In this document: positions 1 to 42,776 of the stretch, piece by piece | How the letters are laid out: every line of letters begins with the position of its first letter | How positions within the stretch are numbered: position 1 is the stretch's first letter | Assembly: GCA_947449315.1 (NCBI GenBank) | Contig: CANFRC010000016.1 | Span: forward strand, 1 to 42,776 | Reading direction: 5' to 3' | DNA from: Bacteroidota bacterium | GTDB taxonomy: Bacteria > Bacteroidota > Bacteroidia > 2-12-FULL-35-15 | DNA length: 42,776 nt | Notes under the pieces: generated by a model | The model's database searches: none | What the model saw: the letters and a program-made list of their open reading frames with translations, nothing else | What the model was told of the DNA's origin: nothing | Translations under genes and position numbers: made by a program

Positions 1-3000
1 AGTGCCCGTAACCGTGTATGATGTAGTAGTAGCAGGAGTGACAGAAATAGAGTTGGTAATAGCACCCGTGCTCCATGCATACGAAGCAGCACCTGCAGCG
101 GTCAACGTAGCCGAAGCACCCGCACAAATACTTGGCGAAGTAACTGTTGTAATTGGAGGTGGATCAACGGTAACAGTTGCCACAGCAGTACCTGTACACG
201 TGCCGGAAGTTCCAGTAACGGTATACGAAGTAGTTGTAGCAGGTGTAACATCTGCAGTAGTAATTCCTGTAGACGTAGCCCCTGCAGTCCAAGTATAGGT
301 AGAAGCTCCTGCAGCAGTTAAGGTAGCTGTGGCTCCCGCACAAATAGTAACAGAATTAACAGTAGGTACAACAGCAGCACTAAAAGTAACTGTTGCAATC
401 GCAGTAGACGAACAACCTAAAGAAGTCCCTGTAACCGTATACGATGTTGTTGTAGCAGGAGTAACCGTAATCGGATTGGTAAGATCGCCTGTGCTCCAAC
501 TGTAAGATGTAGCACCTGCCGCAGTAAGAGTGGCCGAAGCACCCGCACAAATAGTAGTTGAATTTACGGTTGTAACAGGAATAGGATTGACGGTAACCGT
601 AGACACCTCAGTAGACGTACAACCAAGCGTAGTGCCTGTAACCGTATATGATGTCGTAGTAGCAGGAGTAACACTAATCGGGTTGGTAATAGCACCCGTA
701 CTCCAACTGTAAGATGTTGCACCTGCCGCAGTAAGAGTAGCCGTTTCACCCGCACAAATACTTGGTGAATTCACCGTTGTAATTGGTGATGGATTAACGG
801 TAACCGTAGACACCGCAGTAGACGTACAACCTAGCGTAGTCCCTGTAACCGTATACGAAGTGGTAGTAGCAGGAGTAACCGTAATTGGATTGGTAATAGC
901 ACCCGTACTCCAACTGTAAGATGTAGCACCTGCACCGGTCAAGGTAGCCGAAGCACCCGCACAAATGGTTGGCGAATTCACCGTTGTAATTGGTGATGGA
1001 TTAACGGTAACGGTAGACACCGCAGTAGACGTACAACCAAGTGAATTACCAGTAACGGTATACGATGTCGTAGTAGCAGGAGTAACCGTAATCGGGTTGG
1101 TAATAGCACCCGTACTCCAGGTATACGAAGTAGCACCTGCAGCGGTCAAGGTAGCTGTTCCACCCGCACAAATGGTTGGTGAATTTACGGTTGTAACAGG
1201 AATTGGATTAACCGTAACCGTAGACACCGCAGTAGACGTACAACCTAAAGATGTCCCTGTAACCGTATAAGAAGTCGTAGTAGCAGGAGTAACCGTAATC
1301 GGGTTGGTAATCGCACCTGTACTCCAACTGTAAGATGTAGCACCTGCACCGGTCAAGGTAGCTGTTCCACCCGCACAAATGGTTGGCGAATTCACCGTTG
1401 TAATTGGTGATGGATTAACGGTAACCGTTGCAACCGCAGTAGACGTACAACCAAGCGAAGTCCCTGTAACCGTATACGAAGTGGTTGTAGCAGGAGTAAC
1501 CGTAATTGGATTGGTAATAGCACCCGTACTCCAACTGTAAGATGTAGCACCTGCACCAGTCAAGGTAGCCGAAGCACCCGCACAAATGGTTGGCGAATTC
1601 ACCGTAGTAATTGGTGATGGATTAACAGTAACGGTTGTTGCTGCAGTACATGTTGTTGCACCGGAAGTAACGGTTACTGTATACGTTCCGCTCATTGCAG
1701 TTGTTGCAGCTGGTCGGGTTGGGTTTTGTAAGTTGGAAGTAAAACCTCCCGGGCCCGCCCAGCTGTATGTTCCGCCTCCGGTTGCATTTAATTGAATGGT
1801 CGCTCCTGCACAATAAGGTCCTGTGTTGGTTGCTGTTGCTGTACATGAGGTGCAGGGAGCAGGTGAAGTGTATGGAATGGTGAGCGAACAGGTAGGGTCT
1901 GCCGAGAATGTAGCGGTGATTGTACAGGCTCCTCCTGTGGGGGTTAAGCCGGGGAGTGTATACGTAATAGGACTCGTCCAAGGAAGTGGAATTGTTGTAC
2001 TTCCACCACAGCTACTTGTTACGGTAAGTGTTCCTGATGTTGGAGGGTAGGATAAAGTTATTTGTCCTGTTACTGAATACGTATTTGTGGCAGGTGCACA
2101 AGCGGATGGAACACCTGTTAATCCCGTCATATTACAAAGAATGGCACAATTGGTTGATCCCGTACTTCCTGCACCAGTGGTAGCAGAAATGGTTCCTGGT
2201 GCATTCGCATAGTTGGTAACCATTAAAATATAAAAATCGCCGACAGCTGCTGAAGCGATGGTGCATGTTTCTGATGCCGAACTCGAGTAACTGCAATCTA
2301 CAGCGGCGCCAGTAAGTCCAGAAGCGCAACCTGCTGCAGGGGAGCTGAAGGGCCCCCAACAAATAAAATCAACATCCTGACCTGATCCTGAAGCGCTTGT
2401 TTGTGAGATATCAATATTAATAGTACCCGGTGTAGCTATTTCTAAGTAGAAGAAAGCTGGATTTGGTTCAGAACCTAAACAGCCATAATTTGGACCGACA
2501 GGAGCTGTGGCTCCTGTAGTAGCAGGGTATGTAACCCCCGTTGCTGTACAAAAAGGATTGGCTGTTGCGCATGTATTTGGTACTGGCGGTGGTGGTGGCG
2601 GTGGCGTGGTGCTACAGCTGATATTAGCTGCCCAACCAGCGTAAGTAACCGATCCGTCAGAAGTAAAAGAAAAAGTAATACAACCTCCTAATGTCGAAGT
2701 TACTGTTCCTGGACTTCCACTTCCGGTATAACTCCCTATTAAGGGTGACCCTGTTGAGGATCCGTTATATATATTTAAATGCTCATAAGTATTTTCTGTG
2801 GTAAAAGAAGTAAACGTAAAAGTGATATACTGTCCAGCAGGAGCACAGAAGGTCTCTGTAAGATTTTGATTGTTTAAATAATTCCCAGATGGCCCTCCAC
2901 TATCATAAAATATTCCTCCGCAGGCACCGCTGATTGTTCCGCCGTTTACCATATTGTAGCCTGTTTGGGCCGACAAAGAGCAGCTAATAAATAGAGTTGC

Positions 3001-3033
3001 TGAAATAAGAAAAGCGTGGAGTAGTTTTTTCAT
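1..3033 (-). CDS. Large secreted repeat adhesin, CUB-like domain plus Ig-like repeats (3' end outside window)
   Basis: The minus-strand frame is open from ATG 3033-3031 to the window edge (1011 codons, edge in frame), so the C-terminus is missing. It begins with a signal peptide (MKKLLHAFLISATLFISCSLSAQ region, about residues 1-23). A CUB-like domain follows (about 28-130, with Cys pairs and an LNIYNGSS-type strand), then a seven-proline linker. A Cys-rich module at about 140-260 is nearly identical to the N-terminus of the adhesin at 3469-5664. After one divergent repeat and a PKD/Ig-like segment come eight 69-72-residue Ig-like repeats typical of Bacteroidota surface proteins. I infer a T9SS-exported cell-surface adhesin, probably with a CHU_C-type sorting domain beyond the edge, which cannot be seen. 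It lies 24 bp downstream of the small secreted protein on the same strand, so co-transcription is likely. Confidence 0.88.
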   Translation of the reverse strand, partial: MKKLLHAFLISATLFISCSLSAQTGYNMVNGGTISGACGGIFYDSGGPSGNYLNNQNLTETFCAPAGQYITFTFTSFTTENTYEHLNIYNGSSTGSPLIGSYTGSGSPGTVTSTLGGCITFSFTSDGSVTYAGWAANISCSTTPPPPPPPVPNTCATANPFCTATGVTYPATTGATAPVGPNYGCLGSEPNPAFFYLEIATPGTINIDISQTSASGSGQDVDFICWGPFSSPAAGCASGLTGAAVDCSYSSSASETCTIASAAVGDFYILMVTNYANAPGTISATTGAGSTGSTNCAILCNMTGLTGVPSACAPATNTYSVTGQITLSYPPTSGTLTVTSSCGGSTTIPLPWTSPITYTLPGLTPTGGACTITATFSADPTCSLTIPYTSPAPCTSCTATATNTGPYCAGATIQLNATGGGTYSWAGPGGFTSNLQNPTRPAATTAMSGTYTVTVTSGATTCTAATTVTVNPSPITTVNSPTICAGASATLTGAGATSYSWSTGAITNPITVTPATTTSYTVTGTSLGCTSTAVATVTVNPSPITTVNSPTICAGGTATLTGAGATSYSWSTGAITNPITVTPATTTSYTVTGTSLGCTSTAVSTVTVNPIPVTTVNSPTICAGGTATLTAAGATSYTWSTGAITNPITVTPATTTSYTVTGNSLGCTSTAVSTVTVNPSPITTVNSPTICAGASATLTGAGATSYSWSTGAITNPITVTPATTTSYTVTGTTLGCTSTAVSTVTVNPSPITTVNSPSICAGETATLTAAGATSYSWSTGAITNPISVTPATTTSYTVTGTTLGCTSTEVSTVTVNPIPVTTVNSTTICAGASATLTAAGATSYSWSTGDLTNPITVTPATTTSYTVTGTSLGCSSTAIATVTFSAAVVPTVNSVTICAGATATLTAAGASTYTWTAGATSTGITTADVTPATTTSYTVTGTSGTCTGTAVATVTVDPPPITTVTSPSICAGASATLTAAGAASYAWSTGAITNSISVTPATTTSYTVTGT
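2..1666 (-). repeat. Tandem 207-bp in-frame repeats (8 units in window)
   Basis: Equivalent phase points (the gt.cct.. site encoding TGT-type residues) fall at 2, 209, 425, 632, 839, 1046, 1253 and 1460. This gives seven units of exactly 207 bp (69 codons) and one of 216 bp (209-424). The units are very similar at nucleotide level and encode the Ig-like motif around SPTICAG, SYSWSTGA and TTTSYTVTG. The array probably continues past the left edge. It is coding sequence, not an intergenic repeat. Confidence 0.92.
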
Positions 3034-3056
3034 ATTTTAAAAATGTTAGTAGTTGT

Positions 3057-3464
3057 TCAATGGCTTAGTTCGTTTATTTTTACTTTTCCCTGACTCGGAT
3101 AAAAATAAAATTCAATTTCTTTTTTTGGCGTATCATCCATTAATGTAAATGGACTGATTGGTTTTTGATACATCTCTAATAGCTCCTTTGCGGAATACAA
3201 TTCTATTGTGACATCCGTATTTGTGAATTTTATAAGGCGTCTTTTAGTATAGAACCTGTAAGAATCGAAATCAAACTCTTTCAGCGCATTTTCGTATTTT
3301 GGATTGTCAGCAACATTTCCAGGGTTGTGAATCACAAAATGAGGCTTTGCTGTTTGCGCATGACCACTTCTTGAAAAAGAAATAATTAAAACAATAGTTA
3401 AAATTGCTTTAGGAAAGTGTTTTAAAAAAATACGTGACATAGGATCTATATTTTTAGCATTCAT
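3057..3464 (-). CDS. Small secreted protein of unknown function
   Basis: This encodes 135 residues from ATG 3464. An upstream in-frame extension to 3575 would overlap the preceding gene, and starting at 3464 leaves only 4 bp after that gene's TAA (3469-3471). A second possible start is ATG 3440 (MSRIF). The N-terminus has a basic stretch and a hydrophobic segment ending in GHAQ, a plausible signal peptide. The mature part is about 100 residues, rich in Lys, Tyr and Phe, with no motif I recognise. It lies between two adhesin genes that share a module, so it may be expressed with them or assist them; that is inference from position only. Confidence 0.7.
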   Translation of the reverse strand: MNAKNIDPMSRIFLKHFPKAILTIVLIISFSRSGHAQTAKPHFVIHNPGNVADNPKYENALKEFDFDSYRFYTKRRLIKFTNTDVTIELYSAKELLEMYQKPISPFTLMDDTPKKEIEFYFYPSQGKVKINELSH

Positions 3465-3468
3465 TTTT

Positions 3469-5664
3469 TTATCTGACAAGTGAAACGTTCCCTTTTTTTG
3501 TAACACCAGTTTTGCCTTTAGGTAAACTTGGTGAGGCGCCTTCAATTTCATAGGTAGCTTTGATGAAATAAACAAAAACAGCAGGGTCTAATATTTTTCC
3601 ATTTACAATTCCGTCCCAACAGAAAGAGGGGTCGGTCGACTCAAATACTTTTGTGCCCCAACGATCAAAAATAAAAATCTCGAAATGCGAAATGCAATCA
3701 TCCCATCCATCTAAACAGAATTTGTCGTTAATGCCATCACCATTTGGTGAAAAAGCGTTTGGAGTTTCCATTGTTCTGTTACTTGGACAAGGTAAAACCA
3801 CATTCACAGTTAAACAGGTGCTGTCAATACATCCGTTCGAATTGGTAGCAGTGACACAATATACAGTTGTTTGTGTTGGATTTGCTGTTGTTGTATCGCA
3901 CGTAGCACACCCGAGGTCTGCAGCAGGAGTCCAGCTATAGGTTGTACCTCCATTTGCATAAATTGAAGCAGGGTTACCAATAAACATTGAAACGTCTCCG
4001 CATGTAACTATGGTAGGGTTAGGATTAATAACGAAAGTTGTTGAAGAACTAGCGATACAAGCAGGTGCTGTTGTAGTGATTGTTACCACATAATTGCCTG
4101 CCATGGCTGGTGTAATGTTCGTTATAGTTGGGTTTTGAAGCGTAGAGGAGAATCCTGCAGGACCTGTCCAGCTATATGTTGCTCCTGCAAGTGCAGTAGC
4201 TGTTAAGTTTAATGTTTGTCCTGCACACAATGGACCGTTGTTTCCAGCAGTTACCGGACATGTTGAACAAGAAGGAGGCGCTGTATAAGCTTGTGTTGCA
4301 GTACAAGTCGGATTCGCAGAAAAAACAGCTGTAATCGAACACGATGCACCGTTTGAGGTTAGTCCAGATAATGAATATGCTAAAGGACTAGCAAAAGGAG
4401 CATTAAATGTTTGTGTTGTTCCACCGCATGAGTTGGTTACAATTAATGTTCCGGTTGATGGCGCATTCACAAATGTAATGCTACCAGTAACTGTATAATT
4501 ATTGGTAGCTGGGTCGCAAGCAGATGGAGTAGCTGTTAGTGCAGAAATAGCACATAATACAGGACAAGGAGCAGGAGCGCTGTATGTCTGAGTAAACGTA
4601 CAAGCAGGGGCAGCAGAAAAAACGGCTGTTATACTGCAAGTTGCACTATTAGCTGTTAATCCAGTAAAGGAATATGCCGCAGGGCTGGTGAAGGGTGCAT
4701 TTAAAACCACAGGTGTTCCTCCGCAGGAATTCGTGATCGTTAAGGTGCCTGTTGTTGGCGCATTAATAAATGTGACACTGCCGGAAACATCGTATTGTTG
4801 AGTGGCACTGTTACAAGCTGTAGGAGTCGCTGTTATGCCTGAAATGTTACAGAGTACAGAACAGCTTGGAGCAGCAGTGAATGTTTGTGTGAAGGTACAA
4901 AGCGGGTCAGCTGAAAAGACGGCTGTTACGGTACATCCTAAGCCATTGGCGGGCAATCCTGCAAGCGAATAGGCAGTTGAGGTGGCAGCAAAAGGCGCAT
5001 TAAATACCTGGGTGACTCCACTACAGCTATTCGTGACGGTTAAGGTGCCAGTGGAAGGGGGTGTGGTGTAATTGATCACCCCCGAAAGTGTATAGGTATT
5101 GGTGGCGGGGTTGCAAGCACCAACTACTGTTGTGATGCCTGTCATATTACATAATATTGTACAATTGGTAGTTGCTGTGCTCGAAGCGTTGGAAGCAAAA
5201 GTGATATCAGCCGGAACATTGGAGAAGTTGGTAAGCATTAAGATATAAATATCACCGACAGCTGCTGAAGGGATGGTACACGTTTCACTTGCCGATGCAG
5301 AGTAACTGCAATCTACTGCAGAGCCAGTAAGTCCTGAAGCGCACCCTGCTGCTGGGGAGGTGAAGGGACCCCAACAAATAAAATCAACATCATGTGCTGA
5401 TCCCGCAGCATCTGCTTGTGAAATATCAATAACAAGCGTCCCCGGTGTGGCTATTTGAACGTAGTAGAAAGCCGGATTGGGTTCAGAACCCAAACAGCCA
5501 TAATTTGGACCGACAGGTGCTGTGGTGGATGTGGATGAGGGGAATGTATAAGTGGTTCCTGTACAAAAAGGGTCTGCTGTATTGCAGTCTGATCCTTGTG
5601 CAGAAACATTTTTAGAAATTACGAGTGTTAAAATAAAAAGTACAAAAGACAGTATTTTTTTCAT
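3469..5664 (-). CDS. T9SS-exported repeat adhesin with gliding-motility-type C-terminal domain
   Basis: The 731-residue protein is read from ATG 5664. An extension to 5685 needs a TTG start and would put seven polar residues before the signal peptide. The signal peptide (MKKILSFVLFILTLVISKNVSA, 1-22) is followed by a Cys-rich module (about 24-165) shared with the adjacent adhesin. Next come three roughly 83-residue repeats with SGTLTVTNSC-like strands (about 170-440), two PKD/Ig-like domains, and a C-terminal domain (about 625-731). That domain has the PNAFSPNGDGINDKF and IFDRWG motifs of the CHU_C / gliding motility-associated family, the T9SS type B signal. I infer export by T9SS to the cell surface and an adhesive role. 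The next gene starts 4 bp after its stop, suggesting an operon. Confidence 0.9.
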   Translation of the reverse strand: MKKILSFVLFILTLVISKNVSAQGSDCNTADPFCTGTTYTFPSSTSTTAPVGPNYGCLGSEPNPAFYYVQIATPGTLVIDISQADAAGSAHDVDFICWGPFTSPAAGCASGLTGSAVDCSYSASASETCTIPSAAVGDIYILMLTNFSNVPADITFASNASSTATTNCTILCNMTGITTVVGACNPATNTYTLSGVINYTTPPSTGTLTVTNSCSGVTQVFNAPFAATSTAYSLAGLPANGLGCTVTAVFSADPLCTFTQTFTAAPSCSVLCNISGITATPTACNSATQQYDVSGSVTFINAPTTGTLTITNSCGGTPVVLNAPFTSPAAYSFTGLTANSATCSITAVFSAAPACTFTQTYSAPAPCPVLCAISALTATPSACDPATNNYTVTGSITFVNAPSTGTLIVTNSCGGTTQTFNAPFASPLAYSLSGLTSNGASCSITAVFSANPTCTATQAYTAPPSCSTCPVTAGNNGPLCAGQTLNLTATALAGATYSWTGPAGFSSTLQNPTITNITPAMAGNYVVTITTTAPACIASSSTTFVINPNPTIVTCGDVSMFIGNPASIYANGGTTYSWTPAADLGCATCDTTTANPTQTTVYCVTATNSNGCIDSTCLTVNVVLPCPSNRTMETPNAFSPNGDGINDKFCLDGWDDCISHFEIFIFDRWGTKVFESTDPSFCWDGIVNGKILDPAVFVYFIKATYEIEGASPSLPKGKTGVTKKGNVSLVR

Positions 5665-5703
5665 AGACTTAGAGTTATTGTGCAATTGGTTTATGTTTTA
5701 ATA

Positions 5704-5723
5704 CATCAGCCTGTAGGCTGATG
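5704..5723. repeat. Perfect inverted repeat in a divergent intergenic region
   Basis: CATCAGCCT (5704-5712) and AGGCTGATG (5715-5723) are perfect 9-bp arms around a 2-nt centre. They lie between the divergent starts of the adhesin (5664, minus) and mdh (5874, plus), 40 bp from the adhesin start. No T-run follows, so it is more likely an operator or small palindromic repeat than a terminator. Confidence 0.5.
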
Positions 5724-5873
5724 CAAATTCAGCTTCAAAGGTTGCATTTGATTCCTAAAATAAGGAAAATTGTTAGTTAATCGGCTTTCTGTTTAAAACT
5801 TAATGGCTAATTATCTATTTCTTTTATAATTTAGCGCTCGAAAAATAAAATAACCCCTTAAAATAACACTAAA

Positions 5874-6809
5874 ATGAAAGTAACAGTAGTAGGAGCAGGA
5901 AATGTTGGAGCATCTGCAGCAGATGTATTGGCATTCCGTAAAATAGCTTCAGAAGTGGTATTGCTTGATATCAGAGAAAATTTTGCGGAAGGAAAAGCGT
6001 TGGATATGATGCAGACAGCAACATTGAACGGTTTCGAAACGCGTATCAGTGGAAGCACAAATGATTATTCGAAGACTGCCAACAGCGATGTGGTAGTTAT
6101 TACGAGTGGTGTGCCACGTAAACCCGGTATGACAAGAGAAGAATTGATTGGCATTAATGCAGGTATCGTGAAAGGTGTTACTGAAAATCTTATCAAATTT
6201 TCTCCTAATGCTGTCGTTATTATTGTTTCTAACCCTATGGATACAATGACATACTTAGCTTTAAAAGAAAGCAAACTACCGAAAAATAGAATTATCGGAA
6301 TGGGTGGTATTTTAGATAGCGCACGTTTCAAATGTTATATGTCATTGGCGCTGGAGTCTTCTCCAAACGATATTGAAGGAATGGTAATTGGTGGACATGG
6401 TGATACGACTATGATTCCTCTTACGCGCTTAGCTTCATACAAAGGGGTTCCTGTTGCTCAATTATTGGATGCTGATAGATTGAAAAAAGTGGCTGCTGAT
6501 ACAATGGTTGGTGGTGCTACATTAACAGGTATGCTTGGAACTTCGGCTTGGTATGCTCCAGGTGCTGCAATTGCTTCTTTGGTTGATAGTATTTTAAATG
6601 ATCAGAAAAAATTATTCTCTTGCTGCGTTGCATTAGATGGAGAATACGGTCAGAAAGACATCTGTCTTGGTGTTCCTGTTATCATAGGTAAAAACGGTTG
6701 GGAAAAAATTGTTGATGTGAAATTGAATGATGAAGAAAAAGCTGCATTTGCAAAAAGTGCGGATGCTGTTAGAGCAATGAATACTATTTTGAGCACAATC
6801 ACTGCGTAA
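5874..6809 (+). CDS. mdh: Malate dehydrogenase
   Basis: This NAD-dependent malate dehydrogenase of the LDH-like type interconverts malate and oxaloacetate in the TCA cycle in the cytoplasm. The 311 residues match the family length. Visible signatures are the GAGNVG Rossmann loop (7-12), Asp32 at the end of beta-2 (prefers NAD), the substrate arginines Arg82 and Arg88 in PRKPGMTR, Asn120 in SNPMD, Arg151 in DSARFK and the catalytic His175 in GGHGDT. The start follows an A-rich leader without a Shine-Dalgarno sequence, as is common in this phylum. It is transcribed alone, with a strong terminator directly after it. Confidence 0.97.
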   Translation: MKVTVVGAGNVGASAADVLAFRKIASEVVLLDIRENFAEGKALDMMQTATLNGFETRISGSTNDYSKTANSDVVVITSGVPRKPGMTREELIGINAGIVKGVTENLIKFSPNAVVIIVSNPMDTMTYLALKESKLPKNRIIGMGGILDSARFKCYMSLALESSPNDIEGMVIGGHGDTTMIPLTRLASYKGVPVAQLLDADRLKKVAADTMVGGATLTGMLGTSAWYAPGAAIASLVDSILNDQKKLFSCCVALDGEYGQKDICLGVPVIIGKNGWEKIVDVKLNDEEKAAFAKSADAVRAMNTILSTITA

Positions 6810-6825
6810 AAAAAATAATCTTTTG

Positions 6826-6860
6826 AAAAGGCGTTCTCCAAAAGGAACGCCTTTTTTTTT
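6826..6860 (+). terminator. Rho-independent terminator of mdh
   Basis: AAAAGGCGTTC (6826-6836) pairs perfectly with GAACGCCTTTT (6845-6855) around an 8-nt loop. It is followed by a T-run to 6860 and begins 17 bp after the mdh stop. Confidence 0.92.
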
Positions 6861-6930
6861 GAAATAATTTATTTCTGTAAACGGTAATAAATTGGTTTAT
6901 CCATTTTTGTTTTAATATAATTTTAGAAAT

Positions 6931-7371
6931 ATGATCACACGAATTCCTTTACAAATTTTAGACATTGGTGGTGAAGGATATCATCTGATGATAAAAATGC
7001 TGATCAATGGGAAAGTCGCTCAGGTAATTGTTGATACGGGAGCATCTAAAACAGTTTTCGATAAAACAGCGATTGAAAAATTTGTAAAACATAAAAAATT
7101 TGACAAGCACGAACATCTATCCAGTGGTTTGGGAACAAATACAATGACCAGCCAAACAACAAATCTGAAAAAGATAAAAATAGGTGATGTGGTCATTGAA
7201 AATTACACCACAGTATTGTTGGATCTTTCGCATGTAAATAATTCGTATACACAGATCGGATTAAATCCAGTTCATGGTGTTTTAGGAAGTGATATACTTT
7301 TAAAGTATGGCGCTATTATCGATTACGAAAAGAAAATATTGAAATTGAAATACAAGAAGATCAAGAAATAA
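6931..7371 (+). CDS. Retropepsin-like aspartic protease
   Basis: The 146-residue protein has a single catalytic motif, VDTGAS, with Asp35, flanked by hydrophobic strands. The later GVLGSDIL segment matches the second conserved hydrophobic-Gly element of clan AA retropepsin-like domains. One motif per chain implies an active homodimer, as in other single-domain retropepsins. There is no signal peptide or membrane segment, so it is probably cytoplasmic. The substrate is unknown. Its 3' end overlaps the convergent DCC-family gene by 11 bp, with no room for a separate terminator. Confidence 0.85.
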   Translation: MITRIPLQILDIGGEGYHLMIKMLINGKVAQVIVDTGASKTVFDKTAIEKFVKHKKFDKHEHLSSGLGTNTMTSQTTNLKKIKIGDVVIENYTTVLLDLSHVNNSYTQIGLNPVHGVLGSDILLKYGAIIDYEKKILKLKYKKIKK

Positions 7372-7768
7372 ATTTCCCTTTTATTTCTGCTGAAGGAATC
7401 ATACAAATCTCTTTTTTTCCAAACCATTTATAACGATTTTTCGCAACAAGATTGTATACGCTATTCCGAAAAAACGGCGGCGTGATAAGAAATGCGTAAA
7501 GCAATGGATATAGTTTGTTGAGGTGTTTTGTCACTCTTAATGCGGCTGTTGATTTTAGGTATGCTTTATTGTTTTCTATTAAAATAAAACTATCTGTCAT
7601 AGAAGAGTCGATGTTAAATTTTTCCAATAATTTTTTTGCGGTTTCTGATTGTAAGGGTGCAAATAAAAAATGATTTTTTTTATCATGTTTGATAACGAAA
7701 TTTACTGAAGAGTTGCAGAAATTGCATACTCCATCAAAAAGAATAATGGATTTTTCGTTATCAGACAT
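7361..7768 (-). CDS. DCC-family (DUF393) thiol-disulfide oxidoreductase-like protein
   Basis: The 135 residues carry the defining motif DGVCNFC near the N-terminus (Asp12, Cys15, Cys18), giving DxxCxxC, followed by the family pattern of hydrophobic segments (FAPLQS, AALRV, YNLVAKNRYKWFG). The family is predicted to be thioredoxin-like, but its substrates are not established. The ATG (7768-7766) shares one base with the TGA (7770-7768) of the upstream lipoprotein gene, a TGATG junction that suggests translational coupling. The role is therefore probably linked to that envelope protein. Confidence 0.9.
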   Translation of the reverse strand: MSDNEKSIILFDGVCNFCNSSVNFVIKHDKKNHFLFAPLQSETAKKLLEKFNIDSSMTDSFILIENNKAYLKSTAALRVTKHLNKLYPLLYAFLITPPFFRNSVYNLVAKNRYKWFGKKEICMIPSAEIKGKFIS

Positions 7769-9231
7769 CAGTGGCGGACGGCAATAGAGTAGGGGTCGAC
7801 AGAAAGTTCAATTTTTTTATCAGCATTTCCGCTTTTTAAAAGTGTTAATGTACTCATATCTATAAACGTTACATAACCATTGTTGCCTCCACAAATGCTG
7901 CTGTGATGGGGAGCTGGACCACCGCTTGTTTTGTTTCTGTTGGCGATATAAACTACATTTTTTGCATCGTCTACTGCAAGTCCATGTGGTTGATGTCCCG
8001 AATAAATAGTAGCGATCAATGAATTACTTGAAATATCTATGACTGCAATACTTCCTCTTTTCCCAGGAAATGAAAGTGTATCTTCTTCGCAAGTAACAAA
8101 TAGGTAATTATGAGTTGCAGAAACAGAAATTTCAGATGGAAGTCCACCAACTGAGATTGGTGGTACTAGCATTTGATCTGTTCCCGTCTGGAATATTCTA
8201 ACCTCTGATGTGCCCTGACACGTAACAAAATATTCAGTTCCATCAGGAGAAAACATAACATCATGTGCATTTAAAAAAGAAGGAGGAGTTGTTGTAAATA
8301 AATTCGCTTCAGTAAATGAAGAAAAATCGCTGGTTGGTATTTTATAAATTTTGTTGCTGCTGCTTTGTTCTGTGATATAAAGTGTATCACCTGCATGATT
8401 TAAGCAAGAGCCATGGGGAGATGAAAATCCAATGTTATGAGTGACAGAAAATGTATTTGTATTTACTTGTGCAATATCTCCTATTGCACTCCAATCTACT
8501 GCATATGCCGTATTCCCGTCATTGCTGATGGTAAGTGTGTTCCAGTTTTTTAATCCAATTATTGCTTCGCCAACAAAACTATCATCACTGGTTCTATACT
8601 TTTGTAATGAATTTCCACCTGTTGAAACCACATACCAAAATTGTCCGTCAGGTGATACTTTAATATTGTGAGGCGATTCGGTTGAGCTTGAATTTCCAAC
8701 ATTGATATAACGCATGGGCAATAAGGTAGCCTGATCAACAACAGTTACAACATCGCATCCTTGATTGGTAACATAGAATTTCTTTCGTGCTGGGTTATCT
8801 GAAAATTTCACAAAACCATCTCTGCTCGGAGCTCCGGCATCTACCCAGTTTTTTATAACCAACACATCTTCTCTCGATAACGCATCTTTGTTGTAAGGCA
8901 TGGTTGGACTTAACGTAACTCCCAGATCAGAAAATGTATTCGTATAATAACAAATCGTGCTGTAGTCCGAACGGTAAGGAATAACACAGGCACTGCCGCT
9001 GCCTCCTTCAAATAATTTATCCCAACTTTCCATTGATAAACCACCGGCAGCTCCTTTGCTTTTATCGTTGTGACAGCCTGCTGTTGCACATTTGGTAAAG
9101 ACAATCTTTCCTACATTGTCAGGATAGTTTTGGTAATCGGGAGTCCCTTTTTCATTCATACAGCCGGAAAAAAAACTTGCTGTAATTACTAATCCAATTA
9201 TGAATAGGTAGGTGAATCTTAATTTTTTCAT
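7768..9231 (-). CDS. Lipoprotein with heme-like CX4CH motif and YVTN/YncE-type beta-propeller
   Basis: The protein has 487 residues. The signal sequence ends in the lipobox FFSGC with Cys24, so it is likely lipid-anchored. Residues 42-54 contain CATAGCH (Cys48, Cys53, His54), a CX4CH variant of a c-type heme site, in a segment resembling the small cytochrome-like domains (KCATAGCHNDKSKGAAGGLSM) found at N-termini of Bacteroidota envelope proteins. The rest (about 150-487) is a beta-propeller with repeated SPDG, FVTC and YIAN motifs as in YVTN/YncE proteins. I infer an extracytoplasmic electron-transfer or binding protein. It overlaps the DCC-family gene by one base and has its own putative promoter at 9334-9341. 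Confidence 0.82.
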   Translation of the reverse strand: MKKLRFTYLFIIGLVITASFFSGCMNEKGTPDYQNYPDNVGKIVFTKCATAGCHNDKSKGAAGGLSMESWDKLFEGGSGSACVIPYRSDYSTICYYTNTFSDLGVTLSPTMPYNKDALSREDVLVIKNWVDAGAPSRDGFVKFSDNPARKKFYVTNQGCDVVTVVDQATLLPMRYINVGNSSSTESPHNIKVSPDGQFWYVVSTGGNSLQKYRTSDDSFVGEAIIGLKNWNTLTISNDGNTAYAVDWSAIGDIAQVNTNTFSVTHNIGFSSPHGSCLNHAGDTLYITEQSSSNKIYKIPTSDFSSFTEANLFTTTPPSFLNAHDVMFSPDGTEYFVTCQGTSEVRIFQTGTDQMLVPPISVGGLPSEISVSATHNYLFVTCEEDTLSFPGKRGSIAVIDISSNSLIATIYSGHQPHGLAVDDAKNVVYIANRNKTSGGPAPHHSSICGGNNGYVTFIDMSTLTLLKSGNADKKIELSVDPYSIAVRH

Positions 9232-9333
9232 GTGAATCGTTTGAATAGTTGCTATTGAGCCTGCATTTTATTTTTTCTTTCCGTTGTTAAAAATGGAAAG
9301 AAATTAAATTCTTTTCAGTTATTGTTTTATTTC

Positions 9334-9341
9334 CAAATATA
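9334..9341 (-). promoter_or_regulatory. Putative -7 element TATATTTG for the propeller lipoprotein
   Basis: The minus strand reads TATATTTG, matching the Bacteroidota TAnnTTTG consensus, about 100 nt upstream of ATG 9231. No convincing -33 element was seen. A 9-bp hairpin (9274-9282 with 9295-9303, loop 12 nt) lies in the predicted leader. Confidence 0.45.
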
Positions 9342-9382
9342 CAGGTTGATCAATGGTATATACTCCCTCCCAAAATTAACGA

Positions 9383-9419
9383 ATAAAACCCGTAATTCAA
9401 ATAGAAATACGGGTTTTAT
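9383..9419 (-). terminator. Terminator after the small lipoprotein gene
   Basis: ATAAAACCCGTA (9383-9394) pairs with TACGGGTTTTAT (9408-9419), a 12-bp stem with a 13-nt loop, 19 bp past the stop at 9439. The U-tract on the minus strand is interrupted, so termination strength is uncertain. Confidence 0.65.
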
Positions 9420-9438
9420 ATTTTTGAGTAAATTAATT

Positions 9439-9822
9439 TTATTCCGTTACAGGAACATCATTCACACTTGCTTTGTTGTATTTTAATTTGATGCCAACGC
9501 CTCCTTTTACATCTAGCATAATGGCGTTGTCGTAACCGTATCCGTATAAGTAATAATCTCCTTTTCGTAAACCTTTGAACTCGAAATGCGCATTGGTATC
9601 GCATGTAACGTGGTCATCGTATAAATTGACATCGGTTCCGGGGAATTCGGTAGCGCCATATTTGATATATACAATTGCGTTAGGGATCAATTTCGTATGG
9701 TGCCTTACGTTTCCGCTAACACTCGAATGTCCTCCCGTTCCTTCTTTAACACAAGATGTAAATGTGAATGCCAACACAACTGCAAGGCAGAAAAATGTAG
9801 ACTTTTTTAAAATTGTTTTCAT
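9439..9822 (-). CDS. Small lipoprotein with carboxypeptidase-regulatory-like fold
   Basis: The 127 residues have a signal peptide ending in the lipobox TFTSC (Cys24). The mature part (SGNVRHHTKLIPNAIVYIKY, then FEFKGLRKGDYYLYGYGYD) resembles the CarboxypepD_reg / Cna-B type beta-sandwich, where a ligand-like SGxV..G strand precedes a FxFxGL..GxYYL motif. I infer a membrane-anchored structural or binding lipoprotein; no enzyme motif is visible. It follows the interrupted YHS gene by 37 bp on the same strand and is followed by a hairpin terminator, so it probably closes that transcription unit. Confidence 0.75.
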   Translation of the reverse strand: MKTILKKSTFFCLAVVLAFTFTSCVKEGTGGHSSVSGNVRHHTKLIPNAIVYIKYGATEFPGTDVNLYDDHVTCDTNAHFEFKGLRKGDYYLYGYGYDNAIMLDVKGGVGIKLKYNKASVNDVPVTE

Positions 9823-9859
9823 TTCGTTTTATTTAAGTTAAAGTTACTAATTAAGTTTG

Positions 9860-10138
9860 TTAATGACTATATTTTTTTGGGTTTTTAAAAAACGCTTCTT
9901 TACACCCTTTCCCACAAAAACCGTATATTTTATTTTAAAAAAACGTAGTGTCTTTTAAAAATTTATATGCAGGCATTCCGCATACAGGGTCTTTTTTTGA
10001 TGCTAACTGACTTTCTGAAATAGCAGGTCTTGTATTTACGTCTTCGATAGGTGCACGTTTGCTTTGTTTCTCATCAGTTGCAGGACTCGCACATCCAATC
10101 CATGCAAGTAAATAGGTGTAAGTAATTATTTTACGCAT
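9860..10138 (-). pseudogene. YHS-domain lipoprotein gene interrupted by an in-frame TAA
   Basis: The first 67 codons from ATG 10138 encode a lipoprotein signal (AWIGC, Cys16) and the first half of a YHS metal-binding domain, SKKDPVCGM (Cys53) to KDTTFF. A TAA then stops the frame at 9937-9935. In the same frame the next 24 codons read NKIYGFCGKGCKEAFFKNPK plus KYSH, then TAA at 9862-9860. This is the missing second half of the YHS domain with its FCxxxC pair. One change, TAA to AAA (Lys), restores a 92-residue protein. The stop sits in a TTTTTTTAAAAT run, so a sequence error is possible, as are a real nonsense mutation or readthrough. YHS domains are found in copper- and other metal-handling proteins. 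Confidence 0.85.
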
Positions 10139-10164
10139 CTTCTTTTTTTGTTAAGATAAAATAA

Positions 10165-11226
10165 CTAGTGTTCTTTTTTTTTGATCAAGTATTTTTTCTG
10201 GTCAAAACTATACGTCAACCCAATCATAAATTTTCCAGCAGTTGCTAAGTTATTCATCAACTTCTTTTCATAAACAGGAAGTTGGAAAGATGTATTGAGC
10301 GAAATGTTTTTATAAAATACATCAACTCCTATTCCTGCAGTAGCAACACTCATTGCTGTTCCTGGCTGATATTCATTGTTGATGTATTCTCCTTTAGAGT
10401 GCTCGTAATAGCCTTGTAAAGATGGAAATATTTTCATGTTTTTATCTTCACGGAATTTGTAGAAAATATTCAAATAAGTGCTACTGCTATTTGAAATTTC
10501 TTCGTGATAATAATTGTAACCATTAAATTTATAGATGGAGTTAATATTTAGGCCTATTTTTTTAACACTGAAAATGTAATTGACATACGTCATGTAATCC
10601 ATGCTTCCTGTGCCAGGTTGAAGCATAAAATCGATGCGCTCCCCTTCATCATTCATTTTTCGACAATCGCCAACAGGAAGTTTTATTCCAGCGCCTACTA
10701 TTAAGCGATGTTGAAATTTTTCAGTCATTGTTTTATCGATAATGTGGTAACCTGCAAAAAAGCTGATGTCCCCAATGCCTTCAATGCTGTGTTTGTCATC
10801 ATCAATTCTGTTACTGTTCATAATGAAAGGGATGATGGCATTTAATTCAATTCGTTTATGAATAAAATACTTGCCACGTAATTCAGCAGAGGTAAATAAC
10901 TCATAATCTTTTTGAGTATATTGAGGAGTCACTGTTGTTGCAGTTGTTGTGCTACCTCCATGTTTGATGCTTGTGTTTTGATAATTATTTCCTATTAGAT
11001 TATTTGTAGTAGTGCTATTGTTGTAAGCAACTGCTTTGTATGTCTGAGGAAACAAATTGTTGTGTTGTCCGCTGAAGTTGTATCCGTTAAAACTTTTATA
11101 ACGATACATCATCGTGATGCTGCTCTGGTTGTCGTATGGAGTGATGCCCATAAAACAGCCACAAAAATCACAAGCGAACAAAACATTAGTCATCAAAACA
11201 CAAAATAGTGTTGTAACTAGTTTCAT
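10165..11226 (-). CDS. Outer-membrane beta-barrel protein with N-terminal CxxCxC motif
   Basis: The protein has 353 residues. A signal peptide (1-18) is followed at once by CDFCGC (Cys19, Cys22, Cys24), a motif recurrent in Bacteroidota transporter-like barrels. Alternating aromatic strands such as MMYRYKSFNGY, LIVGAGIKLPVGD and FMIGLTYSF, with a terminal hydrophobic strand, support an outer-membrane barrel of about 12-14 strands. The Cys cluster could bind metal or be lipid-modified at Cys19. It starts 74 bp after the stop of the small Cys/His protein and ends 26 bp before the YHS gene. I infer a surface channel or sensor in metal handling; no substrate can be assigned. Confidence 0.75.
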   Translation of the reverse strand: MKLVTTLFCVLMTNVLFACDFCGCFMGITPYDNQSSITMMYRYKSFNGYNFSGQHNNLFPQTYKAVAYNNSTTTNNLIGNNYQNTSIKHGGSTTTATTVTPQYTQKDYELFTSAELRGKYFIHKRIELNAIIPFIMNSNRIDDDKHSIEGIGDISFFAGYHIIDKTMTEKFQHRLIVGAGIKLPVGDCRKMNDEGERIDFMLQPGTGSMDYMTYVNYIFSVKKIGLNINSIYKFNGYNYYHEEISNSSSTYLNIFYKFREDKNMKIFPSLQGYYEHSKGEYINNEYQPGTAMSVATAGIGVDVFYKNISLNTSFQLPVYEKKLMNNLATAGKFMIGLTYSFDQKKYLIKKKEH

Positions 11227-11300
11227 GTTTTCTGGTTTATTTAAAATAAGAATTATTTCGGTCGATTTACGAACGATTCCGATAATTTAATGTCGAAATG

Positions 11301-11669
11301 TTATGTTCGAGGGGGGTGAAAAATAGCATCTAAGCTATTCGAGTAATTGTTGAAAAGGTAGATTGTCTTCTGATGTAAAATAATAGAAGGGTGACAAATG
11401 AACGTTTGTTTTTTATTATCCGTTAGGATCTGAATTTCTAGTTTTTCTCTGAGAGAATTTGTTGGGGAGTTTTCCTTTTTATCTTGCTGTTGAAGTTGTT
11501 TTTTTAAATGACACTTTCCATTACAATGCATCGTTGGCTTTGCTTTATTCTCACAAAAGTTACTTGTAATAATAGCTTTGTTTAGTTCGTAGTTGACAAC
11601 GATCATAAATTTCTCTGCTGATTGAAGCAAAAATAAAGAAGCTAATAATATGGCAAAAAATGATTTCAA
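11301..11669 (-). CDS. Small exported Cys/His protein (MHCNGKCHL motif)
   Basis: The 122 residues have an N-terminal hydrophobic segment and a conserved-looking cluster: Cys39, His48, Cys49, Cys53 and His54 in FCENKAKPTMHCNGKCHLKK. The protein ends IFHPPRT. Small proteins with this HCNGKCHL plus terminal HPP pattern recur in Bacteroidota next to TonB receptors, but I know of no established function. The Cys/His cluster could bind a soft metal such as copper. It is separated from the receptor gene by a terminator and has a near-consensus -7 element TACCTTTA at 11687-11694 (minus), 17 nt upstream of ATG, so it probably starts a new transcription unit. Confidence 0.7.
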   Translation of the reverse strand: MKSFFAILLASLFLLQSAEKFMIVVNYELNKAIITSNFCENKAKPTMHCNGKCHLKKQLQQQDKKENSPTNSLREKLEIQILTDNKKQTFICHPSIILHQKTIYLFNNYSNSLDAIFHPPRT

Positions 11670-11810
11670 AAATTCATATTTTGTTGTAAAGGTATAGAAA
11701 ATAAAAGGTAGGTTTCATAAAAATGATTAAAATCTCTGAATGCGTCATAGCATCGTGAACTTCAAAGTTCATTATTTCTAAATAGATTCGTTTAATTTTT
11801 TTCATTTGTA

Positions 11811-11850
11811 AAACAATCCATCTTGAATAGTACAAGATGGATTGTTTTTT
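11811..11850 (-). terminator. Terminator after the TonB-dependent receptor gene
   Basis: AAACAATCCATCTTG (11811-11825) pairs perfectly with CAAGATGGATTGTTT (11833-11847), a 15-bp stem with a 7-nt loop, starting just past the stop at 11851. T-runs lie on both sides, so it could work in both directions. Confidence 0.85.
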
Positions 11851-14286
11851 TTATCTCTTAAAACTCAAGGGCACAATCAATTTAAAACTAATATTTCTTC
11901 CCATGTTGTAAACACCTTGTCGCCCAGTTACATTGTTTACAGCTTCGTATTTTAACCGGCTTAAGTGACTTTGGTAAGCAACATCCGTAATGTTATTTGC
12001 GCTGATGTAAAAGGAGCAAATAGTTTTTTCATTGTGTAGAATGTCTGTTCCTAATCCTAGATTGATCAGTGTGTAAGCGGGAGTTTTTGTTTCTGTTCCG
12101 TAAGCTGAATAAAATTTATTTTGCTCTAGGTAATTTTCCACTTCTATTTTCAAATAAGTATTTGTAAAAACCTTTCCAATCTTTTTAATGTCTGCTCGCA
12201 ATTCCGATTGTATTTTCGGAGCGGGAGTAAATGGTAAATACTTGGTCGAGTCAGGTTGTTTTTTTTGCATGGCTTGCACAAAAGAAAAAGCGTTTTCGAT
12301 GTGAAGCCAATGAACAGGATGCGGGTGAATGTCAATGCTGATTTCTCCGCCCATCAGCTGCGCGTTGCCGGCAACAAATTGAAAAGTGCTGTAGCCGTTC
12401 GTCACTGAGTCGCCTCCCGAAATAGAATTTAATTTTCTTGAAAAAATAAAGTTGTCGATGGTGTTATGAAAGACATCAACTTCTGCTGTTACATGTTCGG
12501 TGTTTAATCCAAATGCAGCATCCAGTTGTAAGCTGCTTTCAGCTTTTAATTTCGGATCTCCGATCTCGTAGCGTGTCGTTCCGTCATGCACACCGTTTGC
12601 GCCTACTTCGCCAATACTTGGTGCTCGGTATCCGCGAGCAGCATTCACCTTTGCATATACGTTTTCGGAGAACTGATAAGTGGCTCCTATGCTACCCGAA
12701 ATGCCAGATACGTTTGCATTAAATGCGGTGAACTGATGGTAAGCAGTTGTATCATTAGCTGTTGTTTTTGTTCCGTTTGCATCGGTGTAAAGATCTTTGC
12801 TTTTTTCTGTGCGTGAATCGTATCGTATACCTCCGCTGATATCTAATTTATCAAACGACTTTTTTAGGATGGTAAATATTCCGATGTCGAATAAATGATA
12901 CTCCGGAATTAAAAATTCAACGCCATTGTTTTTTGAAATTTGTTGCATGCCATTTGCACCAAAAGAAATATCGAATTTTTTTATTTCAGGTAACACATAA
13001 CGCACATCATAATTGATGGTATTCAATAAAAATGCTAAACCAAAATCAGTTGGTTTTAAAATGTTAGCATATTCCTGACGTTGATTTTGTTGAAATCCTA
13101 TCGTTGCTTTGATGCTTCCGTTCCCAACAATAAAACTATTATTCAGTACTAATTTATGATGTTTTATTTTTTGAAATGGAGTTGAGGGGGAATAGTTTTT
13201 AAAATCTTTGTTGGTTGCAAATGCTGTCCCCTCTGTAGAATCGTTGATTGCAATCGGTTTAATGAATTTGCCCGTCAAGCTGTCGCGATCGCCCTCCACA
13301 ATTCCGGGAGTTAACTCATACCTGCTAAAATGCAAATGTGAATAGCCCCAGGCTTTATTTAATCCGATAACGCCACCAATATTATTTTCTTTGTAGCCGG
13401 AATTAAAAACAAACCCATCGTATTTATTCTGATAGGCATGTGCCATTTTATTGCTATAACGCACATCCCAGATAAAACCTTTTAGGTTGCCCGTTATATT
13501 TGCCGAATAACCGATCAGTCCATTGTTTGTTTGATAGTTGGCAATGATGTTTCCGTTTATTTTCCCCTCAGGAAGTGACGGAGCGGTGATCATATTGATT
13601 ACTCCCGCAATAGCATCCGATCCATATGAAAGACTTGCTGGCCCTTTAAGAATCTCAACTTTGTTCACCGAAAATTCATCCATCTCAATTCCGTGCTCAT
13701 CGCCCCATTGTTGCCCTTCTTGACGAATGCCATCGTTCACCACCACTACTCTGTTGTATCCCAATCCACGTATAACGGGCTTTGAAATTCCTGAACCTGT
13801 TGTTACTTGTGATACTCCTGGCTGTTTTGCAATGGCATCGATAATGTTACTAGAAGCGCTTTGCAGCAATTGTGTCTTAGAAACCAAACTGATCGGTGTA
13901 GCAGTTCTGTTTTTTTCTCCTGCTGTTGACGTTCCGGTTACTACCACTTCATTGATCTCTTTTGCAGACGCTTCCATTTCAAAATTATTGGTAGTCATAC
14001 TCGCGAGGTCAATTGTTTCTACAATTGTTTTGTAACCGATAAAACTTATTTGAATCAGTATTTTTGATCGAGGTAAATTGCCGATCGTATACGTGCCATC
14101 AATAGTAGATATGGCAGCTATTTTTAGGTCGGGAATATAAAGCGTAACTCCTGGAATGCCTTCACCTGTTATTTTGTCGGTGATCTTTCCTGATAAACTT
14201 GTTTTCCCTCCACCATTATTAATAGCAGAAATGGTTGTTGAAATGGATAGCGTAATTAGGATAAATAAATAAAGTATTTTTTTCAT
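11851..14286 (-). CDS. TonB-dependent outer-membrane receptor
   Basis: The 811-residue protein has a signal peptide (about 1-21), a CarboxypepD_reg-like domain (about 28-110, SGKITDKITGEGIPGVTLYI), a TonB-box/plug region (EINEVVVTGTS, then plug motifs PGVSQVTTGSG, IRGLGYNRVVVVNDG, VEILKGPASLSYGSDAIAGV) and a 22-strand-type barrel ending in a terminal hydrophobic strand (SFKLIVPLSFKR). It is an energised importer of a bulky or scarce ligand such as a metal chelate. The ligand cannot be read from the sequence. Neighbours rich in Cys/His motifs suggest a metal, possibly copper. The upstream small exported protein ends 82 bp before its start, so they may be co-transcribed. Confidence 0.93.
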   Translation of the reverse strand: MKKILYLFILITLSISTTISAINNGGGKTSLSGKITDKITGEGIPGVTLYIPDLKIAAISTIDGTYTIGNLPRSKILIQISFIGYKTIVETIDLASMTTNNFEMEASAKEINEVVVTGTSTAGEKNRTATPISLVSKTQLLQSASSNIIDAIAKQPGVSQVTTGSGISKPVIRGLGYNRVVVVNDGIRQEGQQWGDEHGIEMDEFSVNKVEILKGPASLSYGSDAIAGVINMITAPSLPEGKINGNIIANYQTNNGLIGYSANITGNLKGFIWDVRYSNKMAHAYQNKYDGFVFNSGYKENNIGGVIGLNKAWGYSHLHFSRYELTPGIVEGDRDSLTGKFIKPIAINDSTEGTAFATNKDFKNYSPSTPFQKIKHHKLVLNNSFIVGNGSIKATIGFQQNQRQEYANILKPTDFGLAFLLNTINYDVRYVLPEIKKFDISFGANGMQQISKNNGVEFLIPEYHLFDIGIFTILKKSFDKLDISGGIRYDSRTEKSKDLYTDANGTKTTANDTTAYHQFTAFNANVSGISGSIGATYQFSENVYAKVNAARGYRAPSIGEVGANGVHDGTTRYEIGDPKLKAESSLQLDAAFGLNTEHVTAEVDVFHNTIDNFIFSRKLNSISGGDSVTNGYSTFQFVAGNAQLMGGEISIDIHPHPVHWLHIENAFSFVQAMQKKQPDSTKYLPFTPAPKIQSELRADIKKIGKVFTNTYLKIEVENYLEQNKFYSAYGTETKTPAYTLINLGLGTDILHNEKTICSFYISANNITDVAYQSHLSRLKYEAVNNVTGRQGVYNMGRNISFKLIVPLSFKR

Positions 14287-14368
14287 AAATCGTATTGCTT
14301 AATAATAAATAATAAACTGCTGATTACAGCATTGTACTATATTCTACCTGAAATTGTAAGGAAGGTAA

Positions 14369-14683
14369 TTAAGCAACTGGGGGAGCTCTGGATGGAAGGT
14401 CTTGGAATGCTGCCGGTTTATTTACAAGCGCGATAAAGGAATGAAATGTAAATTGTTCAGCAGAAATAATAAATTGAAGTTGTGTTTCTGGTGCGGCATC
14501 AGAATTGGAAATTGTAAATTCACAAATAGTACACGAATGTTCTAACGTGTGAAAATGTTTGTCGGTAGCCTTGCAATGCACATCAGTGCTGTGTTCAAAT
14601 GCATGCACCTGTTTCTCTATTGTTGGAAATAAAAAGAGAAAAAGAAAAAAGTATGAAATGTATTTTTTTACTTGTTGGTGCAT
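14369..14683 (-). CDS. Small exported Cys/His protein upstream of the TonB receptor
   Basis: It encodes 104 residues from ATG 14683. An in-frame GTG at 14692 lies inside the putative promoter, so ATG is preferred. A signal-like segment (YFFLFLFLFPTIEKQVHA) is followed by a His/Cys cluster: Cys37, His43, His45, His49, Cys51 and Cys54 (HCKATDKHFHTLEHSCTICEF region). The C-terminus is RAPPVA, also proline-rich, as in the other small Cys/His protein at 11301-11669. Similar proteins precede TonB receptors in this phylum. A periplasmic or surface metal-binding role is likely but unproven. Confidence 0.72.
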   Translation of the reverse strand: MHQQVKKYISYFFLFLFLFPTIEKQVHAFEHSTDVHCKATDKHFHTLEHSCTICEFTISNSDAAPETQLQFIISAEQFTFHSFIALVNKPAAFQDLPSRAPPVA

Positions 14684-14691
14684 TGCGATCA

Positions 14692-14699
14692 CAAAGGTA
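14692..14699 (-). promoter_or_regulatory. Consensus -7 element TACCTTTG giving a (nearly) leaderless mRNA
   Basis: The minus strand reads TACCTTTG, a full match to TAnnTTTG, with only 8 nt between it and ATG 14683. The -33 region is AT-rich without a clear TTTG. Confidence 0.5.
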
Positions 14700-14737
14700 C
14701 TATTTTTTTTATTTTTTTAAAATGATAAAAGGTAAAC

Positions 14738-17023
14738 TTAGTGATGAATAACAATGCGTTTGGTTAATGATCCTGTTGTTTTCACTCCATAACCGTTTAT
14801 TTCAGATACTTGACAGATATACACTCCCTGTGATAAGTTAGAGGTTGTGTATGTAAATGAGTTGTTCATTATTTTATCTTTTTCAAGTAATTGTCCCATC
14901 ACATTATATAATTCAAAGGCATAGGTTTTATTTTCCTCATTTAAAATATGAATGCTAAAACTGTTGTTTGCAGGATTTGGAAACAAGTCGAAATTAAAAT
15001 GGATCAGATTATCTATGCTGTTTATCGAGGTAAGTGATGATACGCCTTTATAAAAAGAAACGCCACCTTCGTAATTTCCAACGATCAAATCTACGTATCC
15101 GTCATTATTAATATCGGCCATATTAGGAGCAGTTCTTGTTCCCTGAAAAATTCCTTCATAAATAGAATCTGCCATATTGAATATCCCCGAAAGATTACCA
15201 TCTATATTATCATAATGACGAAGAAAACCGCTTTGACTTCCAACCAACATATTGGTAACACCAGCCTGCTTGTATAAACAAGGATAGCTGTAACCGGTCA
15301 CATAACCCGGAAGAGACATTTTTACTTGACCGAAATTATGTGTGATGGAATCCATTACAGGTACTGCTGTTGAGCCTGTATGACGGTAATAGGCTAATTT
15401 CCCATTTCGTGCACCAATCACCAAATCATTCGTTCCGTTTCCATCCACATCATAAATCTGTGGAGCAGCACAATCACCAACATCTATGGTGCGACCAGAA
15501 GAATTCTTCATGTTTGCGGATGTTAAAACAAAATTAGCTGTTGCTCCAACAGCAGCCGTATTTTCAAAGTATTGCAACTTGCCATCATAACCGCCAACAA
15601 CCATATCCGCATCGCCATCGCCATCCAGGTCACCAAAAGCAGGAGTCATATTTGATATCCCTGCTAACGTTGCACTTAAACCAGCATAATCACGCGTGAC
15701 CAGGCTGTATTTTGGAACTGTTGCAGTTCCGATATTTTTAAATAGCGCAATTTCATGAACAAACCCTCCAGGTGCTGCTCCGTAATAGCCATAGTTACCA
15801 ACAAACAAATCTTTCAAGCCATCATTGTCATAATCGAAAAATGCAGGGTATGCACCTTCGCCCACTTCGATCATATTGTCTTGAAGCATATTGGATTGTT
15901 GATAATTGAAAATGGGGAAAGAATTGGTGCCGGAATTTTTATAATAAACAACGCTGTTAAAATTTTCGCACGCGTTTGTCGCATTCGGACTAACAATCAA
16001 GTCTTTCACACCATCATAATTCACATCCGCATAAAATGCACAAGGGAATATGGTCAAGTCAACTGCGGTTGTACTTGAATTATTTGAAGGGAAAGCAATG
16101 TCTTTAGCGATAAAACCCCCATCGGTGACAGTTCCTCCATTCGTAAGCATCGTTAGGTTGTTGAAAGAAATATCCCCAACAATAAATTCTTTGTCGCCAT
16201 CATTGTCTAAGTCGATACACAATTCGCAAGAGCCGGAGTGGCGTTCAGCAGATTTGTTGATTGGCGCTTCGGGTCTATATTCTGGAACGGGAACATTTCC
16301 TGCACACGTATCAAAAAGTGTGTAGTCATTGCTTAATGAATTTTCAGATGCATACCCCCAGCAGCGGTTTGCCATTTGAAATTTTAAACTATCACTATTC
16401 CCATAAAGTTCTTGGCTCATATTTTTATGGTATTCCATTCTATTACCACCTATTTCAAAGGTCACAACATCCAAATCCCCATCATTGTCGATATCCGAAA
16501 TTGCTGGTAGATCAACAGAGCTGACGTATAAGTTATACACGGTAGGCGATGGAGGGTTAAAAGCGGAATAAACCAAGCTTTTTACTAATGTAAATTGTAA
16601 GCCAGTTGATCCTGTAGTTGTGTTTTTAAAAACCTGCATTCCTCCCGGAGTATAACTGAAAATATCTTCTTTCCCATCATTGTTATAGTCCGATAAGAGG
16701 GCCCATTCGGTCAGAGCAGGGAATTTTGTTTCATAATAAGGGTAGTATTTAAAATCTACGGCACCTGCTGTTCCATTGTTAATGTAAGTCCGGATTTTAT
16801 CGCCGGTACGATCGAATAGGAAAAGATCTTTGATTCCATCGCCATTCAAATCAATTGTAGATGCCTGGATAAAATTCAAACCTCCAGCCCAAGGATTAGC
16901 GATATCGGTAGCGCCAATTTGTACTTTGATGCTATCGTTCCATTGGAAAAAGGGTTGAGCAAAAATAGGAGTGACCTTTAAGAACACGATGGTTATAATG
17001 AAAAAAGACCTGAAACTTTTCAT
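14738..17023 (-). CDS. Secreted FG-GAP/VCBS repeat protein with T9SS type A sorting domain
   Basis: The 761-residue protein has a signal peptide (about 1-22, ending FAQ). At least nine Asp-rich calcium-loop motifs follow the DxDxDGxxD pattern: DLNGDGIKDL, DYNNDGKEDI, DIDNDGDLDV, DLDNDGDKEF, DVNYDGVKDL, DYDNDGLKDL, DLDGDGDADM, DVDGNGTNDL and DINNDGYVDL. They are typical of FG-GAP/VCBS beta-propellers. The last 85 residues (FDLFPNPANNSFSIHI, then LSQGVYICQV, ending KRIVIHH) are a T9SS type A C-terminal signal. I infer export through the outer membrane and a surface or released binding role. It stands alone, with a putative promoter at 17043-17050. Confidence 0.92.
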   Translation of the reverse strand: MKSFRSFFIITIVFLKVTPIFAQPFFQWNDSIKVQIGATDIANPWAGGLNFIQASTIDLNGDGIKDLFLFDRTGDKIRTYINNGTAGAVDFKYYPYYETKFPALTEWALLSDYNNDGKEDIFSYTPGGMQVFKNTTTGSTGLQFTLVKSLVYSAFNPPSPTVYNLYVSSVDLPAISDIDNDGDLDVVTFEIGGNRMEYHKNMSQELYGNSDSLKFQMANRCWGYASENSLSNDYTLFDTCAGNVPVPEYRPEAPINKSAERHSGSCELCIDLDNDGDKEFIVGDISFNNLTMLTNGGTVTDGGFIAKDIAFPSNNSSTTAVDLTIFPCAFYADVNYDGVKDLIVSPNATNACENFNSVVYYKNSGTNSFPIFNYQQSNMLQDNMIEVGEGAYPAFFDYDNDGLKDLFVGNYGYYGAAPGGFVHEIALFKNIGTATVPKYSLVTRDYAGLSATLAGISNMTPAFGDLDGDGDADMVVGGYDGKLQYFENTAAVGATANFVLTSANMKNSSGRTIDVGDCAAPQIYDVDGNGTNDLVIGARNGKLAYYRHTGSTAVPVMDSITHNFGQVKMSLPGYVTGYSYPCLYKQAGVTNMLVGSQSGFLRHYDNIDGNLSGIFNMADSIYEGIFQGTRTAPNMADINNDGYVDLIVGNYEGGVSFYKGVSSLTSINSIDNLIHFNFDLFPNPANNSFSIHILNEENKTYAFELYNVMGQLLEKDKIMNNSFTYTTSNLSQGVYICQVSEINGYGVKTTGSLTKRIVIHH

Positions 17024-17042
17024 ATGAAATGATTTTATCCAA

Positions 17043-17050
17043 CAAATATA
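17043..17050 (-). promoter_or_regulatory. Putative -7 element TATATTTG for the FG-GAP protein gene
   Basis: The minus strand reads TATATTTG, 19 nt upstream of ATG 17023. It fits TAnnTTTG; the -33 box is not clear. Confidence 0.5.
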
Positions 17051-17190
17051 ACGATTAATATCCGTTTCGGTTTTCTTTGAAAATAGCTAAAATGAATTCT
17101 TTTTCAATCTTTTATTACAATTGCTTCAGCAGAAGGTTGGTAGTAAAAAAATAGATTAAAAAGTACTATTTTGTTTTAAAAACTTTAAAA

Positions 17191-17221
17191 TTGGTAAATA
17201 ATAATAGTTATTCTATATTTG
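17191..17221 (+). promoter_or_regulatory. Promoter of secDF
   Basis: TTG (17191-17193) and TATATTTG (17214-17221) are separated by 20 nt, a good match to the Bacteroidota primary sigma consensus. The predicted leader is about 95 nt before ATG 17322. Confidence 0.65.
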
Positions 17222-17321
17222 CACCCTTATTTTAGAAAAATTATGTGTTCTTGTGTATCAAAAAATTATGTTTTTTGGTAGAAGAGAAACTAGAAATAAA
17301 ACAATTTAATTATTAGAATTT

Positions 17322-20300
17322 ATGCAAAACAAAGGCGCTATTAGGTTATTTGCAATTTTATTGGCACTGGCTTGTGCTTATTATTTAATGTTTACTTGGG
17401 TTGCGGCAGGTATCGAAAAAGATGCTGACGTTTATGCGCATAGTTTTTCTGAAAGAGCAGATATTGTTGCTGCTTCAAAAACCGCATCAGCAGATATCGC
17501 TGGTCAAAGAACGTATTTGGACTCTGTTGTCAATGCAAGAACCAATTTCTATAAAGATTCGATAAAAAAATTATCGGTGATCGATATCGGTATTTTTAAA
17601 TACACTTACGATGAAGTGAAAGATCGTCAGCTGAACTTAGGCTTGGACTTAAAAGGGGGTATGAATGTTACTTTGGAAGTTTCTGTACCTGATATCATCC
17701 GTGGATTATCTAATAACAGCAATGATCCAACTTTTAATCAGGCAATCATCAATGCAACAAAAAGACAAGCTACCGATTCGAAAGATTTCGTAACGCTTTT
17801 CGGAGAAGAATTTCACAAGATCAATCCGAATGCAAAATTAGCTATCAACTTCCAGAAAATTGAGTTGAAAGGCAAAATCGATTTTAATACTTCTGACGAA
17901 GATGTGTTGAAGTTTTTGCGTAAAACGATGGATGATGCCATCGAGACATCTGAGAAAACCTTACGCACTCGTATCGATAAATTCGGGGTAACCCAACCTA
18001 ACATTCAACGATTAGCTTCTTCTGGTCAGATCTTAATTGAATTACCGGGTGTGACAGATAAAAAGCGTGTCCGTAAATTATTGCAAGGAACTGCAAATTT
18101 AGAGTTCTGGGAAACATACGATAACAGCGATTCAAAAGAGGACGGTATTGCTTCTTTGATGTTAAAAGCTAACACACGTTTAAAAGAAGTGTTGAATCCT
18201 AAGTTAGACGCAGCAGATTCAACTAAAAAAGATTCTACAGCAGCGAATGCAACAGGTGTTGCTGCAGCGGTAGTAGATTCAGCGAAAATAAAAAAAGAAG
18301 CGGCAGCTAAATCATTGTCTGCTCAATTAGGTACAGAAAAAGTAGATTCTAATAAATTAAGTGAAGCAAGAATTGATTCTGCGAAAAGAGAGAATCCTTT
18401 ATTTTCTATTATGCAGCCTGCTGTAAAATACAATGAAAAGAAAGAATTTGCAGGTTTTTCTCAAGGTCCGGTTGTTGGAACGGCTTTAATTACAGATACA
18501 GCAAAGATCGGCGCCTTACTTCGTAATCCTAAGATCAAAGGGATCTTTAAGCCATACACCAAATTCATGTGGACATTCAAACCATTTGATGAGCAGGAAA
18601 AATATGTTCAATTAATTGCTATTAATGGAACAAGTGGCAGAGGTAAAGCGCCATTATCTGGTGATATCATTACCGATGCGCGTGTTGTTTTTGATCAGAC
18701 TTCCGGTGGAACACCACAAATATCTATGTCGATGACCACTGATGCTGCTAACGAATGGAAGCACTTAACTGCTGCTAACGTCGGTAAATCTGTAGCAATT
18801 GTTTTAGATAACAGTGTTTATTCATTCCCGAATGTAATACAAGAAATTTCAGGTGGTACATCTTCCATCACCGGTAACTTCAGTATGAATGAGGCGAACG
18901 ACTTAGTGACGATACTAAAAGCAGGTAAATTACCTGCACCTGCCCACATCGTTCAGGAAAATATTGTTGGACCAACATTGGGTGCTGAAGCAATTTCTAA
19001 AGGATTTAAATCAACCCTAATTGCATTGGCGTTAGTGCTTGTGTTTATGGGGTTATACTATAGCAAAGCAGGTTGGGTAGCTGACTTCGCGATGATTATC
19101 AATAACTTCTTCGTTATTGGAATCCTTGCTTCTTTTGGCGCTGTATTAACACTGCCTGGTATCGCTGGTATCGTATTGACTATAGCCATGTCCGTGGATG
19201 CAAACATTCTTATCTTCGAACGTGTCCGAGAGGAATTAAATATGGGCAAGGCTACAGGCCTCGCAATTAAAGAAGGGTACAAAAATGCGATGTCATCTGT
19301 GATCGATTCTCACGTTACTGGTTTATTATTAGGGATCATCTTGTATACTTTTGGTACAGGACCTATTCAAGGATTTGCAACAACATTGATCATTGGTATC
19401 GTTTCCTCTCTTTTCTGTGCAATCTTTATCACTCGTTTGGTGTTCGACAGATGGTTAGGCAAAGGCCAAGCAATTCCTTTCGGTAATAAATTCACAGAAC
19501 ATGCGTTCAAAAACATCAATATCAACTTCGTTGGAAAACGTAAACTATACTATTTGTTCTCCGGATTGGTAATCATTGCTGGTATCTTCGCGTATGTTAA
19601 AAAGGGCGGATTTAGTTTAGGTGTTGATTTTAAAGGTGGACGTTCTTATGTTGTTCGTTTTGATGAGCCTAAATCTACAGAAGATGTTATTAAAGCATTA
19701 GCCGTTTCTTTTGGAACAGCTCCTGAAGTAAAAACATATGGTGAAAGTACTCAACTAAGAATAACAACTACCTATTTAATTGAAGATGCTTCTGACAATG
19801 CTGAAGCAATGGTGGAAACAAAATTAAAAGAAGGATTAGATAAAGTAGGTGGAAATCCCGAGGTAGTTAGTTCTCAGAAAGTGGGAGAAACAGTTTCCCG
19901 CGATATTAAAACAAAAGCGATTTGGGCAGTTATGTTATCATGTTTGGTGATGTTCATGTTCATCTTTATCCGATTCAAAAAATGGCAATATGGTTTGGGA
20001 GCGGTTGTCGCTTTATTCCATGACGTGTTTATGGTACTTTCTGTCTTCGTTATTTTTGATGGCATCTTACCTTTCTCTTTAGAGATCACTCAGGATTTCA
20101 TTGCAGCGATTCTGACGGTAATGAGTTACTCAATGACAGATACCGTTGTTGTTTTTGATAGGATCCGTGAATACTTGACAGAGCGTAATAAATCTGATCT
20201 TGACAAGAACGAACGTGTGAAAGTAATTAACTATGCCTTGAACAGTACATTAAGTCGTACGATCAATACTTCATTGACGATCTTCTTCGTTTTGTTAGCA

Positions 20301-20450
20301 ATCTTTATCTTTGGTGGTGAAACAATCAGAGGATTCTCCTTCGCATTGTTGATTGGTATCGTAATCGGAACGTATTCATCCATCTGTATTGCAACACCAA
20401 TTGTAATCGATTTCGAAAAAGAAAAAGGAGACGTTGAGAAAAAGGCCTAA
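17322..20450 (+). CDS. secDF: Protein translocase subunit SecDF (fused)
   Basis: The 1042-residue protein fuses SecD and SecF, which use the proton gradient to aid late steps of Sec export across the inner membrane. The N-terminal membrane segment (about 7-27) is followed by the SecD motif LGLDLKGGMNVTLEV (about 105-120), a large periplasmic P1 region, and the SecD membrane block with VDANILIFERVREEL (about 625). The SecF half begins near 740, with GVDFKGGRSYVVRF (about 767) and TVVVFDRIREYLTERN (about 940). An Ala/Lys/Asp-rich insertion (about 300-355) in the P1 region looks like a flexible linker. Transcription probably ends at the hairpin at 20473. Confidence 0.97.
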   Translation: MQNKGAIRLFAILLALACAYYLMFTWVAAGIEKDADVYAHSFSERADIVAASKTASADIAGQRTYLDSVVNARTNFYKDSIKKLSVIDIGIFKYTYDEVKDRQLNLGLDLKGGMNVTLEVSVPDIIRGLSNNSNDPTFNQAIINATKRQATDSKDFVTLFGEEFHKINPNAKLAINFQKIELKGKIDFNTSDEDVLKFLRKTMDDAIETSEKTLRTRIDKFGVTQPNIQRLASSGQILIELPGVTDKKRVRKLLQGTANLEFWETYDNSDSKEDGIASLMLKANTRLKEVLNPKLDAADSTKKDSTAANATGVAAAVVDSAKIKKEAAAKSLSAQLGTEKVDSNKLSEARIDSAKRENPLFSIMQPAVKYNEKKEFAGFSQGPVVGTALITDTAKIGALLRNPKIKGIFKPYTKFMWTFKPFDEQEKYVQLIAINGTSGRGKAPLSGDIITDARVVFDQTSGGTPQISMSMTTDAANEWKHLTAANVGKSVAIVLDNSVYSFPNVIQEISGGTSSITGNFSMNEANDLVTILKAGKLPAPAHIVQENIVGPTLGAEAISKGFKSTLIALALVLVFMGLYYSKAGWVADFAMIINNFFVIGILASFGAVLTLPGIAGIVLTIAMSVDANILIFERVREELNMGKATGLAIKEGYKNAMSSVIDSHVTGLLLGIILYTFGTGPIQGFATTLIIGIVSSLFCAIFITRLVFDRWLGKGQAIPFGNKFTEHAFKNININFVGKRKLYYLFSGLVIIAGIFAYVKKGGFSLGVDFKGGRSYVVRFDEPKSTEDVIKALAVSFGTAPEVKTYGESTQLRITTTYLIEDASDNAEAMVETKLKEGLDKVGGNPEVVSSQKVGETVSRDIKTKAIWAVMLSCLVMFMFIFIRFKKWQYGLGAVVALFHDVFMVLSVFVIFDGILPFSLEITQDFIAAILTVMSYSMTDTVVVFDRIREYLTERNKSDLDKNERVKVINYALNSTLSRTINTSLTIFFVLLAIFIFGGETIRGFSFALLIGIVIGTYSSICIATPIVIDFEKEKGDVEKKA

Positions 20451-20472
20451 TTCATAAAAAATAATATGTAAT

Positions 20473-20508
20473 GAAACCCGATAAAGAAATTTATCGGGTT
20501 TCTTTTTT
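20473..20508 (+). terminator. Terminator of secDF
   Basis: GAAACCCGATAAA (20473-20485) and TTTATCGGGTTTC (20490-20502) form a perfect 13-bp stem with a GAAA tetraloop, followed by a T-run. Confidence 0.93.
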
Positions 20509-20511
20509 CTG

Positions 20512-20519
20512 TACTTTTG
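20512..20519 (+). promoter_or_regulatory. Putative -7 element TACTTTTG for tatA
   Basis: It matches TAnnTTTG and lies 47 nt upstream of ATG 20567, immediately after the secDF terminator. No clear -33 box was seen. Confidence 0.5.
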
Positions 20520-20566
20520 TATTTGAATATTAGTGAAGCACGAATAAATACTAACGGCTAACCAAC

Positions 20567-20896
20567 ATGCTTAATTCAATTTTTTTATTCTTAAATCTTG
20601 GTGGAGGTGAAGTTTTCATTGTTGTACTATTTATTGTCATGTTCTTTGGTTCCGATAAACTACCTGAAATTGCTAGAGGTTTAGGGAAGGGTATCCGTGA
20701 GATAAATGACGCAAAAAATCAGATTCAGAATGAGATCCAAAAAAGCACGAGTGGATTCAGAGAAGAATTAGAAAAACATACATCCGATATTCAATCAGAG
20801 ATTATGAAGGCTGGTGATGGAATGAAAAAACAAATAGAAGAGGCGGGAAAGGCTGTTGAAGATGAGGGAAAAGCAATAGGAGATACTACAAAATAA
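20567..20896 (+). CDS. tatA: Sec-independent (twin-arginine) translocase protein TatA/TatB
   Basis: The 109-residue protein has the Tat layout: one N-terminal membrane helix (GGGEVFIVVLFIVMFFG, about 12-28), a short hinge (SDKLPEIARGLGKG) and an amphipathic helix followed by a long charged tail that could form a coiled coil. It forms or regulates the pore that exports folded proteins carrying twin-arginine signals. TatA and TatB cannot be told apart reliably from this sequence. No tatC lies nearby. It is flanked by terminators and so is probably monocistronic, next to secDF. Confidence 0.9.
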   Translation: MLNSIFLFLNLGGGEVFIVVLFIVMFFGSDKLPEIARGLGKGIREINDAKNQIQNEIQKSTSGFREELEKHTSDIQSEIMKAGDGMKKQIEEAGKAVEDEGKAIGDTTK

Positions 20897-20919
20897 GTCG
20901 AGGAGTATCGTATTAATTG

Positions 20920-20956
20920 AAACGTTTCTGCTGAAAATGCAGAAACGTTTTTTTTG
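20920..20956 (+). terminator. Terminator of tatA
   Basis: AAACGTTTCTGC (20920-20931) pairs with GCAGAAACGTTT (20939-20950) around a 7-nt loop, followed by a T-run. Confidence 0.92.
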
Positions 20957-21092
20957 TGCATTCATTGATCAGGCCTTCTCTAATCAAGAACAAAAGTTCG
21001 GACTTGAATTGAAATGCTTCAGTTTTTATTTTTAACTAAAAATTGAAATTAACAGTTAATTTGAGGGGTGTTAATAAAAAATAACGACTTTT

Positions 21093-21124
21093 TTTGACGG
21101 CCACCCCTCTTTTTTCTACTTTTG
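21093..21124 (+). promoter_or_regulatory. Promoter of glutamine synthetase III
   Basis: TTTG (21093-21096) and TACTTTTG (21117-21124) are separated by 20 nt, a close match to the phylum's primary promoter consensus. The predicted leader is about 55 nt. Confidence 0.6.
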
Positions 21125-21185
21125 TCTCAGAAAAATCGAAATATATTTATTTTCTACGTTATAAATCCCTAAAACTCAATTTTAA

Positions 21186-23375
21186 ATGGCATTTCACAGA
21201 TTCAAAGCATTAGAGACAGTTCTAACAAGAACTCCGGTAGATGTGGTTCTACCAAGTAATAAAGTTTCCGAGTTCTTCGGAGAAAACGTATTTGGCATTG
21301 ATGCAATGCGTGAGTATCTGTCGGAAGAAGCGTTTAAAAGTGTGATGTCTGCCATGGAGCAAGGCACACAAATCGACCGTAAGATGGCAGATCATGTGGC
21401 TTCCTCCATGAAGGCGTGGGCAAATTCAAAAGGAGCTACGCACTACACACACTGGTTTCAGCCGTTAACAGGAACAACGGCTGAAAAACACGATGCCTTT
21501 TTTGAGCCAACAGAAGGTGGAAGAGCTATTGAACGTTTCGGAGGCAGTCAATTAGCGCAACAGGAGCCGGACGCTTCTTCCTTTCCGAATGGTGGTATCC
21601 GTAATACGTTTGAAGCGCGTGGTTATACTGCTTGGGATCCAACATCTCCTGCATTTGTCATCGGAAAAACTTTGTGTATTCCTACCATCTTTGTTTCATA
21701 TACCGGTGAAGCATTGGATTTTAAAACCCCGTTGCTAAAAGCATTGCACGCTATGGATAAAGCAGCGGTTGATGTTTGTCAGTATTTCGATAAAAACGTA
21801 ACAAAAGTAATCGCAACATTAGGTTGGGAACAAGAATATTTCTTGGTGGATGAAGCGTTAGCAAATGCACGCCCTGACTTATCCATCACTGGTCGTACCT
21901 TATTCGGTCATATTCCGGCAAAAGGACAACAGTTAGAAGATCATTATTTTGGTTCTATTCCTGATCGTGCAACAGCATTTATGCGTGATTTTGAGATTGA
22001 GTCGTTGAAATTAGGGATTCCTATTAAAACACGCCACAATGAGGTAGCACCAAATCAATTTGAGTGCGCTCCAGTATTTGAAGAGTGTAATCTCGCTGTT
22101 GATCATAATCAGTTATTGATGGATGTAATGGAGAAAGTAGGAAGACGTCATAACTTTAAAGTGTTGTTGCATGAGAAACCATTTGCTGGGGTAAATGGAA
22201 GCGGTAAACACAACAACTGGAGTTTGAGTACCAACACGGGTAAAAATTTGTTAAGTCCCGGCAAAACGCCCAAAACGAATTTACAATTTTTGACATTCTT
22301 TATCAATACAGTAAAAGCGGTTCATGACAATGCCGATCTTTTGCGTGCTGGTATCGCGTCAGCGAACAACGATCACCGTTTGGGTGCGAATGAAGCACCG
22401 CCTGCTATCATGTCAGTTTTCTTAGGGACGCAATTGTCGAATGTTCTAGATGAATTGGAAACAAAAGTGAAATCAGGAAAAATGAGCCCTGATGAAAAAA
22501 CAGCCCTGAAATTAGGCGTAGGTAAAATTCCTGATATTTTGTTGGACAATACTGACAGAAACAGAACATCGCCTTTTGCATTTACAGGCAACAAGTTCGA
22601 GTTTAGAGCCGTGGGCTCTTCGGCAAATTGTGCAGGTCCAATGACCATCTTGAATGCAATCGTTGCGGATCAATTGGTAAAATTCAAGAAAGATGTAGAT
22701 GCGTTGATTTCAAAAAATGTTGACAAAGACGAAGCTATTTTTCAGGTGTTGAGAACCTACATTATTGAATCGAAAAAAATCCGTTTTGAAGGAAACGGAT
22801 ATGGAGAAGAGTGGGTGAAAGAAGCTGCAAAACGCGGACTTTCAAACATTAAAACTACTCCAGAAGCTTTAGGCGCATTTGCCTCAAAACAAACCATGAG
22901 CTTGTTCGAACGCCATGGTATCATGAGTGAGCGTGAGCAACATGCCCGTTATGATATTTATTTGGAAACATATACCAAGAAGATTCAGATCGAATCACGT
23001 GTGATGGCTGATCTTGCTTTGAATCAGATTATTCCTACAGCAATCAAATATCAAAGTTCTTTGATAGAAAATGTAAAGGGTTTGAAAGAGATCATGAGTC
23101 CAGCAGATTTCAAGAAAAACGGACAAATTCAACTGGAAATGATCATGGAGATTTCAGAGCATATCAACATAATCAAAACAAAGGTGGATCAGATGACGGA
23201 AGCTCGTAAGAAGGCAAATGCCATCGCGGATGTAAAAAAACAAGCTGTAGAGTATTGTGAAAAAGTGAAATCGTACTTTGATGTAATTCGTTATCACGTT
23301 GATAAGCTTGAAATTGTTGTAGATGACGAGAGTTGGCCACTGCCAAAATATAGAGAGTTATTGTTTACCAAATAA
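21186..23375 (+). CDS. glnN: Glutamine synthetase type III
   Basis: The protein has 729 residues, the usual length for GSIII and much longer than GSI or GSII. It condenses glutamate and ammonia with ATP and is the main ammonium-assimilating enzyme in many Bacteroidota. Motifs include the N-terminal VFGIDAMREYL region, TLGWEQEYFLVDE (metal-binding Glu residues), NEVAPNQFECAPVFEECN, the ATP-site segment VNGSGKHNNWSL, and NRTSPFAFTGNKFEFRAVGS near residue 460. The C-terminal part (about 600-729) is helical and GSIII-specific. It has its own promoter and terminator, so it is probably regulated alone. Confidence 0.96.
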   Translation: MAFHRFKALETVLTRTPVDVVLPSNKVSEFFGENVFGIDAMREYLSEEAFKSVMSAMEQGTQIDRKMADHVASSMKAWANSKGATHYTHWFQPLTGTTAEKHDAFFEPTEGGRAIERFGGSQLAQQEPDASSFPNGGIRNTFEARGYTAWDPTSPAFVIGKTLCIPTIFVSYTGEALDFKTPLLKALHAMDKAAVDVCQYFDKNVTKVIATLGWEQEYFLVDEALANARPDLSITGRTLFGHIPAKGQQLEDHYFGSIPDRATAFMRDFEIESLKLGIPIKTRHNEVAPNQFECAPVFEECNLAVDHNQLLMDVMEKVGRRHNFKVLLHEKPFAGVNGSGKHNNWSLSTNTGKNLLSPGKTPKTNLQFLTFFINTVKAVHDNADLLRAGIASANNDHRLGANEAPPAIMSVFLGTQLSNVLDELETKVKSGKMSPDEKTALKLGVGKIPDILLDNTDRNRTSPFAFTGNKFEFRAVGSSANCAGPMTILNAIVADQLVKFKKDVDALISKNVDKDEAIFQVLRTYIIESKKIRFEGNGYGEEWVKEAAKRGLSNIKTTPEALGAFASKQTMSLFERHGIMSEREQHARYDIYLETYTKKIQIESRVMADLALNQIIPTAIKYQSSLIENVKGLKEIMSPADFKKNGQIQLEMIMEISEHINIIKTKVDQMTEARKKANAIADVKKQAVEYCEKVKSYFDVIRYHVDKLEIVVDDESWPLPKYRELLFTK

Positions 23376-23391
23376 GTAAGGGATAATTTTT

Positions 23392-23430
23392 AAACCCCTT
23401 GTCAAAAGCAATTTTTGTCAAGGGTTTTTT
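23392..23430 (+). terminator. Imperfect terminator of glutamine synthetase III
   Basis: AAACCCCTTGTCAAAA and TTTTTGTCAAGGGTTT form a long stem with one bulged C and one T-T mismatch, followed by a long T-run. Confidence 0.8.
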
Positions 23431-23534
23431 CTTTTTTTACTCCCATATTGCCTAAAAATAGATTAAAAAGAATTTTTTTTATTCAATTATTTATTTATTT
23501 TAGCACCCATTAATAAGTAAACCAAAAATTCAAA

Positions 23535-25646
23535 ATGAAGATATTAACTAAAATAGTTGCTGTTTTTTCTGTAACATTAGTGTTCTCTACTATTGCAATT
23601 GCTCAGAAAAACTTTTCCAAAGAGGCTGATAAAGCTTTTTCTAGTATGGAGTACTTCAACTCTATTGACCTTTATAAGAAAGCATACACAAAAGCTAAGA
23701 AAAAAGAGGATAAAGCAAATATCATCTTTAAAACAGCTGAGTGCTATAGAATGATTGGGGATAATAAACAAGCGGAAGCATGGTATATCAAAGCTATCAA
23801 GGCAAATTACACTGACCCTAAAGCGAAATTGTATTTAGCTGAAGCAAAAAAAGCGCAAGAAAAATACAACGAAGCGTTGATAGAGTTTAACAACTACAAA
23901 AAAGAAGTTCCTTCTGACCCTAGAGGTGAGAATGGTGCTAAATCATGTGAGTTAGCTCAAAAATGGAAAGATTCGCCAACGCGTTACAAAGTAGAAAATG
24001 TAGCACTGATAAACTCAAAAGATCCTGATTTCAGCCCTATGTACGCTGATAAAAAATACAACAAATTGTATTTTAGTTCAATGCGTCCTGGTGTTATTGG
24101 TACGTCTACTGACCCTACTATTGGTGAGAATTACAGCGATATCTTCGAAACATTAATGGATAAAAACGGAAAGTGGAGTACTCCCACATCTGTTCCTGCG
24201 CCTTTGAATACCAAAGATAACGAAGGATTATGTTCTATGACGAAGAAAGGCGATATGATCTACTTCACTCGCTGTATTGTTGAGAAAAAGGTTGTTACGC
24301 TCAATCAACTTTGGTCAGCACAAAAAAAAGGAAATGCTTGGGGTGATCCAGTAAAACTTCCTTTTTGTATCGATACAATAAAATATGCTACACCTTGTAT
24401 CTCTGCTGATGGAACAACATTGTATTTCTCTTCAAATATGCCTGGTGGACAAGGGGATAACGATATTTGGTATTCAAAATACGATAAAAAAGGAGCAAAA
24501 TGGGGAGCGCCAGTTAACTTAGGTCCTTCTATTAATTCTCCAGGTAATGATGGTTATCCATTTATACACGACGATGGAACATTATACTTCGCTTCAACCG
24601 GACATTTAGGTATGGGAGGTTTCGATATCTTCAAAGCAGAGAAAAAAGGGGATGATACTTGGGTGAATGTTACCAACATGAAATACCCTATCAATTCGGC
24701 TGGTGACGATTTTGGAATTATTTTCGAAGGTAAAAAAGATAGAGGCTACTTGTCTTCAAACCGCGAAGGTACTAAGGGTGAAATGGATATTTGGTCTTTT
24801 GTTCTTCCTCCATTGTTATTTACAATTGAAGGTGTAGTAACTGATTGTAAATTCAAAGAAGTGATTCCTGGTGTCATTATTAAGTTAGTTGGTTCAGATG
24901 GCTCTTCTGTAGAAACAAAAACAGATTCTGCTGGTTATTACAAATTTGCTGCTAACGGAAAAGATCGTTATGTAAATCCGAATACTTCCTATGTCATCAC
25001 AACTCAAGTTGGTAATGAGATCAAAACGCAACAGGCCGACAGAGGTTTCTTGAACAGTTCGGATAAAGTAAAGGAAACAACAGTAGGAGTTGAAGATGCT
25101 ACATCATTCCATCATGATTTCTGTTTAATTCCAATTCAAAAAGAGATCCGCTTCCCTGACGTGTTGTACGATTTATCGAGTGCTGCTTTAAGACCTGAAT
25201 CTCAGGATTCTTTAAACTTCTTGTATCAGACGTTGATTGATAATCCAACATTTGTGATCGAGTTAAGTTCTCATACCGATTATAGAGGTAGCGATGCTGC
25301 AAATCAGAAATTATCTGAAGCGCGTGCTAAGTCTTGTGTTGACTATTTAGTAACAAAAGGGATTCCTCAAGCGCGTTTGAAAGCAAAAGGGTATGGTGAA
25401 AAACGTCCTTTAGAAGTTCGCAGTGCTCCGCCAGAAAATGCTTTGATGTATACTTTATCTGAGACGTATATTAACCAAACAACGAAAGGTCAATCGAAAG
25501 AAGAGTATGAAGCATTGATGCAGAAAAACAGACGTACGGTGTTTTCTGTATTAAGTAAAGATTACTTTGATCCAAACGCGCCGAAAGATATTCCTGTAAT
25601 CGCTCCTAAACCAAAAACAGAAGACGAAGAAGATGGCGGTGAATAA
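23535..25646 (+). CDS. OmpA-family protein with TPR, PD40 propeller and carboxypeptidase-like domains (PorE-like)
   Basis: The protein has 703 residues. A signal peptide (about 1-23, ending IAIAQ) without a lipobox is followed by TPR-like helices (about 25-130), a WD40-like PD40 propeller (about 150-425; blades include FSPMYADKKYNKLYFSS, ISADGTTLYFSSNMPGG and GYLSSNREG), and a CarboxypepD_reg-like domain (about 430-525, IEGVVTDCKF, then DSAGYYKFAA). The OmpA peptidoglycan-binding domain (about 540-680) has SSHTDYRGSDAAN and LSEARA. This order is that of PorE (PG1058), the peptidoglycan-linked T9SS component of Porphyromonas gingivalis, though PorE is a lipoprotein. T9SS cargo genes in the window fit, but other OmpA proteins share this architecture. 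An insertion of about 30 residues interrupts the end of the OmpA domain. Confidence 0.85.
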   Translation: MKILTKIVAVFSVTLVFSTIAIAQKNFSKEADKAFSSMEYFNSIDLYKKAYTKAKKKEDKANIIFKTAECYRMIGDNKQAEAWYIKAIKANYTDPKAKLYLAEAKKAQEKYNEALIEFNNYKKEVPSDPRGENGAKSCELAQKWKDSPTRYKVENVALINSKDPDFSPMYADKKYNKLYFSSMRPGVIGTSTDPTIGENYSDIFETLMDKNGKWSTPTSVPAPLNTKDNEGLCSMTKKGDMIYFTRCIVEKKVVTLNQLWSAQKKGNAWGDPVKLPFCIDTIKYATPCISADGTTLYFSSNMPGGQGDNDIWYSKYDKKGAKWGAPVNLGPSINSPGNDGYPFIHDDGTLYFASTGHLGMGGFDIFKAEKKGDDTWVNVTNMKYPINSAGDDFGIIFEGKKDRGYLSSNREGTKGEMDIWSFVLPPLLFTIEGVVTDCKFKEVIPGVIIKLVGSDGSSVETKTDSAGYYKFAANGKDRYVNPNTSYVITTQVGNEIKTQQADRGFLNSSDKVKETTVGVEDATSFHHDFCLIPIQKEIRFPDVLYDLSSAALRPESQDSLNFLYQTLIDNPTFVIELSSHTDYRGSDAANQKLSEARAKSCVDYLVTKGIPQARLKAKGYGEKRPLEVRSAPPENALMYTLSETYINQTTKGQSKEEYEALMQKNRRTVFSVLSKDYFDPNAPKDIPVIAPKPKTEDEEDGGE

Positions 25647-25677
25647 ATTAAAATAAAATTAAAATTAATACTAGAAA

Positions 25678-25709
25678 AACATCCCGACATTTGTTGGGAT
25701 GTTTTTTTT
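25678..25709 (+). terminator. Terminator of the OmpA-family gene
   Basis: AACATCCCGAC (25678-25688) and GTTGGGATGTT (25693-25703) form an 11-bp stem with one G-T wobble and an ATTT loop, followed by a T-run. Confidence 0.9.
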
Positions 25710-25814
25710 AATAGATATTCCATAACAAGAAAATATAACTGAAACTGTTTTGAATAGTGTCATCTCATACAGAGTCGGAAAAATTTCCAAAATCAAAACA
25801 AAGTAAAAAATAGA

Positions 25815-26987
25815 ATGACTGACAACAGATACAATCAAAGAGGCGTTTCTGCATCCAAAGAAGATGTTCACATGGCGATTTCTAAAATTGATAAAGGTTT
25901 ATTTCCGAAAGCATTTTGTAAAATAGTCCCCGACTATTTAAGTGGAGACGATAATTATTGCATTGTTATGCATGCTGACGGAGCTGGAACAAAATCATCC
26001 TTAGCCTATACGTACTGGAAAGAAACAGGAGATCTTTCTGTTTGGAAAGGGATTGCTCAGGATGCTATTGTTATGAATACAGATGATTTGCTTTGTGTGG
26101 GGGCTATCACTAATATTTTGCTTTCATCCACTATCGGAAGAAATAAAAATAACATCCCGGCTGAAGTACTTTCCGTGATCATCAACGGAACAGAAGAGGT
26201 GTTGGAACAATTACGGGGTTATGGGATTGGGATATTTTCTACAGGCGGTGAAACGGCTGATGTAGGAGACTTGGTGCGTACCATTATTGTTGATTCTACG
26301 GTTGTTTGCAGGATGAAAAGAAGTGATGTGATCGATAATAAAAATATACAAGCTGGTGATGTGATTGTCGGGTTATCATCCAGTGGGAAAGCAAATTATG
26401 AAACAGCATATAATGGCGGAATGGGAAGCAATGGCTTAACATCCGCCCGTCATGATGTTTTTGAAAAATCGATAGCAAAAAAATTCCCGGAAAGTTATGA
26501 TGCTGCTGTACCAGAAGAGCTGGTTTACTCTGGAAAAATAAAGTTGACAGATAAAATAAATGTTGGAACAGAAGAGGTGCCGGCAGGTAAATTGGTGCTT
26601 TCTCCAACAAGAACTTACGCACCAATTATAAAGAAAATAATTGATGAGCATCGTTCCTCCCTTCATGGCATGGTTCATTGCAGTGGTGGCGCTCAAACAA
26701 AAGTGCTTCATTTTGTTGATGAGGTGCACATTGTAAAAGATAACTTGTTTCCGATTCCTCCATTGTTTAAATTGATACAAGAACAAAGCGGTACAGACTG
26801 GAAAGAAATGTATAAGGTATTCAATATGGGACATCGCATGGAAGTGTATGTTCCAAAGGAAATAGCTGCTGATATTATAGCCATTTCCAAATCATTTGGC
26901 GTTGATGCACAAATCGTAGGGAGAGTAGAAGCATCAGCTACAAAAAAATTAACAATAAAATCAGAATACGGAGTATTTGAATATTAG
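25815..26987 (+). CDS. purM: Phosphoribosylformylglycinamidine cyclo-ligase (AIR synthase)
   Basis: The 390-residue enzyme closes the imidazole ring, making AIR from FGAM with ATP in purine synthesis. The N-terminus has the family signature YNQRGVSASKED; the ATP-grasp-like PurM core shows HADGAGTKSSLAY, the ligand-binding NTDDLLCVGA, and FSTGGETADVGD. The C-terminal half carries VGLSSSGKANYETAYNGGMGSNGLTSARH and MVHCSGGAQTK. The length is slightly above the E. coli enzyme, as seen in Bacteroidota. It is monocistronic: a terminator precedes it and a hairpin follows. Confidence 0.93.
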   Translation: MTDNRYNQRGVSASKEDVHMAISKIDKGLFPKAFCKIVPDYLSGDDNYCIVMHADGAGTKSSLAYTYWKETGDLSVWKGIAQDAIVMNTDDLLCVGAITNILLSSTIGRNKNNIPAEVLSVIINGTEEVLEQLRGYGIGIFSTGGETADVGDLVRTIIVDSTVVCRMKRSDVIDNKNIQAGDVIVGLSSSGKANYETAYNGGMGSNGLTSARHDVFEKSIAKKFPESYDAAVPEELVYSGKIKLTDKINVGTEEVPAGKLVLSPTRTYAPIIKKIIDEHRSSLHGMVHCSGGAQTKVLHFVDEVHIVKDNLFPIPPLFKLIQEQSGTDWKEMYKVFNMGHRMEVYVPKEIAADIIAISKSFGVDAQIVGRVEASATKKLTIKSEYGVFEY

Positions 26988-27003
26988 CGTGTTCGTAAAG
27001 GAT

Positions 27004-27057
27004 ATGGCTTTCGCATTTGGCAATGGGTCACCAGCGCTAATAGAAAGCCATTTTTTT
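27004..27057 (+). terminator. Possible terminator of purM
   Basis: ATGGCTTTC (27004-27012) and GAAAGCCAT (27043-27051) form a 9-bp stem followed by seven Ts. The 30-nt loop is long, so strength is uncertain. Confidence 0.55.
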
Positions 27058-27058
27058 G

Positions 27059-27066
27059 TACTTTTG
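27059..27066 (+). promoter_or_regulatory. Putative -7 element TACTTTTG for prfA
   Basis: It matches TAnnTTTG and lies 42 nt upstream of the GTG start at 27109, right after the purM hairpin. Confidence 0.5.
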
Positions 27067-27108
27067 TCACGCATCATTCAGGAATCATAACTATAAAATA
27101 TAATTAAA

Positions 27109-28188
27109 GTGTTAGAGAAATTAGCAGCCATAAAAAGACGATGGGAAGAAGTTGAACAGAAACTTTCTGATCCAAAAGTAATTGGCGACATGAAAGAATT
27201 CAAAAAATTCAATAAAGAATATAAAGATCTTACTGCTGTTGTAAATGCGTATCATGAATATAAAAACGTAGTAGAGAACATTGAATTCAATAAGAGCGTT
27301 TTTGCCACTGAGAAAGATGAAGAAATGAAAGAGATGGCGAAATTAGATATGGACGAACTGATTCCTAAAAAGGAAAAAATGGAAGAAGACATTCGTCAGA
27401 TGCTGGTTCCGAAAGATCCTGAGGATGCCCGCAATGCAGTAATGGAGATTCGTGCAGGTACAGGAGGAGATGAAGCAAGTATTTTTGCAGGCGACCTTTT
27501 CAGGATGTATTGTCGTTATTTTGACGAGAAGGGACTAAAATACACCATCGTTGATTCGAATGATGGAACAATGGGTGGATATAAAGAAGTGATCATCAAT
27601 ATTAACTCCGATGGTGCATACGGCATGTTAAAGTTTGAAGCAGGTGTTCATCGTGTGCAACGTGTTCCTTTGACCGAAACGATGGGAAGGGTTCATACTT
27701 CAGCCGCAACTGTTTTGGTGATGCCTGAAGCCGATGAGGTGGATGTTGTTTTAAATCCCGGTGATATTGAAATGCAAACTTCACGATCTGGTGGTGCGGG
27801 TGGACAGAACGTGAATAAAGTGGAAACGAAAGTTCAGTTAACACACAAACCTACAGGCATTGTAGTTGTTTGTCAGCAAGATCGTTCGCAATTGGGGAAT
27901 CGTGAAATAGCAATGCAGATGTTGAGAACAAAATTGTACGATATTGAAATGACAAAACATTTGGATGCAATTTCTAAACGCAGAAAAACCATTGTAGCAA
28001 CAGGAGATCGTTCTGAAAAGATCCGTACCTATAATTATCCGCAAAACAGAATTACAGATCATCGCATCAACATGACTTTGTACAATCTGACGGATTTTAT
28101 GGATGGTAAGATTCAGAATATGATTGATGCGCTTCAATTAGCTGAAAATACAGAACGTTTGAAAGAGGGTGGTGTAGAAAGTAATTAA
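27109..28188 (+). CDS. prfA: Peptide chain release factor 1
   Basis: The 359-residue factor ends translation at UAA and UAG. The start codon is GTG. The codon-recognition tripeptide PLT (187-189, the PxT position in [15 protein letters not shown]) marks RF1 rather than RF2. The catalytic GGQ is at 231-233 ([14 protein letters not shown]), whose glutamine is normally methylated. The N-terminal coiled-coil domain (about 1-100) is present. It appears intact, which is relevant to the two in-frame TAA codons in this window, since RF1 would be expected to act at them. Confidence 0.97.
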
Positions 28189-28272
28189 AAAAATAAGAAT
28201 TTGTAGATTTGAAAATGATTGTTCGGGTGTCATTTCGAGCGCAATCAAAAATAGTTTATCATTCATAATACA

Positions 28273-29082
28273 ATGACAAGACAACAACTTTTCGAAAACA
28301 TAAAAAAGAAAAAAAGCTTCCTTTGTGTTGGCTTGGATACAGATCTGTCGAAGATTCCCAAACATTTGATGAAAGCGGAAGACCCTATTTTCGAATTCAA
28401 CAAACAAATCATCGATGCAACAAAGGATTATTGTGTTTCTTTTAAACCCAATATGGCTTTCTATGAATCTCTTGGTACATCAGGCTGGATTAGCTTAGAG
28501 AAAACAATCAACTACATCAATCAAACCTGTCCGGATATTTTCACGATTGCAGATGCAAAACGTGGCGATATAGGCAATACATCTAAAATGTATGCAAAAG
28601 CATTTTTAGAAAACCTGAATTTCGATTCGATCACCGTTGCTCCTTATATGGGAGAAGATAGTGTTACACCATTTTTAGAATACAAAAACAAATGGGTAAT
28701 TCTGTTAGCGTTGACTTCAAACAAAGGTGCTTTCGATTTTCAGACCACAAATAATTTGTATCAAAATGTTTTGGAAACTTCTAAAAAGTGGGGAACCCCG
28801 GATAATATGATGTATGTAGTGGGTGCAACCAAAGCAGAAATGCTTTCTGATATTCGAAAAGTAGTACCTGATAGTTTTTTGTTGGTTCCCGGTGTTGGCG
28901 CTCAAGGCGGAAGTTTAAGTGATGTTGCTAAATTTGGAATGAACAAACAGTGCGGTTTGTTAGTGAACTCATCACGTGGAATTATTTATGCAAGCGACGG
29001 AGCGGATTTTGCAGAAAAAGCAAAAGAGGAGGCAATGAAATTGCAAAAAGAAATGGAAATACTGTTAGATAATTATTTGTAA
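28273..29082 (+). CDS. pyrF: Orotidine 5'-phosphate decarboxylase
   Basis: The 269-residue enzyme makes UMP from OMP, the last step of pyrimidine synthesis. The catalytic motif DAKRGD (Asp94-Lys96-Asp99) is intact, and the order [23 protein letters not shown], and VPGVGAQGG fits the longer type 2 form of the enzyme. It lies 84 bp after prfA without a clear terminator between, so the two may be co-transcribed. Confidence 0.95.
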
Positions 29083-29112
29083 AAAATAAAAAATAAAAAA
29101 TAAAAGCAGTTG

Positions 29113-29160
29113 CTACTCCATCTGTTTTTATTTCATAGTAGTTTTTTTAAAATGGAGTAG
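29113..29160. repeat. Inverted repeat just upstream of the DUF2851 gene
   Basis: CTACTCCAT (29113-29121) and ATGGAGTAG (29152-29160) are perfect 9-bp arms with a 30-nt AT-rich spacer. The second arm ends one base before ATG 29162, so a hairpin would occlude the translation start region. Confidence 0.45.
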
Positions 29161-29161
29161 T

Positions 29162-30433
29162 ATGTCCGAAGAATTCCTTCACCACATCTGGAAATTCAGA
29201 TTGTTTGATCAACTGGATCTGAAAACAACCTCAGGAGAGCACGTTGAAGTTGAAAAAGTTGGTACGCACAACTTAGATTCTGGCCCCGATTTTTTTAATG
29301 GTAAAATAAAAATTGGAAATACCTTATGGGCCGGTAATATCGAAGTGCACATCAACGCCAGCGATTGGAAAAAACATTTCCATCAGCACGATAAAGCCTA
29401 CGATAATATTATTTTGCATGTGGTACATAAGGCTGATGTTCCACTTTTTAGGGCTTCCGGAGAACTTATCCCTACTGTTGAAATAGGAAGCCGTATCGAA
29501 AAAAAATTGCATCAGAATTACCTGAATTTTAAAACAAGTAAGGATTGGATCCCTTGTGAAAAACAAATAGGCGATGTACCACCACTCATTATTAATAGTA
29601 CAATAGACAAATTAGTATTAGAACGACTAGAACGGAAATCAAAATCGATCACCGATTGTTTAGCATTGAATTTTAATAATTGGGAAGAAACATTTTACCA
29701 ATTACTTGCCCGCAATTTTGGATTTAAAACCAATTCAGATCCTTTTGAATTACTTGCCAAATCACTTTCTTCTAAAATTTTGGCTAAACATAAAAACAGT
29801 TTATTGCAAATAGAAGCGTTATTGTTCGGACAAGCAGGAATGCTTGACAAGCATTTTGAAGATAAATACCCGCAGTCGCTACAGAACGAATATGCTTTTC
29901 TGAAACAAAAGTATATCTTGAATGCATTGGATGAACATTTGTGGAAATTTTCAAGAATGCGTCCTGTGAATTTCCCTTCTGTTCGCATTGCGTAATTCGC
30001 CAACCTAGCCTTTAATTCTAGCCATTTGTTTTCCAAGATCATTGAAGCAGAAAAGTTTGAGAGTATAAAAATGTTGATGAATATAAATGTGTCCGATTAT
30101 TGGGAAACGCATTATGTTTTTGACAAATCATCAAAAAGAAAAATGAAACATTTGGGCGATGCGGCCATTCATAGTATATTGATCAATACAATCATCCCAT
30201 TTTTATTTGTTTATGGAAAACAAAAAAACGAGGAAAAATATATTGAAAAAGCATTGAATTTCTTAGAGGATATAGCAGGGGAAAGTAATTCAATCATAAC
30301 AAAATGGGAATCGCTGAACATGTCGGCTAAATCTTCATATTCAACACAAGCCCTTCTGCAACTGAAAAACGAGTATTGTAATCATAAAAAATGTTTAAGT
30401 TGTTCTATCGGCAATTATTTGCTGAAAAAATAG
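29162..30433 (+). pseudogene. DUF2851-family protein gene interrupted by an in-frame TAA
   Basis: The gene opens with MSEEFLHHIWKFRLFD and the family motifs VEVEKVGTHNLDSGPDFFNG and GNIEVHINASDW. It reads 277 codons to PVNFPSVRIA, then TAA at 29993-29995. The same frame goes on from FANLAFNSSHLFSKIIEAEK to CLSCSIGNYLLKK and the stop at 30431-30433. DUF2851 proteins are about 420 residues, and the whole reading here is 423 codons including the internal stop. The residue expected there is glutamine (RIAQ), so CAA to TAA is a single change. Function of the family is unknown. It could be a nonsense mutation, a sequence error or readthrough; a re-initiating 3' half at TTG 30026 is possible but unlikely. 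Confidence 0.88.
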
Positions 30434-30463
30434 TATTTTAGTACTCATAAAATGTACTTTCAG

Positions 30464-30694
30464 ATGATAAAAAAGATACAATCTTGGTTTGAAACACAAG
30501 CATTTGGTGTGTGTGAATGGTGGGGCAAAAAACTCGGAATCAATTCCACGAAAATACGTATGTATTTTATTTATTTGTCGTTTTTTACCGTTGGCTCACC
30601 GATCATCATTTATTTTGCGATGGCATTTGTTTTGGAAAATAAAAAATTTTTCAAACCATTTAAAACCAAACGCAGAAGTGTTTGGGATTTATAA
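30464..30694 (+). CDS. PspC-domain membrane protein
   Basis: It encodes 76 residues from ATG 30464 (MIKKIQSWFE); an in-frame ATG at 30452 adds four residues. The sequence has FGVCEWWGKKLGINSTKIRMYFIYLSFF, a PspC pattern with a membrane segment (about 38-58), then a basic tail (KTKRRS). PspC proteins are linked to envelope stress responses in enterobacteria; here the role is unknown. It follows the DUF2851 gene by 30 bp and precedes the channel gene by 24 bp, so the four genes 29162-32658 probably form an operon. Confidence 0.8.
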   Translation: MIKKIQSWFETQAFGVCEWWGKKLGINSTKIRMYFIYLSFFTVGSPIIIYFAMAFVLENKKFFKPFKTKRRSVWDL

Positions 30695-30718
30695 ACCAGT
30701 TTAAATTGAATTGAATAC

Positions 30719-31729
30719 GTGTTTTCCAGTCGTCAGTTTTCCAAAATATATATTGCGGTAAGTCTATTAATACTGACCGTTTGTGTTGGTGTTGTTGGTT
30801 TTATATTGATTGAGAAGTACGATTTTTTGGATGCCTTTTATATGACAATCATAACTGTGGCAACAGTTGGTTTTCAGGAAGTTCATCCATTAAGCAATGA
30901 TGGGAAGCTGTTTACCGCATTTTTAATTATCACAAGTTTTGGTACATTTGCTTATGCCGTTTCATCCATCACAAATTATATTTCAGATGGAGAGTTTAGG
31001 GAATATTTTAAAAATAAAAAAGTGAATTCAGCAATCGAAAAATTAGATGCACATGTTATTGTTTGTGGTTTCGGAAGAAATGGAAAGCAAGCTGCTCATG
31101 TGCTAAAAAAACACAATACTCGTTTTGTAGTCATTGAACAGAAAAAGGATATTGTGGCAGCCATCAATCATCGTTTTTCAGACCTAGTTCTAGAGGGCGA
31201 TGCAACATTAGATGAAATTTTGCTTAGAGCTGGAATATTAAAAGCAAAAGCATTGATTACAACATTGCCGATGGATGCCGATAATTTATTTATTGTTTTA
31301 ACAGCTCGAACCTTAAATCCAAAACTTACAATTATTAGTCGTGCATCGGAAGATAATTCGGATAAGAAATTAAAGCTTGCAGGTGCAGATAATGTGATTA
31401 TGCCAGATAAATTGGGCGGTGCTCATATGGCTTCTTTAGTTATGAAGCCCGATGTGATGGAGTTTGTAGATTATATTACAGGTCAAGGTGGCGATAATAT
31501 TCGATTAGAAGAAATTACATTTGCGAATCTTTCCGGAGAATATCAAAATAAAACCATACGCGATTTGGAAGTAAGAAATAAATCGGGAGCCAATATCATT
31601 GGTTTTAAAACCGCACAAGGTGAATATATCATAAATCCAAGTGCTGATACTATGATCATACCGGATGCTAAACTGTTTGTGTTAGGTACTACCGATCAAA
31701 TCGTTAAATTGAAAGAACTGTTTGCATAG
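30719..31729 (+). CDS. Potassium channel with RCK (TrkA-N) domain
   Basis: The 336-residue protein (GTG start) has a two-helix pore region: helix 1 about 10-30, pore loop TVATVGF with Thr49-Val50-Gly51-Phe52, helix 2 about 63-85. The filter is TVGF rather than the commoner TVGYG. A cytoplasmic RCK domain follows, with a nucleotide-binding Rossmann loop GFGRNG (about 112) and an acidic VLEGDAT strand. The C-terminal TrkA-C domain (about 245-336) has the IIGFK and LFVLGT motifs. Such channels move K+ and are gated by ligands bound at RCK. It is 5 bp before the RmlD-like gene. Confidence 0.9.
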   Translation: MFSSRQFSKIYIAVSLLILTVCVGVVGFILIEKYDFLDAFYMTIITVATVGFQEVHPLSNDGKLFTAFLIITSFGTFAYAVSSITNYISDGEFREYFKNKKVNSAIEKLDAHVIVCGFGRNGKQAAHVLKKHNTRFVVIEQKKDIVAAINHRFSDLVLEGDATLDEILLRAGILKAKALITTLPMDADNLFIVLTARTLNPKLTIISRASEDNSDKKLKLAGADNVIMPDKLGGAHMASLVMKPDVMEFVDYITGQGGDNIRLEEITFANLSGEYQNKTIRDLEVRNKSGANIIGFKTAQGEYIINPSADTMIIPDAKLFVLGTTDQIVKLKELFA

Positions 31730-31734
31730 ATCAT

Positions 31735-32658
31735 ATGAAAAAAATATTTATCACAGGAAGTAATGGTCTGCTTGGACAAAAATTAGTTTACAGCTTAAAA
31801 AACCGCAAAGATATTCAGGCAATCGCCACTTCTGTTGGAGAAAACAGATTGATCAATAGAGAGGGTTATACTTACGAATCACTTGATATTACAAATAAAA
31901 CGGAAGTGGCAGCAGTAATAAAGAAATTCCTGCCGGATGTAATTATTAATACTGCAGCAATGACCAATGTAGATGCTTGTGAAACAAAACGGGAGGAATG
32001 TTGGGCATTAAATGTGACAGCGGTGCAGAATATTGTTGATGCAATTGTATCCTATTCTCCTACTACTCATTTGATTCATTTATCTACCGACTTTATTTTT
32101 GATGGTGAAAAAGGTTCTGAATATGTTGAAACCGATAAAGCGAATCCCTCAAGTTATTATGCGCTTTCAAAATATGAATCGGAGAAAGTTGTAGCGAAAA
32201 GTAAAATTAAATGGTCTATTGCTAGAACCATCATTGTTTATGGAATTGTTGACAATATGAGTCGTTCAAATATTGTTTTGTGGGCAAAAGACGCATTATC
32301 AAAAGGACAAAAGATCAATGTAGTGGATGATCAGTTTCGTTCGCCTACCCTTGCTGAAGATCTTGCCGATGGATGTATACTGATCGCTGAAAAAAGTGCT
32401 ACAGGGATCTATCATTTATCTGGACCACAGACAATGAGTATTTTAGAATTGGTTTATTCAGTTGCTGACCATTGGAAATTGGACAGATCGTTGATCACTC
32501 CTTCAAAATCGAATACGCTGAATCAGGCTGCAAAGCGACCTCCGCGGACAGGTTTTGATATTAGTAAAGCTAGAAAAGAATTGGGATATGCTCCTCATTC
32601 ATTCGCGGAAGGGCTGAAGATATTAGATGCGCAGTTAATGGCGAATTCCAACAACTAA
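31735..32658 (+). CDS. NAD(P)-dependent SDR family reductase (RmlD-like)
   Basis: The 307-residue protein has the nucleotide-binding motif TGSNGLLGQ (7-15), the strand DVIINTAAMTNVDACE of the RmlD/MAT-beta subfamily, and the catalytic pair Tyr142-x-x-x-Lys146 (YALSK). Substrate strand motifs HLSTDFIFDG and DQFRSPT match RmlD (dTDP-4-dehydrorhamnose reductase) and methionine adenosyltransferase regulatory subunits. No other rhamnose-pathway genes lie nearby, so the true substrate is uncertain. It probably belongs to the operon starting at the DUF2851 gene. Confidence 0.88.
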   Translation: MKKIFITGSNGLLGQKLVYSLKNRKDIQAIATSVGENRLINREGYTYESLDITNKTEVAAVIKKFLPDVIINTAAMTNVDACETKREECWALNVTAVQNIVDAIVSYSPTTHLIHLSTDFIFDGEKGSEYVETDKANPSSYYALSKYESEKVVAKSKIKWSIARTIIVYGIVDNMSRSNIVLWAKDALSKGQKINVVDDQFRSPTLAEDLADGCILIAEKSATGIYHLSGPQTMSILELVYSVADHWKLDRSLITPSKSNTLNQAAKRPPRTGFDISKARKELGYAPHSFAEGLKILDAQLMANSNN

Positions 32659-32800
32659 ATTAGTATCTTTCTGACGTATTACTTACTCCATTTTACTTAA
32701 GTGTTTTTCAGCGATGCGAATGTTTATTTCCTCTACTCAAAGTGTTTGTAAAAAAATAGAATCAAAATTTATATATTAGGATTTATAATTAAAACTTATA

Positions 32801-32808
32801 TATATTTG
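32801..32808 (+). promoter_or_regulatory. Putative -7 element TATATTTG for the first APC permease
   Basis: It matches TAnnTTTG and lies 32 nt upstream of ATG 32841. The -33 region has no clear box. Confidence 0.45.
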
Positions 32809-32840
32809 GAAATCATTCAAAACAAAAAATAGATCTTGAT

Positions 32841-34337
32841 ATGGCAAATCTTTGGGTAAAAAAATCAATTAGTTCATTACAAGGTGAAGCATCAGAAGAA
32901 CATGGTAGTTTAAAAAGAACTTTGGGTGCTCGGTCTCTTGTTGCATTAGGTATTGGAGCAATTATCGGCGCAGGTCTTTTTTCAATAACAGGCGGTGCTG
33001 CTGGTAATAATGCAGGTCCTGCAGTTACAATATCTTTTGTTATAGCAGCTGTGGCATGTGGTTTTGCTGGATTGTGTTATGCAGAATTCGCTTCTATGAT
33101 ACCTGTTGCAGGTAGCGCGTATACGTATTCATATGCAACTATGGGAGAGTTTATTGCATGGATAATCGGATGGGATCTTGTGTTGGAATATGCTGTTGGT
33201 GCAGCAACTGTTTCTATCAGTTGGTCGAGATATTTTGTTAAGTTTTTAGGGTATTATGATATTCATCTCCCTGCCGCTATGACCATGTCTCCTTTCGACT
33301 CAGCTACTTTAGCAGATGGTACAATTGTACATGGAATGATTAATTTTCCTGCAATTTTCATTGTCGTATTAATGTCATTATTGCTAATCAAAGGAACGCG
33401 TGAATCTGCTGCAGTAAATAATATTATTGTTGCTTTAAAAGTAATAGTAGTGCTTATTTTCATCGTACTTGGCTGGGGATTCATTCACTCCGAAAATTAT
33501 CATCCATACATCCCAGCGAATACCGGTGATTTTGGAAGTTTTGGTTGGAGTGGTATTGTTCGAGCGGCAGGAATAATTTTCTTTGCTTATATAGGTTTTG
33601 ACGCAGTTTCAACAGCAGCCCAAGAAGCGAAAAATCCGAAACGTGATATGCCAATTGGTATTTTGGTGTCATTAGCAATCTGTACGGTGTTGTATATTTT
33701 GTTCGCTCATGTAATGACAGGAGTTACAAATTATACAAGTTTTCAAGGAGCAGATGGTATTGCGCCAGTAGCTGTTGCTATTGATCATATGGGGACAGCT
33801 GGAGCAGATGGCGTAATTGTTCCTGCTTATCCTTGGTTAAACAAAGCAATCATAATTGCCATTCTTGCCGGATATTCTTCAGTAATCATGGTGATGTTGA
33901 TGGGGCAATCTCGCGTGTTCTTCTCTATGTCAAAAGACGGTTTGCTTCCGAAAGTGTTTTCAAGAGTGCATCCTAAATTTGGTACGCCCTCCAAATCAAA
34001 TCTATTATTCATGTTATTTGTAAGTTTATTTGCAGCATTCGTTCCGGCTCGTGTTGTAGGTGAAATGACAAGTATAGGTACATTACTTGCATTTGTTTTA
34101 GTGTGTGTAGGCGTAATCGTTTTACGTAAAAAACAACCGGACTTGCCAAGAGCATTTAAAACACCTTTTGTTCCTTTGGTTCCTATCCTTGGTATCTTAT
34201 CGTGTGTGGCAATGATGATTGCACTTCCCGGTGATACATGGTTGCGACTGATCATATGGTTGGCAATCGGATTTGTTATCTATTTTGCATATGGCATCAA
34301 AAACAGCAAATTAAACAATCCCGATAAAGATAAATAA
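32841..34337 (+). CDS. APC-family amino-acid permease (cationic amino-acid transporter type)
   Basis: The 498-residue inner-membrane protein has about 12-14 membrane helices. The TM1 signature GIGAIIGAGLFSITG (about 37-51) forms the unwound substrate site of APC transporters. Other family segments are GPAVTISFVIAAVACGFAGLCYAEFASMIPVAGSAYTY and the loop FFAYIGFDAVSTAAQEAKNPKRDMP. These patterns are closest to the CAT group (GkApcT/YfnA type), proton-coupled amino-acid uptake. A terminator and the second APC gene follow. The substrate cannot be fixed from sequence. Confidence 0.92.
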   Translation: MANLWVKKSISSLQGEASEEHGSLKRTLGARSLVALGIGAIIGAGLFSITGGAAGNNAGPAVTISFVIAAVACGFAGLCYAEFASMIPVAGSAYTYSYATMGEFIAWIIGWDLVLEYAVGAATVSISWSRYFVKFLGYYDIHLPAAMTMSPFDSATLADGTIVHGMINFPAIFIVVLMSLLLIKGTRESAAVNNIIVALKVIVVLIFIVLGWGFIHSENYHPYIPANTGDFGSFGWSGIVRAAGIIFFAYIGFDAVSTAAQEAKNPKRDMPIGILVSLAICTVLYILFAHVMTGVTNYTSFQGADGIAPVAVAIDHMGTAGADGVIVPAYPWLNKAIIIAILAGYSSVIMVMLMGQSRVFFSMSKDGLLPKVFSRVHPKFGTPSKSNLLFMLFVSLFAAFVPARVVGEMTSIGTLLAFVLVCVGVIVLRKKQPDLPRAFKTPFVPLVPILGILSCVAMMIALPGDTWLRLIIWLAIGFVIYFAYGIKNSKLNNPDKDK

Positions 34338-34354
34338 ACTCTTTTTTTATGAGA

Positions 34355-34387
34355 ATAAAGGACAGATTCTTCTGTCCTTTATCGTTT
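34355..34387 (+). terminator. Terminator between the two APC permease genes
   Basis: ATAAAGGACAGA (34355-34366) and TCTGTCCTTTAT (34371-34382) form a perfect 12-bp stem with a TTCT loop, followed by CGTTTTT. Confidence 0.88.
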
Positions 34388-34399
34388 TTAATATAAATT

Positions 34400-35884
34400 A
34401 TGACTGAAAATACGACTGAATTAAAACGTTCACTTGGATTAGTTGATGCAACAATGATTGTTGCAGGTTCAATGATAGGTTCCGGTATTTTTATTGTTAG
34501 CGCAAGCATGTCCCGGGCAGTTGGCTCTGCAGGGTATTTACTTTTACTTTGGATCATTACAGGTGTTATCACCGTAATGGCTGCATTAAGTTACGGTGAA
34601 CTTGCGGGTATGATGCCAAAAGCAGGAGGACAGTTTGTATACATTCAAAGAGCTTTCGGTAACTTAATTTCTTTTCTATACGGCTGGACGGTTTTTACCG
34701 TTATTCAAACAGGTGTAATAGCTGCTGTAGCTGTTGCTTTTGCAAACTATACCTCTATCTTTTTCCCGGAATTGAATGGTCAGTTAATTTCTGTTGCAAG
34801 CGGTTCTTTTGTCATCACCTGGAAACAGATACTAGCCATCGGATCTATTTTATTACTTACGTATTCAAATACCCGAGGTGTTCGAAATGGTAAGATGATT
34901 CAACTAGTTTTCACTTCTACAAAATTATTTGCCCTGTTTGCCTTAATCGTTCTTGGAATTGCAATGGCATTTAAAAGTGATACGTTGATGATGAATTTTA
35001 AACATGCCTGGGATGCTTCTACAACAACAGTTAACGAAGATGGATCTATCAGCATAAAACATTTAGCGGGATTTGCTTTGATCGGCGCTATGGGGTCAAC
35101 AATCATTAACTCCCTTTTCTCAGCAGATGCATGGAATAATGTAACTTTCATTGCCGGTGAAATAAAAGATCCTAAAAAAAATATTCCCCGTAGTCTTTTC
35201 CTTGGAACGTTGCTTGTAACTGTGCTTTACCTCTTAGCAAATGTGGCTTATTTAGCATTGTTGCCTTTGCAAGGGAACCCTGGAGGGCACAATGCGTTTT
35301 CTCAGGGAATTCAATTTGCTACTGGAAGTGGCTTCTGGCATTCAGCAAAGGACGATAGAATTGGAGCAGCAGCAGCTTCCATGATCTTTGGAAATGTGGC
35401 CCTATTTATAATGGCAGGTTTGATCATGATATCCACTTTTGGTTGTAATAATGGATTGATACTTTCTGGAGCCAGAGTTTATTATGCAATGGCAAAAGAA
35501 AAATTGTTCTTGAAAAAAGCAGGTACCTTAAATCAGAATTCCGTTCCATCTTTTGCCCTTTGGATACAATGCCTTTGGGCATCTGCACTTTGTCTTTCTG
35601 GAACGTATAGCGACCTGGTTAATTATTCTACTTTTGCTTCCATGATTTTTTATATTGTTACTATCGCAGGACTTTTTATGTTGAGAAAAAAAGAACCGGA
35701 TGCAGAACGACCTTATAAGGCGTTTGGTTACCCCTTCATTCCTGCTCTTTATATTCTTTCCGCTTTGGCTATTTGTATCATACTTATTATTTACGATGGA
35801 CGCAATACGGGCTTCGGACTGATATGTGTCTTTTTAGGTTTCCCCGTTTATTACCTCACAAAAAAACGACAATCGAAAAACTAA
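34400..35884 (+). CDS. APC-family amino-acid permease (LAT-like type)
   Basis: The 494-residue inner-membrane protein has about 12 helices. The TM1 signature MIVAGSMIGSGIFIV (about 19-33) and the PKAGGQFVYIQRAFG region fit the L-type/SteT branch of APC transporters, different from the upstream paralogue. These often exchange neutral amino acids. The segment AWNNVTFIAGEIKDPKKNIP is the conserved loop after TM6. A terminator at 34355 separates it from its neighbour, so it is probably transcribed on its own or with the helix-hairpin-helix gene downstream. Confidence 0.9.
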   Translation: MTENTTELKRSLGLVDATMIVAGSMIGSGIFIVSASMSRAVGSAGYLLLLWIITGVITVMAALSYGELAGMMPKAGGQFVYIQRAFGNLISFLYGWTVFTVIQTGVIAAVAVAFANYTSIFFPELNGQLISVASGSFVITWKQILAIGSILLLTYSNTRGVRNGKMIQLVFTSTKLFALFALIVLGIAMAFKSDTLMMNFKHAWDASTTTVNEDGSISIKHLAGFALIGAMGSTIINSLFSADAWNNVTFIAGEIKDPKKNIPRSLFLGTLLVTVLYLLANVAYLALLPLQGNPGGHNAFSQGIQFATGSGFWHSAKDDRIGAAAASMIFGNVALFIMAGLIMISTFGCNNGLILSGARVYYAMAKEKLFLKKAGTLNQNSVPSFALWIQCLWASALCLSGTYSDLVNYSTFASMIFYIVTIAGLFMLRKKEPDAERPYKAFGYPFIPALYILSALAICIILIIYDGRNTGFGLICVFLGFPVYYLTKKRQSKN

Positions 35885-35994
35885 ACATTAAGATTGACTA
35901 CTCCAGATTAAATTTTACTGCTCCAAAAAATGTTCTCAGAAACCATATTGTTTTTGTAGAATCAGAAAGGGTTGTAAAATTAATTTGTAGCTAT

Positions 35995-36924
35995 ATGAAA
36001 CAGTTTTTTCGTGACTATTTTACTTTCAATAAACGTGAACGCAATGGCGTTTTTGTATTGATCATGATAATCGCAGGGTTGGTTTTTTATCTCAATATTT
36101 CCTCTCATTTTATCAGCACAAAACCTGTCGATTTTTCAGCTTTTGAAAATGACATAAAACGATTCAATGCTTCAATAGCCGCTTCTTCCGATTCTGTTGG
36201 GCTTGTTGCTGAGGAACTTGATTTACCAAGAAGTACCATAGAAAAAAATACAATCACTAAAGTAGAGCGCTTTAATTTCAATCCGAATGAATTACCGGAA
36301 AAAGACTGGAAGCGATTAGGTTTAAGCGACAAACAGATTCGCTCAATAAAAAAGTACGAAAGCAAAGGCGGGAAATTTCGCATGAAATCAGATGTCAAAA
36401 AAATGTATTCGATTCCAACAGAACAATATCTTTCGTTAGAACCGTTCATTCAAATTCCATCGGAAGAAAAACTGAATTCAACTGTTGTGTCAGGGAAACT
36501 TGGTGTGATATCTCAAAAGGCAACATTTGCCAGTGTTGAGTTGAATGGAGCAGATTCTGCTCAACTGACAAGCATAAAAGGAATTGGACCCTTCTATGCG
36601 AAAAATATTATTAAATACCGGAATTCTATTGGTGGTTTTGTCGCCAAAGAACAACTTCTTGAAATATGGAAATTTGATCAGGAAAAATTAAGCACCATCG
36701 CATCATTTATTACGGTAGATGCTTCCAAAATAAAAAAAATAAATATCAATTCATGCGAAGCCAAGGATCTTAAAAATGCATATATCAATTGGACTATTGC
36801 GAATGCAATTGTAAATTATAGAAAGAATCACGGCAAATTTAAGGCGTTGGATGAAATAAAGAAAACAGATTTGGTAGATGACCAAACATACCGTAAAATT
36901 GTACCTTATTTAATAATTGAGTAA
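35995..36924 (+). CDS. Helix-hairpin-helix (ComEA-like) membrane-anchored protein
   Basis: The 309 residues start at ATG 35995; an upstream in-frame extension to 35773 would overlap the permease. A membrane helix (about 20-38, GVFVLIMIIAGLVFYL) follows a basic N-terminus. Three helix-hairpin-helix-like segments follow: NELPEKDWKRLGLSDKQI (about 102), ADSAQLTSIKGIGPFYAKNI (about 190) and a third near 255-300 (EAKDLKNAYINWTIANAI). They bind DNA non-specifically in ComEA and similar proteins. The region between is polar and may span the periplasm. It may take part in DNA uptake or binding at the envelope; this is inference from the domain type. Confidence 0.8.
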   Translation: MKQFFRDYFTFNKRERNGVFVLIMIIAGLVFYLNISSHFISTKPVDFSAFENDIKRFNASIAASSDSVGLVAEELDLPRSTIEKNTITKVERFNFNPNELPEKDWKRLGLSDKQIRSIKKYESKGGKFRMKSDVKKMYSIPTEQYLSLEPFIQIPSEEKLNSTVVSGKLGVISQKATFASVELNGADSAQLTSIKGIGPFYAKNIIKYRNSIGGFVAKEQLLEIWKFDQEKLSTIASFITVDASKIKKININSCEAKDLKNAYINWTIANAIVNYRKNHGKFKALDEIKKTDLVDDQTYRKIVPYLIIE

Positions 36925-36935
36925 TTTACTTTTTT

Positions 36936-37463
36936 ATGTTAGAAGCAAAAATTAAATCAGTAATCAGAGACGTTCCCGATTTTCCTAAACCAGGAATTTT
37001 ATTTAAAGACATTACACCCATTTTTCACGACCAGCAATTGTGCAATGAAATTGTATCGGAGTTTGCTAACCGATTAGTAGATAAAAATATTAATGCAATC
37101 GTTGGAGTTGAAAGTCGCGGATTTTTATTCGGATTCGCCCTAGCAAACAAAATGAACATTCCATTTATTTTGGTTCGCAAAGCTGGCAAATTACCCTATA
37201 AAAAAATAGCCTATGAATATGATCTTGAATACGGAAGTGCGAAAGTAGAAATGCAGGTGGATGAAATTCAACCGGGTTGGAATGTGTTGATTCACGATGA
37301 TTTACTCGCTACAGGTGGAACTGCAGAAGCCGCTGTGAAATTAATTCAGATGCAGCAAGGTGTTGTTGCCGGATTCGCTTTTGTGGTTGAACTCAATTTT
37401 CTGAAAGGAAGAGAGAAATTAGTACCCTATTCAAACGAAATTGTTAGTTTAGTAAATTATTAA
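36936..37463 (+). CDS. apt: Adenine phosphoribosyltransferase
   Basis: The 175-residue enzyme makes AMP from adenine and PRPP for purine salvage. The N-terminal PDFPKPGILFKDITP, the GVESRGFLFG loop and the PRPP motif VLIHDDLLATGGT (about 116-128) are intact, and the length is typical. It begins 11 bp after the helix-hairpin-helix gene, so the two are probably co-transcribed. Confidence 0.96.
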   Translation: MLEAKIKSVIRDVPDFPKPGILFKDITPIFHDQQLCNEIVSEFANRLVDKNINAIVGVESRGFLFGFALANKMNIPFILVRKAGKLPYKKIAYEYDLEYGSAKVEMQVDEIQPGWNVLIHDDLLATGGTAEAAVKLIQMQQGVVAGFAFVVELNFLKGREKLVPYSNEIVSLVNY

Positions 37464-37517
37464 AACAAGAATAAAATACCAATAATTTACTTTTATTCTA
37501 TTTAAATCTCAATTTAC

Positions 37518-37525
37518 TATATTTG
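37518..37525 (+). promoter_or_regulatory. Putative -7 element TATATTTG for the T9SS cargo gene
   Basis: It matches TAnnTTTG and lies 20 nt upstream of ATG 37546, giving a short leader. Confidence 0.5.
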
Positions 37526-37545
37526 TTAGTCTTAAATCAAAAAAC

Positions 37546-39315
37546 ATGAAAAAAATCATTCTAAAAATAGTATTAATTGGCTTAGTTTTTTTGCATACAA
37601 AAAGTTTTAGTCAATGTCCTGGTTGTAATATTGATACCACTTTAACTACTCCGGGTATCTATCCAACAACACTTGCCACAGGTACACAAACAGTTCCGTA
37701 TTCTGATGATGTTACGTTCGTAATGTTTTTAGATACTTCTGGATTTGCTGTAAATTATTTTAAAATATTAAGTGTTTCAGGTTTGCCTTTTGGATTGCAT
37801 TGGGAATGTAACAATTCTGCTGTTGGATGTCAATATGATCCAAATGTTAATATTAGAGGCTGTGTTCGCATTTGTGGAACACCCATCCAAACTGGGTTTT
37901 TTACAATTGATGTAAATTTAGTTGTTAATTTAGCAACCGTTGGAAATGTAAATTCTACTGCCCAAATTTTTGTTCAGATTGACCCTGTTGCCGGTGGTAA
38001 TTCAGGTTTTACTTTTAGCCCTTCTATTTCCTGCGATTCGGCATTAGTCGATTTTGATGCACTTATTGATGGCTCCCCAAATCCAACAACTTATTCGTGG
38101 AATTTTGGCAATGGAAATGTTAGCAATTTGCAACATCCACCTTCACAGTTATATGCTACTCCAGGTGATTATGTAGTTTCTTTGCAAACGGATATTTTAG
38201 GTTATAAAGTTACCGATGTAAATTTATTTGGTGTAAATAATAATTGGTGTGGTGATGTGGAAGAACCAAGTTTGCCCTTTATTGGATGCACTTCTTCTCC
38301 CGATCCCTTTTTTGAAATATATAATTCACTTTCAACCAATCTATACACTTCAAGCACTTTAAGCGGAACTACTTCAGGTGCTTGGAATAGCTTAAGTGTT
38401 AATTTAACTGATCCACCATATTCCATAACAATATGGGATGAAGATGCCATTTCGGCGAATGATAACTTAGGTAGCTTCCCTTTTTCTGTTTCTGGTCCAG
38501 GTACTATTCCATTTTCGGGTGCAGGTGGCACTTCAGGAAATTTGGTTATTTCTACTTATGTAATTCAGACTTTTTTGAATTATGACACGGTGCATGTTTA
38601 TGCATCTCCTGCAGCCCCTTCTTCCATTGTAGTTAGTGGGAATGATACCATTTGTTCAGGCGATTCAGTTTTGTTAAGTATAAGCGGTACGGGTACCAAT
38701 ACTATTCAATGGTTTAATGATTCTACTGCTATTGTGTCTTCTGATACTACATCTATTTTAGTTTATCAAAATGGTAATTACTGGGTTCAATTAACAAATG
38801 AGAATGGCTGTACCACGAATAGTAATCAACAAGCAATTTTTGTTGCTCCTAATCCTTTAAATCCTACCTTTCTTATTACATCAAACACATTAACTTGCTT
38901 TTCATCAGAACCTCACTACCAATGGTATTTGAATGGGAACGCAATACCTGGTGCAGATTCCTCAGTGTATCAAATTGCAGCTACCGGTTATTATTCTGTC
39001 GTAACTACAAATGCTTTTGGATGTTCGTCATCAAGTATTGTTGTCTTGGTAACTTACATTGGAATAGATGAATTAGATGCACTGAACCATATCGTCGTTT
39101 TCCCAAACCCTTCAGCTGACGTATTTAATTTTAATGCTGATCAAAGGGTTATTGGAATGAATTACAGTATCTCAGATAATTTGGGACGTATAATAAAAAC
39201 AGGAAAGATTGAAGAAAATGAAACAAAAATTTCATTAGCAGAATTTGATCCAGGAATTTATTTTTTAAATATTAGTGGTCAATCTTCCAAAATATTTAAA
39301 CTTATTAAAAATTAA
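37546..39315 (+). CDS. Secreted T9SS type A cargo with PKD, possible C2-like and Ig-like domains
   Basis: The 589-residue protein has a signal peptide (about 1-23, ending SFSQ) and a Cys-rich N-terminal domain (about 24-150, including CGTP). A PKD-like domain (about 165-225, TYSWNFGNGN) follows, then a segment (about 230-330) with SSPDPFFEIYNS and YSITIWDEDAISANDNLG, resembling the calcium-site pattern of C2 domains. Ig-like segments (about 345-500) and a type A T9SS C-terminal signal (FPNPSADVFNFN, FDPGIYFLNI, about 507-589) complete it. I infer a surface or secreted binding protein. The C2 suggestion is from motif likeness only. Confidence 0.85.
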   Translation: MKKIILKIVLIGLVFLHTKSFSQCPGCNIDTTLTTPGIYPTTLATGTQTVPYSDDVTFVMFLDTSGFAVNYFKILSVSGLPFGLHWECNNSAVGCQYDPNVNIRGCVRICGTPIQTGFFTIDVNLVVNLATVGNVNSTAQIFVQIDPVAGGNSGFTFSPSISCDSALVDFDALIDGSPNPTTYSWNFGNGNVSNLQHPPSQLYATPGDYVVSLQTDILGYKVTDVNLFGVNNNWCGDVEEPSLPFIGCTSSPDPFFEIYNSLSTNLYTSSTLSGTTSGAWNSLSVNLTDPPYSITIWDEDAISANDNLGSFPFSVSGPGTIPFSGAGGTSGNLVISTYVIQTFLNYDTVHVYASPAAPSSIVVSGNDTICSGDSVLLSISGTGTNTIQWFNDSTAIVSSDTTSILVYQNGNYWVQLTNENGCTTNSNQQAIFVAPNPLNPTFLITSNTLTCFSSEPHYQWYLNGNAIPGADSSVYQIAATGYYSVVTTNAFGCSSSSIVVLVTYIGIDELDALNHIVVFPNPSADVFNFNADQRVIGMNYSISDNLGRIIKTGKIEENETKISLAEFDPGIYFLNISGQSSKIFKLIKN

Positions 39316-39394
39316 ATTGTATAAATTAAAATAGATACAGCTGCTTGATCTTAGCAAATAAATAAAATTTAAGCGAAACATACGTTACAATTTA

Positions 39395-39402
39395 TATTTT
39401 TG
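39395..39402 (+). promoter_or_regulatory. Putative -7 element TATTTTTG for the acyl-CoA dehydrogenase gene
   Basis: It matches TAnnTTTG, 27 nt upstream of ATG 39430. No clear -33 box was seen. Confidence 0.45.
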
Positions 39403-39429
39403 TGACGATTTAAAATTAAAACAACAACA

Positions 39430-40569
39430 ATGGATTTTAAGATAAATGAAAATCAGCTCATGATTGCTGATATGATTAAAAAGTTTGCAACAGATCATAT
39501 TCGCCCGAAAATGATGGAATGGGATGAGTCGCAAGAGTTTCCTGTAGAAGTGTTTAAAAAGCTTGGAGAGCTTGGTTTGATGGGGGTTTTGGTTCCTCAA
39601 GAATATGGCGGTTCAGGGTTTTCATATACGGAATATGTAACAGCAATTGTTGAATTATCTAAAGTGTGTGGATCTATTGGGTTATCAATGGCTGCACATA
39701 ATTCTTTGTGTACCGGGCATATCTTAGCTTTTGGTAACGAAGAACAAAAGAAAAAATATCTTCCAAAATTAGCAACTGCTGAATGGATTGGTGCATGGGG
39801 CTTAACTGAAACTGGAACAGGTTCCGATTCCGGTGGAATGACAACTACAGCAAAAAAAGAGGGTGATTTTTATGTGATCAATGGTTCAAAAAATTTTATC
39901 ACCCATGCTATTTCTGGTAATGTTGCCGTTGTTGTTGTTAGAACAGGTGAAAAAGGTGACTCTCATGGAATGTCTGCTTTTATTATTGAGAAAGGAACTC
40001 CTGGTTTCAAATCCGGCAAAAAAGAAAATAAACTTGGAATGCGTGCATCAGAAACAGCTGAGCTGATCTTTGAAAATTGCCGTGTTCATAAAGACCAGCT
40101 GTTAGGAAAAGAAGGCGATGGATTTATTCAGGCAATGAAAGTCCTTGATGGTGGTCGCATTTCTATTGCTGCATTATCCGTAGGAATTGCAAAAGGAGCG
40201 TTTGATTGTTCTTTAAAATATTCGAAAGAGCGAGAGCAATTCGGAAAACCTATTTCACAATTTCAAGCCATTTCTTTTAAATTGTCAGATATGGCTACAG
40301 AGATTGAAGCAGCTGAGCTATTAACCTATTTAGCAGCTGATAGAAAAAATAAAGGGCTTAAAATGACGAAAGAAGGAGCATTTGCAAAGTATTATGCTTC
40401 CGAAGTATGCGTTAGAGCTAGCAATGAAGCAGTGCAAATATTTGGCGGCTATGGATTTACGAAGGATTTTCCAGCTGAAAAGTATTACCGTGACAGCAAA
40501 TTGTGTACAATTGGAGAAGGTACTTCTGAAATCCAGAAAATGGTTATCGCCCGCGAAATATTAAAATAA
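39430..40569 (+). CDS. Acyl-CoA dehydrogenase
   Basis: The 379-residue flavoprotein oxidises acyl-CoA to enoyl-CoA, the first step of beta-oxidation or a related pathway. It shows the FAD-binding WGLTETGTGSDSGG motif (about 124-137), NGSKNFITHA, RISIAALSVGIAKGAF and the C-terminal NEAVQIFGGYGFTKDFP. Glu363 in IGEGTSEIQ is at the position of the catalytic glutamate of short-chain enzymes. The pattern fits the short-chain/butyryl-CoA group, but chain length cannot be read from sequence. Confidence 0.95.
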   Translation: MDFKINENQLMIADMIKKFATDHIRPKMMEWDESQEFPVEVFKKLGELGLMGVLVPQEYGGSGFSYTEYVTAIVELSKVCGSIGLSMAAHNSLCTGHILAFGNEEQKKKYLPKLATAEWIGAWGLTETGTGSDSGGMTTTAKKEGDFYVINGSKNFITHAISGNVAVVVVRTGEKGDSHGMSAFIIEKGTPGFKSGKKENKLGMRASETAELIFENCRVHKDQLLGKEGDGFIQAMKVLDGGRISIAALSVGIAKGAFDCSLKYSKEREQFGKPISQFQAISFKLSDMATEIEAAELLTYLAADRKNKGLKMTKEGAFAKYYASEVCVRASNEAVQIFGGYGFTKDFPAEKYYRDSKLCTIGEGTSEIQKMVIAREILK

Positions 40570-40614
40570 ATCGAAAAAAACAGGATTTAGAATTTAAGAT
40601 TTAGAATTTTTAAT

Positions 40615-40622
40615 TATATTTG
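40615..40622 (+). promoter_or_regulatory. -7 element TATATTTG for rpsU
   Basis: TATATTTG followed by CATCCCC, the context seen before many tRNA and ribosomal genes in this phylum, about 57 nt upstream of ATG 40680. A TTTA-type box is near 40590. Confidence 0.6.
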
Positions 40623-40679
40623 CATCCCCAATAAAAAAATTGGTAAAAACAAGGAATCAACAAATCAAAAAATTATAAC

Positions 40680-40874
40680 ATGTTAATAGTACAAGTTAAA
40701 GAAGGCGAAGCAATAGAAAAAGCACTAAAGAAATTCAAAAAGAAATTCGAAAAAACGGGTGTTGTTAAGGAATTACGTGAACGTTCAAAATTTACTAAAC
40801 CTTCTGTTGTATACCGCGAAGCAAGAATTAAAGCTGTTTACAAAGAAAAAATGCAGCGAAACGAAGAAGCATAA
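40680..40874 (+). CDS. rpsU: Small ribosomal subunit protein bS21
   Basis: This 64-residue, strongly basic protein has the S21 pattern: MLIVQVKEGEAIEKALKKFK, then a Lys/Arg-rich helix with REARIKAVYK. It binds 16S rRNA near the platform. In Bacteroidota bS21 has been linked to occlusion of the anti-Shine-Dalgarno sequence, which fits the weak Shine-Dalgarno signals here. It heads a block with the xer recombinase and hpf. Confidence 0.93.
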   Translation: MLIVQVKEGEAIEKALKKFKKKFEKTGVVKELRERSKFTKPSVVYREARIKAVYKEKMQRNEEA

Positions 40875-40984
40875 TTCTTCTTTCTTTTGTTAATATTTCC
40901 CAAAGAGGAAAAATTTACTGTTTAATTATATAACTTTAACTAGTTATTTGCGTTAAACAATGTATATTTTTCCTCTTTCTTTTT

Positions 40985-41869
40985 ATGAATTTAGAACTCA
41001 GCCAAGATAATTTTATTCAATATCTTCAATTCGAAAAACGATTGTCTGGCCATACATTAGTAGCATATACGAATGATTTAACCCAATTTTTTAAATTTCT
41101 TGACACGACCTATGAAATAAAAAATATTTCAGAGGTTAATCATACTGCCATCCGATCTTGGATCGTAAGCTTAATGGAGCAGAAAATTACACCCCGCTCC
41201 GTAAATCGCAAAATCACCACCTTAAAAACATTTTATAAATTCCTCTTACGCCAGGGAGTGGTAGTTGAAAGTCCGATGCTTAAAATATTGTCTCCAAAAA
41301 CATCCAAAAGGTTGCCTGTTTTTGTTGAAAAGGAAAAAATGGATGAACTAATTGATAATTCAGGTTTTGGAGATGATTTCGAAGGCCGCAGGAATAAATT
41401 AATTATTGAGCTTTTTTATGCGACAGGTATTCGTCTGTCGGAATTGATTAATCTGAAAACCTCAGATGTGAATTTGCATTCAGGTCAATTGAAAGTGTTG
41501 GGGAAGAGAAATAAAGAGCGTATAGTTCCTTTTAGCAATGAGCTGAAAAGAAGTATAGAAGATTATTTGGAAATAAAAATAGATTCTGATGTGGTAGAGT
41601 TTTTTGTTTCGAATAGTGGAAAAAAATTATATGAAAAATTTGTTTACAGATTGGTTAATAATTACCTTTCAATGGTAACAACTGCAGATAAAAAAAGTCC
41701 GCATGTGCTTAGACATACTTTTGCAACACATATGTTGAATAATGGTGCAGATTTGAATGCAATCAAAGAGTTGTTAGGGCACGCAAATCTCTCTGCGACC
41801 CAAGTTTATACGCACAATACGGTTGAAAAATTGAAAAATATTCACAAACAAGCACATCCCAAAGCATAA
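40985..41869 (+). CDS. Tyrosine recombinase (XerC/XerD-like)
   Basis: The 294-residue protein has an N-terminal core-binding SAM-like domain (about 5-85) and a catalytic domain. Visible catalytic residues are Arg150 (ATGIRLSE), His240 and Arg243 (HVLRH), His266 (LGHANLS) and the nucleophile Tyr275 (VYTHN). Its length and full set of residues fit XerC/XerD chromosome dimer resolution. The location between rpsU and hpf, with no mobile-element features, points to a housekeeping role. I cannot tell XerC from XerD. Confidence 0.92.
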   Translation: MNLELSQDNFIQYLQFEKRLSGHTLVAYTNDLTQFFKFLDTTYEIKNISEVNHTAIRSWIVSLMEQKITPRSVNRKITTLKTFYKFLLRQGVVVESPMLKILSPKTSKRLPVFVEKEKMDELIDNSGFGDDFEGRRNKLIIELFYATGIRLSELINLKTSDVNLHSGQLKVLGKRNKERIVPFSNELKRSIEDYLEIKIDSDVVEFFVSNSGKKLYEKFVYRLVNNYLSMVTTADKKSPHVLRHTFATHMLNNGADLNAIKELLGHANLSATQVYTHNTVEKLKNIHKQAHPKA

Positions 41870-41937
41870 TTTTAAATTTAAAGAGTACAGGACCATTTAA
41901 TAAATTAACCATAACTAAATAATAGGAGAACAACGCT

Positions 41938-42237
41938 ATGACAGTTCAAATTCAATCAGTGCATTTTGATGCAGACAAAAAATTGTTAGCATTTGTAGAA
42001 GAGAGAGTAGAAAAATTAACTCATTTTTATGATGGCATACTAACAAGTGAAGTTATTTTGAAATTAGATAAAGGCGATGCAGCAGAGAATAAAATTGCTG
42101 AGATAAAAGTGCATATTGCAGGCAATGATCTTTTTGCTAAGAAACAATGTAAAAGTTTTGAAGAGGCTATTGATTCTAGTATTGATGCCTTAAAGGCTCA
42201 AGTGAAAAAACACAAGGAGAAAGTTCAAGGATTGTAA
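41938..42237 (+). CDS. hpf: Ribosome hibernation promoting factor (HPF/RaiA family)
   Basis: The 99-residue protein is a short-form HPF/YfiA: MTVQIQSVHFDADKKLLAFVEERVEKLTHFYDGI, then FAKKQCKSFEEAIDSSIDALKAQVKKHKEK. It binds the 30S subunit in stationary phase and limits translation. It sits 68 bp after the recombinase gene and is followed by a terminator. Confidence 0.92.
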   Translation: MTVQIQSVHFDADKKLLAFVEERVEKLTHFYDGILTSEVILKLDKGDAAENKIAEIKVHIAGNDLFAKKQCKSFEEAIDSSIDALKAQVKKHKEKVQGL

Positions 42238-42265
42238 GTAATAAAAATAGATTTCTATAAAAAAT

Positions 42266-42299
42266 TGACTCTTCTGCTGAAGCGGAAGAGTCATTTTTT
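42266..42299 (+). terminator. Terminator of the rpsU-xer-hpf block
   Basis: TGACTCTTCTGC (42266-42277) and GCGGAAGAGTCA (42282-42293) form a 12-bp stem with one G-T wobble and a TGAA loop, followed by TTTTTT. Confidence 0.92.
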
Positions 42300-42435
42300 G
42301 TTTTTAGGTAGTTGTATATTTTTTGACTTGCGAGTGTTTCATGAGGATTTAGTAGATTTTTATTAATTCGATACATACTTACTCCATGTTTTAACTATTA
42401 TAAAAGAAATAGCTGTAATAAAAACAAATAAAACC

Positions 42436-42464
42436 TTGTAGATTCAAACATTTGTATAAATTTG
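42436..42464 (+). promoter_or_regulatory. Upstream promoter of the tRNA operon
   Basis: TTG (42436-42438) and TAAATTTG (42457-42464) are 18 nt apart, followed by CACCCTC. Confidence 0.6.
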
Positions 42465-42516
42465 CACCCTCAAAAATAAGGACAAGCGTTTTTTTTTGAA
42501 AAAAAGCGCTAAAACT

Positions 42517-42547
42517 TTTGTTACTACACAAATGTTTTATAAATTTG
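42517..42547 (+). promoter_or_regulatory. Downstream promoter of the tRNA operon
   Basis: TTTG (42517-42520) and TAAATTTG (42540-42547) are 19 nt apart, a full match to the Bacteroidota -33/-7 consensus. It lies 83 nt upstream of tRNA-Thr. Confidence 0.7.
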
Positions 42548-42630
42548 CAATCCTTTTTCAAGGGGGTAGTGTTCTTTTTTTGCTACAAATAGTATTGAAG
42601 TTCTTTTAAAATATAGTATTACAAGGTATT

Positions 42631-42704
42631 GCCGATGTAGCTCAGTTGGCCAGAGCAGCTGATTTGTAATCAGCTGGTCGGGGGTTCGAATCCCTCCATC
42701 GGCT
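42631..42704 (+). tRNA. tRNA-Thr (anticodon TGT)
   Basis: The 74-nt cloverleaf has acceptor arms GCCGATG and CATCGGC, with discriminator T at 42704. The anticodon stem is GCTGA (42658-42662) with TCAGC (42670-42674) and the loop TTTGTAA. The anticodon TGT is at 42665-42667. The T-arm GGGGGTTCGAATCCCTC is normal. CCA is not encoded. It heads a tRNA cluster and is followed by tRNA-Tyr; in Bacteroidota this cluster usually leads into tuf, which lies outside the window. Confidence 0.96.
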
Positions 42705-42727
42705 CTTTTTTTTATTGTGATACTGTC

Positions 42728-42776
42728 GGGGAGATACCAGAGTGGCCAAATGGGACAGACTGTAAATCTGTTGTTT
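42728..42776 (+). tRNA. tRNA-Tyr (anticodon GTA), cut by the right edge
   Basis: The 5' half is visible: acceptor strand GGGGAGA, T8-A9, a D-arm CCAGAGTGG region, and the anticodon stem-loop ACAGA-CTGTAAA-TCTGT with anticodon GTA. It runs into the start of the variable arm at 42776. The 3' half is outside the window. It is 23 bp after tRNA-Thr. Confidence 0.9.

Follow-up and report, generated by a model that had tools for sequence, protein, structure and literature searches.

A DUF2851 gene of a Bacteroidota genome interrupted by a single in-frame stop codon

When a single stop codon lies in frame within an otherwise well-preserved bacterial gene, does it mark a lost gene, an error of the assembled sequence, or an unusual way of producing a working protein? 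The question is raised by a DUF2851 (PF11013) gene that occupies positions 29162-30433 on the forward strand of the window, the whole stretch of 42,776 nucleotides analysed here. Translation of this frame gives 277 codons, an interrupting TAA and a further 145 in-frame codons up to a TAG at 30431-30433. The 375-position DUF2851 profile is matched at positions 1-275 by the 5' part (E 6e-114, 381 bits) and at positions 277-375 by the 3' part (E 7e-28, 98 bits); both parts exceed the curated cut-off of 25 bits, and together they cover positions 1-375 except that of the stop. As these matches adjoin each other on the profile, the pairing is not a chance one, and the full-length family architecture spans both parts. 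Unlike the other members checked, which have about 424 residues and are uninterrupted at this site, the present frame is cut at codon 278, and the locus is a broken gene of the family and not an intact member.

The original prediction of one DUF2851 gene, split by an in-frame TAA and of a total length fitting the family, is borne out by both the translation and the profile matches. Its division into 277 and 135 codons needs correction in the second number, which was counted from the TTG at 30026, and its statement that no plausible ATG start lies near the beginning of the 3' part can be made more precise, the first ATG being located 25 codons in. Under normal decoding the 3' part is untranslated. 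Coordinates are collected in Table 1.

Table 1. The interrupted DUF2851 gene and its conserved neighbours, in window coordinates
Feature	Coordinates	Strand	Remarks
prfA, release factor 1, conserved neighbour	27109..28188	+	RF1 intact
pyrF-like (OMP decarboxylase), conserved upstream neighbour	28273..29082	+	
5' part of DUF2851 gene, 277 codons	29162..29992	+	PD-(D/E)XK-like N-terminal domain (putative), C132, start of helical region
Premature in-frame TAA, codon 278, followed by T	29993..29995	+	Gln in 47/48 and Met in 1/48 relatives covering the site
3' part of DUF2851 gene, 145 codons and TAG	29996..30433	+	Remaining helical region; invariant C406, C411, C414
TTG, codon 289, candidate re-initiation codon of the original prediction	30026..30028	+	Leu codon in the DUF2851 family
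First in-frame ATG past the stop, codon 304	30071..30073	+	Met at codon 304 unconserved in relatives
PspC-domain gene, conserved downstream neighbour	30452..30694	+	

The gene is flanked upstream by purM, prfA and pyrF and downstream by PspC, a TrkA-type channel gene and RmlD. It is the orthologue of the DUF2851 genes of its relatives, because the order prfA-pyrF-DUF2851-PspC-TrkA is common to genus relatives and sister species and no other copy is present in the genome. No intact duplicate was found elsewhere: the assembly (2.6 Mb, 27 contigs, 99.8% complete) contains one DUF2851 gene. Within the class the family is near-universal, being found in 368 of 395 good genomes.

Comparison of the stop site relied on 49 fetched relatives, 48 of which cover it (L030 is cut off before the site); they are mostly environmental metagenome genomes, the closest being only about 75% identical to the genome of this gene. 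Codon 278 encodes glutamine (CAA or CAG) in 47 of them and methionine (ATG) in one, and is a stop in none. This pattern agrees with a single nonsense change at a glutamine codon, as had been proposed; the expected glutamine is confirmed, and the presumed CAA is joined by CAG and the single ATG. The suggested check against orthologues of sister genomes likewise found them uninterrupted here, and none of the DUF2851 copies inspected normally ends at this position, an outcome that had been named as contrary to the prediction. Among the matches listed from 296 genomes of the phylum and 396 of the class, no other copy has a stop at the place of codon 278, so the in-frame stop is missing from orthologues, as in a nonsense pseudogene.

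Interruptions elsewhere in the family were sought in the same phylum and class matches, by reading those flagged with an inside stop together with some of odd coverage. A recurrent stop at codon 278 was rejected, since no flagged copy repeats it. In L162, L163, L168, L169 and L170 the flagged stop is simply where the gene naturally ends, and L165 has an in-frame deletion. In L167 (G285:C2:191500-196000) the sequence matching codon 231 is separated from that matching codon 232 by an in-frame insertion of about 100 residues. Two interrupted copies were found elsewhere in the class, both at other places than codon 278. One, L166 (G340:C1:44200-48800), has a frameshift near codon 376, with the remaining 3' part in another frame; the other, L164 (G170:C2:215000-219000), is a distant copy in a class genome of 2.0 Mb, in which TGA stands where the family has the codon of W314; this reflects either a nonsense mutation or the reading of TGA as tryptophan in that genome.

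Downstream of the stop the gene shows no decay. The 3' part contains neither a frameshift nor a second stop; among the alignment columns that do not vary across the rest of the genus it differs in two, each time by a conservative change, and nearly all strongly conserved DUF2851 residues are kept besides the stopped glutamine, with one Ala to Ser change at 392. Its distance relative to that of the 5' part (ratio 1.25) lies within the range of the other genus members (1.13-1.52), and on a fixed tree the terminal branch measures 0.262 for the 3' part and 0.288 for the 5' part; neither the distance ratio nor the branch lengths give a sign of relaxed selection. This fits a very recent event. The neutral share of the terminal branch, which can be bounded only roughly because synonymous sites are saturated, would not exceed about a tenth. 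A 3' part without decay implies a stop that arose recently, varies within the population, is an error of the sequence, or is tolerated.

The likely explanation, in our view, is that the only chromosomal DUF2851 gene of this Bacteroidota species has acquired an ordinary nonsense mutation of recent date, or varies in this way among strains. Ribosomes would terminate at UAA-U and release a protein of 277 residues. In the AlphaFold2 model of L049, a relative with an intact gene (mean pLDDT 93.5, from a 39-row alignment), residue 278 lies within a helix (272-285) and not at a domain boundary. Truncation would remove the rest of the helical region and, with C406, C411 and C414, all but one of the four cysteines invariant in the family. 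Because the cut falls inside a predicted helix and these cysteines are lost, the product is probably non-functional. As the 3' part has had no time to decay, the gene would have been lost only lately in this lineage, or the broken form would be carried by just part of the population's strains. The locus resembles the single-nonsense pseudogenes and in-frame stop polymorphisms of Belinky et al. 2021 (PMC7918605) in having one stop in an otherwise conserved gene, flanks still under constraint and a stop absent from relatives of other species, here seen in one genome. According to the same work, in-frame stops inside bacterial genes tend to last only at the scale of population polymorphism. Two considerations count against a nonsense loss: the near-universal presence of the family in the class leads one to expect a cost of losing it, and the undecayed 3' part would be equally expected under assembly error or tolerated readthrough.

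The explanation ranked next, an unlikely one, is a consensus or assembly error in this metagenome-assembled contig, with living cells holding an intact gene. The undamaged and constrained state of the rest of the gene would suit it, as would the isolation of the event in the genome sample examined, which comprised the window and 400 kb from other contigs (443 kb in total, 17% of the genome). Scoring by codon usage lacked the power to find interrupted genes, the DUF2851 gene itself scoring near zero, and neighbouring open frames in the same frame were therefore listed instead and the doubtful ones checked with Pfam. The DUF2851 pair was the only one found in the 443 kb whose two frames belong to the same family. 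Four doubtful pairs turned out to be distinct genes or lacked a family match in the downstream frame; with the remaining pairs assessed by length and start codon only, no other gene interrupted in this manner was seen in the sample. Against an error stand the good quality of the assembly and the nature of the change, a substitution rather than an indel; substitution errors are rare at decent coverage.

It is improbable that the locus has become a two-part gene, in which the 277-residue fragment cooperates with a second, C-terminal one whose translation restarts at TTG 30026 or ATG 30071. The ATG sits in an A-rich context and the conserved residues of the 3' part are nearly all retained, but the break falls inside a helix and no inspected DUF2851 copy is split at codon 278. 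Nor does either codon look like an evolved start: the lack of conservation of Met304 argues against the ATG, and re-initiation at the TTG, offered in the original prediction, finds no support, codon 289 simply encoding the leucine of the family.

It is equally improbable that ribosomes read through the UAA, as a programmed or a tolerated event, and yield some full-length protein. Purifying selection on the 3' part across most of the branch would agree with it, and frequent readthrough of in-frame stops in prokaryotes has been proposed (PMC7918605). However, UAA-U has been described as the strongest, most efficient termination signal in bacteria (PMC5289835), RF1 (encoded in the window) and RF2 are both present in the genome, and no relative shares the stop. 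A tRNA with anticodon TTA, CTA or TCA was not seen among the 29 tRNA genes found, an incomplete list in which a few species common in bacteria (Tyr, Ile and Ala-TGC) are also unseen. Neither a reassigned UAA nor a suppressor tRNA is supported by the release factors, these tRNAs or the 17% genome sample, and both were rejected; the signs of stop-codon recoding (a cognate tRNA, many in-frame stops, a missing release factor) were not seen there. An RNA structure promoting readthrough was also rejected, the RNA around the stop folding no better than shuffled sequences (z 0.37). The readthrough alternative of the original prediction finds no support. Less probable still is a stop that is both real and fixed, with a working DUF2851 protein that arises through regulated readthrough of the UAA or from two fragments, each with its own start.

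One recent nonsense change, seen in just one genome, is of little importance except as a marker of strain variation or of beginning gene loss, and automatic annotation will report two short genes at this locus. Since Pfam lists DUF2851 as of unknown function, a more useful result, if confirmed, would be a PD-(D/E)XK-type domain combined with four invariant cysteines (C132, C406, C411 and C414) in a near-universal Bacteroidia family. The N-terminal domain (window 29162-29581) bears a weak but consistent likeness to PD-(D/E)XK nucleases. It contains an invariant GPDF motif with D43 and an E61-x-H63 motif, at or on core strands 44-51 and 54-65 of the predicted fold; compared with the catalytic D...(D/E)xK, D43 and E61-x-H63 are invariant and histidine replaces lysine. 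A separate model of the first 140 residues (pLDDT 91.5) gave no Foldseek match under E 0.001. A second fold comparison lists mainly PD-(D/E)XK enzymes, all at Z scores below the level the tool treats as trustworthy: EndoMS (5gkj; Z 4.7, rmsd 3.5, 92 residues), AvaII (4.3), a type III CRISPR nuclease (6sce; 4.1), Hjc (4.0) and Dna2 (3.6). This enrichment among matches to a predicted fold is suggestive only. The full-length fold search of the PDB returned nothing usable, PDB sequence searches gave no match, and the literature held a single incidental mention of DUF2851, the term PF11013 matching Plasmodium papers only. The four cysteines are reminiscent of Fe-S nucleases of the Cas4/AddB type.

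At the left contig end, window positions 1-1632 form a tandem array of 7.8 copies of a 207-bp unit, probably part of a repetitive surface protein where the assembly broke.
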